Source of the DNA: Albidovulum sediminis
GTDB lineage: Bacteria > Pseudomonadota > Alphaproteobacteria > Rhodobacterales > Rhodobacteraceae
Reading direction: 5' to 3'
NCBI RefSeq assembly: GCF_025380365.1
Contig: NZ_JAOCQF010000001.1
Span: forward strand, 868,001-932,000
DNA length: 64,000 bases
Positions 1 through 64,000 of this stretch are shown here, piece after piece (position 1 is the stretch's first letter; every line of letters starts with the position of its first letter). The notes under the pieces are model-generated. The model was not told the DNA's origin, made no database searches, and saw nothing but the letters and a program-made list of their open reading frames with translations. Made by a program: the position numbers and the translations under genes.

Positions 1-764
1 CCGGCAACGCCCTGGCCGCTGCGATAGCCATGTTCCAGCAGTTCGGAGTAGCGCCGGGCAAGCCTGTGGTAGGCGTCCGACCGCCCGGCCTCCGCCGCGC
101 CGGCGTGGCGTTCGAGCCAGACCGAGAGAAGCCCGAGATAATGGCGCGCGGCGCGGTCGTGGCCGGGGCGGGCGGCGTCGATCTCGCGCTGGATGTGGTC
201 GAGGATGCCGGAAAGTTCCGCCTGCGGGATGGCATCGCGGATGCGCAGGTGCAGCGGTTCGCGCGGCAGGCCCAGATCCTCTCCCCGACCGAAGAAAAGC
301 GCGGTGCCGTAGCTTTGGGGGCCCGCCTCGAACCCGTGCATGGCACCGGCGGGAATGAAGATGGCGTTGTGCGCGCCGTAGCCCCGGGTGATGCCGCCGA
401 CGGTGATCCGGCCCTGGCCGCGGGTAAACCAGTAAAGCACCGGATCGGCGTAGGACCGCATCGCCTCCACCCGCCAGCGCCCGCCCTGTGCCAGCCGCTG
501 GATCGGCACCAGGCGCAGCCCGCCCTCGCCCGAGGGCAGCGCGGTGACGGCACGCCGGGGGGCGGCCTTCGCCGCCTGCACCCCGGCCTTCGGGGCAGGC
601 TTCGCGACCACCTTCGGGGCCGCCTTTGCGGCTGTCGGCGCGGCTTTTTCCCGCGTCGCGGGCTTTGCCGGCGCGACAGGCAGGGGAGCGGCCGCCGGCT
701 CTGCCTTGGGCATGCGGTCGGCGTAAAGCGACAGGGGCTTGGCAGAAAAGATCTTGGCAGTCAT
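1..764 (-). CDS. AraC-family transcriptional regulator, partial (C-terminus off the window)
   Basis: About 254 codons are visible, reading leftward from the ATG at 764 and open to the window edge. Residues ~20-75 form a low-complexity Ala/Lys/Pro-rich tail (repeated AAPK, AAKAAP units) resembling histone H1-like tails. Residues ~76-165 look like an AraC-type cupin sensor (RVEAMRSYADPVLYWFTRG, then IFIPAGAMHGF). A helical linker follows and ends in HGYRSGQGVAG, which in this family immediately precedes the helix-turn-helix, so the DNA-binding domain lies just outside the window. The inducer cannot be told. The basic tail is unusual and may add non-specific DNA binding. It lies 107 bp downstream of miaA on the same strand. 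Confidence 0.75.
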   Translation of the reverse strand, partial: MTAKIFSAKPLSLYADRMPKAEPAAAPLPVAPAKPATREKAAPTAAKAAPKVVAKPAPKAGVQAAKAAPRRAVTALPSGEGGLRLVPIQRLAQGGRWRVEAMRSYADPVLYWFTRGQGRITVGGITRGYGAHNAIFIPAGAMHGFEAGPQSYGTALFFGRGEDLGLPREPLHLRIRDAIPQAELSGILDHIQREIDAARPGHDRAARHYLGLLSVWLERHAGAAEAGRSDAYHRLARRYSELLEHGYRSGQGVA

Positions 765-871
765 TCAGCGCATACTCGGTTCCGGGTCGGGCTGAGTCTA
801 CCGGCTGGCGAATCACTCGCCAAAGGGAATTGTGCAGGAAATTCAACTCTGCGCGGGAAGTGGCCGATCTG

Positions 872-1747
872 TCACTCCGGCGCCACCGGCAACCAGTCCC
901 GCATCCGCGCCCTGAGCCAGGTGCGCTGGCGCTTGGCGTACTGCCGGCTGGCCGCCTGCGCCGCCGCGACCGCCTCGGGCAGGGCCATCCGCCCCTGAAG
1001 GTGGGCGACCAGTTCCGGCGCGCCAATCGCCTTGGCCCAGGGCTGCGCCGGGTCCCAGTCGGGCAGGACGGCGCGCACCTCGTCGAGCGCGCCCGCCGCG
1101 ATCATCCCCTCAAGCCGCCGGTCGATGCGGGCGGCCAGCCAGTCGCGATCGCACTCAAGCCTCAGCGCGGTTGCCGCGGCGCGCGGGATCAGGCCCGGCC
1201 CGGTCGCCTCCTGCCAGCGCGCAAGACCCTGACCGGTGGCGCGCAGCACTTCCCAGGCGCGCTGGACCCGGGCGGGGTTCTTCAGGTCGATGCGCCCCGC
1301 CGTTTCCGGGTCGAGGGCCGCGATCATCGCCTCAAGCCCGCCCCCGGCCAGCAGCGCGTCCGCCTCGGCCCGGATGTCGGCAGGCACGGGGGGAACTTCG
1401 GCCAACCCCTCTGTCAGGGCGGAGAGATAAAGGCCGGTGCCGCCCACCACGATCAACCGCTGCCCCGCTTCGAGAATCGCCGCGACCTCGCGCAGCCAGT
1501 GGCCGACGGAGGTTTCCGCGCCGCGGGGCAGGTGGCCGTAAAGCCGGTGTTCCGCCCGCGCCTCGTCCTCGGGCGTCGGCCGCGCGCTCAGAATCCGCCA
1601 GCAGTCCCAGACCTGTAGCGCGTCGGCGTTGACGATCACGCCGCCCTGCGCCTCGGCAATGGCGAGCGCCAGCGACGATTTGCCCGAGGCCGTGGGACCA
1701 GCAATCAGCACATGCCGGTCCGATGGAATTTTCCTGATTATTTCCAA
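872..1747 (-). CDS. miaA: tRNA dimethylallyltransferase MiaA
   Basis: Transfers a dimethylallyl group from DMAPP to N6 of A37 in tRNAs that read UNN codons. The P-loop GPTASGKS is at residues 17-24 with the proposed start. The conserved [11 protein letters not shown] block and the C-terminal [13 protein letters not shown] motif are present. Length is 291 aa, normal for the family. No ATG lies near the P-loop. The reading frame stays open far upstream, so I chose the TTG at 1747 ([17 protein letters not shown]); the GTG giving [12 protein letters not shown] is an alternative. The gene is divergent from pyrH, with a 140-bp shared upstream region. Confidence 0.93.
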
Positions 1748-1887
1748 TTTAGTGCGTCTTGTTCCTGAAGTGCTCTTGTTCTCTCCGCGCGCCCTTGCCG
1801 CACTATCCCGTGCCGGGCCCGGTTGAAGCCCGCTGCGATTTCCGCCATCTTGCGCCGCCAGAAGCAGGGCGGCAAGCGGAGCGGACG

Positions 1888-2619
1888 ATGGACGGGGCAA
1901 CGGAACCCAAGGTGACCTACAAGCGCGTGCTTCTGAAGATCTCGGGCGAGGCGCTGATGGGCGACCAGGGGTTCGGGCTGCATCCGCCGACCGTCGCCCG
2001 CATCGCGCAGGAAGTGAAGTCGGTTCACGACCTCGGCGTCGAGATCTGCATGGTGATCGGCGGCGGCAACATCTTCCGCGGGCTTTCGGGCGCGGCACAG
2101 GGGATGGAGCGGACGACCGCCGACTACATGGGGATGCTGGCCACAGTCATGAACGCGCTGGCCATGCAGGCGGCACTCGAAGGCCTTGGCGTCTTCACCC
2201 GCGTCATCTCGGCAATCCCGATGGACCAGGTGTGCGAGCCCTACATCCGCCGCCGCGCGGTGCGCCATCTGGAAAAGAAGCGGGTCTGCATCTTCGCCGC
2301 GGGCACCGGCAACCCCTATTTCACCACCGACACCGCGGCGACGCTGCGCGCCAACGAGATGGGCTGCGAGGCGATCTTCAAGGGCACCAAGGTGGACGGC
2401 GTCTACGACAAGGACCCGAAGAAATTCCCCGACGCCAAGCGCTATGACACGGTGAGCTTCGACGAGGTGCTGCAGAAGCACCTCGGCGTCATGGACGCCT
2501 CGGCCATCGCGCTGGCGCGCGACAACAACCTGCCGATCATCGTCTTCTCGCTCGACGAACCGGGCGGGTTCCGCGGCATCCTGGCCGGTCAGGGCACCTA
2601 CACCAAGGTTCAGGGCTGA
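1888..2619 (+). CDS. pyrH: UMP kinase PyrH
   Basis: Phosphorylates UMP to UDP for pyrimidine nucleotide synthesis, acting as a cytosolic hexamer of the amino-acid-kinase fold. Visible motifs are [14 protein letters not shown] near the N-terminus, the glycine-rich [10 protein letters not shown], the [12 protein letters not shown] stretch, and [18 protein letters not shown] near the C-terminus. The 243 aa match the family. I started at the ATG at 1888 ([13 protein letters not shown]), because the upstream extension in frame has no family character. It begins the block pyrH-frr-uppS-cdsA-dxr-rseP, a common order in proteobacteria that couples translation factors with isoprenoid and envelope genes. 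Confidence 0.96.
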
Positions 2620-2764
2620 GCCCGCGCCGGGGCCCGTCAAGGGTGGCGTAACCTTTCGCCGGCAGGCTCACCGGGCGGGGGATGCGCGCCCGAGATTGCT
2701 ATACAACCTGCCCGGGATGGCTTATGAGCCATGCCAAGACGACGAAAGACCGGGAGAAGGCAGA

Positions 2765-3322
2765 ATGTCTGACGATTTCGAACTGGACACCGACGATCTG
2801 GAACGCCGGATGGACGGGGCGCTGGCGTCACTCCGGCACGAATTCGCCTCGCTCAGGACCGGCCGCGCCTCGGCCTCGATCGTGGAGCCGATCATGGTCG
2901 ACGCCTACGGCGCGATGACGCCGATCAACCAGATCGGCACGATCAACGTGCCCGAACCGCGCATGGTCACCGTCAACATCTGGGACAAGGCGCTGGTCAG
3001 CCGGGCCGAAAAGGCGATCCGCGAATCCGGGCTCGGCATCAACCCGCAGCTCAACGGCACCATCATCATGCTGCCGATCCCCGAACTGAACGAGGAGCGG
3101 CGCCGCGAACTGACCAAGGTCGCAGCGCAATATGCCGAACATGCCCGCGTCGCCATCCGCAACGTGCGCCGCGACGGCATGGACCAATTGAAGAAGGCCA
3201 AGAACGTCAGCGAGGACGACCAGAAATTCTGGCACGACGAGATTCAGGAAATGACCGACAAGCACATTGCGCTCGTCGACAAGGCGCTTGAGGCCAAGCA
3301 GGCCGAGATCATGCAGGTCTGA
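2765..3322 (+). CDS. frr: Ribosome recycling factor
   Basis: Splits post-termination ribosomes together with EF-G. The 185-aa protein contains the family landmarks [28 protein letters not shown] and the C-terminal [22 protein letters not shown]. The start at 2765 ([12 protein letters not shown]) follows a purine-rich GGGAGAAGG ribosome-binding site; the upstream in-frame extension is not needed. The 145-bp gap after pyrH may hold its own promoter, with a TATACA element at 2700-2705 but no convincing -35. Confidence 0.96.
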
Positions 3323-3355
3323 AGTCCCCCGGGGACGCGCGGAAAGGGCGGGCCG

Positions 3356-4084
3356 ATGGCCGCAAGGGACATGACCGGGGCAGGGGCGCTGCACGTCGCC
3401 ATCATCATGGACGGCAACGGCCGCTGGGCGACCGACCGCGGCTGGCCCCGGTTGGTCGGCCACCGCCGCGGGGCCGAGCGCGTGCGCGCCATCGTCGAGG
3501 CGGCCCCCGGCCTCGGCATCCGGCACCTGACGCTCTACGCCTTCTCGACCGAGAACTGGAAACGCTCGACCGAAGAGGTGATCGGGCTGATGACCATCTT
3601 CGCCCGCTATATCGAGAGCGAGGCGCAGAAGCTCTCGGATGCCGGCGTGCGGCTCCGGTTCATCGGCAGCCGCGACCGTCTGGACCGCAAGCTGCAAAAG
3701 CTCATGGCCGGGATCGAGGCGCGGACGGCGGGGAGCACGCGGCTCGACCTCAACGTCGCCATCAACTACGGCGGAAGGGACGAGATCGCGCGCGCGGCGC
3801 GGCGGCTGGCCGAGGACGTGGCGGCCGGGCGGATCGCGCCCGACGCGATCGATGAGGCGGCGCTTGCCGACCGCCTTGACACCGCCGGAACGCCGGACCC
3901 CGACCTGGTGATCCGCACGTCGGGCGAGACGCGCATCTCCAACTTCCTGCTCTGGCAGTCGGCCTATGCCGAATACGAGTTCACGCCGACGCTCTGGCCC
4001 GATTTCACCCCTGCCGAGCTTGAGGCGATCCTGACGCGGTTCCGCATGCGCGACCGCCGCTTCGGGGGCGCGGTCCCGGCATGA
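3356..4084 (+). CDS. uppS: Undecaprenyl diphosphate synthase (isoprenyl transferase)
   Basis: Cis-prenyltransferase that condenses IPP onto farnesyl-PP to make the C55 lipid carrier for peptidoglycan and O-antigen precursors. The substrate motif HVAIIMDGNGRWA with its Mg-binding Asp, the LTLYAFSTENWKRS block, and the C-terminal DLVIRTSGETRISNFLLWQ are intact. Length of 242 aa is typical. It overlaps cdsA by four bases (ATGA), indicating translational coupling. Confidence 0.95.
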   Translation: MAARDMTGAGALHVAIIMDGNGRWATDRGWPRLVGHRRGAERVRAIVEAAPGLGIRHLTLYAFSTENWKRSTEEVIGLMTIFARYIESEAQKLSDAGVRLRFIGSRDRLDRKLQKLMAGIEARTAGSTRLDLNVAINYGGRDEIARAARRLAEDVAAGRIAPDAIDEAALADRLDTAGTPDPDLVIRTSGETRISNFLLWQSAYAEYEFTPTLWPDFTPAELEAILTRFRMRDRRFGGAVPA

Positions 4085-4872
4085 GCGCGGCCGCCAAATG
4101 GGATGACCTGGTCCCCCGCGTCCTTGCGGGCGCCGGGATGGCAATCGTGGGCGTCGGCGCCGTCGTCGCGGGGGGCGTCTGGATCGCCGCGCTCGCCGTC
4201 TTGCTCTCGGGCCTGATGATCTGGGAACTGGCGGCGATGACCGCACCCGACCGGCCCGGCGAGGCGCGGGCGCTCGGGGCGCTGGCTGCGCTTTGCCTGG
4301 CCACGATCCTCTGGCGCCACGCGCCCTTCGCGCTGGCGCTCGCGTTCGTGCCGCCCGCGCTCGGCGCGCTCAGGCCGCGCCGCGAGCGTCTGGTCTTCCT
4401 CGTCTACGGGGTGGCGGTGATGCTGACCGGCTACGGCTTCGTCGCACTTCGCGGCGGGCTTGGCCTTGGCTTCCTGCTGTGGCTGGTGGCGGTCGTCGTC
4501 GCCTCCGACATCCTCGGCTATTTCGCCGGCCGCATCCTCGGCGGGCCGAAGTTCTGGCCGAAGGTCAGCCCGAAGAAGACGTGGTCGGGCACCGTCGCGG
4601 GCTGGGTCGGCGCAGGCCTTGTCGGCGTGGCCATCACGCTTTGGGCCGGGGGGCCGGCCTGGCTTTTCCTGCTCTCCGCCCTGACAGCGCTGGCCGGGCA
4701 GATGGGCGACATCGCCGAAAGCGCGATCAAGCGGCGCCTGGGGGTCAAGGACAGCTCGCACCTGATCCCCGGCCATGGCGGCGTGCTCGACCGCTTCGAC
4801 GCGGTGATCGGCGCGGTCCTGTTCCTGATCCTCTGGGGCTTCGTCCTGCCCCTGCCGCAGATCGGGGGATAA
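4081..4872 (+). CDS. cdsA: Phosphatidate cytidylyltransferase CdsA
   Basis: Makes CDP-diacylglycerol from phosphatidate and CTP, the branch point of phospholipid synthesis, in the inner membrane. The protein (263 aa) is hydrophobic with about seven likely membrane segments. It carries the CDP-DG synthase signature SAIKRRLGVKDSSHLIPGHG followed by GVLDRFD near the C-terminus. The start overlaps the uppS stop, and the dxr start follows the stop by five bases. Confidence 0.95.
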   Translation: MSAAAKWDDLVPRVLAGAGMAIVGVGAVVAGGVWIAALAVLLSGLMIWELAAMTAPDRPGEARALGALAALCLATILWRHAPFALALAFVPPALGALRPRRERLVFLVYGVAVMLTGYGFVALRGGLGLGFLLWLVAVVVASDILGYFAGRILGGPKFWPKVSPKKTWSGTVAGWVGAGLVGVAITLWAGGPAWLFLLSALTALAGQMGDIAESAIKRRLGVKDSSHLIPGHGGVLDRFDAVIGAVLFLILWGFVLPLPQIGG

Positions 4873-4877
4873 GCCCC

Positions 4878-6059
4878 TTGCGCTCCGTCTCGGTCTTCGG
4901 CGCCACCGGCTCGATCGGCGAAAGCACCTTCGACCTGCTGACGGGGCAGGGCGGGCGCGACACCTACCGCACAGTCGCGCTGACCGGCGGGCGCAACGTC
5001 GCGCGGCTGGCCGAGATGGCCCGCGCGCTCGGCGCCGAGGTCGCGGTCACCGCGCATGACGACTGCCTGTCCGACCTGCGCGACGCCCTTGCCGGCAGCG
5101 GGGTCGAGGTCGCGGCAGGCGCGGCGGCCATCGCCGAGGCGGCGGCGCGCCCGGCCGACTGGACGATGTCGGCCATCGTCGGCGCCGCGGGCCTTGTGCC
5201 GGGGTTCCGCGCGCTGTCGCACGGTGGCACGCTGGCGCTGGCCAACAAGGAAAGCCTTGTGACCGCCGGCCCGCTCCTGATGGCCGAGGCGCGCCGCCAC
5301 GACGCCCGCATCCTGCCGGTCGACAGTGAACATTCGGCCGTCTTCCAGGCGCTGGTGGGCGAGGATCTGGCAACGGTCGAGCATATCACCATCACCGCCT
5401 CGGGCGGGGCGTTCCGCGACTGGCCGCTCGACCGGCTGGCCCGCGCCACGGTGGCCGAGGCCTCGACCCACCCGAACTGGGCGATGGGCCAGCGCATCAC
5501 CATCGACAGCGCCTCGATGTTCAACAAGGCGCTCGAGATGATCGAGACGCGGGAATTCTTCGGCATCTCGCCGGACCAGATCGAGGTGCTGCTGCACCCG
5601 GAATCGCTTGTCCACGCGCTCGTGGGCTTCCGCGACGGCGGCGTGATCGCGCATCTGGGCACGCCCGACATGCGCCACGCGATCGGCTATGCGCTGAACT
5701 GGCCGGACCGGGCGCACCTGCCGGTCGGGCGGCTCGACCTTGCGCGGGCGGGCAGCCTGAGCTTCCGTGCGCCCGACCCGGTCCGCTATCCGGCGTTGCG
5801 GCTTGCGCGCGAAGTGATGGCCGCGGGCGGTCTTTGTGGCGCCGCGTTCAACGCTGCGAAGGAAGCCGCACTTGACGCTTTCATCGCCGGGCGCATCGGG
5901 TTTACCGTGATGGCCGAAGTGGTCGAGGCGGCGCTGGAGCGGCTTTCCGGCGCGGGTGCCCTTGGAATGGCGCCCGGCGATCTCGATATGGTTCTGGCAG
6001 CCGATGCAGAGGCGCGGCGCGTGGCGGGGGAGATCATCACCCTGCGGCAGGGGGGTTGA
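4878..6059 (+). CDS. dxr: 1-deoxy-D-xylulose 5-phosphate reductoisomerase
   Basis: Second step of the MEP isoprenoid pathway: DXP to MEP with NADPH and a divalent metal. The NADPH-binding SVFGATGSIGES motif is at the very N-terminus, followed by ALANKESLV, LPVDSEHSAVFQ (metal-binding Asp and Glu) and GQRITIDSASMFNKALEMIE. The start is the TTG at 4878 (LRSVSVFGATGS), because the frame upstream is open but belongs to cdsA sequence. This gives 393 aa, the usual length. It sits five bases after cdsA and nine before rseP, so it is cotranscribed. Confidence 0.95.
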   Translation: MRSVSVFGATGSIGESTFDLLTGQGGRDTYRTVALTGGRNVARLAEMARALGAEVAVTAHDDCLSDLRDALAGSGVEVAAGAAAIAEAAARPADWTMSAIVGAAGLVPGFRALSHGGTLALANKESLVTAGPLLMAEARRHDARILPVDSEHSAVFQALVGEDLATVEHITITASGGAFRDWPLDRLARATVAEASTHPNWAMGQRITIDSASMFNKALEMIETREFFGISPDQIEVLLHPESLVHALVGFRDGGVIAHLGTPDMRHAIGYALNWPDRAHLPVGRLDLARAGSLSFRAPDPVRYPALRLAREVMAAGGLCGAAFNAAKEAALDAFIAGRIGFTVMAEVVEAALERLSGAGALGMAPGDLDMVLAADAEARRVAGEIITLRQGG

Positions 6060-6068
6060 GAGTACGGC

Positions 6069-7403
6069 ATGGTCACCTTGATGGAAACCCTGAGCGGCCC
6101 GGTCTTCTACTTCGCGGCCTTCATCGCCGCGCTGTCGATCATCGTGACGGTGCACGAGTTCGGCCACTACATCGTCGGCCGCTGGTCGGGCATCCACGCC
6201 GAGGTGTTCTCTCTCGGCTTCGGCCCCGTGATTGCCTCTCGCGTGGACCGGCGCGGCACCCGCTGGCAGGTCGCGGCCTTTCCGCTGGGCGGCTACGTCA
6301 AGTTCCTTGGCGATGCGAACGCGGCCTCGGCCGGGGCAGACGACGCCACGATGGCGCGGCTTTCCGACCGCGAGCGGCGGCACACGATGCACGGCGCGCC
6401 GCTCTGGGCGCGCGCGGCCACGGTCTTTGCGGGGCCGTTCTTCAACTTCATCCTCGCCTCCGTCATCTTCTCGGGCTTCGTGCTGGTGCAGGGCATCGCC
6501 GACGGCAGCCCCGTCGTCGCCAGCCTGAAGCCGCTGCCGGTCGAGGGGGTGACGCTGGCACCCGGCGACCGCATCGTTTCGGTCGAGGGGGTGCCGGTCG
6601 AAACCTATGAGGACTTCGTGGATGCCGCCGAGGCGCTGCCGGCCACGCCGGTCGTGCGCTACGGCGTGATCCGGGACGGCGCCACGATCGAGGTGACCGG
6701 ACCGCAGGCCTTTCCGCCGCTGATCTCCGGCATCGCCCCGAAAAGTGCGGCGATGGACGCGGGCCTGCAGGGCGGCGACGTGATCCTGAGCGTGGACGGA
6801 ACCGGGATCCAGCGGTTCGAGGAGATCCGGGCGCGCGCCATCGGCAGCCAGGGCGCGCCGCTGGCGCTCACGGTCTGGCGCGCGGGCGAGATCTTCGAGA
6901 CGACGCTGACGCCGCGCGAACGCCCGGTCCAGACCGAGGCGGGCGATTTCGAGATGAACTGGCAGATCGGCATCTACGGCGACGTCGCCTTCGAGCCCGA
7001 GGCGCGGAGCGCGACGCCGTGGGAGGTGGTGTCGCTCGGCGTGCGCGCGACCTACGATTCGATCCTCGGCACGATCGGAAGCCTGGCCGCGATCCTTGGC
7101 GGGGCGATCTCCAGCTGCTCGATCTCCGGCGCGATCGGCATCGCGCAGGCGGCCGGCGCGGCGGCAAGCCAGGGCTGGGCCTATTTCATCGGCCTCGTCG
7201 CCTCGCTTTCGGTGGCGATCGGATTTCTGAACCTGCTGCCGATTCCGGTGCTAGACGGCGGGCACCTGATCTTTCACGCCTATGAATGGGCGCGTGGCAA
7301 GGCGCCGTCGGACCGGGTCATGAACATGGCGATGACGGCGGGGCTTGTCGTCGTGCTGTCGCTGATGCTCTTCGGCCTGTCCAACGACATCTTCTGCCCC
7401 TGA
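6069..7403 (+). CDS. rseP: RIP zinc metalloprotease RseP (site-2 protease)
   Basis: Intramembrane protease that cleaves anti-sigma factors or other single-span membrane proteins. The active-site HEFGH is in the first membrane segment (residues ~30-34). Two PDZ-like modules are visible between residues ~160 and 280 (APGDRIVSVEGVPVETYEDF and GLQGGDVILSVDGTGI). The second metal site NLLPIPVLDGGHL is near the C-terminus. The 444 aa fit the family. It is the last gene of the pyrH-to-rseP block before a small membrane ORF and a terminator. Confidence 0.95.
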   Translation: MVTLMETLSGPVFYFAAFIAALSIIVTVHEFGHYIVGRWSGIHAEVFSLGFGPVIASRVDRRGTRWQVAAFPLGGYVKFLGDANAASAGADDATMARLSDRERRHTMHGAPLWARAATVFAGPFFNFILASVIFSGFVLVQGIADGSPVVASLKPLPVEGVTLAPGDRIVSVEGVPVETYEDFVDAAEALPATPVVRYGVIRDGATIEVTGPQAFPPLISGIAPKSAAMDAGLQGGDVILSVDGTGIQRFEEIRARAIGSQGAPLALTVWRAGEIFETTLTPRERPVQTEAGDFEMNWQIGIYGDVAFEPEARSATPWEVVSLGVRATYDSILGTIGSLAAILGGAISSCSISGAIGIAQAAGAAASQGWAYFIGLVASLSVAIGFLNLLPIPVLDGGHLIFHAYEWARGKAPSDRVMNMAMTAGLVVVLSLMLFGLSNDIFCP

Positions 7404-7511
7404 CCGGCATGACCGCGCTGACCTTGCGGAAACGGCGCCTGGACGCCGTATTGTTGCCGTATTTTCCGGGTTGAATCACGGGGTGATCCGAAAAGCCAAG
7501 GGCAGGCTCTG

Positions 7512-7676
7512 ATGCAGATGATTCACAACGGTTTCCGCAGTCTCTCGCTCCTCTACGATCTGGGGTTCGATCGGGTGATCGTGCCTCTCGTGATCGTCGC
7601 GGGGCTGGCGCTCGCCTCGATCCTCGCGACCGAGGCGTCGGTGCTGCGGCTTCCGGCAGACTATTTCATGAACTGA
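7512..7676 (+). CDS. Small single-span membrane protein (54 aa), unknown function
   Basis: ATG at 7512 to TGA at 7674-7676 gives a protein beginning MQMIHNGFRSLSLLYDLGF, with one hydrophobic span at residues ~24-42 (VPLVIVAGLALASILA), ending in ADYFMN. AGGGCAGG upstream can serve as a ribosome-binding site. It lies between rseP and bamA and ends just before a good terminator, so it is probably the last gene of the upstream transcript. The IHNGF start and the single span look conserved-protein-like, but no function can be assigned. Confidence 0.6.
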   Translation: MQMIHNGFRSLSLLYDLGFDRVIVPLVIVAGLALASILATEASVLRLPADYFMN

Positions 7677-7712
7677 CCGCGCCGGTTCTCCGGTGCCTGG
7701 CAGGTGACGCAC

Positions 7713-7747
7713 GGCGCGGCCCCGCAAGGAGCCGCGCCGCGCCTTTT
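7713..7747 (+). terminator. Rho-independent terminator after the rseP block
   Basis: Perfect 8-bp stem GGCGCGGC (7713-7720) and GCCGCGCC (7731-7738) with a 10-nt loop, then GCGCC and TTTT (7744-7747). It separates the pyrH-to-rseP transcript from bamA. The 3' side GCCGCGCCTTTTG recurs at 7792-7804. Confidence 0.65.
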
Positions 7748-7801
7748 GGCCACAGACGCACACCCCGCCACCGCAGGCGGCAGCAAGCCGTGCCGCGCCT
7801 T

Positions 7802-7830
7802 TTGACAAGGTGCGCCAAAGGGGTTAGTGA
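7802..7830 (+). promoter_or_regulatory. Candidate bamA promoter
   Basis: A consensus -35 TTGACA at 7802-7807 is followed after 17 bp by a weak -10 (TAGTGA, 7825-7830), 43 bp before the bamA start and downstream of the terminator. The -35 match is perfect and the -10 match poor. Confidence 0.4.
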
Positions 7831-7872
7831 CTCCTCAAGGCTTCAGACCAGTGATCGACAGGGGGACGGCGG

Positions 7873-10209
7873 ATGGACCGGCGGCGCGGAAATGGCGGCA
7901 GGGGCGGGTTGGTTCGTGCGGGCCTTGTGCCGGCCGCAGTGGCATTTTCGCTGGTATTCTCATCACTTCCGCTGTCAGTGCAGGCGCAGGATTATTCCTT
8001 CTCGAGCGTGAACGTCGAGGGCAACGAACGTGTCGAGGCCGCGACGATCCTGAAATTCGCGGGAATCGCCCAAGGATCAGCCGTCAGCGCGGCCCAGCTC
8101 AACGACGCCTATCAGCGCATCTCGCAATCCGGGCTGTTCGAGACGGTGGAGCTTGTCCCCTCGGGCAACACGCTGATCATCCGCGTGGTCGAGAATCCGA
8201 CGATCAACATCGTCAACTTCGAAGGCAACCGGCGCCTTGAGGACGAGGAACTGGCCGGGTTGATCAAGTCGCAGTCGCGCCGCGTCTTCTCGCCCGCCCA
8301 GGCCGAATCGGACGCCGCCGCCATCGCCAAGGCCTATGCCGATCAGGGGCGCCTTGCCGCGCGGGTCGAGCCGCGCATCATCCGCCGCGACGGCAACCGC
8401 GTCGACCTTGTCTTCGAGATCCGCGAAGGCGGCGTCACCGAGATCGAGCGGCTGTCCTTCACCGGCAACGAGGCGTTTTCCGACCGCCGCCTGCGGCGCG
8501 TTCTGGAAACCAAGCAGGCCGGCATCTTCCGCCGCATCGTCCAGCGCGATTCCTTCATCGCTGACCGTACCGAGTTCGACAAGCAGCTGCTGAAGGACTT
8601 CTACAACTCGCGCGGCTACGTCAATTTCCAGGTGCTGTCCGTCGCCTCCGAATACTCGCGCGAGCGGGACGGCTTCTTCCTTACCTTCAACGTCCGCGAA
8701 GGTCAGCAGTTCCGCTTCGGCTCCATCACCACGGTGAGCGAGTATGAGGGCGTGGATGCCGCCGAATACGCCGAGGTGGTGAAGATCCGCGACGGCGCGG
8801 CCTATTCGCCGCTGGCCATCGACACCACCATCACCAAGATGGAGGCGATCGCGCTGCGTGACGGGCTCGACTTCCTCCGGGTAGAGCCGCGCATCACCCG
8901 CAACGAACGCGAGGGGACGCTCGACGTCGCCTTCGTGCTGACCAAGGGGCCGCGCATCTTCGTCGAGCGCATCGACATCGAGGGCAACGCCACCACGCTC
9001 GACCAGGTGGTGCGCCGCCAGTTCCGCACCGTCGAGGGCGACCCGCTGAACGCGCGCGAGATCCGCGATGCGGCCGAACGCATCCGCGCGCTCGGCTTCT
9101 TCGCCAACGCCGACGTGAACGCCAACCCCGGCACCGGCCCCGACCAGGTCATCGTCGACGTCAACGTCGAGGAAAAGCCGACCGGGTCGCTCAACTTCGG
9201 CGCCAGCTATTCGGTCTCGAACGGCGTCGGCTTCAACATCGGCCTGTCCGAGGCGAACTTCCTCGGTCGCGGCCAGTTCGTCAGCGTCAACATCAACGTC
9301 GGGACCGACAACCAGAACAGCTCGATCACCTTCATCGAGCCGGCGATCCTCGACCGTGACCTGAAGTTCCGCTTCAACGCCTATTACACGACCACCGACA
9401 ACGACAATTCGGACTACAGCTCCGAACGCATCGGCATCCAGCCGTCGCTGGAATTCCCGCTGAACGAGTTCACCCGGCTCGAGGTGCGCTACAAGATTTC
9501 CAGCGACGAGTTGAGCGACGTCGGCGGCGACACCCCGGCCAATTCCTCCCCGATCCTCCTGGCCGAGGAAGGCAAGGAGATCACGAGCGCGCTCGGCTAC
9601 ACGCTCAGCTACGACACGCGGATCGGCGGGCTCGATCCGACGCGCGGACTGCTGGTGCGGTTCAATCAGGATTTCGCCGGACTCGGCGGCGATGTCGAAC
9701 AGATCACGACCTCGGCGCTCGGCTCCTACCAGCGCAAGATCATGCGCGAGGAGGTGACGCTCCGGGCCGAGGTCGAGGGCGGCGTCGTGCACCGCTTCAA
9801 CGGCGACACCCGCATTCTCGACCGCTTCTCCGGCAACGGCAAGATCCGCGGGTTCGAGCCGAACGGGATCGGCCCGCGCGACATCAACGCGGTCAACGAC
9901 GACGCGCTTGGCGGCAACTACTTTGCCGTCGCGCGGGTCGAGGCGGAATTTCCGCTGGGCCTGCCCACCGAATACGGCGTCACCGGCGGTCTTTTCGCCG
10001 ACGTGGGCTCGGTCTGGGGGCTTGACAACACGGTGGGCGCGGGCGGGCTTACGGTCGACGACGACCTGCACCTGCGCGCGGTCGTCGGCGTGTCGGTCTT
10101 CTGGCAGTCCGTGCTCGGCCCCTTGCGGTTCAACTTCTCGCACGCGCTGAAGAAGGAAGACTACGACCGCGAGCAGACCTTCGATCTGACCGTCTCCACG
10201 CAGTTCTGA
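7873..10209 (+). CDS. bamA: Outer membrane protein assembly factor BamA
   Basis: Essential core of the BAM complex that inserts beta-barrel proteins into the outer membrane. A signal peptide ends near SVQAQ (residues ~33-38). Five POTRA modules follow (for example FSSVNVEGNERVEAATIL, INIVNFEGNRRLEDEEL and IFVERIDIEGNATTLDQVV), up to about residue 430. A 16-strand barrel then runs to the C-terminal LTVSTQF with a terminal Phe. The 778 aa are typical. It overlaps skp by one base, so the pair is cotranscribed. Confidence 0.96.
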   Translation: MDRRRGNGGRGGLVRAGLVPAAVAFSLVFSSLPLSVQAQDYSFSSVNVEGNERVEAATILKFAGIAQGSAVSAAQLNDAYQRISQSGLFETVELVPSGNTLIIRVVENPTINIVNFEGNRRLEDEELAGLIKSQSRRVFSPAQAESDAAAIAKAYADQGRLAARVEPRIIRRDGNRVDLVFEIREGGVTEIERLSFTGNEAFSDRRLRRVLETKQAGIFRRIVQRDSFIADRTEFDKQLLKDFYNSRGYVNFQVLSVASEYSRERDGFFLTFNVREGQQFRFGSITTVSEYEGVDAAEYAEVVKIRDGAAYSPLAIDTTITKMEAIALRDGLDFLRVEPRITRNEREGTLDVAFVLTKGPRIFVERIDIEGNATTLDQVVRRQFRTVEGDPLNAREIRDAAERIRALGFFANADVNANPGTGPDQVIVDVNVEEKPTGSLNFGASYSVSNGVGFNIGLSEANFLGRGQFVSVNINVGTDNQNSSITFIEPAILDRDLKFRFNAYYTTTDNDNSDYSSERIGIQPSLEFPLNEFTRLEVRYKISSDELSDVGGDTPANSSPILLAEEGKEITSALGYTLSYDTRIGGLDPTRGLLVRFNQDFAGLGGDVEQITTSALGSYQRKIMREEVTLRAEVEGGVVHRFNGDTRILDRFSGNGKIRGFEPNGIGPRDINAVNDDALGGNYFAVARVEAEFPLGLPTEYGVTGGLFADVGSVWGLDNTVGAGGLTVDDDLHLRAVVGVSVFWQSVLGPLRFNFSHALKKEDYDREQTFDLTVSTQF

Positions 10210-10781
10210 TGCGTGCCTGGCTGGCCGCCCTGTCGGTTGCGGCGGCGCTGGCCGCCCCGGTCTGTGCGCAGGAGGTGACGACGGGTCCGCGCCCGCTGGC
10301 GCCTTCGGTCCTTGTCCTCGACCAGGAACGCCTGTTCGAGGGGTCGCTCTGGGGCAAGCGCGTGGTGGCGGAGATCGAGGCGGATTCGAACGCTCTCTCG
10401 GCCGAAAACCGCCGGATCGAGGCCGCGCTTTCGGCCGAGGAACAGGCCCTGACCGAAAAGCGCAAGACGCTGCCGGCCGAGGAATTCCGCGCCCTTGCCG
10501 ATGCCTTCGACGCCAAGGTGGTCGACATCCGCCGCAGCCAGGACACCAAGGCGCGCGACATCGCGCGGCTGGGCGAGGCAGAGCAGCAGGCGTTCCTGGC
10601 CACCGCGGTGCCGGTGCTGCGACAGCTTCTGGGCGAGACGCCTGGCGCCGTGGCGATCCTTGACCGCCGCTCGGTCCTGATCGCAGCCGAAGCGATCGAC
10701 ATCACCGACATCGCCATCGCCCGCATCGACGCAGCCCTCGGGGCCGGGCAACGCCCCGCGCTTCCGCCGGCGGAGAACTGA
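10209..10781 (+). CDS. skp: Periplasmic chaperone Skp/OmpH
   Basis: Holds unfolded outer-membrane proteins on their way to BamA. A signal peptide (MRAWLAALSVAAALAAPVCAQ) is followed by the Skp-type start PSVLVLDQERLFEGSLWGKR and a long charged, helical, coiled-coil arm (residues ~55-135). The region resumes with AVAILDRRSVLIAAEAIDIT, which packs back into the core. The 190 aa are typical of alphaproteobacterial OmpH. It starts inside the bamA stop codon. Confidence 0.9.
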   Translation: MRAWLAALSVAAALAAPVCAQEVTTGPRPLAPSVLVLDQERLFEGSLWGKRVVAEIEADSNALSAENRRIEAALSAEEQALTEKRKTLPAEEFRALADAFDAKVVDIRRSQDTKARDIARLGEAEQQAFLATAVPVLRQLLGETPGAVAILDRRSVLIAAEAIDITDIAIARIDAALGAGQRPALPPAEN

Positions 10782-10856
10782 GCGGCGCTTGCGCCCCGGG
10801 GTGCGAGTTGCTAGCAAGGCCAGAGGCAGGGAATGCCCCGCGCGCAAGGACGAATG

Positions 10857-11315
10857 ATGACCGACGCACCCGTTACCGAAGCCGATATCCACCTGATCCA
10901 GCGGATCATTCCGCACCGCTATCCGTTCCTCCTGATCGACAAGGTCGTGGATATCCGCGTCAACGAAGGCTGCGTCGGCATCAAGAACGTCACCTTCAAC
11001 GAGCCGCATTTCCAGGGCCATTTCCCGCAGGCGCCGATCATGCCCGGCGTCACCATCGTCGAGGCGATGGCGCAGGCGGCGGCGGTGCTGGTCGGCATCT
11101 CGATGGATGTGGTGGGGCGCGATCTCCTGACCTATTTCCTCTCGATCGACGCCTGCAAGTTCCGCCGCAAGGTGGTGCCGGGCGACGTGCTGGAGCTTCA
11201 CATGACCGTGAAGCGTGGCGGCGGCAAGATCTGGAAATTCCACGGCGAGGCGAAGGTGGGCCGCGAACTGGCCTGCGAGGCCGACATCGCCGCGATGATG
11301 GATCTCAGGGACTGA
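10857..11315 (+). CDS. fabZ: 3-hydroxyacyl-ACP dehydratase FabZ
   Basis: Dehydrates beta-hydroxyacyl-ACP in fatty acid elongation and competes with LpxA for the same acyl pool. The hot-dog motifs are intact: [12 protein letters not shown], then [19 protein letters not shown] with the catalytic His, and [10 protein letters not shown] with the catalytic Glu. AAGGA at 10846-10850 fits the ATG at 10857 ([15 protein letters not shown]); the ATG three bases earlier or one at 10833 are alternatives. lpxD, often found between skp and fabZ, is not here. Confidence 0.95.
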
Positions 11316-11317
11316 CC

Positions 11318-12112
11318 ATGGCGATCCACCCCAGCGCAGAGGTCCACCCCTCGGCCCATGTCGAGCCGGGGGCAGAGATCGGGCCCGACTGCCGGATCGG
11401 CCCCTTCTGCCTGATCGGGGCCGAGGTCCGGCTGGCGCGCGGCGTTGTCCTGAAAAGCCATGCCGTCGTCACCGGCGATACCGAGGTGGGCGAGGAGACG
11501 ACCGTCTTCCCCTTCGCCACGCTGGGCGAGGTGCCGCAGGACCTGAAGTTCCGGGGCGAGAAAAGCCGCCTTGTCATCGGCGCGCGCAACCGCATCCGGG
11601 AGCATGTGACCGTCAACACCGGGACCGAGGGCGGAGGCGGGCTGACGCAGGTGGGCGACGACTGCCTGATCATGGCGGGCGCCCATGTCGCGCATGACTG
11701 CCGCATCGGCAACCGGGTGATCCTGGTCAACAACGCGGCGCTGGCCGGCCACTGCGTGATCGAGGACGACGTGATCGTCGGCGGGCTTTCGGGCGTTCAC
11801 CAGTTCGTGCGCATCGGCCGTGGCGCGATGATCGGCGCGGTGACGATGGTGACGGCCGATGTCATTCCCTACGGCCTGGTGCAGGGGCCGCGCGGCACGC
11901 TCGACGGGCTGAACCTTGTCGGGCTGAAGCGGCGCGGGCTGGACCGGGGAGAGATCGGCGCGCTGCGCGACCTCTTTCACGCGCTTTCCGACGGCAACTT
12001 CCGCGAAAGCGCGCGGCAGGCAGCCGAGGCGGCGGACGCGACCGCGCAGGTGCGCGAGGTGCTGGACTTCATCCTCGGCCCCTCGGACCGGTCGTTCCTG
12101 ACGCCCAGATGA
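11318..12112 (+). CDS. lpxA: UDP-N-acetylglucosamine acyltransferase LpxA
   Basis: First step of lipid A synthesis: 3-O-acylation of UDP-GlcNAc from hydroxyacyl-ACP. The N-terminal two thirds are left-handed beta-helix hexapeptide repeats (IHPSAEVHPSAHVEPGAEIG and so on). The catalytic His lies in MAGAHVAHDCRIGN and the family block is IGAVTMVTADVIPYGLVQG. At 264 aa it has the usual length. The ATG at 11318 sits two bases after fabZ. The stop overlaps the lpxI start (ATGA). Confidence 0.96.
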   Translation: MAIHPSAEVHPSAHVEPGAEIGPDCRIGPFCLIGAEVRLARGVVLKSHAVVTGDTEVGEETTVFPFATLGEVPQDLKFRGEKSRLVIGARNRIREHVTVNTGTEGGGGLTQVGDDCLIMAGAHVAHDCRIGNRVILVNNAALAGHCVIEDDVIVGGLSGVHQFVRIGRGAMIGAVTMVTADVIPYGLVQGPRGTLDGLNLVGLKRRGLDRGEIGALRDLFHALSDGNFRESARQAAEAADATAQVREVLDFILGPSDRSFLTPR

Positions 12113-12927
12113 CGCGGACCGCGCTCATCGCCGGGCAGGGCGCGCTGCCGGGCCTGCTTCTGGCGACCCTTTCCGCGCGCGGGGAGCCTTGCACCGTCGC
12201 GGCGCTTCAGGGGTTCGAGCCCGACCTTCCCGGCGTTCCGGTCGCGGCGTTCCGGCTTGAGCGTCTGGTCCCCTTCATGGACCGCCTGCACGACGAGGGC
12301 GTGACGCGCGTCTGTTTTGCCGGCGCGGTGCGGCGGCCGAAGATCGAACCCGACCTGTTCGACCCCCGCACAGCGCAACTGGTGCCGCGCATCCTTGCCG
12401 CGATGCGGCCGGGCGACGACGCGACGCTGCGCACCTTCCTCGCCATCTTCGAGGAACACGGCTTTGCCGTCGCCGCCGCGCACGAGATCGCGCCCGATCT
12501 CCTGCCCGCCGAAGGGGTGCCGACGCGCGCCGCGCCCGGCGCCGGCGCGCGTTCCGAGGCGCTTCTGGGCGAGGCGGCGGTGGCCGAGATGGGGCGCACT
12601 GACACCGGCCAGACCTGTGTCGTCGCGGGGGGCACGATCGTCGCCAGCGAGGGGCCAGAGGGCACCGACGCGATGCTCGCGACACTTGCACCGGCGCCGG
12701 GCGCGCGGCGCGGCCTTCTCTTCAAGGCGCCGAAGCCCGCGCAGGATCGCCGCGTCGACCTGCCGGTGATCGGGCCGGACACCGCGCGCATGGCCGGGGC
12801 CGCAGGGCTTGCCGGCATCGTGATCGAGGCCGGGGGCGTCATGGTCCTCGACCTGCCCGAGGTCGTGCGCACGCTCGATGCGCAGGGCATGTTCCTCTGG
12901 GTTCGCCCGGCGGGGGGCGGGGCGTGA
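12109..12927 (+). CDS. lpxI: UDP-2,3-diacylglucosamine pyrophosphatase LpxI
   Basis: Hydrolyses UDP-2,3-diacylglucosamine to lipid X. LpxI replaces LpxH in most alphaproteobacteria. The 272-aa protein begins TRTALIAGQGALPGLL, contains RVCFAGAVRRPKIEPDLFD, and ends with the region VIGPDTARMAGAAGLAGIVI typical of the DUF1009/LpxI family. Its position between lpxA and lpxB, overlapping both by four bases, agrees with the pathway order. Confidence 0.93.
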   Translation: MTRTALIAGQGALPGLLLATLSARGEPCTVAALQGFEPDLPGVPVAAFRLERLVPFMDRLHDEGVTRVCFAGAVRRPKIEPDLFDPRTAQLVPRILAAMRPGDDATLRTFLAIFEEHGFAVAAAHEIAPDLLPAEGVPTRAAPGAGARSEALLGEAAVAEMGRTDTGQTCVVAGGTIVASEGPEGTDAMLATLAPAPGARRGLLFKAPKPAQDRRVDLPVIGPDTARMAGAAGLAGIVIEAGGVMVLDLPEVVRTLDAQGMFLWVRPAGGGA

Positions 12928-14072
12928 GGGTCTTCCTGATCGCGGGCGAGGCGTCGGGCGACGCGCTCGGCGCAGCGCTGATGGCGGGGCTGAAGACGCT
13001 GGCGCCCGGCATCGCGTTCGAGGGGATCGGCGGGCCGCTGATGGAGGCCGAGGGCCTGCAAAGCCGCTTCCCGATGGAGGAACTGTCGGTCATGGGGCTG
13101 ATGGAGGTGCTGCCGAAGTACCGCCACCTCAAGCGGCGCATCGCCGAGACGGCGGAGGCGGTTGTTGCCGGGAAGCCCGACGCGCTTGTCACCATCGACA
13201 GCCCCGATTTCGGCCTGCGGGTGGCGCGCGCCGCGCGGGCGGGCCTGGCTGGCCTCAGGACCATCCACTATGTCGCGCCCTCGGTCTGGGCCTGGCGGCC
13301 TGGGCGGGCGGTAAAGATGGCAGAGGTCATCGACCATGTACTGGCACTCCTGCCGTTCGAGCCGCCCTACATGACGGCTGCCGGCATGACCTGCGATTTC
13401 GTCGGCCACCCGGTGACGACGGTGCCGCTGGCCACCACGGCCGAGGCCGCAGCCTTCCGCGCCCGCCACGGCATTGCGCCCGACGCGCCTCTTGTCCTCT
13501 GCCTGCCCGGATCACGGCGGGGCGAGGTCGCGCGCCTCGGCCCGCGCTTCGGGGCGGCGCTGGACCTGATCGCGCGCGACCTGCCGGGGCTCGCCGTGGT
13601 GATCCCCACGGTGCGTGGCGTCGCCGGGCAGGTGCGCGAGATGGCGGCGGGCTGGTCCACCCGGCCGGTCGTCGTCGACAGCGCGGAAAAGGCCGCGGCC
13701 TTCGCCGCCGCCGACGCGGCGCTTGCCGCCTCCGGCACCGTCAGCCTGGAACTTGCGGCCAACGCCGTGCCGATGGTGATCGGCTATGACTTCAACCCGC
13801 TGACCCGCTTCATCCTGCGCCGGATCGTGCGCCACGACACCGTGACGCTCGTCAACCTCGTCTCCGGGACTCGCGCGGTGCCGGAGTTCCTGGGCGAGGT
13901 CTGCCAGCCCGCGCCCCTGGCGGCGGCGGTCCTGCGGCTTCTGCGCGACCCGGCGGCGCGGGCGGCGCAAGAGGATGCGATGGCGCTCAGCATGGATCGT
14001 CTCGGCCGCGGCGGCGAGGCCCCGGGACTGCGTGCGGCGCGCTCGGTGCTCGCGGCGATAGCCCGCGGCTGA
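12924..14072 (+). CDS. lpxB: Lipid-A-disaccharide synthase LpxB
   Basis: Joins lipid X to UDP-2,3-diacylglucosamine to form the lipid A disaccharide at the inner membrane (GT19 family). Landmarks are VFLIAGEASGDALGAAL at the N-terminus, EGIGGPLMEAEGL, the block TIHYVAPSVWAWRPGRA, and LCLPGSRRGEVARLGP. The start is the GTG at 12924 overlapping the lpxI stop (GTGA). The 382 aa are typical. It ends the lipid A run. msrB converges three bases downstream. Confidence 0.95.
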   Translation: MRVFLIAGEASGDALGAALMAGLKTLAPGIAFEGIGGPLMEAEGLQSRFPMEELSVMGLMEVLPKYRHLKRRIAETAEAVVAGKPDALVTIDSPDFGLRVARAARAGLAGLRTIHYVAPSVWAWRPGRAVKMAEVIDHVLALLPFEPPYMTAAGMTCDFVGHPVTTVPLATTAEAAAFRARHGIAPDAPLVLCLPGSRRGEVARLGPRFGAALDLIARDLPGLAVVIPTVRGVAGQVREMAAGWSTRPVVVDSAEKAAAFAAADAALAASGTVSLELAANAVPMVIGYDFNPLTRFILRRIVRHDTVTLVNLVSGTRAVPEFLGEVCQPAPLAAAVLRLLRDPAARAAQEDAMALSMDRLGRGGEAPGLRAARSVLAAIARG

Positions 14073-14075
14073 GGG

Positions 14076-14618
14076 TCAGGCCGCCCGCGGCTCGAAGCTC
14101 AGGCTGGTGCCGTTGATGCAGTGCAGCACCTGCGCGTCGATGCGGACTATATGTCCCAGATGGCTGCCGCAGCGCCGGCAATGCACCTCGACCACCGTCA
14201 TGCGCCCGTAATCGGGGTTCATCCCCGCCTCCTGCGGCCAGTCGATGTCGGTCAGGACGGCGTTCGGCACCGAATGGCGGAAGAAGGCCCAGCCCTTGTC
14301 GACCTCGACCTTCCAGGACGATTCATAAAGCGGCAGGTCGCAGCCTCGGCACACATAGGAGCCGTCCCGCGCCTCGTTCCAGTTCGGGTGCGACTTCGGC
14401 TCCTCCGTGGCGCCGTGGCGGAGCACGGCGTAGGTGTCCGCGTCCAGCATCGCGCGCCATTCCGCGTCAGTCCGTGTCACCTCATAGGCGAACCCGTCCT
14501 GACCTGCCACGACTTTGGCGCTTGCCCCGCTCACACTCGCTGCCATGCCTGCCGGCGCAACGACCAGCGCCGTCGCGGAACCCTTCAGCATCGCACGTCT
14601 GTTGATCTCATGTGTCAT
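14076..14618 (-). CDS. msrB: Tat-exported peptide-methionine (R)-S-oxide reductase (MsrB)
   Basis: Reduces methionine-R-sulfoxide in proteins. The N-terminus MTHEINRRAMLKGSATALVV is a twin-arginine signal, so this MsrB is predicted to work in the periplasm. After it come the MsrB zinc pairs CRGC and CRRCGSHLGH, the GWAFFRHSV block, and the catalytic Cys in HCINGTSLSFEP. Length is 180 aa including the signal. How it is re-reduced in the periplasm cannot be seen here. It converges on lpxB. Confidence 0.9.
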   Translation of the reverse strand: MTHEINRRAMLKGSATALVVAPAGMAASVSGASAKVVAGQDGFAYEVTRTDAEWRAMLDADTYAVLRHGATEEPKSHPNWNEARDGSYVCRGCDLPLYESSWKVEVDKGWAFFRHSVPNAVLTDIDWPQEAGMNPDYGRMTVVEVHCRRCGSHLGHIVRIDAQVLHCINGTSLSFEPRAA

Positions 14619-14739
14619 TCCGGCCTCCTCGACAGATGAGGCAGACTAAGCCGGAATCCGCTCGCGCGCCGTGCACGACCGCGTGCATCGCGCAATCGTG
14701 CGCCTTGGTGAGCGTAACGCCGCGACCCGCGCGGGGCGG

Positions 14740-15888
14740 TCAGCCGCGTGCGGCGTCGCGGTAGATCCAGCCGCCGCCGAGGATGCGGCTGCCGCCGGTC
14801 TCGTAGAAGACGCAGGCCTGGCCGGGGCTGACCCCGGTTTCGGGGTCGAGCAGATCGACCTCCGCCTGCGTCGGCCCCGTGGGACGCAGGATCGCCGGGC
14901 GCGGCGGGCGGGTGGAGCGCACCTTGACCGAGACATGGTGTTCGCGGGCACCATCGAAGGCACCGTCGCCCAGCCAGTTGATCTCCCGCACCGGGATGAT
15001 GCGGGTGGCCAGCGCCTCTTTCGGGCCGACGATCACGCGGCGCGTGTCGGGGTCGAGGCGGACCACGTAGAGCGGATCGCCTAGCCCGCCGATGCCGATC
15101 CCGCGCCGCTGGCCGATGGTGTAGTGGATCACGCCCCGATGCTGGCCAAGGACATTGCCGTCCATGTCCACGATCTCTCCGGGGTCGGCCGCGCCGGGGC
15201 GCAACTTCTCGATCACGGCGGCGTAGTTGCCGTTGGGGACAAAGCAGATGTCCTGGCTGTCGGGCTTGTCGGCCACGCTCAGCCCGTATTTCGCGGCCAG
15301 CGCGCGGGTCTCGGCCTTGGAGGCGAGGCCGCCGAGCGGAAAGCGCAGGAAGGCCAGTTGCTCGGGCGTGGTCGAAAACAGGAAATAGCTCTGGTCGCGC
15401 GCCGGATCGGCGGCGCAGTGCAGTTCCGGCCCGGCCGCACCCATCTTGCGCCGGATGTAGTGCCCCGTCGCCATGCAGTCGGCGTCAAGGTCGCGCGCGG
15501 TCGCCAGCAGGTCCTTGAACTTCACCCGTTCGTTGCAGCGGATGCAGGGCACGGGCGTGGCACCCGCCAGGTAGGCGTCGGCGAACTCCTCGATCACGGC
15601 GTCGCGAAAGATGTTCTCGTAGTCGAGCACGTAGTGCGGGAACCCCATCGCCTCGGCGACGCGGCGGGCATCGTGGATGTCCTGCCCGGCGCAGCAGGCG
15701 CCCTTTTTCGCCAGCGCCGCGCCGTGGTCGTAAAGCTGGAGCGTCACGCCGACCACGTCGTAGCCCTCGTCCTTCAGCATCGCGGCGACGACCGAGCTGT
15801 CCACGCCGCCCGACATGGCGACGACGACCCGCGTCTGGGCGGGGGGCTTCGGCAGGCCGAGCGAATTGAGGGGCGCGTCGAGCGGCAT
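14740..15888 (-). CDS. mnmA: tRNA-specific 2-thiouridylase MnmA
   Basis: Thiolates U34 of tRNA-Lys, -Glu and -Gln. The ATP-pyrophosphatase P-loop [15 protein letters not shown] is near the N-terminus. The nucleophile [15 protein letters not shown] and the second active-site Cys in [11 protein letters not shown] are present, as is the [13 protein letters not shown] block. GGAG eight bases upstream supports the ATG at 15888 ([12 protein letters not shown]) over the longer frame. The protein has 382 aa. It is divergent from sciP. Confidence 0.95.
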
Positions 15889-16012
15889 GTCACGTCTCCG
15901 GGGCGAGGGGCTGGAATAGCGAAAATGCGACATACTCGCAAGGCCGGGTTTCACCGTCCCTTAAGCGCGATCCGCGATCCTGCCCGCGGTGGTGAAAGAA
16001 AGGGGGTACGGG

Positions 16013-16291
16013 ATGTACCTGAAGAAGGTGAAGGGGCCGCGCGCCGTGACCCTGCCGGACGGAAGCGTCATGACCAGGGCGGATCTGCCGCCGGCGGACA
16101 CGCGGCGCTGGGTCGCCAGCCGCAAGGCGCAGGTGATCAAGGCCCTGGCCGCGGGCCTGATCTCGCGCGAGGAGGCGATCGAACGCTACGCGCTCTCGGA
16201 GGAGGAGCTTGACCTCTGGTTCGAGGCGGTCGCGCGGCACGGCGTAAAGGCGCTCAAGGTCACGCAGATCCAGAAGTTCCGACAAGTTTAG
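16013..16291 (+). CDS. sciP: CtrA inhibitor SciP
   Basis: Small helix-turn-helix protein of the DUF1153/SciP family, which in Caulobacter binds CtrA or its promoters and blocks CtrA-dependent transcription. The 92-aa protein has the family core VTLPDGSVMTRADLPPADTR followed by RWVASRKAQVIKAL and an HTH-like stretch ISREEAIERYALSEEELDLW. The ATG at 16013 (MYLKKVKGPRA) has an AGGGGG ribosome-binding site; a GTG at 15989 is less likely. It lies directly upstream of ctrA, pairing the regulator with its inhibitor. Confidence 0.92.
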   Translation: MYLKKVKGPRAVTLPDGSVMTRADLPPADTRRWVASRKAQVIKALAAGLISREEAIERYALSEEELDLWFEAVARHGVKALKVTQIQKFRQV

Positions 16292-16329
16292 GTTGTCCGC
16301 GGCGATTTCCCCGATACGGTAACGCCTGA

Positions 16330-16370
16330 TTAACCATTCTGGGCAAGGGTGCGGGTAACCGGGGGTTTAA
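16330..16370 (+). promoter_or_regulatory. TTAA half-sites upstream of ctrA (possible CtrA binding)
   Basis: TTAACCAT at 16330-16337 matches the first half of the CtrA consensus (TTAACCAT-type TTAA-N7-TTAA), and another TTAA is at 16367-16370. They are 37 bp apart rather than N7, so no full box is present. Autoregulation is known for CtrA, but here it rests on a half-site only. Confidence 0.25.
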
Positions 16371-16385
16371 CGCGGAGATCGTCAG

Positions 16386-17093
16386 ATGAGAATCCTGTTG
16401 GTGGAGGACGACCCGACCACCTCGCGCAGCATCGAACTGATGCTGACGCACGCCAACCTCAACGTCTACTGCACCGACCTGGGCGAGGAGGGGGTGGATC
16501 TGGCAAAGCTCTATGACTACGACCTGATCCTTCTCGACCTCAACCTGCCGGACATGAACGGCCATGACGTGCTGCGCCAGTTGCGGATGGCCAAGGTGGA
16601 CACGCCGATCCTGATCCTGTCCGGCGCGGACGACACCGAAAACAAGATCCGCGGCTTCGGCTCGGGCGCCGACGACTACATGACCAAGCCCTTCCACCGC
16701 GAGGAACTGGTGGCGCGCATCCACGCGATCATCCGCCGCTCCAAGGGCCACGCGCAGTCGGTCATCCGCACCGGCAAGGTCTCCGTCAACCTCGATGCCA
16801 AGACGGTCGAGGTGGAGGGCAAGGCGGTGCACCTGACCGGCAAGGAATACCAGATGCTGGAGCTTCTGAGCCTTCGGAAGGGCACCACCCTGACGAAGGA
16901 GATGTTCCTCAACCACCTTTACGGCGGCATGGATGAACCGGAACTGAAGATCATCGACGTCTTCATCTGCAAGCTGAGGAAGAAGCTGGCCGAGGCGACG
17001 GGCGGCGAAAGCTACATCGAGACGGTCTGGGGCCGCGGCTACGTCCTGCGCGAGCCGCAGGCGGGCGAGCGGCGCGTGGCCATCGGCGCCTGA
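16386..17093 (+). CDS. ctrA: Cell cycle response regulator CtrA
   Basis: OmpR-type response regulator that in alphaproteobacteria governs the cell cycle or, in Rhodobacterales, motility, gene transfer agents and late cell-cycle genes. The receiver domain (residues 1-118) has the acidic pair E7/D8/D9, phosphoacceptor D51 in [15 protein letters not shown] in LILSGADD and K in [10 protein letters not shown]. The winged-helix domain follows ([20 protein letters not shown], then [13 protein letters not shown]). The 235-aa length and near-invariant sequence make the assignment secure. It is preceded by sciP. Confidence 0.97.
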
Positions 17094-17133
17094 GGGGCGG
17101 CACCCTCTGGACCTCGGACGCCGCGCCGCCTAA

Positions 17134-21395
<4,262 letters not shown>

Positions 21396-21417
21396 TCTTC
21401 ACCTTTCGTTCGCGGAT

Positions 21418-21459
21418 GTTCTCACATAGTTCTTTACAAACCATGAACGATATGAGAAC
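21418..21459 (+). promoter_or_regulatory. Two inverted SOS (LexA) boxes
   Basis: GTTCTCACATAGTTC (21418-21432) and GAACGATATGAGAAC (21445-21459) are each exact matches to the alphaproteobacterial LexA box GTTC-N7-GTTC, the second on the opposite strand, centres 27 bp apart. They also form a 16-bp imperfect inverted repeat (two mismatches per arm). A -35-like TTTACA (21433-21438) lies exactly between them, though no good -10 is visible. The boxes end 27 bp before the start of the 40-aa ORF. Confidence 0.75.
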
Positions 21460-21486
21460 AAATAAGCAACTCAGGTGGAGGTTCCG

Positions 21487-21609
21487 ATGAAATTCGATCT
21501 GAAATCCGTTCTGGTCCGGTCTTCCGGCACGCTGGCGCAGGACGCCGCAGGCCTGATGTCGCTGGTCGTCATGCTGATCGTGGGCCTGCACCTGCCCGGC
21601 CTTTTCTGA
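21487..21609 (+). CDS. SOS-box-controlled small membrane protein (40 aa)
   Basis: ATG at 21487 with a strong GGTGGAGG ribosome-binding site five bases upstream. The protein begins MKFDLKSVLVRSSGTLAQDA and continues into one hydrophobic span (LMSLVVMLIVGLHLPGLF) reaching the last residue. The N-terminal half is polar and slightly basic, so it should stay cytosolic. Two LexA boxes directly upstream predict induction by DNA damage. Caulobacter SidA (29 aa, LexA-controlled, inner membrane, inhibits division) is a precedent for the logic, but I see no sequence resemblance that would justify the name. Function unknown. Confidence 0.7.
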   Translation: MKFDLKSVLVRSSGTLAQDAAGLMSLVVMLIVGLHLPGLF

Positions 21610-21731
21610 ACTGCCTCGCGGTTTTCCACCCGGTGGCGCCCATCCCCGGCGCCAGACTGCCTGTCCGGTGCGGCCCGTCCCCCCAAGACGCGCCGCCGCC
21701 CTTGCCGGGACCATCGGAAAGATCGCTGCCT

Positions 21732-21766
21732 GCCGCCGCCGTCGACCGACGCGCGGCGGCTTTTTT
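21732..21766 (+). terminator. Rho-independent terminator
   Basis: GC-rich hairpin (GCCGCCGC...GTCG at 21732-21744 against CGACGCGCGGCGGC to 21760) followed by six T (21761-21766). It ends the + strand transcript of the 40-aa gene. Its T run overlaps the stop codon of the convergent IscU-like gene. The 120 bp between the small ORF and this hairpin contain no ORF I can support. Confidence 0.7.
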
Positions 21767-22223
21767 ATGCGCGGCTTTCCTGTGCGGCGGCCTCGGCGCT
21801 GGCAAAGGCTTCTGCCGCGGCCTCAAGCGTGAGCAGGATCGAGGCGTGGCGATTCTTGTAGTCGCGCGCGGGCAGCAACACCTCGAGCCCGTCAAAGGGG
21901 GCAGAGGGCACCGGGCCGTTGTCCTTCAGCATCGCCCGCAACTCGTCCCGCGCCCGCTCAACCTCGGCACGGCTGCGCCCCAGGATCGCCCCGCCGACGA
22001 CGGCGGCCGACGCTTGCCCGAGCGCGCAGGCCTTCACGTCCTGCGCGTAATCGACGATACGGCCGTCCTCCACCTTCAGGTCGACGGTGACGGTGGAGCC
22101 GCAGAGCGGAGAGCGGCGGCGCGCCGTGGCGGTGGGGTTCGTCAGCCGGCCCAGATGGGGAATATCGGCCGCCAGCGCGAGGATACGGTGCGAATAAAGC
22201 TTGATCAGATCGCTGTCGCTCAT
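21765..22223 (-). CDS. Iron-sulfur cluster assembly scaffold protein, IscU/NifU-N like
   Basis: 152-aa protein starting MSDSDLIKLYSHRILALAAD. It has the IscU-fold order GRLTNPTATARRRSPLCGSTV with the first Cys and DVKACALGQASAAVV with the second. The third ligand position, normally Cys in a VKCA-type motif, is occupied by His in DYKNRHASILLTL. It is therefore either a variant scaffold with Cys2His ligation or a non-canonical member. The gene is divergent from hisI. The ATG at 22223 is chosen because the longer frame reads through the hisI promoter. Confidence 0.8.
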   Translation of the reverse strand: MSDSDLIKLYSHRILALAADIPHLGRLTNPTATARRRSPLCGSTVTVDLKVEDGRIVDYAQDVKACALGQASAAVVGGAILGRSRAEVERARDELRAMLKDNGPVPSAPFDGLEVLLPARDYKNRHASILLTLEAAAEAFASAEAAAQESRA

Positions 22224-22298
22224 GTCTTTCCCCCGGCGCGGCCGTGTCCTAGATAGGGCCATAGATAGGGGAACCCAGTCCGTTTGCAAAGGTGAGCC

Positions 22299-22658
22299 AT
22301 GGCCTTCGATCCCGCGACCCTGCGTTATGACGACCGTGGCCTGATCCCCGCCATCGCACAGGACCATGCGACGGGCGAGGTGCTGATGATGGCCTGGATG
22401 AACGCCGGGGCGGTGGCGCAGACGCTCGCCACCGGGCGCGTCACCTATTGGTCGCGCTCGCGCCGGGCGTACTGGGTGAAGGGCGAAAGCTCCGGCCACG
22501 TCCAGCGCCTGGTCGAGATGCGGGTCGACTGCGACCGCGATTGCCTTCTGGTGCTGGTCGAGCAGACCGGCCCCGCCTGCCACACCAACCGCCGGTCGTG
22601 CTTCTACAGCGCGCTGAGGGACGGGGCCGAGGTGGAAATCCTGCAACCCGAGGCGTGA
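22299..22658 (+). CDS. hisI: Phosphoribosyl-AMP cyclohydrolase HisI
   Basis: Third step of histidine synthesis: opening of the purine ring of PR-AMP. The 119-aa protein carries the metal and substrate motifs EVLMMAWMNAGAV, VTYWSRSRRAYWVKGESSGH, VDCDRDCLLVLVEQTGPACH and TNRRSCFYSA, including the zinc-binding cysteines. It has no HisE domain, so it is the monofunctional form. It ends just before a 39-nt dispersed repeat. Confidence 0.95.
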   Translation: MAFDPATLRYDDRGLIPAIAQDHATGEVLMMAWMNAGAVAQTLATGRVTYWSRSRRAYWVKGESSGHVQRLVEMRVDCDRDCLLVLVEQTGPACHTNRRSCFYSALRDGAEVEILQPEA

Positions 22659-22669
22659 CGGCGAGGGCG

Positions 22670-22708
22670 GGAGCCTCCGGCGGGAGTATTTGGGCCAGAC
22701 TGAAAGGG
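22670..22708 (+). repeat. 39-nt dispersed repeat, copy 1
   Basis: Starts GGAGCCTCCGGCGGGAGT and ends GACTGAAAGGG. It is identical over 39 nt to 29646-29684. It contains a small hairpin CTCC-GGCG-GGAG followed by TATTTGGG, and lies between the convergent ends of hisI and gluQ. Confidence 0.85.
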
Positions 22709-22713
22709 CAGGG

Positions 22714-23550
22714 TCAGGGAAGGCCCACCATCCGGCGGATGTCGGCCGGGCTGGCGCCGTCCTCGCGAAAGCGACGGATCGCGCGGGCGTCGTCGCGCTT
22801 GGCGAGCCGCTTGCCGGTCTCGTCGCGGATCAGGCGGTGGTGGTGATAGACCGGCGTGGGCAGGCCGAAAAGATGCTGCAGGATCACCTGGATCGGCGTG
22901 AAGTCGAAAAGATCCTCTCCCCGGATCACATGGCTGATGGCCTGGTCGGCGTCGTCGAAGGCGGAGGCGAGGAAATAGGCCACGATATCCTCGCCCTTGC
23001 GCGACAGGACCACGTCGCCGATTGTCCGCAGAGCCGCCTCGCGGTCGACCCGGTGGCGGCCGGGATGCGCCGGGCCGGTTTCGCTGAAGGACAGGTCGTG
23101 GCCGCGCAGGGCGTCGAGCGCGCGCTGAAGATCAAGGCGCAGCGCGTCGCCGGGCCGGCGGCTTTCCATGGGCCGGCCGCGGCAGGTGCCGGGGTAGACC
23201 GCGTGGGGCACGCCCTCCTGAGGGGCGGACAGCGCCGCGCGGATATCGCCGCGCGTGCACGAGCAGGGGTATAGAACCCCTTGCTCTGCAAGGGGTTCAA
23301 GCCGCGCGTTGTAACTGCCGATCCGATCAGACTGGCGCAGGATATCCCCGTCCCAGGTCAGGCCGAGCCAGGCCAGATCCTCGACGATCAGCGCCTCCCA
23401 CTCGGGCTTGCAGCGTTCGAGATCGGTGTTTTCCATCCGGAGAAGAAAGGTGCCGCCCGCCGCGCGCGCCATGTCATGGGCCAGGATCGCGGAATAGGCA
23501 TGGCCAAGATGCAGCGGGCCGGTGGGCGAGGGGGCGAAGCGCGTGCGCAT
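22714..23550 (-). CDS. gluQ: Glutamyl-Q tRNA(Asp) synthetase
   Basis: Attaches glutamate to queuosine at the wobble position of tRNA-Asp; it is a truncated glutamyl-tRNA synthetase paralogue. The class I motif RFAPSPTGPLHLGHAYSA (HLGH as HIGH) and the KMSKS-like GKRLAKRDDA are present. The cysteine zinc site YPCSCTRGDI is visible. The 278-aa length lacks the anticodon-binding domain, which separates it from GltX. The start at 23550 overlaps the trmFO stop (TGATG), so the two tRNA-modification genes are coupled. Confidence 0.93.
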   Translation of the reverse strand: MRTRFAPSPTGPLHLGHAYSAILAHDMARAAGGTFLLRMENTDLERCKPEWEALIVEDLAWLGLTWDGDILRQSDRIGSYNARLEPLAEQGVLYPCSCTRGDIRAALSAPQEGVPHAVYPGTCRGRPMESRRPGDALRLDLQRALDALRGHDLSFSETGPAHPGRHRVDREAALRTIGDVVLSRKGEDIVAYFLASAFDDADQAISHVIRGEDLFDFTPIQVILQHLFGLPTPVYHHHRLIRDETGKRLAKRDDARAIRRFREDGASPADIRRMVGLP

Positions 23551-24890
23551 CAACCCTGGCCGCCAAGCCATTCCCGGAAAACGGCTTTTCCGCGGTCGGT
23601 GTAGGCACGGTAGCGGTCCTTGCGGCCCTTGCGGCCGCCTTTCGCGTCGATGGGCGGAAAGAGACCGAAGTTCACGTTCATCGGCTGGAAGGTCTTCGCC
23701 TCGGCCCCGCCGGTGATGTGGTGGACAAGCGCGCCCATCGCCGTCTCGGGGCCGGGGGGCGGCAGGTCGCGGCCGAGGATCGCGGCCGCCGCCATCCGCC
23801 CGGCCAGAAGCCCCATCGCCGCGCTTTCGACATAGCCCTCGACCCCCGTGATCTGGCCGGCAAAGCGGATGTGCGGGCGCGACTTCAGCCTCATGCGGTC
23901 GTCAAGCAGCGTGGGGGAGTTGATGAAGGTGTTGCGGTGAATCCCGCCCAGGCGCGCGAAGCTGGCGTTTTGCAAGCCAGGAATCATTCGGAAAACATCG
24001 GTTTGCGCGCCGTACTTCATCTTGGTCTGGAAGCCCACGATGTTGAAGAGCGTGCCAAGCGCGTTGTCGCGGCGCAGTTGCACCACGGCGTAGGGTTTGA
24101 CCTCGGGGCGATGCGCGTTGGTCAGGCCCACCGGCTTCATCGGGCCGAAGCGGAGCGTGTCGCGGCCGCGTTCGGCCATCACCTCGATGGGCAGGCAGCC
24201 GTCGAAGTAGCCCGCTGTCTCGCCCTCGTGGAAGGTGGTCTTCTCGGCGGCGAGAAGCGCGTCGATGAAGGCCTCGTATTCGTCGCGCGTCATCGGGCAG
24301 TTCATGTAGGCGGTGCGTTCCGCCTCGGACTCGCCCTTGTCGTAGCGCGATTGCATCCAGGCCACCGACATGTCGACGCTGTCGGCGTAGACGATGGGAG
24401 CGATGGCGTCGAAGAAGGCCAGTTGGTCGGCCCCGGTCTCTGCCCGGATCGCGGCGCCGAGTGCGGCGGAGGTCAGGGGACCGGTGGCAATGATCCAGTG
24501 CCCGGATGAAGGAAGTTCGGTAATTTCCTCTTCCGAAACGGAAATCATCGGGTGCGCGCGCAGGCGTTCGGTGACGGTGGCGGCAAAGGGGTCGCGGTCG
24601 ACCGCCAGGGCGCCGCCGGCGGGCAGGCGGTGCGCCTCGGCCGTGGACATGATCAGGCCGTCCGCTGCGCGCATTTCCCAGTGCAGGAGCCCGACGGCGT
24701 TCTGTTCGTGATCGTCGGAGCGGAAGGAGTTGGAGCAGACCATCTCGGCCAGAAGGCCGGTGCGATGGGCGAAGGTTCCGGTGCGCGGGCGCATTTCGTG
24801 GAGGACAACGGGCACGCCCATGCGGGCGGCCTGCCAGGCGGCCTCTGATCCGGCCATGCCGCCGCCGATGATGTGAAGCGTTTCAGTCAT
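23550..24890 (-). CDS. trmFO: Methylenetetrahydrofolate-tRNA-(uracil-5-)-methyltransferase TrmFO
   Basis: Makes m5U54 in the T-loop of tRNAs using methylene-THF and FADH2. The N-terminal FAD motif [18 protein letters not shown] is followed by [19 protein letters not shown] (the family Cys-Ser-Asn-Ser-Phe block), then [18 protein letters not shown] and the C-terminal FAD-contact region [18 protein letters not shown]. At 446 aa it is typical. The ATG at 24890 is used because the upstream extension is proline-rich and crosses a terminator. Confidence 0.95.
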
Positions 24891-24922
24891 GGCCGGCGAT
24901 GTACGCCAGAATGGCGCGAACG

Positions 24923-24950
24923 AAAAGGGGGCGGCACCGAAGCCGCCCCC
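24923..24950 (-). terminator. Terminator after the doxX gene
   Basis: Perfect 9-bp stem GGGGGCGGC (24927-24935) / GCCGCCCCC (24942-24950) with a 6-nt loop. Read on the minus strand it is followed by TTTT (24926-24923), so it ends doxX transcription before trmFO. Confidence 0.7.
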
Positions 24951-24975
24951 CCGGTTTTCCCGTCGTTGTCCTGGA

Positions 24976-25374
24976 TCAGGCCAGCGCCGCGCCGGCGCGG
25001 CGGGCATCAAGCGCATACTGGCCCGAACCCAGGGCCGCCACGATCAGGAGGCCGCCGGTGATGGCGAGGTTCTTGTAGAACATGATCATCTGCATCTGGT
25101 CGGCCGGTTGCAGGTGATAGAGGATCGCGGCCAGCGCGGTGAAGCCGGCAAGGGCAAGGGCGGCGAGGCGCGTCTGGAAGCCGGCGATGAGGGCGATGGC
25201 GCCGAGGATCTCCAACAGGATCACCGGCCAGGCGAGAAAGGCGGGCACGCCGGCCGAGGTCATGTAGCCGGTGAAGCCGGCGACATCCCCCAACTTGCCG
25301 ATCCCGGCGATGAGGAACATGGGCGCGATCAGAAGACGCGCGGCGAGCAGGGCAATGGACTGGGTCGAGGTCAT
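24976..25374 (-). CDS. DoxX family membrane protein
   Basis: 132-aa inner-membrane protein with four hydrophobic segments. The DoxX start region is present ([20 protein letters not shown]), followed by [15 protein letters not shown] and [14 protein letters not shown], the latter containing the family KNLA motif. DoxX proteins are linked to redox or oxidative stress functions in several bacteria, but the reaction is generally unknown. AGGAGA six bases upstream fixes the ATG at 25374. It stands alone between two terminated units. Confidence 0.88.
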
Positions 25375-25420
25375 GGTCGTCTCCTGGATGACAGATGACC
25401 GCACCATAGACTATCGCATT

Positions 25421-25439
25421 TTCGCAGAGAATTAGCGAA
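25421..25439 (-). promoter_or_regulatory. 19-bp dyad upstream of doxX
   Basis: TTCGCAGAGAATTAGCGAA: arms TTCGC and GCGAA with a 9-bp centre, lying 47-65 bp upstream of the DoxX start. The T-N-A dyad form fits a LysR- or HxlR-type operator. No adjacent regulator is present. Confidence 0.35.
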
Positions 25440-25469
25440 GTGTTCACAGTTTCTGTGCGCAAAAAGAGA

Positions 25470-26237
25470 TCAGAAACGCCCTCTCCGCAGGAGGGGATCG
25501 AAGGGCCGCGGCGAGGTGAAGCCGCGCTCGGCCACGGGGCGGCGCGCGTCACTGCCGCCGCCGAAGCTCCAGTTGACGCCAAGGCGGATGTAGCCGTCGG
25601 CGGGGGCAGAATCGCGACCGTCAAGGCCGGTCGTGCCTGCCGCAGCGGTGATCGCCAGGGGGCCTTGCGCGGGGTGCCAGGTCAGCCCGATCTCTGCCCC
25701 CCAGGCGCGGGTGTCGAGGGATTGTTCCTGAATCTCGGCCACTTGCGCGGCGACGTGAACCGAAAGCGCCCGCGTGACCGCCTGCGACAGCCGCGCCTCG
25801 GCCGCGACGAAGTCGAGCGCGCCGGGGCGGGCATAGCCTATGCCGGCGCGGGTCTCGAGCGTGGTGCGCCTGGTCAGGGCGAACAACCCTTCGGCCCCGG
25901 CGAAGGCGACCGTCGCCTCGCGCCCGTCGACATCGGCGAGCGATCCGAAAAGCCCGTATTTCGACCGGGTTCCCGGTTGCAGGTAGAGGTGGCCGTCGAT
26001 CTGGCCCAGGTAGCCGCCGGGATAGTCGAGGGCCGACAGGTCAAGCTGTAGCCCATGCGCGCCGGTGATGCGGAAGTCGCCCGAGAGGCGCGCTTCGGCA
26101 AGGTCTTGTGAGCCGTCGCCGGTGATGCCGATTTCGGCCTCCAGACGTGACAGGCCGAGGCTCGACTGGGCCGAGGCGGGCAAGGCCATCACCAGCGCGG
26201 CGGCAGCTAGGGAAAGGTGGCGCATACTCTGGAACAT
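25470..26237 (-). CDS. Predicted outer-membrane beta-barrel protein, unknown function
   Basis: 255 aa with a signal peptide (MRHLSLAAAALVMALPASAQ). About ten alternating amphipathic strands follow (for example ARLSGDFRITGAHGLQLDLS, HLYLQPGTRSKYGLFGSL, AITAAAGTTGLDG and YIRLGVNWSFGGG). The strand pattern suggests an 8- to 10-stranded porin-like barrel, followed by an Arg-rich tail that does not end in the usual terminal aromatic residue. The ATG at 26237 (MFQS...) has an AGGGG; an internal ATG at 26225 is also possible. I do not recognise the family. A CtrA-like motif lies ~75 bp upstream. Confidence 0.7.
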   Translation of the reverse strand: MFQSMRHLSLAAAALVMALPASAQSSLGLSRLEAEIGITGDGSQDLAEARLSGDFRITGAHGLQLDLSALDYPGGYLGQIDGHLYLQPGTRSKYGLFGSLADVDGREATVAFAGAEGLFALTRRTTLETRAGIGYARPGALDFVAAEARLSQAVTRALSVHVAAQVAEIQEQSLDTRAWGAEIGLTWHPAQGPLAITAAAGTTGLDGRDSAPADGYIRLGVNWSFGGGSDARRPVAERGFTSPRPFDPLLRRGRF

Positions 26238-26310
26238 CGGGAACCCCTGACATCTTGGCCGCCCTTGGGCGCGGCGCTGGTGACAGGGGTGTTATGACCC
26301 GCCGCAGGCG

Positions 26311-26325
26311 TTAACGAAACGATAA
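26311..26325 (-). promoter_or_regulatory. CtrA-box-like motif upstream of the outer-membrane protein gene
   Basis: TTAACGAAACGATAA is TTAA-N7-ATAA, one mismatch from the CtrA consensus TTAA-N7-TTAA. It lies 74-88 bp upstream of the start at 26237. Further TTAA words follow at 26338 and 26354 in an AT-rich stretch. Confidence 0.35.
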
Positions 26326-26360
26326 CCTTTTCAATTGGTTAATTCGATGTTGGTTAACGG

Positions 26361-26384
26361 AAATCCCCGGCCGGCGGGCCGGGG
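26361..26384 (-). terminator. gyrA terminator
   Basis: Perfect 8-bp stem CCCCGGCC (26365-26372) / GGCCGGGG (26377-26384) with a GGCG loop, 20 bp after the gyrA stop. On the minus strand it is followed by ATTTCC, a short T run, so it is a moderate terminator. Confidence 0.5.
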
Positions 26385-26404
26385 GCCTGTTGTCCGGGCG
26401 GCGA

Positions 26405-29137
26405 TCAATCGTCGGCCGCCTCACCCTCGTCCTCGCCCTGTTCGGCGATGCGCGCGACCGAGACGACCTCTTCGCCCGCGCCGGTGTCGAAGACCTTGAC
26501 CCCGCCGGCAGAGCGGGACCGGAAGGAGATGCCGTCAACCGGGCAGCGGATCGACTGGCCGGTGGAGGTGGCAAGCATGATCTGGTCATCCGCGGCGACG
26601 GGGAAACAGGCGACGAGCCGGCCGCCGCGGTTGCCGGCAGAGATCGCCTTGACCCCCTGGCCGCCACGCCCGCGCACCGGGTAATCGTGGCTGGACGACA
26701 GCTTGCCCAGGCCCGAGGCGGTGATGGTCAGTATCAGATCCTCGGCTGCCGACATCTCCGCATAGCGTTCGGGCGACAGCTGGCCTTCGGCCACGGCCTC
26801 CTCCTCCTCGTCGGCCTCGTCCTCGGTCACCCCGGCCATCAGGCGGCGCTGCTTCAGATAGGCCGCGCGTTCGGACGGGTCGGCCTCGAAGTGTCGGATG
26901 ACGGACATCGACACCACGCGGTCGGCAGCACCCAGGCGGATGCCGCGCACGCCGGTCGAATCGCGGCCCTTGAAGATGCGGACCTCGGTCGTCGGGAAGC
27001 GGATCGCACGCCCTTCGGCGGTGACGAGCATCACGTCGTCTGCCTCGTCGCAGATGCGCGCGTTCACCAGGCTGACGCCCTCGGGCAGCTTCATCGCGAT
27101 CTTGCCGTTGCGCATGACGTTGGTGAAGTCCGACAGCGCGTTGCGGCGCACGTCGCCCTCGGAGGTGGCGAAGAAGATCTGGAGGTTTTCCCATTCCTCC
27201 TCCGGCACGTCGACGGGCATCAGCGCGGCGATCGACACGCCCTGCGCGATCGGCAGGATGTTGATGATGGCCTTGCCCTTGGCCGTGCGCCCGGCAAGGG
27301 GAAGGCGCCAGCACTTCAGCCGGTAGACCATGCCGTCGGTGGTGAAGAAAAGAAGCTGCGTATGGGTGTTGGCGACGAAAAGCGTGGTGACGACGTCGTC
27401 TTCCTTCGTTGCCATGCTGGCAAGGCCCTTGCCGCCGCGCCGCTGGCTGCGGAATTCGGCGAGCGGCGTGCGCTTGATGTAGCCGCCGGAGGTGATGGTG
27501 ACGACCATGTCCTCCCGCTCGATCAGGTCCTCGTCCTCCAGATCGCCGGCCCAGTCGACGATCTCGGTCCGGCGCGGAACGGCGAAGGCCGCCTTCACCT
27601 CGTTCAGTTCGGTCGAGATGATCGCCATGATCCGCTCGCGCGAAGACAGGATCTCGAGGTAGTCCTTGATCTTGGCGGCAAGGTCCTCAAGCTCGTCGGT
27701 GACCTCCTTCACCCCCATCGCGGTCAGGCGCTGCAGCCTGAGGTCAAGGATCGCGCGGGCCTGCACCTCGGACAGGTTGTAGGTCCCGTCCTCGTTCATC
27801 TTGTGGGTGGGATCGTCGATCAGGCGGATGTAGGGGGCGATGTCGGCGGCCGGCCAGCGCCGCGTCATCAGCCGTTCGCGCGCCTCAGCCGGGTCGGCCG
27901 AGGCACGGATGGTCGCCACCACCTCGTCCACGTTCGAGACGGCGACGGCGAGGCCGCAGAGGATGTGGCTGCGCTCACGCGCCTTGCGCAGTTCGAACGC
28001 CGTGCGGCGGGCGACGACTTCCTCGCGGAAGGTGATGAAATGGCTAAGGAAATCGCGCAGGCCGAGGGTTTCGGGGCGGCCACCGTTCAGGGCCAGCATG
28101 TTGCAGCCGAAAGAGGTCTGCATCGGCGTGAAGCGGTAAAGCTGGTTCAGCACCACCTCGGGCGTGGCGTCGCGCTTCAGTTCGATGACGACGCGCACGC
28201 CGACGCGGTCGCTTTCGTCCTGCACATGGGCGATGCCCTCGATCTTCTTGTCGCGGACCATCTCGGCGATGCGCTCGATCATCGAGGCCTTGTTGACCTG
28301 ATAGGGGATCTCGTCCAGCACGATGGCGAAGCGGTCCTTGCGGATCTCCTCGACCCGGGTCTTGGCGCGGATGATGACGCTGCCGCGCCCCTCGAGATAG
28401 GCCTTGCGCGCGCCCGACCGGCCGAGGATCAGCCCGCCGGTGGGGAAGTCGGGCGCCGGCACGATCTCCATCAGCGCCTCGGTCGAGATGTCGGGGTTGG
28501 CGATCAGCGCCAGCGTCGCGTCCACCACCTCGCCGAGGTTGTGGGGCGGGATGTTCGTCGCCATGCCGACGGCGATGCCGCCCGCGCCGTTGACGAGCAT
28601 GTTGGGAAAGCGCGCGGGAAGGACGGTCGGTTCCTTGTCCTTGCCGTCGTAGTTGTCCTGGAAATCGACGGTGTCCTTCTCGATGTCGGCCAGAAGGGCG
28701 GCGGCGGGCTTGTCCATCCGCACCTCGGTGTAGCGCATGGCCGCCGCGTTGTCGCCGTCCATGGAGCCGAAGTTGCCCTGCCCGTCGAGAAGCGGCAGCG
28801 ACATGGAGAAATCCTGCGCCATCCTGACCAGCGCGTCATAGATCGCCGCATCGCCGTGGGGGTGGTATTTCCCCATCACGTCGCCCACGGGCCGCGCCGA
28901 CTTGCGGTAGGGCTTGTCGTGGCTGTTGCCGGTTTCGTGCATCGCGTAGAGGATACGCCGGTGCACCGGTTTCAGCCCGTCGCGCAGGTCGGGGATCGCC
29001 CGGCTTACGATCACGCTCATCGCGTAGTCGAGATAGGCGGTCTTCATCTCCTCCGCGATGTCGACGGTGGGACCGTCGTAGGCCATGCGGCGCGGCGTTT
29101 CGCCTTCGTTTTCAGGGGTTTCCGGGGTGTCTGTCAC
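26405..29137 (-). CDS. gyrA: DNA gyrase subunit A
   Basis: Breakage-rejoining subunit of gyrase. The N-terminal domain carries [15 protein letters not shown], the quinolone-determining stretch [20 protein letters not shown] and the catalytic Tyr136 in [11 protein letters not shown]. The C-terminal beta-pinwheel includes the GyrA box QRRGGKG. An acidic insert ([20 protein letters not shown]) precedes the last blades, as in other Rhodobacterales. The start is the GTG at 29137 (910 aa), because upstream codons cross a good promoter. The position equal to E. coli Ser83 is Ala97. Confidence 0.95.
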
Positions 29138-29194
29138 GGATGCTCGCCCACTTTTGATTGTCGGACCCCGGAGGGCCATATCTTGTTGTGCGCG

Positions 29195-29224
29195 ACTATA
29201 TCCCATCCAATCTATGGGGTGCAA
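29195..29224 (-). promoter_or_regulatory. Candidate gyrA promoter
   Basis: On the minus strand, TTGCAC (29224-29219), an 18-bp spacer and TATAGT (29200-29195), 58 bp from the GTG start. Five of six bases match the -10 consensus. Confidence 0.5.
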
Positions 29225-29340
29225 TGGCGGCCGGGCGGATATTGGCCGGGCCCCGGCGCCCAAGTCTCAACACATTGTTATCATTGAAATTCACCAGGTC
29301 TCTGCCATGTTGAAGGAACGAGGCTTTCGAGGAGGGTGCG

Positions 29341-29622
29341 ATGCGGGCGGAAGGACCGGGCGCGGAAACCGAACTGATGCTGAAGGGATACGGGCTGACC
29401 ACGGCCGAACTTTACTACCGGCTGCCGGATTACCGGCACGTTCTGAACTCGTTCATCTGGCAGGAATACGACCTTGCGCCGGACTATCCGGAACTGTTCC
29501 GGTTCATCGAGTTCTGGCAGGAAAGGATCGAGGGGCCGCTCCATTCGGTGCGCTTCTGCCACCGCAAGCTGATCGGGCCGGGCGAATGGCGCAACGTGGT
29601 GGGCGAGTTTCGCCTGCACTGA
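29341..29622 (+). CDS. usg: Usg family protein
   Basis: 93-aa protein of the Usg family, first noted upstream of trp genes in Caulobacter and found across Alphaproteobacteria; its function is unknown. Recognisable segments are LKGYGLTTAELYYRLPDYRH, SFIWQEYDLAPDYPELFRFI, and HSVRFCHRKLIGPGEWRNV. GAGGAGG directly upstream supports the ATG at 29341. It is divergent from gyrA and its end is followed by copy 2 of the dispersed repeat. Confidence 0.88.
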   Translation: MRAEGPGAETELMLKGYGLTTAELYYRLPDYRHVLNSFIWQEYDLAPDYPELFRFIEFWQERIEGPLHSVRFCHRKLIGPGEWRNVVGEFRLH

Positions 29623-29645
29623 AGCGGCGCGGGGGGGCAAACGGC

Positions 29646-29684
29646 GGAGCCTCCGGCGGGAGTATTTGGGCCAGACTGAAAGGG
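29646..29684 (+). repeat. 39-nt dispersed repeat, copy 2
   Basis: Identical to 22670-22708 over 39 nt and in the same orientation. It lies between the convergent ends of usg and the N-acetyltransferase gene, one base before the latter's stop codon. Confidence 0.85.
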
Positions 29685-29685
29685 G

Positions 29686-30489
29686 TCAGGCTGCGTTTGC
29701 CCGAGGATCGAGGCGGCGCCAAAGGCGGCTGGCAAGCGCCGCATCCGCGGGCAGGGCGAAATCGTCGCGAAGCGCCGCGGCAAGATCCTCAGGGCCGGCA
29801 AGGTCGCGCGCGCCATCCGCAGTCGAAAGGTGCCGGTCGAAGAGCGACACGCGACCCTGGCCTGTGACACGGTTCAGCATCAGGTGGTTTGGGAAGGGCG
29901 CGCCGGGATGGCGGGCGCAGAAGAAGTTCGCGGCGATCCGGTCGGCATCGGTGACGGTCGCTCCGTCGAAGCCGTAGAGCGCGAACCACCCCTCGGGTGT
30001 CGCGCGGTCCAGCACCCATTCGCCCGCACCCCGGTCGCGTCGGATGCGGAACCGGCCGAGGCGGTCGGTGACCGGGGCGGCGCGCGCGATCTCGACCGGG
30101 GCCTCGGGCGCGGGGCCGCCGAAGCCGGTGTCGGCGAGGAACCGGCGCCGGCCGAAGTGCACCACATGGGCCAGGTGCGCGCGCGGGCCACCTTGCGCCG
30201 CGCCCATCCGTACCCGCCCGAGGACGGGGCGAGAAACGTAGCCGAGCGCCGCCAGAGCCTGGCCGAAAAGTGCATTCAGTTCAAGGCAGTAGCCGCCGCG
30301 TCCCTGGTCGATCAGCTTGTCCTGCAGGGCATCGGGATCGAGATCCGGAACGATGCCGAGGAAGGGATCGGTATTCTCGAACGCGATCGTGCGTAATTGG
30401 GCGGCCTGAAGCCGGGCGAGGGCTGCGGGCGAGGGGGATTCGGCGGCGTGGCCGATGCGGGCAAGGTAGCGGGCAAGATCGAAGGTCAT
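29686..30489 (-). CDS. nat: Arylamine N-acetyltransferase
   Basis: Transfers acetyl from acetyl-CoA to arylamines and hydrazines. The catalytic triad is in place: Cys68 in QGRGGYCLELNALF, His104 in RAHLAHVVHFG and Asp119 in FLADTGFGG. At 267 aa it is normal for bacterial NATs. I chose the ATG at 30489 (MTFDLARYLARIG), because the longer frame runs into the LysR control region. It is divergent from a LysR-type gene that probably controls it. Confidence 0.92.
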   Translation of the reverse strand: MTFDLARYLARIGHAAESPSPAALARLQAAQLRTIAFENTDPFLGIVPDLDPDALQDKLIDQGRGGYCLELNALFGQALAALGYVSRPVLGRVRMGAAQGGPRAHLAHVVHFGRRRFLADTGFGGPAPEAPVEIARAAPVTDRLGRFRIRRDRGAGEWVLDRATPEGWFALYGFDGATVTDADRIAANFFCARHPGAPFPNHLMLNRVTGQGRVSLFDRHLSTADGARDLAGPEDLAAALRDDFALPADAALASRLWRRLDPRANAA

Positions 30490-30556
30490 TTCTGTCTCGT
30501 CTAAGGCTGTGGCGGAGGGATGGCGCGATTGACCGCGAAAGGGCAATCGGCGATAG

Positions 30557-30586
30557 TGCATGGGTCCATCCGTTTTTGCATGGGTC
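30557..30586 (+). promoter_or_regulatory. Two phased direct repeats in the nat/LysR intergenic region
   Basis: TGCATGGGTC occurs at 30557-30566 and again at 30577-30586, exactly 20 bp (two helical turns) apart. The second copy abuts the proposed LysR start codon. A perfect repeat at this phase suggests an operator for the LysR protein. Confidence 0.45.
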
Positions 30587-31465
30587 ATGCCGGATCATCC
30601 GCCCTTTCCCGACTGGAACGACCTGCGTGACCTTCTGCTGATGCACGAGGCCGGCAGCCTGTCGGCGGCGGCGCGGCGTGCCGGGGTCAGCCAGTCCACC
30701 ATGTCGCGCCGCCTTGCGGCGCTGGAGGCCGGGGGCTTCCCGCTTCTTCTCCGTGGTGCGGGGGGCGGGCTTGAGCCGACCGCGCGCGGGGCGGCCCTGC
30801 TTCAGGCGGCGCGGGCGATGCGACAGGCGCATGACGCGCTCGTTCCGTCGCTGGAGGGGGCGGCACCCCCGATCCGCGTGGCGGCCTGCGAGGTGACGGC
30901 GGGGCTGTTTCTGGCCGATGCGCTGTCCGCATGGGCGGAGCGGGGCGGTGTTGCGGCCGATCTTTCGGTGCACGAGGATCTGTTCGCGCTGCCGCCCGCG
31001 GGCTACGACATTCTGGTGACGCCTGCCGAAAGCGCGCCCGACGGTGCCCAGGCGGTGGAGATCGGGCAGATCGACTGGGGGCTATACGCCGCGCCGGATT
31101 ACCTGGCGCATTGCGCGCCGGTCCCGGGGGCCGCGACGCTGGACGGGCACAGGGTCATCCGCGCCTCTGCCTCGCTGGCGGAGATTTCGGCCTATCGCTG
31201 GCTGGCGGGGCTTGGCGGGCAGGTGGCGATGCTGTCATCAAGCCCGCTGGCACAGCGCGCGGCCTGCGAGCGCGGGCAGGGGATCGCACTGTTGCCAGGG
31301 GCGCTGGCGGCGGGGCTTGTCGCGGTGGGTCTGCCGGGGCCGCCGCCGACGCCGGTCTGGATGCTGGCGGATGCGCGCGATGCCAGCCATCCACGCATCG
31401 CCGCCTTCCTCCGCTGGGCGCGCGGCCACTTCAGGCGGCGGAGGTCATCCCCGCCTTCGCCCTGA
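30587..31465 (+). CDS. LysR-type transcriptional regulator
   Basis: 292 aa. The N-terminal helix-turn-helix is clear (LLLMHEAGSLSAAARRAGVS followed by QSTMSRRLAALEAGG), and the effector domain follows (residues ~85-290). The start at 30587 (MPDHPPFPDWNDLRD) has no Shine-Dalgarno sequence; an upstream ATG at 30560 would add nine residues but also lacks one. The 3' end overlaps the convergent ocd gene by 35 bp. It is likely the regulator of nat. Confidence 0.85.
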   Translation: MPDHPPFPDWNDLRDLLLMHEAGSLSAAARRAGVSQSTMSRRLAALEAGGFPLLLRGAGGGLEPTARGAALLQAARAMRQAHDALVPSLEGAAPPIRVAACEVTAGLFLADALSAWAERGGVAADLSVHEDLFALPPAGYDILVTPAESAPDGAQAVEIGQIDWGLYAAPDYLAHCAPVPGAATLDGHRVIRASASLAEISAYRWLAGLGGQVAMLSSSPLAQRAACERGQGIALLPGALAAGLVAVGLPGPPPTPVWMLADARDASHPRIAAFLRWARGHFRRRRSSPPSP

Positions 31466-32492
31466 GCAGCATGCCGTAAAGGTCGCGCGGATCGTCGGGG
31501 TCCGCGATCATGTCCAGTTCCTCGAAGAAGCCGGTCCCCTTCAGCCGGTCGTGGATGTAGCGCAGGGCCGAGAAATCCTCGATCGCGAAGCCGACACTGT
31601 CGAAAAGCGTGATCTGGCGCGGATCGGTCCGACCGGCAGCCTGGCCCGTCATGACCTGCCAAAGCTCGGTGACCGGGTGATCGGCGTCAAGCTGCTGGAT
31701 TTCGCCCTCGATCCGGGTCTGGGGCGGATATTCGACGAAGATCGACGACCGCAGAAGGATGTCGCGGTGGAGTTCGGTCTTGCCGGGGCAGTCGCCGCCG
31801 ACGGCGTTGATGTGGACGCCGGCGCCGACGAGGTTGTCGGTCAGGATCGTCGCATACTGCTTGTCGGCGGTGCAGGTGGTGATGATCCCGGCCCCTTCGA
31901 CCGCCTCTTCGTTCGAGCGGCAGAAGACGGTCCTGAGGCCCGAGCCCTGGAGGTTGCGGATGCACTTTTCGGTCGCGGCGGGGTCGATGTCGTAAAGCCG
32001 CACGGTGTCGATGCCGCAGATCGCGCGGAAGGCCAGCGCCTGGAATTCCGCCTGCGCGCCGTTGCCGATCATCGCCATGGTCCGCGCGCCCTTCGGCGCG
32101 AGATGCTTCGCGGCCAAAGCCGACATCGCGGCGGTGCGCAGTGCGGTCAGGATCGTCATCTCGGTCAAGAGGATCGGGTAGCCGGTGTTGACATCGGCCA
32201 GAAGCCCGAAGGCGGTAACGGTTTGCAGGCCTTCCCTCATGTTCTTGGGATGGCCGTTCACATACTTGAACCCGTACATCTCCCCGTCAGAGGTGGGCAT
32301 CAGCTCGATCACGCCGACATCGGAATGGGAGGCCACGCGCGGGGTCTTGTCGAACAGCGGCCAACGGCGGAAGTCGGCCTCGATGTAGTCCGCGATCTCG
32401 GTCAGGACGCGGTCGACGCCCAGATGAAGGACGAGCCGCATCATGTTGTCGACGCTGACGAAAGGAACGATGTTAAGCTTGTCGCGCATCAT
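31431..32492 (-). CDS. ocd: Ornithine cyclodeaminase
   Basis: Converts ornithine to proline and ammonia with bound NAD. Landmarks are GFKYVNGHPKNMREGL, ILTALRTAAMSALAAKHLAP, the Rossmann motif MAMIGNGAQAEFQALAF and the active-site Asp in GADVH-type region VGAGVHINAVGGDCPGKTEL. At 353 aa it is typical. Its start overlaps the arginase stop by four bases, so arginine is taken to ornithine and then proline by one operon. Confidence 0.93.
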   Translation of the reverse strand: MMRDKLNIVPFVSVDNMMRLVLHLGVDRVLTEIADYIEADFRRWPLFDKTPRVASHSDVGVIELMPTSDGEMYGFKYVNGHPKNMREGLQTVTAFGLLADVNTGYPILLTEMTILTALRTAAMSALAAKHLAPKGARTMAMIGNGAQAEFQALAFRAICGIDTVRLYDIDPAATEKCIRNLQGSGLRTVFCRSNEEAVEGAGIITTCTADKQYATILTDNLVGAGVHINAVGGDCPGKTELHRDILLRSSIFVEYPPQTRIEGEIQQLDADHPVTELWQVMTGQAAGRTDPRQITLFDSVGFAIEDFSALRYIHDRLKGTGFFEELDMIADPDDPRDLYGMLLRAKAGMTSAA

Positions 32493-33415
32493 CCGAAACT
32501 CCGGGTCGGGCGGTCGAAGACCTTGCGGCCCATGAGCGAGCCGACGAGGTCGACCATGAGCTTTGCGGTGCGTCCGCGTTCGTCGAGGAAGGGGTTCAGT
32601 TCCACGAGGTCGAGCGAGGTGACAAGGCCGCTTTCGTGCAGAAGCTCCATCACCAGATGCGCCTCGCGGAAGGTGATGCCGCCCGGCACGGTGGTACCGA
32701 CCGCGGGCGCGATGCCGGGGTCGAGGAAATCGACGTCGAGCGAGACGTGGAGGAGGCCATTCTCGGCCCGGACCTTGTCCAGAAACTCGCGCAGGGGGGC
32801 GACGATGCCGCGCTCGTCCAGCACGCGCATGTCGCAGATGGTGGCGTCGGTCTTGAGGAGCCCCGCGTGTTCCGGGCCGTCGACCGAGCGGATGCCGTAA
32901 AGACAGATGCGCTCCGGCGCGACCGGGGCGGGGAAGGGCGGGAAGGCGTCAAAGCCCGGCTCGCCCGCGATATAGGCGACCGGCGTGCCGTGCAGGTTGC
33001 CCGAGGCGGTGGTCAGTGGCGTGTGGTAGTCCGAATGCGCGTCGAGCCAGAGCACGAAGAGCGGCCGGCCCGCCGCCTGCGCATGCGCCGCGACCCCGGC
33101 GACGGAGCCGAGCGAGAGCGAATGGTCGCCGCCCAGGAAGATCGGGAAGCCCCGGCCCATCGCGCGGAGGGCGGCATCGGCCAGCGCCGCGGTCCAGCCC
33201 ACGGTTTCGGCCAGCGAATGAACCGCCGGGTTGGGGCAGGTGGCGTCCCCCAGCGCAGGCAGCGCCAGGTCGCCCCAGTCCTCGGCCCGGTTGCCGGTGT
33301 CGGCGATGGCCTGCGCCAGCCCCGCGACACGGTAGGCCGCAGGCCCCATCAGGCAGCCCGCGCGCTTCTGCCCGGTGTCGATCGGGGCACCGATCAGGAT
33401 GCAGGTCTTGGTCAT
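32489..33415 (-). CDS. rocF: Arginase
   Basis: Hydrolyses arginine to ornithine and urea. The binuclear manganese motifs are complete: FLGGDHSLSLGS, WLDAHSDYHTP and SLDVDFLDPGIAP, with GNLHGTPVAY and the conserved ELNPFLDERGRTA near the C-terminus. Length 308 aa. It is the first gene of the arginase-ocd operon and is divergent from an Lrp-family regulator across 100 bp that contain phased TGTCGG repeats. Confidence 0.94.
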   Translation of the reverse strand: MTKTCILIGAPIDTGQKRAGCLMGPAAYRVAGLAQAIADTGNRAEDWGDLALPALGDATCPNPAVHSLAETVGWTAALADAALRAMGRGFPIFLGGDHSLSLGSVAGVAAHAQAAGRPLFVLWLDAHSDYHTPLTTASGNLHGTPVAYIAGEPGFDAFPPFPAPVAPERICLYGIRSVDGPEHAGLLKTDATICDMRVLDERGIVAPLREFLDKVRAENGLLHVSLDVDFLDPGIAPAVGTTVPGGITFREAHLVMELLHESGLVTSLDLVELNPFLDERGRTAKLMVDLVGSLMGRKVFDRPTRSFG

Positions 33416-33455
33416 GGATCGTTCCTTGTAGATTCAGGCTTGCGGCAAAGTGTGT

Positions 33456-33493
33456 TGTCGGTTTGTGTCGGATTGAACCATTCTTTTTGTCGG
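33456..33493. promoter_or_regulatory. Phased TGTCGG repeats between rocF and the Lrp gene
   Basis: TGTCGG occurs at 33456-33461, 33466-33471 and 33488-33493, spaced 10 and 22 bp, thus on about the same face of the helix. The location between arginase and a divergent Lrp-type gene fits an operator with several bound dimers. Confidence 0.45.
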
Positions 33494-33515
33494 AACGGTC
33501 AGGGGATTGTCCGAA

Positions 33516-33968
33516 ATGTCAGCCGGAAAGAGCGATCTGGACGAAATCGACCAGCGGATCATCGGGGAGTTGAGGCGCGACGGGCGCGCGGCGCTGTCCG
33601 ATCTCGCCGACCGTCTGGGGATCGCACGGGCGACCGTGCGGGCACGGATGGAGCGGCTTTCGGCGCGGGGCGAGATCGTCGGCTTTACCGTGCTGACCCG
33701 GTCGGACGTGACTGCGCAGCCGGTGCGCGGGCTGATGATGATCGCCATCGAGGGGCGGGGGACGGAGCGGATCATGGCCCGGCTGGCCGGATTGCCGGAG
33801 ATCACCGCGGTCCATTCCACCAACGGGCGCTGGGACGTGATCGCGGAGATCGGGACGCGCACGCTGGAGGAACTGGACGCGGTCCTCCTCAAGGTGCGCA
33901 ACTACGAAGGCGTTCTGGCCTCGGAGACGAGCCTGCTGCTGTCGACCCGGCGGGCGAGCCGACGCTGA
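33516..33968 (+). CDS. Lrp/AsnC family transcriptional regulator
   Basis: 150 aa. The HTH domain is LDEIDQRIIGELRRDGRAAL followed by SDLADRLGIARATVRARMERL, and the C-terminal RAM ligand-binding domain runs from VRGLMMIAIEGRG through AVHSTNGRWDVIAEI. The ATG at 33516 (MSAGKSDLDEID) is preferred; a TTG at 33507 lies nearer the AGGGG. Divergent from arginase and ornithine cyclodeaminase, it is likely their arginine- or ornithine-responsive activator. Its stop is back-to-back with that of dsbB. Confidence 0.9.
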   Translation: MSAGKSDLDEIDQRIIGELRRDGRAALSDLADRLGIARATVRARMERLSARGEIVGFTVLTRSDVTAQPVRGLMMIAIEGRGTERIMARLAGLPEITAVHSTNGRWDVIAEIGTRTLEELDAVLLKVRNYEGVLASETSLLLSTRRASRR

Positions 33969-34427
33969 TCAGGCGCGCCGCGTGGCGGCGGCAACCCAAA
34001 GCGCGGCGAGCGCGAAGGACAGGATCGCGTTCCAGCCCGCCATGGAGACGCCGAACAGGCTCCAGGCGATTTCGTCGCAGCGGATCAGCGGCGCGGCGTT
34101 GATCTGCGCCAGGAGATCGTCGACGCTCATCCCCCCGACCGCGCCGGAGGTGCAGGTGGTGGGGCCTTCCCACCATTTCAGCTCCACCCCGGCGTGGAAA
34201 ACCCCGATGGCGCCCGTGGTGGCGGCCGCAGCGGCGCCGAGCCAGGGCAGCGCCCGATGCGCGACGATAAGCGAGAGCCCCGCAAGGACGATGGCCACCG
34301 CGTGTGGCCAGCGCTGCCAGAGGCAGAGCTTGCAGGGGGCGTAGCCGAGCGCCTGGAAGACGAAGGCCCCGCCAAGAAGGAGGAGCGAGCCGAGCCCGGC
34401 CAGGAGGATCAGATTGCGTTGCGTCAC
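33969..34427 (-). CDS. dsbB: Disulfide bond formation protein DsbB
   Basis: Inner-membrane quinone reductase that reoxidises DsbA. It has four hydrophobic segments. The first periplasmic loop has the redox pair in YAPCKLCLWQRWPH (Cys32/Cys35), and the second loop has Cys in GPTTCTSGAVGG and LIRCDEIAWSLFG. The start is the GTG at 34427 overlapping the upstream gene's stop (GTGA); the 152-aa product then has the family length. Confidence 0.9.
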   Translation of the reverse strand: MTQRNLILLAGLGSLLLLGGAFVFQALGYAPCKLCLWQRWPHAVAIVLAGLSLIVAHRALPWLGAAAAATTGAIGVFHAGVELKWWEGPTTCTSGAVGGMSVDDLLAQINAAPLIRCDEIAWSLFGVSMAGWNAILSFALAALWVAAATRRA

Positions 34428-35002
34428 AGGTAGCGCACCAGGAGAAAGCCGCCGAGCAGGAGGCCGATGAAGAGCGTGAACAGAAGCCCGAGCCGCCGTT
34501 CGATGAAATCGCGCACCGGCGCCCCGAACTTCCACAGAAGCCCCGCCACGATGAAGAAGCGCAGGCCGCGGGCGAGGATCGAGGTCAGGACGAAGGTCGC
34601 GATCGGCATGCCGGTCCAGCCCGACATGATGGTGATGACCTTGTAGGGGAAGGGGGTCACTCCGGCGATCAGCACCGCCCAGAAGCCGAAGTCGTTGAAC
34701 CTGGTGCTGAATTCGGCCATGGCATCGGCCTTGCCGAGCGAGGCAAGGATCGGCTGACCGATCTCGTTGAAGGCGAAGGCGCCTATGGCGTAGCCCAGAA
34801 GCCCGCCCAGCACCGAGGCCACGAGGGCGACAAGGGCGACAAGCCAGGCCCGCGACGGACGCGCCAGGATCATCGGGATCATCAGCGCGTCGGGCGGGAT
34901 CGGAAAGACGGAGCTTTCGACAAAGGACACGACCGCGAGCGCCGGCATCGCGTGCCGGTGGCTGGCAAGCCGCATCGTCCTGTCGTAAAGGCTTCGGATC
35001 AT
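34424..35002 (-). CDS. YqaA/DedA family inner-membrane protein
   Basis: 192-aa protein with about five hydrophobic segments and the SNARE-associated/YqaA pattern: VVSFVESSVFPIPPDALMIP, LLGYAIGAFAFNEIGQPIL, and VLIAGVTPFPYKVITIMSG. DedA-type proteins are linked to lipid carrier recycling and membrane homeostasis, but this subfamily's substrate is not known. It is coupled to dsbB by a GTGA overlap. Confidence 0.87.
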   Translation of the reverse strand: MIRSLYDRTMRLASHRHAMPALAVVSFVESSVFPIPPDALMIPMILARPSRAWLVALVALVASVLGGLLGYAIGAFAFNEIGQPILASLGKADAMAEFSTRFNDFGFWAVLIAGVTPFPYKVITIMSGWTGMPIATFVLTSILARGLRFFIVAGLLWKFGAPVRDFIERRLGLLFTLFIGLLLGGFLLVRYL

Positions 35003-35144
35003 TGCCGGAAATCTCCGTCCTGACGCGCGGCCAGCGGGGCGCGAACGGCCTTATAGGCCATGCGGCGCGGGGGACGTCAAGCGGCTTTGCGTTCGGCCGT
35101 TCCGCGCGTTATCGTGCCCCGGACGGGCAGGGAAGAGGTGCGCC

Positions 35145-36005
35145 ATGCGGTGGCAGGGTCGTCGGCAAAGCGACAACATCGAGGACCGGCGGCGGATGGC
35201 GCGGCGGGCGGGGCCGGTCAGGGCCGGCGGGCTTGGCATCTTCGCCATCGTCGTCATCGCCTATTTCCTTGGCGTCGACGTGACGCCGGTGCTTGACGAA
35301 CTGTCGCGCCAGCAGGGCGGCGGCGGGACCACGGGCAGCGCCGAACTGACCGAGGCCGACCTTCAGGCCGGGGAATTCGTGGCCGTGACGCTGGCCGACA
35401 CCGAGGAGATCTGGGGCCGCGTCTTCCGCGCCGAACTGGGCGAAACCTACGTCCCGCCGGTGCTCGTCCTCTTCAAGGGCATGACGCAGTCGCCCTGCGC
35501 CACCGCCTCGGCCGCGACGGGGCCGTTCTATTGCCCGGTCGACCGCAAGATCTACCTCGACACCGAATTCTTCGTCACCCTGTCGCGGCAACTGGGCGCG
35601 GGGGGCGATTTCGCCGCCGCCTATGTGGTCGCGCACGAGGTCGCGCACCATGTCCAGGACGAACTGGGGATCCTCTCGCAGGCGAACGCCGCGCGCCAGC
35701 GGGCCAGCCAGACCGAGGCGAACGCGATCTCGGTCCGGATCGAGTTGCAGGCCGACTGCCTGTCGGGCATCTGGGCGCACCAGGCCGAGGCGGTGCTGGG
35801 CACGATCGAGCCGGGCGACCTGAAGGAGGCGCTGAACGCCGCCCGCCAGATCGGCGACGACACGCTGCAACGCAACGCCGGGCGCCAGCCGATGCCGCAT
35901 ACCTTCACCCACGGCACCTCGGACCAGCGCGAACGCTGGTTCGCGCGCGGCTACGAGACCGGCCGCATCGCCGAGTGCGACACCTTCGCCGCCACGCGCC
36001 TCTGA
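35145..36005 (+). CDS. Neutral zinc metallopeptidase family protein (YpfJ-like)
   Basis: 286 aa: a basic N-terminus, one membrane segment (residues ~27-45, AGGLGIFAIVVIAYFLGVDV), then a periplasmic domain. This carries the zincin motif VAHEVAHHVQDELG and the third-ligand region RIELQADCLSGIWAHQAE. Conserved surrounding segments include KIYLDTEFFVTLSRQLG and FTHGTSDQRERWFARGYETG. These match the putative neutral zinc metallopeptidase family (PF04228). Its substrate is unknown. It is a single gene ahead of tRNA-Leu. Confidence 0.88.
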   Translation: MRWQGRRQSDNIEDRRRMARRAGPVRAGGLGIFAIVVIAYFLGVDVTPVLDELSRQQGGGGTTGSAELTEADLQAGEFVAVTLADTEEIWGRVFRAELGETYVPPVLVLFKGMTQSPCATASAATGPFYCPVDRKIYLDTEFFVTLSRQLGAGGDFAAAYVVAHEVAHHVQDELGILSQANAARQRASQTEANAISVRIELQADCLSGIWAHQAEAVLGTIEPGDLKEALNAARQIGDDTLQRNAGRQPMPHTFTHGTSDQRERWFARGYETGRIAECDTFAATRL

Positions 36006-36060
36006 GGGCCCGCAAACCGCTTGTCTTGCGCGCCGTGGCGGGATAGATCGCAAGCCGGCG

Positions 36061-36144
36061 GCCCGAGTGGCGGAATGGTAGACGCAGCGGATTCAAAATC
36101 CGCCACCGCAAGGTATGTCGGTTCGAGTCCGACCTCGGGCACCA
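36061..36144 (+). tRNA. tRNA-Leu (anticodon CAA)
   Basis: The acceptor stem GCCCGAG (36061-36067) pairs with CTCGGGC (36134-36140), followed by an encoded ACCA. The anticodon stem GCGGA/TCCGC encloses loop TTCAAAA with CAA at 36094-36096. GGTTCGAGTCC forms the T arm, and a long variable arm, as in Leu tRNAs, lies between. Confidence 0.96.
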
Positions 36145-36691
36145 GATTGCCGCTTCCTCCCTCCTGTCCGGCCCGCACCGCCCGCGGGGACCGGGACCGG
36201 GCGGCCGCAGTTTCCGGCCTGTCGCCAATACATCGCGGAAATGCGCCTGTTCGTCGGCTGGAAACGGGCGACGGCGTGCGATTGAAGGGGGGAAGACCGG
36301 GAACTCGCGTCTTCCGTTCCCGTTCCGAAGACAATTACCGCATCTCTGCAGGTCTATTGTTCTTGGTTAGGGATCAATCTTGCTCCAGGCCGCGAAAACC
36401 CCGGCATGATGGGCGTAATAGCGCTGGTTCGGGACCGCGATTGTCTCCGTTCCGGAAGGGGGATCGCGGGGCGGACGACATAGTTTTGCCACAATCTGCT
36501 TTGTCCCCGGCCCCCGCGGCGCTAGACCAAGGGCAGGAAAACGCTGCGCCGGCGCGGGTCGCGCTTAGGCAGCAGCGGCGACACAGGGCCGGAACGGCCG
36601 GGGGAACGTGTGCAAGTGACGAGTGCTGAGGGTAGGGGAAGCACCTCGGGCCGGCGGGACGAATGCCGCCTGCGGGGCAGGGGCGCCTGAC
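36145..36691 (+). other. Non-coding stretch between tRNA-Leu and the first Hint gene
   Basis: About 550 bp with no ORF I can support. It holds a 7-bp hairpin GGAAGAC/GTCTTCC (36291-36297/36309-36315) that may stabilise the tRNA transcript's 3' end, a somewhat AT-richer segment at 36330-36380, and a possible promoter at 36501-36528. I find no repeat of the tRNA 3' end that would mark an integrated element. Confidence 0.5.
36501..36528 (+). promoter_or_regulatory. Candidate promoter for the Hint genes
   Basis: TTGTCC (36501-36506), a 16-bp spacer and TAGACC (36523-36528). The GC-rich spacer and GCTAGAC element resemble other Rhodobacterales promoters by eye only. It would give a ~155-nt leader. 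Confidence 0.3.
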
Positions 36692-37282
36692 ATGCCACTT
36701 CTGACAGGGGGCGGAGCGGGGGGCCTTGTCGTCGCCACCGATCGCGGAGAGGTGGCGGCAGAGACGCTGCGGGTGGGTGACCTTGTCATGACCCGCGACA
36801 ACGGCTTGCAGCGCATCCGCTGGATCGGCACGCGGCGGCTTGAGGGCGAGATGCTGGACGCGGGCAACCGCCTTTGCCCTTTGCGCATCGCCCAGGGCAT
36901 GCTTGACGGCTGGTTGCCGGAGGCGGAAATGCGCGCAAGCCCGAACCAGCGCATCCTGGCCCCGCGTGACCGCAGCCTGATCCGGTTCGAGGAACACGAG
37001 GCGCTGGTTTCGGCCAAGCACATGGTCGGATGCCATGCGGTCCCGGCGGCTGGATGCGACGACTGCGCCTATTGGCATCCGGTATTTGACCGGCACGAGA
37101 TGATCCTGGTGAACGGCGCCTGGTGCGAGGCCTTTCACCCCGGGGACACGGCGGTGAACGGGCTGGGAAACGCGCAGCGCTTCGAGATCTACGCGCTGTT
37201 CCCGGAACTGGAGGCGCTTGTGGCCGAAGCCTCGGCACTGTCCCCCAACGCGGCGGTGATCCGGCTACCCCTGTGGCATTAA
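36692..37282 (+). CDS. Hint-domain protein 1 (degenerate Hedgehog/intein fold)
   Basis: 196 aa from the ATG at 36692; a GTG at 36623 is possible. The Hint_2 pattern is recognisable: DRGEVAAETLRVGDLVMTRD, NGLQRIRWIGTRRL, then MRASPNQRILAPRDRSLIRF and HMVGCHAVPAAGC, with a late HEMILVNGAWCEAFHPGD. The CFxxGT start of the fold, including the splicing Cys, is replaced by GGGAGGLVVATDRG, so autoprocessing by the usual route is not expected. It is followed by a terminator and then by a second, related gene. Function unknown. Confidence 0.75.
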   Translation: MPLLTGGGAGGLVVATDRGEVAAETLRVGDLVMTRDNGLQRIRWIGTRRLEGEMLDAGNRLCPLRIAQGMLDGWLPEAEMRASPNQRILAPRDRSLIRFEEHEALVSAKHMVGCHAVPAAGCDDCAYWHPVFDRHEMILVNGAWCEAFHPGDTAVNGLGNAQRFEIYALFPELEALVAEASALSPNAAVIRLPLWH

Positions 37283-37318
37283 CGGATCTGTGAAAACCCG
37301 TGTCCCCGGTGTGGCGGC

Positions 37319-37342
37319 GTGCCGGAATCCGGCGCATTTTTT
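37319..37342 (+). terminator. Terminator between the two Hint genes
   Basis: Stem GTGCCG/CGGCGC (37319-37324, 37330-37335, one G-T pair) with a GAATC loop, then A and six T (37337-37342). It suggests the second Hint gene has its own promoter and starts downstream of this point. Confidence 0.6.
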
Positions 37343-37415
37343 GACCGAAGCGGCCACAAACCGACCGCATTGGACCGCTATTGACCTACCGTCAGGGTTG
37401 AAACGGATTGGTGCG

Positions 37416-38045
37416 GTGCTCGATCGGGGATTTGACGGGTCGGTGGTGTGGGCGCGGCAGGCCGCGTTCGGCGGGGATGACGCGCTGGTGCTGCCAGCCT
37501 TCCTGCAAGGCACGATGATCCTCACCGACCGCGGCGAACGGGCGGTGGAAACGCTGCACCCCGGCGACCGCGTCCTGACCCGCGACAATGGCTATCGCGC
37601 GATCCTTTGGCTGTTCCGGCGGGCCGGCCCGTCTGCGCCGCGGCCCTCGGCCCTGCCGGTGGTGGTCGCCCCCGGTGCCCTGGGCGAGGGGAGCCCGGCG
37701 CGCGAAACCGTGCTGTCGCCCGACCAGCGGCTGCTCCTGACCGGGGAGTTCGGCGCGGCACTGGGCGTCGCGTCCGAGTCGCTGGCGCGCGCGGCCGATC
37801 TTGTCGGGATGGCGGGGATCACCCGCGCCGCATCGGCCCGCGCCGACTATGTCCACCTGGCACTGGGCACGCATGAGATTCTCTGCGCGAACGGGGCCTG
37901 GACGGAAAGCCTGCCGGTATCGCCAAGCATCCTGGCCGCCCTGCCGCAAGCGGCGCGGGCGGATCTTGCCGCGCGCCTGACCGGCGGGATGAGCGCGCCG
38001 GCCCGGCCGAACGCCGACCGGCTGCGCCGCATCGCCGCCGCCTGA
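37416..38045 (+). CDS. Hint-domain protein 2 (degenerate Hedgehog/intein fold)
   Basis: 209 aa from the GTG at 37416. The same frame is open from a GTG at 37290, but that would read through the terminator hairpin; a TTG at 37398 is another option. Hint pattern: LPAFLQGTMILTDRGERAVE, TLHPGDRVLTRDNGYRAILW, VLSPDQRLLLTG and HLALGTHEILCANGAWTESL. The AFLQGT segment aligns with the usual CFxxGT, so the Cys nucleophile is Ala. It is clearly a paralogue of the gene before it. Confidence 0.72.
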   Translation: MLDRGFDGSVVWARQAAFGGDDALVLPAFLQGTMILTDRGERAVETLHPGDRVLTRDNGYRAILWLFRRAGPSAPRPSALPVVVAPGALGEGSPARETVLSPDQRLLLTGEFGAALGVASESLARAADLVGMAGITRAASARADYVHLALGTHEILCANGAWTESLPVSPSILAALPQAARADLAARLTGGMSAPARPNADRLRRIAAA

Positions 38046-38069
38046 GCGAAGGAAGCCCCGCATTCGGCC

Positions 38070-38684
38070 CTAGACGGGTTTGCGGTCTTTCCCCTTCCGC
38101 CACTCTGCCCAGTCCTCGGGCGAATCGAGGTCGGTCGTGGCGTGCCGCCCCGGCAGCGGCAGAAGCCGCGCCGCCTCGCCCTCCAGGAGCTTGCGCGCGC
38201 CCTTGTCGCCGGTCAGGACGGCGATGGCCGTGAACAGGCGCAGGGGGAAGACGACCGGGTGGCCGGGCGTGTAGTCCGATGCGGTCGCGCGCAGCACTGT
38301 TTCGGGTTCATCCTCGAAAATCGTCGCGACCGTGATGAGGTCGGGCGCGGTCAGTTCCGGCATATCCGCCGGAACCACCATCAGGCCGGAAACCGCCTGC
38401 CGGCCCGCCGCGGCAACCCCCGCGCGGAGCGAGGCGGACATGCCTTCGTGCGCGTCCCCGATCGGCAGCATGCGGACCTGCAGGCCGGTCAGGACCGACT
38501 TGCGCGGCAGCGCATGGGGGCCGCCGTCGGGCAGGGTAACGAAGACGTAAGGACTGGCCGCCAACGAGAGCCGCGCAATCCGCCGCAGCATGGGCTCGTC
38601 CTCGACGGGCTCCATCAGCTTGTCGGTGCCGCGCATCCGGCTTGAACTGCCGGCCGCGGGGATGAGGATCGCGACGTTACTCAT
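38070..38684 (-). CDS. MocA-like nucleotidyltransferase
   Basis: 204-aa protein of the NTP_transf_3 family. Motifs are ILIPAAGSSSRMRGTDKLME (nucleotide-binding loop), GMSASLRAGVAAAG, VVPADMPELTAPDL with the metal Asp, and YTPGHPVVFPLRLF. These fit molybdenum cofactor cytidylyltransferase (MocA) or a close relative acting on molybdopterin for a molybdo-hydroxylase; no such oxidase is in the window. It follows a 23-bp inverted repeat and lies downstream of the DMGDH-like gene on the same strand. Confidence 0.82.
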   Translation of the reverse strand: MSNVAILIPAAGSSSRMRGTDKLMEPVEDEPMLRRIARLSLAASPYVFVTLPDGGPHALPRKSVLTGLQVRMLPIGDAHEGMSASLRAGVAAAGRQAVSGLMVVPADMPELTAPDLITVATIFEDEPETVLRATASDYTPGHPVVFPLRLFTAIAVLTGDKGARKLLEGEAARLLPLPGRHATTDLDSPEDWAEWRKGKDRKPV

Positions 38685-38712
38685 TCAAACCTGACCTGCA
38701 CCCGACGCCCGG

Positions 38713-38735
38713 CCACCCCATGACGTGTGGGGTGG
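38713..38735 (-). promoter_or_regulatory. Perfect inverted repeat between the flavoprotein and mocA-like genes
   Basis: CCACCCCA (38713-38720), 7-nt spacer, TGGGGTGG (38728-38735). It lies 29-51 bp upstream of the MocA-like start. No T run follows on either strand, so it looks more like an operator or mRNA stem than a terminator. Confidence 0.4.
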
Positions 38736-38799
38736 ATTATCCCGTCCGCGCCGCGCGCTGGCAAGGGGAGAGACAACCGCAACGCGATCCTTCCGGCGC

Positions 38800-41226
38800 C
38801 TAGCCGCGCATCCGCGCCCCGTCTGCATCCCAGAGCGGGCTGTTCACCATGCGCGCCTTGCGGCGTTCGCCAAGGATCTCGATCTCGCCCTCAAGCCCCT
38901 CGCGGATCAGTTCGACCGGCACGAAGGCCTGCGCGACCGACTGGCCCGTCCAGTGCGAATAGCCTCCGCTCGTGCAGAAACCCACCACCTTGTCGCCGAT
39001 CCAGAGCGGTTCATAGGCCACCACGTCGGCATCGGCCGCATCGACGATGAAGGCGCAGAGCCGCCGCTTGGGCCCGGCCGCCTTTTCGGCCATGGCGGGG
39101 GCCTTGCCGATCCAGTCGGCGGGCTTGTTCCAGCGGATGAAGCGGTCGATGCCGGTTTCGCCGGGGAAGTAGTCCGGGCTGAATTCGCGCGCCCAGCTTC
39201 CGAACCACTTGTCGAGCCGGAGCGACATCATCGCGCGCATGCCGAAGGGGCGCAGGCCCAGGTCCTGGCCTGCGGCCCAGAGGGTGTGCCAGAGGTGGCG
39301 CTCGGACATGAAGTCGGTGAAGATCTCATACCCCAGGTCGCCGGTATAGCTGACCCGCTGCACCAGGCAGTCGGCCATGCCGATGGTCATGCGGCGCGCA
39401 TCCATGAAGCGGAACGCCTCGGCCGAGACATCGGCGCGGGTGACGCGCGCCAGAAGCGCGCGCGCGTTCGGCCCGGCGATCTGGAACCCGGTGATCCGGT
39501 CTGAGACGTTTTCGACGCTCACGCCCGCATCCAGATTCGCCTCGAACCAGCGCAGGTGCTGGTCCTGCGCGCCATAGCTGCCGGTGATCTGGAACTCGGT
39601 CTCGCTGATGCAGGTGACGGTGAAGTCGCCGATGATCTTGCCCTTGGGGCTGAGCATCGGGGTCAGCGACAGGCGCCCCGGTTGCGGGATGGCACCCGCC
39701 ATGATCCGGTCAAGCCAGGCGCGCGCGTTCGGCCCCCTGACCCGGAACTTGCCGAAGTTCTGCACCTCGTTGATGCCCACCGCCTCGCGCACGGCCATCA
39801 CTTCCTGGCGCGTCGCCTCCCACGCGTTCGAGCGCTTGAAGGAGGGCGTCTCATGGCGCGGCTCGCCCGGCAGGGCGAAGTAGTTCACCACCTCGAGCCC
39901 GTATTGCGCGCCCCAGACCGCACCCATGCTGTCGAAGATGTCGTACATCGGCGTGGTGCGGAAGGGGCGGGCGGCGGGGCGCTCCTCGTTCGGGTAGGAG
40001 ACCGAGAAGCGCATCTGGTAGTTCTCGATGACCTTCGGGACGGTGTAGCCCGGCGTCGTCCACTTGCCGAAGCGGGCGACATCGAAGCCGCGAGGGTCGA
40101 CCTCGGTCTCGCCGTGGATCATCCATTCGGCCAGCGATTTGCCCATGCCGCCGCCCTGGCTGAAGCCCGCCATGACCGCGCAGGCGGACCAGTAGTTCCT
40201 GAGGCCCGGCACCGGACCGATCAGCGGGTTGCCGTCGGGGGCAAAGGTGAAGGGGCCGTGGATCACCCGCTTGACGCCCGAGCGTTCGAGGACGGGGAAG
40301 CGGCGGTAGGCGAAATTGACCGAGTCCTCGATCTTGTCGAACTGCTCGTTCAGAAGCTCGTGGCCGAATTCCCAGGGCGTGCCGTCCACGCTCCAGGGTT
40401 CGCAGGGTTTCTCGTAGAAGCCGATGCAGAGCCCGCGTCCCTCCTGCCGGAGATAGCTTTCGCCGCCGGGGTCCATGACATGGGGAAACTCGCGGCCCGA
40501 TTTCAGGATGTCCATGATCTCGGGGATGTCGTCGGTGACGAGGTATTGGTGCGCCATCGGCAGCAAGGGCAGGTAGACGCCGGCCATGGCGCCGACCTCG
40601 CGCGCCCAGAGGCCGCCGGCGTTGACGACGTGTTCGGCATGGACGGTGCCCTTTTCGGTCACCACGTCCCAGCTTCCGTCCGCGCGCGGGGTGGTGGCGA
40701 GCACGCGGTTATGCTCCTCGATCGTGGCGCCGCCCATCTTCGCCGCGCGGGCGTAGGCGTGGGTGGTGCCGGAGGGGTCGAGGTGACCGTCGAGCGGATC
40801 GTAGAGCGCGCCGATGATGCCCTTGGTATCGACAAGGCCGTCGGTGAACTTCTCGATCTCGGCCGGCCCGAGGATTTCGGTGTGAAGGCCCATGTAGCGG
40901 TGCTTGGCCCGCTCCGCCTTCAGCATGTCGAAGCGTTCCTGGTTGTCGGCCAGCGTGATGCCGCCGACATGGTGAAGGCCGCAGGACATGCCCGTGATCT
41001 TCTCCAGCTCCTTGTAAAGCTGGATCGTGTAGCCCTGCAGCGCGGCCATGTTGGTGTCGCCGTTAAGGGTGTGGAACCCGCCCGCCGCGTGCCAGGTGGA
41101 CCCGGAGGTGAGCGTCGAGCGTTCGATCAGCATCACGTCGGTCCAGCCGTACTTCGTCAGGTGATAGAGCACCGAGCAACCGACGACCCCGCCGCCGATG
41201 ACCACGACCTGTGCTTCGGTCTTCAT
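38800..41226 (-). CDS. FAD-dependent dimethylglycine/sarcosine dehydrogenase-like protein (DAO-GcvT)
   Basis: 808 aa in two parts. Residues 1-~390 are a DAO-type FAD domain starting QVVVIGGGVVGCSVLYHL, with STWHAAGGFHTLN (flavin-linking His region) and GPFTFAPDGNPLIGPVPG. Residues ~430-808 are a GcvT/aminomethyltransferase folate domain (GINEVQNFGKFRVRGPNARA, VSYTGDLGYEIFTD, MSLRLDKWFGSWAREFSPDY). Such proteins demethylate N-methyl amines, passing formaldehyde to tetrahydrofolate. Dimethylglycine or sarcosine is the likeliest substrate, but the family contains other specificities. GGGAGG precedes the ATG. Confidence 0.87.
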   Translation of the reverse strand: MKTEAQVVVIGGGVVGCSVLYHLTKYGWTDVMLIERSTLTSGSTWHAAGGFHTLNGDTNMAALQGYTIQLYKELEKITGMSCGLHHVGGITLADNQERFDMLKAERAKHRYMGLHTEILGPAEIEKFTDGLVDTKGIIGALYDPLDGHLDPSGTTHAYARAAKMGGATIEEHNRVLATTPRADGSWDVVTEKGTVHAEHVVNAGGLWAREVGAMAGVYLPLLPMAHQYLVTDDIPEIMDILKSGREFPHVMDPGGESYLRQEGRGLCIGFYEKPCEPWSVDGTPWEFGHELLNEQFDKIEDSVNFAYRRFPVLERSGVKRVIHGPFTFAPDGNPLIGPVPGLRNYWSACAVMAGFSQGGGMGKSLAEWMIHGETEVDPRGFDVARFGKWTTPGYTVPKVIENYQMRFSVSYPNEERPAARPFRTTPMYDIFDSMGAVWGAQYGLEVVNYFALPGEPRHETPSFKRSNAWEATRQEVMAVREAVGINEVQNFGKFRVRGPNARAWLDRIMAGAIPQPGRLSLTPMLSPKGKIIGDFTVTCISETEFQITGSYGAQDQHLRWFEANLDAGVSVENVSDRITGFQIAGPNARALLARVTRADVSAEAFRFMDARRMTIGMADCLVQRVSYTGDLGYEIFTDFMSERHLWHTLWAAGQDLGLRPFGMRAMMSLRLDKWFGSWAREFSPDYFPGETGIDRFIRWNKPADWIGKAPAMAEKAAGPKRRLCAFIVDAADADVVAYEPLWIGDKVVGFCTSGGYSHWTGQSVAQAFVPVELIREGLEGEIEILGERRKARMVNSPLWDADGARMRG

Positions 41227-41280
41227 GTTCGCCTCCCGCAGAAATTGCGACCAATCAAGGCGCGAACGCGGCGTCCGGCA

Positions 41281-41305
41281 TGTCGATCCGCGACAAAAGA
41301 TGTCG
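41281..41305 (-). promoter_or_regulatory. Triple phased half-site upstream of the DMGDH-like gene
   Basis: TGTCG (41281-41285), CGACA (41291-41295) and TGTCG (41301-41305) alternate in orientation with an exact 10-bp period, giving two overlapping dyads 55-79 bp upstream of the start codon at 41226. Confidence 0.5.
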
Positions 41306-41335
41306 TTTCGGATTTCCGAGCCCCAGAAAGGCGAA

Positions 41336-41357
41336 GGCCGGGGGTCTCCCCCCGGCC
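41336..41357 (-). terminator. liv operon terminator
   Basis: 9-bp stem GGCCGGGGG (41336-41344) / CCCCCGGCC (41349-41357) with a 4-nt loop, 26 bp past the livM stop, followed on the minus strand by TTCGCCTTTC. Confidence 0.6.
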
Positions 41358-41382
41358 CGGATGCGCGGTGCCTGCCGCCGCG

Positions 41383-42702
41383 TCATTTCTCCGGGATCAG
41401 GCCACGTGGACTGAACCGCAGCACCAGGAGCAGCACGAGGCCGAGCGCGATGAGGCGCATGTGGGCGGCCGAGTCCTGCAGGTGGGTGCGCAGCGGCGAG
41501 GTCGGGTCCATGCCCGAGGTCAGGTAGTCGAGCGCGGCCGGCCCCCAGGCCTCGACCTTGAGCCAGAGGAAGCTGATCAGGAAGCCGCCAAGGATGGCGC
41601 CCCAGTTGTTGCCCGACCCGCCGACGATCACCATGACCCAGATGAGGAAGGTGAAGCGCAGCGGGCTGTAGGTGCCGGGGTTGTGCAGGCTGTCCATCGT
41701 CACCATCATCGCGCCGGCGAAGCCGCACACGGCCGAGCCGAGCATGAAGATCTGCAGATGGCGCCCGGTGACGTTCTTGCCCATCGCCTCGGCCGCGACC
41801 TCGTTGTCGCGGATGGCGCGCATCATCCGCCCCCAGGGCGATTTCAGCGCCAGTTCGGTCGCCATGGTCAGGACCAGCAGCACGACAAGGAAAAGCGCCG
41901 CGTAAAGCAGCTTGACCACGATGGTGGAGGCCACGACGGGGTCGGCGCCGAAGTTGGCGGCGAAATCGACGAAGCCGGGGCTGTTCTGAAGATCGACCTC
42001 ATAGGGCACCGGGCGCGGGATGCCGATCACGTTCTTGACCCCGCGCGCCAGCCAGTCCTCGTTCTTCAGCACCGCGACGATGATCTCGCCGATGCCGAGG
42101 GTGGCGATGGCGAGGTAGTCGGAACGCAGGCCAAGTGCCGTCTTGCCGATCAGCCAGGCCGCCCCCGCCGCCAGCGCCGCACCGACCGGCCAGGACAGGA
42201 GCACCGGCAGGCCAAGGCCGCCGAGGTTGGAGTTTGTGGCGGGGTTGAACGCCTCCACCACCTCGGCCGCCGGATCGAAGAGCGCGCGGTAAAGGAAGAA
42301 GCCGCCGATCAGCGTCACGCACAGCGCCAGCAGCCGGGCGCGGCCGCGAAGGCGGTTGTTGAGCACGATGGCGAGCGCTATCACCCCCGCGCCCACGATC
42401 AGCGCGAAGATGAGCCGCCCGGCGCCGGAGGCTGTCCAGACCTCGGTCACCGGCGGGGTGGCAATCAGCACCGGGGCAAGTCCGCCAAGCGCGATGAAGC
42501 CCACGACACCGACGTTGAAGAGGCCGGCGTAGCCCCACTGCATGTTGACGCCCAGCGACATGATCGCCGAGAGGAGGCCAAAGTTCACGATGAACAGCGC
42601 CGTGTTCCAGCTGCCGCCGAAGATGCCGCCGAAGGTGGTGGACCCTTCCAGGACGATCAGAAGGGCCATGCCCGCGAAAAGGACGATGTTGCGCGTGTTC
42701 AT
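41383..42702 (-). CDS. livM: Branched-chain amino acid type ABC transporter permease LivM
   Basis: 439-aa inner-membrane permease with about ten hydrophobic segments. The family permease motif SDYLAIATLGIGEIIVAVLK is present, followed by the EAA-like GRMMRAIRDNEVAAEAMGKN. It is longer than typical LivM because of an extra hydrophobic region (residues ~75-160). The ATG at 42702 overlaps the livH stop. It is the last gene of the transporter operon. The substrate need not be a branched-chain amino acid; an amide or N-methyl compound is equally possible. Confidence 0.92.
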   Translation of the reverse strand: MNTRNIVLFAGMALLIVLEGSTTFGGIFGGSWNTALFIVNFGLLSAIMSLGVNMQWGYAGLFNVGVVGFIALGGLAPVLIATPPVTEVWTASGAGRLIFALIVGAGVIALAIVLNNRLRGRARLLALCVTLIGGFFLYRALFDPAAEVVEAFNPATNSNLGGLGLPVLLSWPVGAALAAGAAWLIGKTALGLRSDYLAIATLGIGEIIVAVLKNEDWLARGVKNVIGIPRPVPYEVDLQNSPGFVDFAANFGADPVVASTIVVKLLYAALFLVVLLVLTMATELALKSPWGRMMRAIRDNEVAAEAMGKNVTGRHLQIFMLGSAVCGFAGAMMVTMDSLHNPGTYSPLRFTFLIWVMVIVGGSGNNWGAILGGFLISFLWLKVEAWGPAALDYLTSGMDPTSPLRTHLQDSAAHMRLIALGLVLLLVLRFSPRGLIPEK

Positions 42703-43709
42703 ACCGATTTCCCCTTGAAGAGGCCGGTGGGCTTGAAAAGCAGGACGACGATCAGGATCGCGAAGGAGACCGCGAACTTGTAGTCGGTGGACAGAAGCTG
42801 CGCGAGCCCGTCGGGGGCAAGGCTCTCGGGCAGGACATAGGTCGCGACCTTCTTCCAGGCGTAGGTGAAGCCCACCTCGCTGAAGGCGATCAGGAAGCCG
42901 CCGGCGATGGCGCCGAGCGGACTGCCCAGCCCGCCGACGATGGCGGAGGCGAAGATCGGCAGCAGAAGCTGGAAGTAGTTGAACGCCTTGAACGACTTGT
43001 CGAGGCCGTAAAGCGTGCCGGCAATGACCGCGAGGCCCGAGGCGATGATCCAGGTCACCGCCACGACCCGCTCGGGGCTGATGCCCGACAGCAGCGCCAG
43101 ATCCTCGTTGTCGGAATAGGCGCGCATCGACTTGCCGGTGCGGGTCTTGTTCAGGAACCAGAAGAGCAGCGCCACGACCGCGACGGCGGTGACGATGGTC
43201 TGCGCCTGGCTTGCCTTGAACGCCAGCCCCTCCGCCAGCCCCGTCGCCGCCTTGAAGTCGTTGGCGTTGATGAGGAACTTGGCGCCGTCGGCAAAGCGGA
43301 TTTCGTCCACGCCGATGACGAAGCGGGTGACGCCGTTCATCACGAACATCACCCCCATCGAGACGATGACGAGGATCACCGGCGCCGCCTTCTGCTTGCG
43401 GTAGAAGCGGTAGACGGAGCGGTCGGTCAGCAGCACCACGGCGGCGGTCAGCGCGATGCCGAGGGGCAGGGCGAGGAAAGCCGTGGGCAGGGGGCCGAAG
43501 CTCAGCCCCATGGATTGCAGCCACCAGGTGAAAAGGATCACGAAGCCGGTGCCAAGCGCCATCGTGTCGCCATGGGCGAAGTTGGAAAAGCGCAGGATGC
43601 CGTAGATCAGCGTCACGCCAAGCGCGCCAAGCGCAAGCTGCGCGCCATAGGCTGTGGCGGGAATGACGACGAAGTTCAGAAGTGCGACGATCGCGTTGAG
43701 AAGGTCCAT
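42699..43709 (-). CDS. livH: Branched-chain amino acid type ABC transporter permease LivH
   Basis: 336-aa permease with eight or nine hydrophobic segments. Landmarks are GALGVTLIYGILRFSNFAHG near the N-terminus, the EAA-type loop GKSMRAYSDNEDLALLSGIS and SAIVGGLGSPLGAIAGGFL. It overlaps livM by four bases and follows livF by three, so translation of the operon is coupled. Confidence 0.93.
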   Translation of the reverse strand: MDLLNAIVALLNFVVIPATAYGAQLALGALGVTLIYGILRFSNFAHGDTMALGTGFVILFTWWLQSMGLSFGPLPTAFLALPLGIALTAAVVLLTDRSVYRFYRKQKAAPVILVIVSMGVMFVMNGVTRFVIGVDEIRFADGAKFLINANDFKAATGLAEGLAFKASQAQTIVTAVAVVALLFWFLNKTRTGKSMRAYSDNEDLALLSGISPERVVAVTWIIASGLAVIAGTLYGLDKSFKAFNYFQLLLPIFASAIVGGLGSPLGAIAGGFLIAFSEVGFTYAWKKVATYVLPESLAPDGLAQLLSTDYKFAVSFAILIVVLLFKPTGLFKGKSV

Positions 43710-43712
43710 GTC

Positions 43713-44540
43713 TCAGCCCCCCAGGAAGGTGCGGCGGACCTCGGGGTTGGCCAGAAGCGCCTCCCCGGTGTCGGTGTAGCGGTTGGCGCCCTGTACAAGG
43801 ACATAGCCCTTGTCGGCGATCTCCAGCGCCTGGCGGGCGTTCTGTTCGACCATCAGGATCGAGATGCCGGTGCGCGCCACCTCGATGATGCGGTCGAAAA
43901 GCTCGTCCATGACGATGGGGGAGACGCCGGCGGTGGGTTCGTCGAGCATCAGGAGCTTCGGCTGGGTCATTAGCGCGCGCCCGACCGCGACCTGCTGGCG
44001 CTGGCCGCCCGACAACTCGCCCGCCGCCTGCCGGCGCTTGTCCTTGAGGATCGGGAACAGGTCGTAGACCTGCTCCATCGTGGCGCGGAAGTCGTCGCGG
44101 CGCAGGAAGGCGCCCATCTCCAGGTTCTCCTCGACCGACATCGACGGGAAGACGTTGTTGACCTGCGGGACAAAGCCCATGCCCTTGGCCACCCTGTCCT
44201 GCGGGGAAAGCAGGGTGATGTCCTCTCCGTCCAGCTTCACATGGCCGCCGCGCAGGTTCAGCATGCCGAACACGGCCTTCATCGCGGTCGACTTGCCGGC
44301 GCCGTTCGGGCCGACGATGACCGCGATCTCGCCCTTTTCCACCGTCAGCGTGCAGTCGTGCAGGATGTCGACCGGGCCGTAGCCGCCCGTCATCATCTCG
44401 GCGGCAAGGAAGGGGCCGCCGGGGGCAGGGGTCGCGCGGCCGGAGGTGCCGGGCAGCGTCATCGTGCCGCCGCCGGAGTTGGTGATGGAGCGGTCCTTGT
44501 TGCCGCGGTCGTCCTGGTAGGGGTTGCCGGTGTTGCTCAT
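43713..44540 (-). CDS. livF: ABC transporter ATP-binding protein LivF
   Basis: 275 aa. Walker A VGPNGAGKSTAMKAVFGML, Q-loop GFVPQVNNVFPSMSVEENL, signature ELSGGQRQQVAVGRALMTQP, Walker B LLMLDEPTAGVSP and the switch His region VEQNARQALEIADKG are all present. About 40 N-terminal residues (NPYQDDRGNKDRSITNSGGG) exceed the usual LivF length. A GTG or ATG nearer LAAEMMTGGYGPVDIL could be the true start, but the frame overlaps livG (ATGA) as annotated. Confidence 0.93.
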   Translation of the reverse strand: MSNTGNPYQDDRGNKDRSITNSGGGTMTLPGTSGRATPAPGGPFLAAEMMTGGYGPVDILHDCTLTVEKGEIAVIVGPNGAGKSTAMKAVFGMLNLRGGHVKLDGEDITLLSPQDRVAKGMGFVPQVNNVFPSMSVEENLEMGAFLRRDDFRATMEQVYDLFPILKDKRRQAAGELSGGQRQQVAVGRALMTQPKLLMLDEPTAGVSPIVMDELFDRIIEVARTGISILMVEQNARQALEIADKGYVLVQGANRYTDTGEALLANPEVRRTFLGG

Positions 44541-45337
44541 GCCCCGGCCTCCGCTGCCGCCTCGGACTTGACCTTGTTCTTGAGGCCGCGCCCCAGATAG
44601 GCTTCGATCACCGCCTCGTTCTCCATGATATGCGCGGCGGACCCTTCGGCCAGCACCTTGCCCTCGGCCATGACGATGACCGGGTCGCAGAGGCGGCCGA
44701 TGAAATCCATGTCGTGTTCGATCACGCAGAAGGTATAGCCGCGTTCCTTGTTCAGCCGCACGATGGCGTCGCCGATCGTGTTCAGGAGCGTCCGGTTCAC
44801 GCCCGCGCCGACCTCGTCGAGGAACACGATCTTGGCCTCCACCATCATCGTGCGGCCCAGTTCCAGAAGCTTCTTCTGGCCGCCGGAAAGGTTGCCTGCG
44901 CGTTCGTCGGCAAGATGAGAAATCGTCAGGAAATCAAGAACCTCGTCGGCCTTCTTCGCCAGCGCCGCTTCTTCCTCGCGGATGCGGGCGCGGTGGAACC
45001 AGGTGTTCCACAGCGTCTCCCCCGACTGGCCGGCGGGCACCATCATCAGGTTTTCCCTGACCGACATCGAGGAAAACTCGTGCGCGATCTGGAAGGTGCG
45101 CAAGAGGCCCTTGTGGAACAGGTCGTGCGGCGGCAGGCCGGTGATGTCCTCGCCGTCCATGAGGACGCGGCCCGACGTCGGCTTGTGCACCCCGGCGATG
45201 ACGTTGAAGAGCGTCGACTTGCCCGCTCCGTTGGGCCCGATAAGCCCGGTGATCGAGCCGCTGGCAATCTCCAGCGAGGCGCCGTCGACCGCGCGGAAGC
45301 CGCCGAAATGCTTGTGCAGATCCTCGACGATGATCAT
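44537..45337 (-). CDS. livG: ABC transporter ATP-binding protein LivG
   Basis: 266 aa. Walker A LIGPNGAGKSTLFNVIAGV, Q-loop LLRTFQIAHEFSSMSVREN, signature NLSGGQKKLLELGRTMMVEA, Walker B IVFLDEVGAGVNR and the switch VIEHDMDFIGRLCDPV. The Walker B Asp-Glu is intact although the usual EPxAG is EVGAG. It follows livJ across a hairpin that should reduce its expression relative to livJ. Confidence 0.94.
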   Translation of the reverse strand: MIIVEDLHKHFGGFRAVDGASLEIASGSITGLIGPNGAGKSTLFNVIAGVHKPTSGRVLMDGEDITGLPPHDLFHKGLLRTFQIAHEFSSMSVRENLMMVPAGQSGETLWNTWFHRARIREEEAALAKKADEVLDFLTISHLADERAGNLSGGQKKLLELGRTMMVEAKIVFLDEVGAGVNRTLLNTIGDAIVRLNKERGYTFCVIEHDMDFIGRLCDPVIVMAEGKVLAEGSAAHIMENEAVIEAYLGRGLKNKVKSEAAAEAGA

Positions 45338-45386
45338 GCGTTTCCACCCCTTCGCGCGGGTTCGCCCGCGTCTGTCGATATGGAAA

Positions 45387-45411
45387 GGCAGCCCGGTTGA
45401 TCCGGGCTGCC
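45387..45411 (-). terminator. Attenuating hairpin between livJ and livG
   Basis: Perfect 10-bp stem GGCAGCCCGG (45387-45396) / CCGGGCTGCC (45402-45411) with a 5-nt loop, followed on the minus strand by TTTCC. Lying 18 bp after livJ, it probably acts as a leaky terminator or 3' stabiliser that keeps the binding protein in excess. Confidence 0.6.
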
Positions 45412-45429
45412 CCTGGGAAGTGACGCCGC

Positions 45430-46614
45430 TTAGCGGTAGTTCACCGTCGAATAGACGCCATCGGCGAAGAGGATTTCCTGGTAGTTGCCCTTGCTTTCGC
45501 CCGGGCCCACCAGTTCCACCGCGCTGGCACCTTCATAATCGATCTCGGTGCCGGCCGCGATCAGGTCGAGCGCCTTGGCGAGTTCGCCCGGGTAGATCTT
45601 TTCGCCCGGCGCGTTGGCCAGGTCCATGATCTTGCCGGAGAAATCGGCCGAGTTCGACGAACCCGCCGCCGCCATCGCCAGCATGATCAGTGCCGCCGCG
45701 TCATAGCTTTCGGGCGCGAAGGCCGAGGTCCCGTCGATGCCCGCGGCACCGGCGAGGTCCTTGAACATCGCCGCGCCCTGGCTGTCGGTGCCCGGATAGG
45801 CGCCGTAGGAGCCGTTCAGTTCGGCGCCGAAGTTCTCGTTCAGCTTCTGGCCCACCATCCCGTCGGGGAAGTAGAAGGTCGAGAAGGCGCCGGTGTCGAT
45901 CGCCGCGCGCACCACGCCCGAGCCGCCCTGGTCGACGTAGCCCGCGACCACGAGCACGTCGCCGCCGGCCGAGGCCAGCGCGCCCACTTCGGCCGAGTAG
46001 TCGGCCTTGCCGTCCTCATGCGCGGCCGAGATGGTGACGGTGCCGCCTGCCGCCTCGAAGTTGCGCTGGATCGATTCCGCCAGACCCTTGCCGTAGTCGT
46101 TGTTGGTGTAGGAAATGGCGATGGAGCCGATGCCCTTTTCCTTCAGGATGTCGGTCACGACCTCACCCTGGCGCGCGTCCGAGGGCGCGGTGCGGAAGAA
46201 CAGACCGTTGTCCTCGGCCGTCGAGAGCGCCGGCGAGGTCGCCGAGGGCGAGACCATCACGATGCCGTTCGGCACCGCGACGTTCGACAGGATCGCGCCG
46301 GTCACGCCGGAGCAGTCCGCACCCATGATCGCGGAGACCTTGTCGGTGGTCACCACACGCTCGGCGGCGGCGGTCGCGGCGGCGGCATCGACGCAGGTCG
46401 AATCGCCGCGGACCGAGGTCACGGTGGACCCGCCCAGCAGCTTGCCGCTGTCGGTGACTTCCTTCATCGCGAGTTCGGCCGCCGCACCCATCGCCGGAGT
46501 GATCGATTCCAGCGGGCCGGTGAAGCCCAGGACGACACCGATCTTGATGTCCTCGGCGCTGGCCGCACCGGCAATGAGCGCGACCGAAGCGGTCGCGGCG
46601 AGAAGTTTCTTCAT
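45430..46614 (-). CDS. livJ: ABC transporter substrate-binding protein (LivJ-type)
   Basis: 394 aa with a signal peptide (MKKLLAATASVALIAGAASA). The mature start EDIKIGVVLGFTGPLESITP and the segments RGDSTCVDAAAATAAAERVV, AIMGADCSGVTGAIL and VSPSATSPALSTAEDNG are those of the type I periplasmic binding proteins for branched-chain amino acids and related ligands. The exact ligand cannot be read from sequence. The ATG at 46614 has GGGAGC upstream. First gene of the transporter operon. Confidence 0.93.
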   Translation of the reverse strand: MKKLLAATASVALIAGAASAEDIKIGVVLGFTGPLESITPAMGAAAELAMKEVTDSGKLLGGSTVTSVRGDSTCVDAAAATAAAERVVTTDKVSAIMGADCSGVTGAILSNVAVPNGIVMVSPSATSPALSTAEDNGLFFRTAPSDARQGEVVTDILKEKGIGSIAISYTNNDYGKGLAESIQRNFEAAGGTVTISAAHEDGKADYSAEVGALASAGGDVLVVAGYVDQGGSGVVRAAIDTGAFSTFYFPDGMVGQKLNENFGAELNGSYGAYPGTDSQGAAMFKDLAGAAGIDGTSAFAPESYDAAALIMLAMAAAGSSNSADFSGKIMDLANAPGEKIYPGELAKALDLIAAGTEIDYEGASAVELVGPGESKGNYQEILFADGVYSTVNYR

Positions 46615-46743
46615 CAGATTGCTCCCATGTTGGATAAATATCCTGGCAGCGAAACTAGTGCGGCTTTCGGCAAAAGGAAAGCCGTTCGCGCAGGGGAACA
46701 AGGGCCGGGTCGCGGACGGCCCTGCCGGGAAGGGGAGTGCGGG

Positions 46744-47874
46744 ATGCGGTGGCGTGCGAACGGGTCCGGTTTCTGGCGGCGCGTTCTTCTGATGCTGGTG
46801 GCCCTTGTCCTTTGCCGGCCCGCGGCCTGGGCGATGGAGACGAGCCAGGGCCGGCTGTCCGTCGTGGCCGTCGCGACCGGGCTCAAGGAGCCGTGGTCGC
46901 TCGCGTTCCTGCCGGACGGCGGGTTCCTGGTCACCGAACGCGGCGGCCGGCTCTGGCGGCAGGACGCAGGCGGCGCGCGGGTCGCGGTCGCGGGCGTCCC
47001 GGCCGTCTTCGCGCGCGGGCAGGGCGGGCTTCTCGACATCCTCGTGCCGCGGGACTTCGCGGCGCGGGGCGAGGTCTTCTTCAGCTTCGCGCGGCCGCAG
47101 GGGGCAGGGGCGGGCACGGGGGCGGGCGCAGGCACGGCGGTGGCGCGCGCGCGGCTTGTCGAGGCGCGGCTCGAAGAGGTGGAGCTGATCTGGGAAATGC
47201 CGCCTGGAACCTCCGGCGGGATCCATTTCGGCGGTCGTCTGGCCGAGGCGCCGGACGGCACGCTCTTCCTGACGCTGGGCGAACGCGGCGCCTTCGATCC
47301 GGCGCAGCGGCTGGACCGGCTGCAGGGCAAGATCGTCCATCTCACCCGCGATGGCCGCGCGGCACCGGGCGGCCCCTTTCCCGACGCGCCTTTCCCCGAG
47401 ATCCACACGCTCGGCCATCGCAACCCGCAGGGGCTGGCCTTCGATGCCGAGGGACGGCTCTGGGCCAGTGAGCACGGCGCGATGGGCGGGGACGAGATCA
47501 ACCTGATCGAAGCGGGGCGCAACTACGGCTGGCCGGTGATCGCCTACGGGCGGAACTACGATGGCAGCGCCATCGGCACCGGGCCGGCGCGGGCGGGGAT
47601 GGAACAGCCGGTCCATTACTGGGACCCCTCGATCGCGCCCTCGGGCCACATGGTCTATTCCGGCCGGCTCTGGCCCGCGTGGGCGGGCAGCCATTTCGTC
47701 GGCAGCCTGAAGTTCGACTATATCGCCCGGCTCGACCCCGCCGCGGGCTGGGCGGAGGAGGCGCTGCGCTCGGGCGAGACGGGCCGTGTCCGCGACATCC
47801 GCGAGGCGCCGGACGGCTCGATCTGGTTCCTGTCGGTGGACCGCGGCGCGGTCTACCGGATCGCGCCGGAATAG
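46744..47874 (+). CDS. PQQ-type soluble aldose sugar dehydrogenase (GSDH family)
   Basis: 376 aa with an N-terminal signal (RRVLLMLVALVLCRPAAWA), so periplasmic. The six-bladed propeller family motifs are present: GLKEPWSLAFLPDGGFLVTE, GGLLDILVPRDFAARGEVFF, HFGGRLAEAPDGTLFLTLGE, HTLGHRNPQGLAFDAEGRLW and ASEHGAMGGDEINLIEAGRN. Such proteins oxidise aldose sugars with PQQ and Ca. No PQQ synthesis genes are in the window. It is divergent from livJ and converges on the AraC-type gene with only three bases between stops. Confidence 0.9.
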   Translation: MRWRANGSGFWRRVLLMLVALVLCRPAAWAMETSQGRLSVVAVATGLKEPWSLAFLPDGGFLVTERGGRLWRQDAGGARVAVAGVPAVFARGQGGLLDILVPRDFAARGEVFFSFARPQGAGAGTGAGAGTAVARARLVEARLEEVELIWEMPPGTSGGIHFGGRLAEAPDGTLFLTLGERGAFDPAQRLDRLQGKIVHLTRDGRAAPGGPFPDAPFPEIHTLGHRNPQGLAFDAEGRLWASEHGAMGGDEINLIEAGRNYGWPVIAYGRNYDGSAIGTGPARAGMEQPVHYWDPSIAPSGHMVYSGRLWPAWAGSHFVGSLKFDYIARLDPAAGWAEEALRSGETGRVRDIREAPDGSIWFLSVDRGAVYRIAPE

Positions 47875-47877
47875 CCC

Positions 47878-48897
47878 TCAGATCGACAGCCGCGCCAGGC
47901 CCGGCACGCCGTGGGTGCCGCGTTCGCGGTAGGGCGTCGTCTTGTAGTGCGCGCGGTAGCACTTGGAGAAATGCGACGGGCTGGCGAAGCCGCAGGCCAG
48001 CGCCACGTTGATGACGCTCATGTCGGTCTGCATCAGCAGGTTGCGCGCTTTCTGGAGCCTCAGTTCCATGTAGTACCGCTTCGGGCTGCGGTTCAGGTAG
48101 CGGCGGAACAGCCGTTCCAGCTGGCGGGTCGACATGCCCACCCGCTCGGCCAGGTCGGCCGGGCTGATCGGGTCCTCGATGTTGCTCTCCATCATCTGGA
48201 TGACCTGCGAGAGCTTCGGGTGGCGCACGCCGATCCGGGTCGGGATCGACAGGCGCTGCGTGTCCTGGTCGGTGCGGATCGAGGAATAGATGAGCTGGTC
48301 GGCCACCGTGTTGGCCACCTCCTCGCCGTGGTCGGAGGCGATGATCTTCAGCATCAGGTCGATCGAGGCGGTGCCGCCCGCGGTCGACATGCGGTTGCCG
48401 TCCAGAACGAAGACCGACTTGGTCAGCTTCACATCCTCGAACTCCTCAAGGAAGCTGTCCTGGTTTTCCCAGTGGATGGTCGCCCGCTTGCCGTCCAGAA
48501 GCCCGGCCTTGGCCACGGTATAGGCGCCGGTGCAAAGCCCGCCGATCGCCGCCCCGCGGCGCGCCTCGCGGCGGAGCCAGTTGAGAATCGGCTTGCTGGT
48601 CGCGTCCTGCACGTCGATGCCGCCGCAGACGAGCACCGTATCCTCGCGCGTGATCTCCTCGAGCCCCATGTCGAGCCGGAAGGAGGCGCCGTTGGAACAG
48701 GTCGCCTCGGTCCCGTTCTCGCCGGCGAGCACCCAGGTATAGGCCTGGAAGCCGAGCACGCGGTTGGCGATGCGCAGCGGCTCGATCGCGCCGGCAAACG
48801 AGAGCATCGTGAACCGGTCCAGCAGGAGGAACACGAAGCGTTTTCGGCGTGGCGCCGCGGCGGGCGCGGACTTGCTGACGGCGGGAGCGGGGGGCAT
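47878..48897 (-). CDS. GlxA-family transcriptional regulator (DJ-1/PfpI domain plus AraC HTH)
   Basis: 339 aa. Residues ~20-190 form a DJ-1/PfpI-like domain (RFVFLLLDRFTMLSFAGAIE, VLVCGGIDVQDATSKPIL, GGLCTGAYTVAKAGLLDGKR). Residues ~225-325 are an AraC double helix-turn-helix (ISPADLAERVGMSTRQLERL, NVALACGFASPSHFSKCYRA). The architecture matches GbdR/ArgR/CdhR-type regulators of betaine, arginine or carnitine catabolism. With a DMGDH-like gene 7 kb away a GbdR-like role is attractive but unproven. The start at 48897 has a weak ribosome-binding site. Confidence 0.87.
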   Translation of the reverse strand: MPPAPAVSKSAPAAAPRRKRFVFLLLDRFTMLSFAGAIEPLRIANRVLGFQAYTWVLAGENGTEATCSNGASFRLDMGLEEITREDTVLVCGGIDVQDATSKPILNWLRREARRGAAIGGLCTGAYTVAKAGLLDGKRATIHWENQDSFLEEFEDVKLTKSVFVLDGNRMSTAGGTASIDLMLKIIASDHGEEVANTVADQLIYSSIRTDQDTQRLSIPTRIGVRHPKLSQVIQMMESNIEDPISPADLAERVGMSTRQLERLFRRYLNRSPKRYYMELRLQKARNLLMQTDMSVINVALACGFASPSHFSKCYRAHYKTTPYRERGTHGVPGLARLSI

Positions 48898-49041
48898 AAT
48901 GCGACTCTGATCTGTCGTTTTGAGCACAGAACCATCAAATCGGGTGCCCCGCAAGGGGCAGTCGCCGCCGCAATCGGTTTGCATGGCGCCGGGGGGGGCA
49001 GTATAAGCCGCCCGGTTAACGCTAAACGCTTGGAGTGACCC

Positions 49042-50412
49042 ATGACCAAGGGCTGGAACAAATCCGACTGGCGCAGCCGTCCGCGGGTGCAGATGCCGGA
49101 TTATCCGGATCAGGCCGCGCTGGCGGCGGTCGAGGCGCAGATCGCGCGGATGCCCCCGCTTGTCTTCGCGGGCGAGACGCGCAAGCTCAAGCGCGCGCTT
49201 GGCGATGTGGCGGCGGGGCGCGCGTTCCTGCTCCAGGGCGGGGACTGCGCCGAAAGCTTCGCTGAGTTTTCCGCCGACAACATCCGCGACACCTTCAAGG
49301 TGATCCTGCAGATGGCCATCGTCCTGACCTGGGGCGCGAAGGTGCCGGTGGTCAAGATCGGCCGTGTCGCCGGGCAGTTCGCCAAGCCGCGCTCCGCGCC
49401 GACCGAGGTCGTGGGGGGGGTCGAGCTGCCGTCCTACCGGGGCGACATCATCAACGGCTTCGACTTCACCGAAGGTGCGCGGGTGCCGGACCCGGCGCGG
49501 ATGCTGCAGGCCTACACCCAGGCGGCGGCGTCGCTGAACCTTCTGCGCGCCTTCTCGACCGGCGGTTTCGCCGACATGCACCGCGTCCAGAGCTGGATTT
49601 CCGGCTTCACCGACGAGGACGAGGCCACGCGCTATCGCGAGGTCGCGACCCGCATCCAGGACGCGATGGAGTTCATGGCGGCGGCGGGCGTCACCTCCGA
49701 CACGGTGCACGCGATGCAGACGGTGGACTTCTACACCAGCCACGAGGCGCTGCTGCTGGAGTATGAAGAGGCGCTCTGCCGGATCGATTCGACCTCCGGT
49801 CTGCCGGTCGCGGGCTCGGGCCACATGATCTGGATCGGCGACCGCACGCGCCAACCCGACGGCGCGCATGTGGAATTCTGCCGCGGCGTGCAGAACCCGA
49901 TCGGGCTGAAATGCGGCCCGTCGCTGTCGACCGACGACCTGAAGGTGCTGATGCGCAAGCTCAACCCCGAGAACGAGGCGGGGCGGCTGACGCTGATCGC
50001 GCGCTTCGGCGCGGGCAAGGTGGGCGACCACCTGCCAAGGCTTGTGCGCGCGGTCGAAGAGGAAGGCGCGAACGTCGTCTGGACCTGCGACCCGATGCAC
50101 GGCAACACCATCAAGTCGGCCTCGGGCTACAAGACCCGGCCCTTCGATTCTGTGCTGCGCGAGGTGCGGGAGTTCTTTGCCGTCCACAAGGCGGAAGGCA
50201 CCATCCCCGGCGGCGTGCACTTCGAGATGACCGGCAAGGACGTGACCGAATGCACCGGCGGCGTGCGCGCGGTGACGGACGAGGACCTGAGCGACCGCTA
50301 CCACACCGCCTGCGACCCGCGCCTGAACGCCAGTCAGTCGCTGGAGCTTGCCTTTCTCGTCGCCGAGGAATTGCAGGACCGCCGCGCGATGCAGAAGGCC
50401 GCGGGGATGTAG
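49042..50412 (+). CDS. Class II 3-deoxy-7-phosphoheptulonate synthase (DAHP synthase)
   Basis: First enzyme of the shikimate pathway: PEP plus erythrose 4-phosphate to DAHP. Type II (plant/Mycobacterium-like) features are clear: [20 protein letters not shown] with the metal Cys, [53 protein letters not shown]-type region and [13 protein letters not shown] with metal His. Length of 456 aa is typical. It is divergent from the GlxA-type gene and ends at a UUCG-loop terminator. Confidence 0.95.
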
Positions 50413-50440
50413 GCGACGGCCGCGTTCCCGGAACGGAAAG

Positions 50441-50462
50441 CGGGCCCTTCGGGGCCTGTTTG
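50441..50462 (+). terminator. Terminator after DAHP synthase
   Basis: CGGGCCC (50441-50447), TTCG tetraloop, GGGCCTG (50452-50458, one G-T pair), then TTT. It lies between convergent DAHP synthase and PAS genes. Confidence 0.6.
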
Positions 50463-50466
50463 CGTA

Positions 50467-51129
50467 TCAGTCGTCCGACTTCACCAGCCGCAGATGCGCC
50501 CGCCCGCGTTCGGGCCTGAGAAAGCCCGCCATCGGCTCGGCAAAGCCCGGCGTCGCCAGGGAGAGCGGCGGGGTGGGCTGGCCTGCGACGATGTCGGTCC
50601 GGCGCACGTCGACCAGGGTGAAGCGGCGCGGCGCCAGCCCGATCGGGCCGGTCGTGGGCATGCAGCCAAGCGCGCGGTCGATCCCGCCGCGGTCGCTGCG
50701 CATCGGCAGGATCAGGAGGCGCGCGCCAAGCGCCGGGCGGCCGGGCCCGGTTTCGGCCATCAGCGAGACCTCGGCCACGGCGGGGCCGTCGAAGACCGCG
50801 GCGATCACCGCCCCCATTTCCGCCCGCGAGGCCGGGGACAGCATCGCGGTCAGCGGCATGCCCCGCACCTCCATCCCCATCAGGTCGTTGAGATGCCCGC
50901 CGGCGACGCGGAATCGCACCACCTGCGGGGCCACGCGTTCAAGGATGAAGGAACAGTCGAGCGCGCCCTCGATTCCGCGGGGGTCGACCTCGGAGCGCAG
51001 CGGCACCGGCCGGCCGGCGCGCAACGCCTCCCAATAGGCGCGGACCTCCTCCACGATCGTTTTCGTCATGTCCTTTCGCATCCCGGCGAAGGGGACGACC
51101 ACGCCCCCCGGAAAACCATCCACACTCAT
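50467..51129 (-). CDS. PAS-domain protein (PAS_5 family)
   Basis: 220-aa soluble protein from the ATG at 51129 (GGAG seven bases upstream). The PAS_5 pattern is visible at residues ~28-160: IVEEVRAYWEALRAGRPVPL, then RSEVDPRGIEGALDCSFILE, RVAPQVVRFRVAGGHLNDLM and GMEVRGMPLTAMLSPASRAE. No output domain is attached. Single PAS_5 proteins include Caulobacter MopJ, a cell-cycle and stress factor, but the link here is only by family. Possible CtrA motifs lie in the 150-bp divergent region shared with yicC. Confidence 0.8.
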   Translation of the reverse strand: MSVDGFPGGVVVPFAGMRKDMTKTIVEEVRAYWEALRAGRPVPLRSEVDPRGIEGALDCSFILERVAPQVVRFRVAGGHLNDLMGMEVRGMPLTAMLSPASRAEMGAVIAAVFDGPAVAEVSLMAETGPGRPALGARLLILPMRSDRGGIDRALGCMPTTGPIGLAPRRFTLVDVRRTDIVAGQPTPPLSLATPGFAEPMAGFLRPERGRAHLRLVKSDD

Positions 51130-51220
51130 CACACTCTCCCGGCCCTTCCCGTCCTTTCGCATTTCACAGACCGTCCGTTGTGGTCGGGTTCAGGCTTTGT
51201 TAACCCTAAGTCCGAAATGC

Positions 51221-51235
51221 TTACCCAAACGTTAA
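51221..51235. promoter_or_regulatory. CtrA-box-like motif between the PAS gene and yicC
   Basis: TTACCCAAACGTTAA is TTAC-N7-TTAA, one mismatch from TTAA-N7-TTAA. A further TTAA is at 51200-51203. It lies 92 bp from the PAS start and 42 bp from the yicC start, so either could be the target. Confidence 0.35.
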
Positions 51236-51276
51236 CATAGCCGATCGCCGCCGCGATGGGCGGAAAAAGGACCCGG

Positions 51277-52179
51277 ATGGTAAATCACGCGCTCATGTCG
51301 ATGACGGGCTTCGCCGAGCGCCGGGGCGCCGGGGCGGGGGCCGACTGGGTCTGGGAGATTCGCGCCGTCAACGGCAAGGGTCTGGACCTTCGCCTGCGCC
51401 TGCCCGAGGGGATCGAGGGGCTGGAACAGGCCGCACGGGCGGCGGTGACCGCGCAGGTGGCGCGCGGCAACGTCACGCTCACGCTGAAACTCGCGCGCGG
51501 GGCCGAGGCCGGCGCGCCGCGCGTCAATGCCGCGGGCCTTGCGGCGGCGCTGGATGCGCTGGCCACGGTGTCGCAGGTCGCCGCGCAACGGGGGATCGAG
51601 CTTCGCCAGACCGCGGCCAGCGACATCCTGATCCTGCGCGGCGTTCTGGAAACCGGCGCGGCGGAGGAGGATACCGGCCCGCTTCTGGCGGCCCTTCTGG
51701 CCGACCTTGACGCGGCGCTCACGGCCTTCAACGCCATGCGCGCGGCCGAGGGGCAGGCGCTGGCCGGCGTCATCGCGGGCCAGATCGCGCGGGTTGCCGA
51801 GCTTGCCTCGGCGGCCCGCGCGGCCGCCGAGGCGCGCCGGCCGCTGATGGAACAGGCGCTGCGCGACAACCTGGCCCGCGTCCTTGCCGGCGCGGCCGAG
51901 GCCGACCCCGCGCGCGTCGCGCAGGAACTGGCGCTGCTGGTGGTGAAGGCCGACGTGACCGAGGAACTGGACCGGCTGGCCGCCCATGTCGCGGCGGCCG
52001 GACGGCTTCTGGCCGAAAAGGGCGCGGTCGGGCGCAAGTTCGACTTCCTGATGCAGGAATTCATGCGCGAGGCGAACACGCTCTGCTCCAAGTCCGGCAA
52101 CGCCGATCTGACGCGCATCGGGCTTGACCTCAAGACCGTCATCGACCAGATGCGCGAACAGGTTCAGAACGTGGAATGA
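51277..52179 (+). CDS. yicC: YicC family protein (probable endoribonuclease)
   Basis: 300 aa with the YicC N-terminal block [13 protein letters not shown] and [20 protein letters not shown]. The conserved C-terminal block [33 protein letters not shown], corresponding to DUF1732, closes the protein. E. coli YicC has been described as an endoribonuclease. AAGGA six bases upstream fixes the ATG at 51277. It overlaps gmk by four bases, the usual yicC-gmk pairing in alphaproteobacteria. Confidence 0.93.
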
Positions 52180-52817
52180 CGATGCAGCGCCGGGGTCTCC
52201 TCATCATCCTGTCCTCGCCCTCGGGCGCGGGGAAATCGACGCTGGCGAAACGGCTGATGGCCTGGGACCCGACGCTGCGCTTTTCCGTGTCGGCCACCAC
52301 GCGCGCGCCGCGGCCGGGCGAGGTGGACGGGCGCGACTACTATTTCCGCAGCCGGGCCGAGTTCGAGGCGATGGTCGCCGCGGGCGAGATGCTGGAACAT
52401 GCCGAGGTCTTCGGCAACTTCTACGGCTCCCCCAAGGCGCCGGTCGAGGCGGCGATGGCCGAGGGGCGCGACACGCTCTTCGACATCGACTGGCAGGGCG
52501 GGCAACAGATCCGCAACTCGGTCCTCGGCAAGGATGTGGTCTCGATCTTCGTCCTGCCGCCATCGATCGCGGAACTGGAGCGCCGCCTGCGCACGCGCGC
52601 GCAGGACAGCGATGCGGTGATCGCGGGCCGGATGGCGAAATCCGAGGCCGAGATCAGCCACTGGGCCGAATACGACTATGTCCTGATCAACGACGATCTC
52701 GACCGCGCCGAGGCGGACCTGCGCACCATCCTTGCCGCCGAACGCATGCGCCGCGACCGTCAGCCGGGTCTGTCCGACTTCGTGCGCGGCCTCAACAGGG
52801 AGTTCGAGAACCGATGA
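52176..52817 (+). CDS. gmk: Guanylate kinase
   Basis: Phosphorylates GMP to GDP. The P-loop [17 protein letters not shown], the GMP-binding [40 protein letters not shown] and the lid region are present in 213 aa. It overlaps yicC upstream (ATGA) and the hexapeptide-repeat gene downstream (ATGA). Confidence 0.96.
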
Positions 52818-53332
52818 TCTACACGCTCGACGGGATCGGCCCCGAGATCGGCCGCGGTGTCTGGATCGCGCCGGACGCCAACATCATCGGCAAGGTGGTG
52901 CTGGAGGACGAGGCGGGCATCTGGTTCGGCGCGACGCTTCGGGGCGACAACGAGGTGATCCACGTCGGCCGCGGCACCAACCTGCAGGAAAACGTCGTCT
53001 GCCACACCGACATGGGCTATCCGCTGGTGATCGGGCCGGATTGCACCATCGGCCACAAGGCGATGCTGCACGGCTGCACCATCGGCGCGGGCACGCTGAT
53101 CGGGATGGGCGCCACCATCCTGAACGGCGCGCGGATCGGCGCGGGTTGCCTGATCGGCGCCGGCGCGCTGGTGACCGAGGGCAAGGATATCCCCGACGGG
53201 TCGCTTGTCATGGGCGCGCCGGGCAAGGTGGTACGGGTGCTGGACGCGGCGGCGCGGGCGCGGCTTCTGGCCTCGGCCGAGGGCTACCGGGAAAATGCGC
53301 GGCGCTTCATCGCGGGGCTGAAGGCCGTCTGA
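52814..53332 (+). CDS. Gamma-class carbonic anhydrase-like protein (hexapeptide repeat)
   Basis: 172-aa left-handed beta-helix protein. The metal-site residues of the gamma-carbonic-anhydrase/YrdA family are visible: [40 protein letters not shown] with the Arg and Asp, [13 protein letters not shown] and [13 protein letters not shown] with metal His residues. Many members of this family have no detectable carbonic anhydrase activity, so the activity is uncertain. It starts in the gmk stop codon. Confidence 0.88.
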
Positions 53333-53340
53333 ATTCAACG

Positions 53341-53358
53341 GTGGAATGAAAATTCCAC
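53341..53358 (+). promoter_or_regulatory. IolR-type operator upstream of the rpiR gene
   Basis: GTGGAATGAAAATTCCAC, perfect 7-bp arms around GAAA. It contains GGAA-N6-TTCC, the motif described for rhizobial IolR. The right arm runs into a second palindrome, CCACATGTGG (53355-53364). It sits about 30-45 bp before the regulator's start and fits autoregulation. Confidence 0.65.
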
Positions 53359-53386
53359 ATGTGGTATTTTGGGCGAAACCGTCAGG

Positions 53387-54229
53387 ATGGCAGACCCGAT
53401 GACCTTGCAGGACCGCCCGGCGGATGCGCCCGCCTCTCTCGACGCCTTTGCCCGGCGACTTCAGGACATGGCGCCGGGCCTGCCCAAGCGGCTGCGCCAA
53501 TGCGCCGACCATGTGGGGCGGAACCTTGACCGGGTTGCGGTCTCCACCGTGGCGGACCTGGCCGAAGGGGCAGGGGTGCCGCCCTCGGCGGTGATGCGGT
53601 TCTGCCAGATCATGGGGTTTTCCGGCTTTTCCGAGATGCAGCGCCTGTTTCGCGAGGATTACGGCGGCGCGCGGCCCGACTACGCCACCCGCCTGCGCGC
53701 CCTGCGCGAAGGGGCGGGGTCGTCGCCCGGCGCGCTGCTGGCGGAGTTCATCGATGCGGGGCGCGCTTCGCTGGAGCGTCTGGCCACACAAGCCAATGAA
53801 ACGGCAATGGAAACCGCGACGCACCGGCTGGCGGCCGGGCGGATGATTCATCTCGCGGGCTTTCGTCGGGCCTATCCGGTGGCAAGCTACATGGCCTACG
53901 CGCTGGAGCGCATGGGGGTGGCAGCGATGCTCCACTCGGGTGCCGGGCATCTGGACCAGAGCCAAGCCATCTCCGCCGATGACGCCGTCCTGGCGATCAC
54001 CTTCGCGCCCTACAGCGCCGAGACCGTGGACCTGGTGGCCCTGGCGCAGAAGCGGGGGGCGCGGATCGTCGCGCTGACCGACGGCGTGGCCAGCCCGGTC
54101 GCGCTTGCGGGCGTCACCGTCCTGACGGTCGAGGAGGTGGACTTCGGCGCCTTCCGCTCGCTCTCGGCGACGCTGGCGGTGGCCATGGCCCTTGCGGTCG
54201 CGATCGGAACGCGGCGCGGCACGGTGTGA
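53387..54229 (+). CDS. iolR: RpiR/MurR-family regulator, probable IolR repressor
   Basis: 280 aa from the ATG at 53387; the ATG at 53399 is also possible. The HTH_6 domain (residues ~20-95) reads RLRQCADHVGRNLDRVAVST then VADLAEGAGVPPSAVMRFCQ. The SIS sugar-phosphate domain (residues ~125-270) includes MIHLAGFRRAYPVASYMAYA and AVLAITFAPYSAETVDLVAL. IolR of alphaproteobacteria belongs to this family and senses an inositol-derived phosphosugar. Two matching palindromes flank the gene, one before it and one before iolC, so it should repress itself and the operon. Confidence 0.88.
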   Translation: MADPMTLQDRPADAPASLDAFARRLQDMAPGLPKRLRQCADHVGRNLDRVAVSTVADLAEGAGVPPSAVMRFCQIMGFSGFSEMQRLFREDYGGARPDYATRLRALREGAGSSPGALLAEFIDAGRASLERLATQANETAMETATHRLAAGRMIHLAGFRRAYPVASYMAYALERMGVAAMLHSGAGHLDQSQAISADDAVLAITFAPYSAETVDLVALAQKRGARIVALTDGVASPVALAGVTVLTVEEVDFGAFRSLSATLAVAMALAVAIGTRRGTV

Positions 54230-54255
54230 AGAACGGGGTTTCGCCCGTCGCCAAA

Positions 54256-54273
54256 ATGGAATAAATATTCCAT
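54256..54273 (+). promoter_or_regulatory. IolR-type operator upstream of iolC
   Basis: ATGGAATAAATATTCCAT, perfect 7-bp arms around AAAT. It shares TGGAAT-N4-ATTCCA with the palindrome at 53341-53358 and ends 42 bp before the iolC start. Confidence 0.68.
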
Positions 54274-54314
54274 GAGCGGGGCGGGTGAGTCGCCGCCGAC
54301 CTTGGGGGGAAGCC

Positions 54315-56234
54315 ATGAAGCCACTCGACGTGATCACCATCGGTCGCGCCTCGGTCGATCTTTACGGCGCGCAGGTCGGCGGGCGGCTGGAAGACATGGG
54401 CTCGTTCCAGAAATACATCGGCGGCAGCCCCTGCAACATGGCCGCCGGCACCGCGCGGCTGGGCCTGCGCTCGGCGCTGATCACGCGGGTCGGCGACGAA
54501 CACATGGGCCGCTTCATCCGCGAGGAACTGGCGCGCGAGGGGGTGGATGTGCGCGGCGTCCGGACCGATCCGGAGCGGCTGACGGCGCTGGTCCTGCTCG
54601 GCATCCGCGACGACAAGCAGTTCCCGCTGATCTTCTACCGGGAGAATTGCGCCGACATGGCGCTTTGCGAGGACGACATCGACGAAGGCTTCATCGCCGA
54701 GGCGCGGGCGGTGGTGGCGACCGGCACCCATCTGTCGCACCCGCGCACCGAGGCGGCGGTTCTGAAGGCGCTGCGGATCGCGCGCGAGACCGGCGCGCAG
54801 ACCGCGCTCGACATCGACTACCGGCCGAATCTCTGGGGGCTGTCGGGGCACGGCGACGGCGAAAGCCGGTTCATCGAGTCCGCCAAGGTCACGGCCAAGC
54901 TGCAATCCACGCTCTGCCTTTTTGACCTGATCGTGGGGACGGAGGAAGAATTTCACATCGCCGGCGGCACCACGGACACGATCGCCGCGCTGCGCGCCGT
55001 CCGCGCCGTCAGCACCGCCACGCTGGTCTGCAAGCGCGGGCCGATGGGGGCGGTGGCCTTCACCGGGCCGATCCCCGACCGGCTGGACGACGGCGAAAGC
55101 GGCCCCGGCTTCCCGATCGAGGTGTTCAACGTGCTCGGCGCCGGCGACGGGTTCATGTCGGGCCTCTTGAAGGGCTGGCTCGACGGCGAACCATGGCCGG
55201 TCGCGCTGACCTACGCCAATGCCTGCGGCGCCTTCGCGGTCAGCCGCCACGGCTGCACGCCCGCCTATCCGAGCTGGGAGGAGTTGCAGTTCTTCCTCGC
55301 GCGCGGGGTGGTGACGCCGGCCCTGCGCAAGGACGCGGCACTCGAACAGGTGCACTGGGCGACGAACCGCCACGGCGACTGGGGGGCGATGCGCGTCTTC
55401 GCCTTCGACCACCGGATGCAGCTTGAGGATATGGCGCGCGCGGCGGGGGCAGACCCCGCGCGCATCGGCGCCTTCAAGGACCTGTGCCTTGATGCCGCGC
55501 TGAAGGTCGCGGGCGGCAGGCCCGGCCACGGCATCCTCTGCGACCGGCGGCTGGGGCGGTCGGCGCTGTACCGGGCGGCGGGCACCGGGCTCTGGATCGG
55601 GCGGCCGGTCGAATGGCCCGGCTCGCGCCCGCTGGCGACGGAGCCCGAGATCGGGCCGGATTTCGGCGGGCTCGCGGAATGGCCGCTAGGCCATGTGGTC
55701 AAGGCGCTCTGCTTCTGCCACCCCGACGACGACGCGGAAACCCGCGCCGCGCAGGAGGCGACGGTGACGCGGCTTTTCCATGCCGCGCGGCGCAACCGGC
55801 TGGAATTCCTGCTGGAGATCATCCCCTCCAAGGTCGGGCCGGTGGATGACACGACCAGCGCGCGACTGATCCGCCGCTTCTACGAGATCGGCGTCTTCCC
55901 CGACTGGTGGAAGCTCGAACCCTTCCGGACCGAGGCGGCCTGGGCCAAGGCGGCCGCGGCGATCCGGGAGAGCGACCCGCATGTGCGCGGCATCGTCGTC
56001 CTGGGGCTCGACGCGCCCGAGGCGGAGCTGGCGGCCAGCTTCGCGCTGGCGGCGCGGGAGCCGCTGGTGAAGGGCTTCGCGGTCGGCCGCACGATCTTCG
56101 GCCAGACCGCGCGCGACTGGCTGGCGGGCCGGGTGACGGACGATCAGGCGGTTGCCGACATGGCGGCGAAATATGGCAAACTCTGCGCGATCTGGGATGA
56201 CGCCCGGGCGGCGGCGATGGGAGGGGCGGCATGA
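54315..56234 (+). CDS. iolC: 5-dehydro-2-deoxygluconokinase IolC with C-terminal aldolase-like domain (DUF2090)
   Basis: 639 aa in two domains. Residues 1-~325 are a PfkB kinase: ASVDLYGAQVGGRLEDMGSF, YIGGSPCNMAAGTARLG and the catalytic VLGAGDGFMSGLLKGW. Residues ~345-635 are DUF2090 (RVFAFDHRMQLEDMARAAG and FLLEIIPSKVGPVDDTTSAR), related to the IolJ-type aldolase that splits 2-deoxy-5-ketogluconate 6-phosphate. The fusion would do two consecutive steps; the second activity is by inference. GGGGGGAAG supports the ATG at 54315. It overlaps iolD by four bases. Confidence 0.93.
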   Translation: MKPLDVITIGRASVDLYGAQVGGRLEDMGSFQKYIGGSPCNMAAGTARLGLRSALITRVGDEHMGRFIREELAREGVDVRGVRTDPERLTALVLLGIRDDKQFPLIFYRENCADMALCEDDIDEGFIAEARAVVATGTHLSHPRTEAAVLKALRIARETGAQTALDIDYRPNLWGLSGHGDGESRFIESAKVTAKLQSTLCLFDLIVGTEEEFHIAGGTTDTIAALRAVRAVSTATLVCKRGPMGAVAFTGPIPDRLDDGESGPGFPIEVFNVLGAGDGFMSGLLKGWLDGEPWPVALTYANACGAFAVSRHGCTPAYPSWEELQFFLARGVVTPALRKDAALEQVHWATNRHGDWGAMRVFAFDHRMQLEDMARAAGADPARIGAFKDLCLDAALKVAGGRPGHGILCDRRLGRSALYRAAGTGLWIGRPVEWPGSRPLATEPEIGPDFGGLAEWPLGHVVKALCFCHPDDDAETRAAQEATVTRLFHAARRNRLEFLLEIIPSKVGPVDDTTSARLIRRFYEIGVFPDWWKLEPFRTEAAWAKAAAAIRESDPHVRGIVVLGLDAPEAELAASFALAAREPLVKGFAVGRTIFGQTARDWLAGRVTDDQAVADMAAKYGKLCAIWDDARAAAMGGAA

Positions 56235-58060
56235 CGACCGTAAGGCTGACGGCGGCGCAGGCGATGGTGCGCTGGCTTGCGAACCAGCGGACCGGGGACG
56301 GCGCGCGGTTCATCGAGGGCATTTGGGCGATCTTCGGCCATGGCAATGTCGCCGGCATCGGCGAGGCGCTGCAGGCGGCGGGCGACGATTTCCCGACCTG
56401 GCGCGGCCACAACGAACAGACCATGGCGCATACCGCGATCGCCTATGCCAAGGCGCTGAAGCGCCGCCGCGCGATGGCGGTCACGACCTCGATCGGGCCG
56501 GGGGCCACCAACCTGGTGACGGCGGCGGCGCTGGCGCATGTGAACCGGCTGCCGGTCCTCCTGATCCCCGGCGACGTCTTTGCCAACCGCGGCCCCGACC
56601 CGGTCCTGCAACAGGTCGAGGACTGGGGCGACGGCACCGTGTCGGCCAACGACTGCTTCCGCCCCGTCAGCCGGTACTTCGACCGCATCACGCGGCCCGA
56701 ACACATCCTGACCGCGCTGCCGCGCGCGCTGCGGGTGATGACCGACCCGGCCGATTGCGGGCCGGTGACGCTGGCCTTCTGCCAGGATGTGCAGGCCGAG
56801 GCCTACGACTATCCCGAAAGCTTCTTCGCGCCGCGCGTCTGGCATGTCCGCCGGCCGGAGCCGGATGCGGCGGAACTGGCGCAGGCGATCGCCGCGATCC
56901 GCACCGCCAAGGCCCCGGTGATCGTCGCCGGCGGCGGGGTGATCTATTCGGAGGCCGAGGCGACGCTGGCCGCCTTCGCGACGGCGCACGCCATCCCGGT
57001 GGTCGAGACGCAGGGCGGCAAGTCCGCGCTCGCCCATGACCACGCGCTGAACTTCGGCCCGGTGGGCGTGACCGGCGGATCGGCCGCCAACACGGTCTGC
57101 GAAGGCGCCGATCTGGTCATCGGCGTCGGCACCCGGTTCCAGGACTTCACGACAGGAAGCTGGGCGCTGTTCCGCAACCCCACCCGACGCCTCCTGTCGA
57201 TCAACGTTCAGCCCTTCGATGCGGCCAAGCACGGCGCCATCGGCCTTGTCTCGGACGCGCGCGTGGCGCTGGAGCGGATCGGCGCGGCGCTTGGCGCGCA
57301 GCGGTGGGATGCGCCGGCGGCGGCGCTGCGCACAGGCTGGGCGCAGGCGACGGCGGCGGTCAAGGCCGCGCCCGGCGCCGGCAACGCGCTTCCGACCGAC
57401 GCGCAGGTGATCGGCGCGGTGCAGCGCACCGCCGGCCCCGCGACCGTCGTGATGGGGGCGGCGGGCACCATGCCGGGCGAGTTGCACAAGATCTGGAATG
57501 CCTCGCAGGGCGGCTACCACATGGAATACGGCTATTCCTGCATGGGCTACGAGGTAGCGGGCGCGCTCGGCATCAAGCTGGCGCGGCCGGAGGCCGATGT
57601 CGTCTGCATGGTCGGCGACGGCAGCTACATGATGGCGAACTCGGAGCTTGCGACGGCGGTGATGATGGGCGTCCCGTTCACGGTGGTGCTGACCGACAAC
57701 CGCGGCTACGGCTGCATCAACCGCCTGCAACAGGGCTGCGGCGGTGCGCCGTTCAACAACCTTCTCGATGACGCGCGGCATGTGAACCCCTCGGCCATCG
57801 ACTTCGTGGCCCATGCCGCCGCGATGGGGGCGAAGGCGGTGAAGGCCGCCGACATCGCCGGGCTTGAAGCAGAACTGAAGGCGGCCAAGGGGGCGGACCG
57901 GCCGGTGGTGATCGTCATCGACACCGACCCTGCGCCCTCGACCGAAGCCGGGGGCCACTGGTGGGACGTGGCCGTGCCCGAAGTCTCTGCCCGGCCCGAG
58001 GTCAATGCCGCCCGCGCGCGCTATGAAGAACAGACGAAATCCCGCAGGCTCGCCGACTGA
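56231..58060 (+). CDS. iolD: 3D-(3,5/4)-trihydroxycyclohexane-1,2-dione acylhydrolase IolD
   Basis: Thiamine-diphosphate enzyme that opens the inositol-derived ring. The 609-aa protein has the ThDP fold order: N-terminal PYR domain with the activating Glu region WRGHNEQTMAHTAIAYAKA, a central FAD-like domain, and the PP domain motif VGDGSYMMANSELATAV to LTDNRGYGCIN. The IolD-specific YHMEYGYSCMGYEVAGALG is present. It follows iolC with overlap and precedes iolE by 21 bp. Confidence 0.95.
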   Translation: MTTVRLTAAQAMVRWLANQRTGDGARFIEGIWAIFGHGNVAGIGEALQAAGDDFPTWRGHNEQTMAHTAIAYAKALKRRRAMAVTTSIGPGATNLVTAAALAHVNRLPVLLIPGDVFANRGPDPVLQQVEDWGDGTVSANDCFRPVSRYFDRITRPEHILTALPRALRVMTDPADCGPVTLAFCQDVQAEAYDYPESFFAPRVWHVRRPEPDAAELAQAIAAIRTAKAPVIVAGGGVIYSEAEATLAAFATAHAIPVVETQGGKSALAHDHALNFGPVGVTGGSAANTVCEGADLVIGVGTRFQDFTTGSWALFRNPTRRLLSINVQPFDAAKHGAIGLVSDARVALERIGAALGAQRWDAPAAALRTGWAQATAAVKAAPGAGNALPTDAQVIGAVQRTAGPATVVMGAAGTMPGELHKIWNASQGGYHMEYGYSCMGYEVAGALGIKLARPEADVVCMVGDGSYMMANSELATAVMMGVPFTVVLTDNRGYGCINRLQQGCGGAPFNNLLDDARHVNPSAIDFVAHAAAMGAKAVKAADIAGLEAELKAAKGADRPVVIVIDTDPAPSTEAGGHWWDVAVPEVSARPEVNAARARYEEQTKSRRLAD

Positions 58061-58081
58061 GCCCGAACATCAGGTGCAGAC

Positions 58082-58981
58082 ATGATCCTTTACGGCACGA
58101 ACCCCATCGCCTGGTCCAACGACGACGACCAGACACTGGGCGCCCACATCAGCCTTGAGCAATGCCTCGACGACACCGCCCGCATCGGCTTTGACGGGAT
58201 CGAGAAGGGCCACAAGTTCCCCACGACCGTCGAGGGGCTGAAGGCCGCGCTCGACCCGCGCGGGCTGCGGTTCATCTCCGGCTGGCACTCGACCAACCTT
58301 CTGGTCAACGACATCGACGCGGAAAAGGCCGCGATGCAGCCCTTCCTCGACATCCTCAACGGCATGGGATCGCAGGTCATCATCGTCTGCGAGACGTCGA
58401 ACGCGATCCACGGCAACGACAGGGTGGCGGTGAACGACCGGCCGCGCCTGATCGAGGATCGCTGGCGCGGCTTCGGCGCGGGAATCGAGGCGCTGGCGGA
58501 ATACGCGGGCGCGCAGGGCATCCAGCTCGTCTATCATCATCACATGGGCACGATCGTGGAAAGCGAGACCGAGATCGACCGCCTGATGGAGGTGACGGGG
58601 CCTGCGACGAAGCTGCTGCTCGACACCGGGCATTGCTTCTTAGGCGGCGGCGATCCGGAACGGGTGGCGCGGAAATACATGGGCCGGGTCGGCCACATCC
58701 ACGCCAAGAACGTGCGCCCCGCCATCATGGCAGAGGTGCGCCAGCAGGGGCTTTCGTTCCTTGAAGGGGTCCGGCGCGGGGTCTTCACTGTTCCGGGCGA
58801 CCCCGAGGGCGGGGTCGATTTCGCCCCGGTCCTGAAGGTGGCGGCCGAGCACGGCTATCAGGGCTGGCTGGTGATCGAGGCCGAGCAGGACCCCGACGTG
58901 CGCGACCCGGTGACCTACCAGAGCTTGGGGCTGAAGGCGCTGAAGGCGATGGCGCGCGAAGCCGGACTGGACCGGGGCTGA
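58082..58981 (+). CDS. iolE: Inosose dehydratase IolE
   Basis: Dehydrates scyllo-inosose to the trihydroxycyclohexanedione used by IolD. It is a 299-aa TIM-barrel protein of the xylose-isomerase-like family, beginning [20 protein letters not shown]. The metal-site segments [39 protein letters not shown] and [14 protein letters not shown] are visible, with [14 protein letters not shown] near the C-terminus. The next gene begins one base after its stop. Confidence 0.94.
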
Positions 58982-58982
58982 G

Positions 58983-59183
58983 ATGGCGCGCTTTCTCGAC
59001 CGCGACCATCCGATGTTCCGGCGGCCCTGGGTGCGGGTGGTGACGGTCGCGGCACCGCTCGGCTGGGCGGCGGTCGAATTCGCGGGCGGCGCGCCCTTCT
59101 GGGGCATGATGTTCGCGGCGCTGGGGGGCTACGCAGCGTGGGAACTGTTCCTGCGCGGACCGGACGAGGGGAAGGACAGATGA
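58983..59183 (+). CDS. Small membrane protein in the iol operon (66 aa)
   Basis: Begins one base after the iolE stop and overlaps iolB by four bases (ATGA), so it is embedded in the operon. The sequence MARFLDRDHPMFRRPWVRVV is followed by a hydrophobic region of about 38 residues (VTVAAPLGWAAVEFAGGAPF, WGMMFAALGGYAAWELFL), enough for two spans, and a charged tail GPDEGKDR. The DHPMFRRPWVR start looks like a conserved Rhodobacterales small-protein family. No function can be assigned; its position suggests cotranslation rather than a proven role in inositol use. Confidence 0.7.
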   Translation: MARFLDRDHPMFRRPWVRVVTVAAPLGWAAVEFAGGAPFWGMMFAALGGYAAWELFLRGPDEGKDR

Positions 59184-60004
59184 GCCAATCAGACCTGTTG
59201 CGCCGCCCGGCGGGAACGCGGGGCAAGGTCCACGACATCACGCCCGAAAGTGCGGGCTGGGGCCATGTCGGCTTCAGCCTCTACCGCCTTGCGGCCGGCG
59301 AGACGGCGGCCGAGGCCACGGGCGGGCGCGAGGCGATCCTGGTGATGGTCGAGGGCAAGGCCCGGATCGCGGCGGCCGGGCAGGACTTCGGCGAACTGGG
59401 CGAGCGGATGGACGTCTTCGAGAAGACCCCGCCGCACTGCCTTTACGTCCCGAACGGCAGCGACTGGACCGCAACTGCGACGACCGACTGCACGCTGGCC
59501 GTCTGCACCGCGCCGGGCCGGGGCGGCCACGCCGCGCGCCGGATCGGCCCCGACGGCATTACGCTGACACAACGCGGCATCGGCGCCAACACGCGCTTCA
59601 TCAACAACATCGCGATGGAGGCCGAGGATTACGCCGACAGCCTTCTGGTGACAGAGGTCTTTACCCCGCAGGGCAACTGGTCCTCCTATCCGCCGCACCG
59701 GCATGACGAGGACGACTTCCCCCGCATGACCTATCTGGAGGAGACCTATTACCACCGCCTGAACCCCGCGCAGGGCTACGGCATCCAGCGCGTCTTCACC
59801 GAGGACGGCAGCCTGGACGAAACCATCGCGGTCGCGAACCACGACGTCGTGCTGGTGCCGCGCGGCCATCACCCCTGCGGCGTGCCCTACGGCTACGAGA
59901 TGTATTACCTGAACGTCATGGCCGGTCCGCTGCGCAAGTGGCGGTTCCGGAACCACCCGGACCACGACTGGATTTATCAGCGCGACCTGAAGCCCGCCAC
60001 TTGA
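59180..60004 (+). CDS. iolB: 5-deoxy-glucuronate isomerase IolB
   Basis: Isomerises 5-deoxyglucuronate to the substrate of IolC. The 274-aa bicupin protein starts SQSDLLRRPAGTRGKVHDIT and has the second-cupin metal motif SSYPPHRHDEDDFPRMTYLE with the ETYYHRLNPAQGYGIQRVFT block and VLVPRGHHPCGVPYGYEMYY. The start is fixed by GAAGGA and by overlap with the 66-aa gene. It is the last iol gene in the window; iolA and iolG are not here. Confidence 0.95.
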   Translation: MSQSDLLRRPAGTRGKVHDITPESAGWGHVGFSLYRLAAGETAAEATGGREAILVMVEGKARIAAAGQDFGELGERMDVFEKTPPHCLYVPNGSDWTATATTDCTLAVCTAPGRGGHAARRIGPDGITLTQRGIGANTRFINNIAMEAEDYADSLLVTEVFTPQGNWSSYPPHRHDEDDFPRMTYLEETYYHRLNPAQGYGIQRVFTEDGSLDETIAVANHDVVLVPRGHHPCGVPYGYEMYYLNVMAGPLRKWRFRNHPDHDWIYQRDLKPAT

Positions 60005-60050
60005 GGGGCGCGCGGCGACGTGCCAAGCAGGGCGGGAAGGAGACCCGCCC

Positions 60051-61250
60051 ATGACCGACCGTCCCGACTTTCCCGACAACCTCGTCCGCCGAGAGGGGCT
60101 GCCGCGTAGCGTCAGCCGCCCGGTGGTGACGCCGATCATGCCCGCGGTCGTCTATGCCTCGGAAAGCCCGGACGAACTGGACGCGCAGTACGAAGGCCGG
60201 GTGAAGGGCTTCACCTACGCGCGTGAGGGGCACCCGAACGCCGAGGTTCTGGCGCGCAAGATCGACGCGCTGGAAGGGGCGGAGGGGGGGCTGATCCTCG
60301 GCTCCGGCATGGCGGCGGTGACGGCGGTGCTGCTGGGCTGCCTGAAGGCGGGGGACCATGTGCTCGGCGGCGATCAGCTTTACGGCCGCTCGCTGCGCCT
60401 GATGGGCACCGACCTGCCGCGCCTCGGCATCGCCACCTCGCTCGCCGATCCGACCGATGCGGCCGCCTTCGCCCGCGCGATCCGGCCCGAGACGCGGATG
60501 GTGCTGGTCGAACTGGTGTCGAACCCGACGCTCAGGGTTGCCGACATTCCCGGCATCGCCGCGATCTGCCGCAACCGCGGCATCCTGCTGGCGGTGGACA
60601 GCACCTTTTCCACCCCGCGCGCCTTCCGCCCGTTCGAGCATGGCGCCGACATCGTCATCCACTCGGTGACAAAGCTTCTGGCCGGGCATTCGGACGTGAC
60701 GCTGGGCTATGTCGCGGCGAAGGACCCCGCACTCCGCAAGGCGATCTACGACTTCGCGGTGACCACGGGCATGACGCCCAGCCCCTTCGACTGCTGGCTG
60801 GCCGAACGCGGGCTGATGAGCTTTCACCTGCGCTACGACCGGGCGGAGGAGAATGCGCGCGTGCTGGCAGACCATCTCGCGGGCCTGCCGGGGGTCCGGC
60901 GCGTCCTTTACCCGCTGCGGCCCGACCACCCCGACCACAACCGCGCCGCCGCCCTTCTGGGCGCGCGCGGCGGCAACATGCTGTCCTTCGAGGTCGAGGG
61001 GGGCAGGGCGGCGGCCAATGCCTTGACCCGCGCCATGCCGGACCTGCCTTTTGCGCCGACGCTGGGCGACATAGGCACTATCCTGTCGCATTCGGCCTCC
61101 TCCTCCCACCGCGCGCTGTCGCCCGAGGCGCGGGCGGCGCTTGGCATCACCGAAGGCTTCTTCCGCGTGTCGGTGGGGGTTGAGGACATCGCCCTTCTGA
61201 AACGCGACTTCACCGCCGGCGTCGCCGCGGCCCGGGACGCGGCGCGCTGA
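60051..61250 (+). CDS. PLP-dependent Cys/Met metabolism enzyme (cystathionine gamma-lyase/beta-lyase-like)
   Basis: 399 aa of the trans-sulfuration family. The PLP lysine is in DIVIHSVTKLLAGHSDVTLG, with GLILGSGMAAVTAVLLGCLK, VELVSNPTLRVADIPGIAAI and the C-terminal RVSVGVEDIALLKRDF. Cystathionine gamma-synthase, beta- or gamma-lyase and O-acetylhomoserine sulfhydrylase share these motifs, so the exact reaction stays open. A GGAAGGAG site precedes the ATG. Its stop is directly back-to-back with the convergent 124-aa gene. Confidence 0.85.
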   Translation: MTDRPDFPDNLVRREGLPRSVSRPVVTPIMPAVVYASESPDELDAQYEGRVKGFTYAREGHPNAEVLARKIDALEGAEGGLILGSGMAAVTAVLLGCLKAGDHVLGGDQLYGRSLRLMGTDLPRLGIATSLADPTDAAAFARAIRPETRMVLVELVSNPTLRVADIPGIAAICRNRGILLAVDSTFSTPRAFRPFEHGADIVIHSVTKLLAGHSDVTLGYVAAKDPALRKAIYDFAVTTGMTPSPFDCWLAERGLMSFHLRYDRAEENARVLADHLAGLPGVRRVLYPLRPDHPDHNRAAALLGARGGNMLSFEVEGGRAAANALTRAMPDLPFAPTLGDIGTILSHSASSSHRALSPEARAALGITEGFFRVSVGVEDIALLKRDFTAGVAAARDAAR

Positions 61251-61625
61251 TCAGAGGCCGTCGACCTCGACGATGTCGATCCGGATCTCCGGGCAGTGCG
61301 CGCGCAGTTCCGCCAGCACCGTGCGGGCATTCGGCAACCGCCCGGCAAAGGCCGAGAAGCGGCCGCGGTAGCCCAGGCGGCGCAACGTCTCGCACAGTTC
61401 GATGGCGTCGAAGCCGGCGGTGACCAGGGGCGCCACGACATGGCCCGGATCGACCTTGGCCAGAAGGCGGGCGTCGAGATGGTCGTGGCGCGCGTGGACC
61501 AGGGGGCCGATCCCCCGCGCCTCGATCACGGCGGCCAGCGAAGGCAGGCAGTCGATGGCGAGGATCCGCTCCTCCCCCGGCCCGGACGTCGGCGTCTTGG
61601 CGGCTTCGGCAGAGGGCAAGGGCAT
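61251..61625 (-). CDS. Conserved-looking hypothetical protein (124 aa)
   Basis: No recognised family. After a short polar N-terminus comes an alternating strand/helix pattern (ERILAIDCLPSLAAVIEARG, DHLDARLLAKVDPGHVVAPL, VTAGFDAIELCETLRRLGYR, GRFSAFAGRLPNARTVLAEL, RIDIVEVDGL). The GFDAIELCETLRRLGYRG portion resembles the alpha3-beta4 part of a receiver-like fold, but the phosphoacceptor pattern is not clear. Cys appears twice. It has clean codon use and tight convergent packing with the PLP enzyme gene, which supports it being real. Confidence 0.6.
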   Translation of the reverse strand: MPLPSAEAAKTPTSGPGEERILAIDCLPSLAAVIEARGIGPLVHARHDHLDARLLAKVDPGHVVAPLVTAGFDAIELCETLRRLGYRGRFSAFAGRLPNARTVLAELRAHCPEIRIDIVEVDGL

Positions 61626-61753
61626 TGCGCGATCTCACACAAACGACAGGTTCGACACGGGCACCGGCGGCGGCAGTCTGGCCCTTTCCGGTGCGGTCGC
61701 GAACGGGAATACACCCATAGGTTGATACTGACCAGCGCAATTGCGACACCGAA

Positions 61754-61778
61754 CGGGGCGCAGATTTACTTCGCCCCG
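61754..61778. promoter_or_regulatory. Hairpin in the intergenic region upstream of phoR
   Basis: CGGGGCG (61754-61760) and CGCCCCG (61772-61778) flank an 11-nt AT-richer loop, 43 bp before phoR. No T run follows, so it may be a leader stem or an operator. The rest of 61626-61820 shows a CGCAATTGCG palindrome near 61736 and nothing else clear. Confidence 0.3.
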
Positions 61779-61820
61779 CATCTGACGCAGGTTTGAGCGG
61801 ACGGAGGCGCAGGAGGAACG

Positions 61821-62867
61821 ATGGACAGCCGCGACTGGCACGAAGCGATGGCGGCGGTCCCCATGGCGCTGATGCTGCTTGATTCGGAGGAGCGGATCAT
61901 CGCGGCGAACCCGGCGGCTCAGGCGCTCTTCGGCGAGGGCGTGGAGGACCGGCTGGGCGCTGCGGTCCTGCGCCATCCCGGATTTCTCGATGCGTTGTCA
62001 CGGGTTCTGGCCGAGGGGGAGCCGGTGCAGACCCGCGCGACCCTTCCCGGCCGGTCCGGGGAGGGGGGCCTGCGCGTCCATGTCTCACCCGTTCGGATCG
62101 CGGGCGCGCCCGCCGCGCTTGCCGCCTTCGAGGATCTGTCGGCGCTGGAGCAGGCCGAGGCGATCCGCCGCGACTTCGTGGCCAACGTCAGCCACGAATT
62201 GCGCACGCCCCTGACCGCGCTCATCGGCTTCATCGAGACGCTGAAGGGCCCCGCGCGCGACGACGCGGCCGCCCGCGACCGCTTCCTGGCAGTGATGGAC
62301 AGCGAGGCGGGCCGGATGATGCGGCTCATCAACGACCTGCTGTCGCTGTCCAGGGTGCAGGCGGAGGAGCGGCGCCGGCCGTCGCAGACGGTGGCGGCGG
62401 GCGATATCCTGCAGCGCGCGGTGCTGGCGCAATCGGCGCTGGCCGCGGCGGCGGGCGTGACGCTGGTGCTGGAAGCCGGCGCGGGGGAATGCCGGGTGCA
62501 GGGCGATCCCGACCAGTTGATGCAGGTCTTCGTCAACCTCATCGAGAACGCGGTCAAATACGGCGGGGCGGGCAGGGAGGTGCGGCTTACAGTCAGCCCG
62601 ATCGCGCGCGAGCCGGTGCTGAAGGGGCCCGCGGTGCAGATCGCGGTGATCGACCGGGGCGAGGGAATCGACCCTATCCACCTGCCGCGCCTGACCGAGC
62701 GATTCTACCGCGTCGACACCCACCGCAGCCGGTCGAAGGGCGGCACCGGGCTGGGCCTCGCCATCGTCAAGCACATCGTCGCCCGTCACCGCGGGCGGCT
62801 CCGGATCGAGAGCGAGATCGGAAAAGGCAGCACATTCAGCGTGATCCTGCCGACCGTGGAGGGCTGA
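61821..62867 (+). CDS. phoR: Phosphate regulon sensor kinase PhoR (soluble form)
   Basis: 348 aa: PAS domain (residues ~5-110, MALMLLDSEERIIAANPAAQ), HisKA with H-box FVANVSHELRTPLTALIGF, and HATPase with N-box FVNLIENAVKYGG, G1 IDRGEGIDP and G2 GGTGLGLAIVKHIVARH. It lacks the N-terminal membrane spans common in PhoR, so it would have to reach the Pst complex through PhoU or the PAS domain. It is placed just upstream of pstS with a Pho box between, the usual alphaproteobacterial order. AGGAGGAACG precedes the ATG. Confidence 0.9.
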   Translation: MDSRDWHEAMAAVPMALMLLDSEERIIAANPAAQALFGEGVEDRLGAAVLRHPGFLDALSRVLAEGEPVQTRATLPGRSGEGGLRVHVSPVRIAGAPAALAAFEDLSALEQAEAIRRDFVANVSHELRTPLTALIGFIETLKGPARDDAAARDRFLAVMDSEAGRMMRLINDLLSLSRVQAEERRRPSQTVAAGDILQRAVLAQSALAAAAGVTLVLEAGAGECRVQGDPDQLMQVFVNLIENAVKYGGAGREVRLTVSPIAREPVLKGPAVQIAVIDRGEGIDPIHLPRLTERFYRVDTHRSRSKGGTGLGLAIVKHIVARHRGRLRIESEIGKGSTFSVILPTVEG

Positions 62868-62927
62868 TCGCGCCGGTGTCCAAGGCCCGTGCCGGGGCCG
62901 GGCAGGAGGGTTCGGCGGGGGGCGCGA

Positions 62928-62956
62928 TTGTCATGCGCCTGTTACACTCGCATCAC
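62928..62956 (+). promoter_or_regulatory. Triple Pho box upstream of pstS
   Basis: Three 7-bp direct repeats with 4-bp spacers: TTGTCAT (62928-62934), CTGTTAC (62939-62945), GCATCAC (62950-62956), an exact 11-bp period as in PhoB boxes (consensus CTGTCAT). They end 80 bp before the pstS start. The first unit is the best match and the third the weakest. Confidence 0.7.
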
Positions 62957-63036
62957 AAAAGCATTGCACCCGACCGTTAGACCGGCGGCGAGGTTGCCCC
63001 AGAGGCGCCCGAAACCGACCTGACTTGGAGTGTGCC

Positions 63037-64000
63037 ATGAAAGCCACCAGACTTGCCGTTTCCGCCCTTGCGCTGACCGCCGCTGCCGGCGTCGCCGAGG
63101 CGCGCGACCAGATCCAGATCGCCGGTTCCTCGACCGTGCTGCCCTATGCGACCATCGTGGCCGAAGCCTTCGGCGAGAACTTCGACTTCCCGACCCCGGT
63201 CGTGGAAGGCGGCGGCTCGGGCGCGGGCCGCAAGAAGCTGTGCGAAGGCGTGGGCGAGACCACCATCGACATCGCCAACTCTTCCTCGCGGATCAAGCAG
63301 TCCGACATCGACCTCTGCACCCAGAACGGCGTGACCGGGATCATGGAGGTCCGCATCGGCTATGACGGCATCGTCTTTGCCAGCGACGTGAACGGCGCCG
63401 AATTCGCCTTCACGCCGGCCGACTGGTACAACGCGCTGGCCGCCGAGGTGGTCAAGGACGGCGCGCTGGTCGCCAACCCGAACAAGACCTGGGCCGACGT
63501 GAACCCGGCGCTTCCGGCGCAGGACATCCTCGCCTTCATCCCGGGCACCAAGCACGGCACCCGCGAGGTCTTCGACGTGAAGGTGCTGGAAGCCGGTTGC
63601 CAGGCCTCGGGCGCGGAGGAGGCGCTGGTCGCCGCCAAGGGCGAAGAGGACGGCAAGAAGGCCTGCCTGAGCCTGCGCACCGACGGCGTCTCGGTCGACG
63701 TCGACGGCGACTATACCGAAACGCTGGCGCGGCTCGACGCCAACAAGAACGCGATCGGCGTCTTCGGCCTGTCGTTCTACCAGAACAACACCGACAAGCT
63801 GCGCGTCGCGACGATGGACGGCGTGGTCCCGAGCGTCGAGACCATCGCGGCCGGCGACTATCCGGTGTCGCGCCCGCTTTTCTTCTACGTCAAGACGGCG
63901 CATCTGGGCGTGATCCCGGGCCTGCAGGAATACATCGACTTCTTCGTCTCCGACGAGATCGCCGGGCCGGACGGTCCGCTGGCGGCCTATGGCCTGGTTT
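63037..64000 (+). CDS. pstS: Phosphate ABC transporter substrate-binding protein PstS, partial
   Basis: 321 codons to the window edge; the C-terminus is missing. The signal peptide MKATRLAVSALALTAAAGVAEA is followed by the phosphate-binding loop IQIAGSSTVLPYATIVAEAF and the second loop VVEGGGSGAGRKKLCEG, then DIANSSSRIKQSDIDLC and IPGTKHGTREVFD. It is the long form of PstS found in alphaproteobacteria. GGAG seven bases upstream fixes the ATG at 63037. The Pho box upstream and phoR before it place it at the head of the pst operon. Confidence 0.93.
   Translation, partial: MKATRLAVSALALTAAAGVAEARDQIQIAGSSTVLPYATIVAEAFGENFDFPTPVVEGGGSGAGRKKLCEGVGETTIDIANSSSRIKQSDIDLCTQNGVTGIMEVRIGYDGIVFASDVNGAEFAFTPADWYNALAAEVVKDGALVANPNKTWADVNPALPAQDILAFIPGTKHGTREVFDVKVLEAGCQASGAEEALVAAKGEEDGKKACLSLRTDGVSVDVDGDYTETLARLDANKNAIGVFGLSFYQNNTDKLRVATMDGVVPSVETIAAGDYPVSRPLFFYVKTAHLGVIPGLQEYIDFFVSDEIAGPDGPLAAYGLV

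What the first reader, a model, noticed from the sequence alone, without database searches (positions are those of the whole stretch)
21418..21609. 40-residue membrane protein under two inverted SOS boxes: candidate DNA-damage-induced cell regulator
Directly after recG, two exact GTTC-N7-GTTC boxes (21418-21432 on +, 21445-21459 on -) flank a -35-like TTTACA. A strong ribosome-binding site and a 40-aa ORF with a polar N-terminus and one C-terminal membrane span follow. Alphaproteobacterial LexA is known to bind this motif, and Caulobacter SidA shows that a tiny LexA-controlled membrane peptide can stop division. This ORF does not look like SidA, so it may be an independent solution. The box match is seen directly; the role is inferred.
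Basis: partly seen in the sequence, partly recalled or inferred. Interest (0 to 1): 0.85.

Follow-up and report, generated by a model that had tools for sequence, protein, structure and literature searches.

The report
SOS-controlled membrane micropeptide with RNA tail
Just behind the DNA-repair gene recG, many bacteria of one marine and freshwater family keep a tiny gene, apparently switched on by DNA damage, for a 40-residue membrane protein whose message also carries a conserved folded RNA tail; it is a candidate for the damage-induced cell-cycle brake of this family, which still has to be tested.

Summary
Both GTTC-N7-GTTC boxes and the 40-codon ORF exist. The ORF is a real gene under purifying selection (median dN/dS 0.107, 261 pairs), matched in 152 of 198 sampled family genomes. 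The 50 loci inspected (30 best, 20 weakest listed) all lie behind recG. The promoter is rigidly conserved: direct box, TTTACA, then an inverted GAAC-N7-CAAC site exactly 38 bp on, in 100 of 110 loci. The same box stands before lexA (30/30) and recA (28/30), so LexA control is very likely.

New here: the 3' untranslated region is a conserved, covarying RNA (closing helix, three hairpins with CUGCC/CUGUCC loops, terminator). Its covariance model hit 54 of 198 genomes, once each, always at this locus. It matched no Rfam family. The window's own copy is divergent: it has the same fold plan but only a weak model score.

Best reading: a LexA-repressed inner-membrane checkpoint peptide that works like SidA (relatedness untested), on an mRNA that may double as a regulatory RNA. 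Division arrest and RNA function are inferred.

The parts
19308..21395 (+). recG (upstream neighbour, same direction)
   Evidence: ORF, start placed at the MSRPAIL methionine; RecG similarity just upstream in 30 of 30 loci and 20 of 20 weak-hit loci
21408..21411 (+). conserved extra GTTC half-site, 6 bp before box 1
   Evidence: 93-98% per base in the distinct operators
21418..21432 (+). LexA box 1, GTTCTCACATAGTTC
   Evidence: direct box in 30 of 30 and 107 of 110 loci
21433..21438 (+). -35-like TTTACA abutting box 1
   Evidence: CTTTAC conserved 93-100% per base, final A 67%
21456..21470 (-). conserved second, inverted LexA-like site GAAC-N7-CAAC
   Evidence: 100 of 110 loci at exactly +38 from box 1
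21477..21481 (+). GGAGG ribosome-binding site
21487..21609 (+). 40-aa ORF: polar N-terminus, D-x-x-G core, one C-terminal membrane span
21611..21732 (+). conserved structured 3'-UTR RNA (divergent copy)
   Evidence: fold z -3.94 (stretch 21608-21766 including the terminator); best match of model R2, 22.0 bits, in a locus not used to build R2; no match with R1
21732..21766 (+). intrinsic terminator
   Evidence: fold; terminator-like end by a lenient pattern in 107 of 110 loci

Best explanation
A LexA-repressed single-gene transcript. In undamaged cells LexA sits on a direct box abutting the -35 and on an inverted site 38 bp further down, shutting the promoter (inferred from the sites). DNA damage frees it, and a message of roughly 300 nt makes a 40-aa single-span inner-membrane peptide, N-terminus inside. 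The peptide most likely docks by its conserved helix (D-x-x-G core, L30, L34, P37) onto an integral membrane partner, best guess the late divisome FtsW/FtsI/FtsN, and delays division until repair is done. The structured 3' UTR stabilises the message or acts as a regulatory RNA of the same response. Shown by computation: conservation, coding, operator sites, RNA structure. Inferred: LexA binding, membrane insertion, division target, RNA role.
For: Protein matched in 152 of 198 family genomes, the own one included. Of 20 of the 46 unmatched genomes, 17 have recG; 13 of those 17 carry a divergent 38-47 aa version of the same plan (picked by eye) with at least one exact box, while the other 4 have neither. 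The 20 weakest listed matches: 20 of 20 behind recG, 18 of 20 with a box. Box 1 in 107 of 110 loci, followed by GAGAAC in 104, at 21 bp in 103 of the 104; inverted GAAC-N7-CAAC at +38 in 100 of 110. Composite operator pattern in 158 of 198 genomes, reversed control in 26 (some of the 158 lie elsewhere, e.g. at recA). Same box before lexA 30/30 and recA 28/30. dN/dS median 0.107 in 261 pairs, each below 0.5. N-terminal part (D19 left out) net positive in 90 of 100 ORFs. D-x-x-G in 109 of 110. AlphaFold: one helix, residues 2-34, mean pLDDT 81. RNA. SulA in 0 of 100 family genomes.
Against: No expression, binding or phenotype data. Division inhibition rests on analogy only. No clear -10 hexamer. 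No relative in Pfam, NCBIfam or PDB to lend a function. 4 of 17 recG-bearing unmatched genomes lack the locus, so it is not universal. A LexA-controlled membrane peptide could equally be a depolarising toxin.
Confidence: 0.45

Rival explanations
1. A membrane-depolarising SOS peptide of the TisB/DinQ kind that lowers the proton-motive force and growth, with the structured 3' UTR controlling its translation or decay.
For: Single hydrophobic span under a two-sided operator; long structured 3' UTR, as in type I toxin messages (recalled).
Against: Fixed position behind recG and no match in the plasmid or phage collections, unlike mobile toxins; own ribosome site and own 3' UTR pair no better than mismatched ones (own minus expected +0.66, standard error 0.30 kcal/mol, 70 loci), so no hok-like fold-back; conserved polar D-x-x-G core. 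Antisense RNAs were not sought.
Confidence: 0.2
2. A damage-induced regulator of another membrane machine (a protease, a respiratory complex, a transporter or the CtrA phosphorelay), not of the divisome.
For: Small conserved helices often regulate large membrane proteins (recalled); a ctrA-like gene, ligA and recG lie just upstream (names recalled).
Against: No result points to a partner; the Caulobacter analogues SidA and DidA act on division (PMC4211646, passages).
Confidence: 0.25
3. The RNA is the main product: an SOS-induced small RNA with C-rich loops, the ORF being secondary.
For: Each of the seven modelled helices has pairs with two-sided changes; CUGCC and CUGUCC far above approximate dinucleotide shuffles (170 v 64.6; 78 v 11.7; 70 loci).
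Against: The ORF is under strong purifying selection and is recognisable in more genomes than the RNA model, 152 v 54 of 198 (the RNA search used filters that lose weak matches).
Confidence: 0.1

Closest known systems
SidA of Caulobacter crescentus
   Same: Tiny inner-membrane peptide under LexA in an alphaproteobacterium (29 aa, interacts with FtsW; PMC4211646, passages)
   Different: 40 aa here; similarity not tested; behind recG in 29 other-family genomes (the best-scoring loci of 114 genomes) there was 1 box and no box with a membrane ORF
DidA of Caulobacter crescentus
   Same: Small single-span division inhibitor induced by damage (PMC4211646, passages)
   Different: 71 aa and SOS-independent; ours carries LexA boxes
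TisB / DinQ of Escherichia coli (recalled)
   Same: SOS-induced single-span membrane peptides with control at the RNA level
   Different: No fold-back pairing found here; fixed chromosomal place; conserved polar core
CcaF1 - CcsR1-4 of Rhodobacter sphaeroides (recalled; papers not held)
   Same: Stress-induced small ORF followed by RNA with C-rich loops in the same group of bacteria
   Different: Loops here are CUGCC/CUGUCC; CCTCCTCCC in 0 of 107 tails; LexA rather than heat-shock sigma control
sX13 sRNA (Rfam RF02232)
   Same: Best-scoring Rfam match in the window stretch, below threshold
   Different: 19.3 bits against a gathering score of 50, E 0.18: not a member

Membership tests
LexA (SOS) regulon of this family | GTTC-N7-GTTC operator overlapping the promoter, as at lexA and recA | tested here: met
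LexA (SOS) regulon of this family | LexA-dependent induction by DNA damage | not testable with these tools
   needs RNA-seq or a binding assay
SidA | sequence similarity to SidA | not tested
   SidA sequence not in hand; lengths differ (40 aa; 29 aa)
SidA | interacts with FtsW and blocks division | not testable with these tools
   needs two-hybrid and microscopy
SulA | Pfam PF03846 domain | tested here: not met
   no Pfam family for the ORF; PF03846 in 0 of 100 family genomes
Type I toxin of the hok kind | own 3' UTR sequesters own ribosome site | tested here: not met
   own pairing no better than mismatched, 70 loci
Type I toxin (TisB/DinQ) | antisense RNA antitoxin | not tested
   no search for antisense transcripts or promoters was made
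Any curated protein family | Pfam or NCBIfam match | tested here: not met
   Pfam: window ORF and 30 members; NCBIfam: window ORF only
Any Rfam RNA family | score over the gathering threshold at this locus | tested here: not met
   window stretch and 10 loci; all listed matches are below threshold
CcsR/cuckoo RNAs | CCUCCUCCC loop motif (recalled) | tested here: not met
   0 of 107 tails

The most novel reading that the evidence does not exclude
One LexA-controlled transcript with two working products: a membrane checkpoint peptide and, in its 3' UTR, a cloverleaf-like small RNA whose repeated CUGCC/CUGUCC loops reprogramme other mRNAs (or soak up an RNA-binding protein) during DNA damage: a bifunctional SOS RNA conserved across a large part of one bacterial family.
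Probability: 0.35. Interest if true: 0.88.

Novelty: new variant of a known kind. Interest (0 to 1): 0.74.

Why it matters
Rhodobacteraceae-type bacteria are abundant in the sea and include model phototrophs (recalled). Two paper searches aimed at SOS division inhibitors listed none for them, and SulA was found in 0 of 100 family genomes. A single conserved locus now gives a direct candidate. The conserved RNA tail raises the further possibility that the damage response of this family includes its own RNA regulator. Both ideas can be tested with one deletion and separate ORF-stop and RNA-loop mutants.

Tried and rejected
Homologues outside the family: a class-wide profile search of 385 genomes gave E below 1e-12 in 5 genomes, all own-family (how many own-family genomes were sampled is not shown); the matches in 7 other genomes (E 5e-4 to 8e-3) lie in open frames of 290-969 codons and were taken as chance. 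recG downstream regions of 29 other-family genomes (30 loci read of 114 genomes searched): 1 box, no membrane ORF by eye. Plasmids and phages: no match (with window DNA, with one relative's protein). Hok-like fold-back: rejected. RNA as part of the convergent iscU-like gene: rejected, since L003, L017 and L029 have the RNA but no iscU hit in the fetched flank. RNA on the other strand: unlikely, G-U 75 cells against A-C 30. Rfam matches to Ysr141 at other places of some loci, up to 31.3 bits against a threshold of 196, ignored. Other exact boxes of the window: 29440 lies inside overlapping long ORFs, 52156 at the end of one ORF and just before the next, 60510 not examined; taken as chance, untested. 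Against my reading: model R1 does not find the window's own RNA, nor any in 144 of 198 genomes.

Full report
Observation. The sequence described is there. GTTCTCACATAGTTC lies at 21418-21432 (+) and GTTCTCATATCGTTC at 21445-21459 (-); the window holds 5 exact GTTC-N7-GTTC matches where 1.68 are expected, the own genome 140 against 60 for the reversed pattern. TTTACA follows box 1 directly, then GGAGG and an ATG at 21487; the 40-codon frame ends at 21609.

Which bacteria. That the family is Rhodobacteraceae is inferred: named records (Ruegeria, Seohaeicola, Cognatishimia, Pseudohalocynthiibacter) share contig lengths with fetched genomes (206793, 289467, 394892, 401128).

Is the ORF a gene? In 198 family genomes, the own one included, the protein is matched in 152. 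The 30 best loci, the own one included, lie directly downstream of recG on the same strand; so do the 20 weakest listed matches, 18 of 20 with an exact box. Of the 46 genomes without a match I examined 20: 17 have recG; 13 of the 17 have, by eye, a more divergent 38-47 residue protein of the same plan in the same place, each with at least one exact box, and the other 4 have no box in the 600 bp read. For 90 full-length ORFs, the 261 pairs at 75-97% nucleotide identity with synonymous differences below saturation (others dropped) give a median dN/dS of 0.107, each below 0.5; variability is highest at codon position 3 (0.552 against 0.341 and 0.196, 72 sequences). T15, D19, L30, L34 and P37 are invariant in 30 aligned members; a D-x-x-G core is kept in 109 of 110 loci. 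The last 21 residues are hydrophobic, the N-terminal part (D19 left out) is net positive in 90 of 100 ORFs, and AlphaFold gives one helix, residues 2-34, mean pLDDT 81, consistent with N-in, C-out insertion (inference).

Is it under LexA? In 30 family genomes, GTTC-N7-GTTC occurs within 400 bp before the matched start of lexA in 30 and of recA in 28, so the motif is the SOS operator of this family. Before the small ORF an exact direct box occurs in 107 of 110 loci within 150 bp; in the other three (L243, L246, L261) the spacing is one base shorter. 104 of 110 are followed by GAGAAC, 103 of these at 21 bp. The 110 loci hold 104 distinct sequences and 92 distinct proteins; 80 of them are the best 80 of 180 from a search that favours Ruegeria-like relatives. 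Consensus: GTTCRCAAATGTTCTCAAAAAGTTCTTTACA-N13-ATGAGAACAAARGGKCAACA. Genome-wide the composite pattern is found in 158 of 198 genomes and its reversed control in 26; some of the 158 are other places such as recA promoters. Two sites on either side of the promoter suggest tight repression (inference).

The RNA tail. After the stop codon, loci share invariant C-rich motifs and changing helices. On a sequence-only alignment of 24 chosen loci RNAalifold finds 30 pairs, 14 with two-sided changes; 57 cells change on both sides against 18.8 +/- 3.0 in shuffles, 0 of 500 reaching it, and sliding the partners destroys the pairing. With a covariance model from 15 of these (R1) aligned to 53 matches, two of them off-locus and kept, 30 of 31 pairs show two-sided changes and the covariation score is 0.425 against 0.147 shuffled (this alignment is fitted to the structure). 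Architecture: closing helix P1 with a one-sided internal loop, P2 (loop CUGUCCCA), P3 (loop CUGCCU), P4 (loop UGCCUC), then an intrinsic terminator. In 198 whole genomes R1 hits 54, once each; 53 start 3-75 nt after the ORF match and 1 (G151) lies behind the operator. Six of the 54 genomes (G005, G031, G038, G073, G087, G106) supplied seed sequences. The window's own tail is not hit by R1, but it folds with the same plan (-77.7 kcal/mol, z -3.94) and is the best match of the broader model R2, from whose rows it was absent (22.0 bits, next 13.5); another relative absent from the rows scores 74.3 bits (L176). CUGCC and CUGUCC are 2.6- and 6.7-fold above approximate dinucleotide shuffles in 70 tails; their complement GGCAG never occurs (4.8 expected), nor GGACAG (only 0.8 expected), as if the loops were kept free for a partner. 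No Rfam family reaches its threshold in the window stretch or in 10 loci.

How it most likely works. LexA holds the promoter shut; damage releases a short message for a membrane peptide. SidA (29 aa, LexA-controlled, acts on FtsW) and DidA in Caulobacter (PMC4211646, passages) make the late divisome the likeliest target, at a little under even odds. A depolarising peptide or another membrane partner is not excluded. The RNA tail could protect the message or act in trans; its multiple C-rich loops favour a base-pairing or protein-binding role (inference).

Known or new? Pfam, NCBIfam and PDB sequences hold no relative. Ten paper searches (listings only) showed no title or abstract describing it. 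In the Dinoroseobacter LexA study recG has 0 occurrences in the main text (PMC6473078, passages). The terms recG and LexA have 0 occurrences in the main text of the Ruegeria and Paracoccus sRNA papers (PMC4809877, PMC5107571), but their supplementary tables could not be opened. A 2010 survey of structured RNAs names a Rhodobacterales motif, SAM/SAH, found upstream of metK, which is a different element (PMC2864571, passages). Outside the family neither the protein nor a box with a membrane ORF behind recG (0 of 29) was found. I rate it a new variant of a known kind, with a more novel bifunctional-RNA reading open.

Noticed in passing
16386-21395: A response regulator that looks like CtrA, then ligA and recG (names from recall of these proteins), lie directly upstream of the small ORF, putting a cell-cycle regulator and repair genes next to the SOS gene.
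   Followed up: no
L126 (G105 recA locus) and other recA loci: In a number of family genomes the box before recA is accompanied by a further inverted GTTCTC half-site, seen as GTTC-N7-GTTC ... AAAAAGAGAAC, for example G105:C19:303296-303338.
   Followed up: partly
L149 (G033): An AT-rich relative with a 1.9 Mb, 74% complete assembly keeps a very divergent 40-aa version behind recG with the box GAACATATAAGGAAC.
   Followed up: partly
52156-52170: Exact GTTC-N7-GTTC (-) at the end of a yicC-like ORF just before a gmk-like start (names recalled); probably chance.
   Followed up: partly
L144, L145, L146, L148: Four family genomes with divergent recG (62-67% identity) lack box and ORF there: lineages from before the gene arose, or losses.
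   Followed up: no
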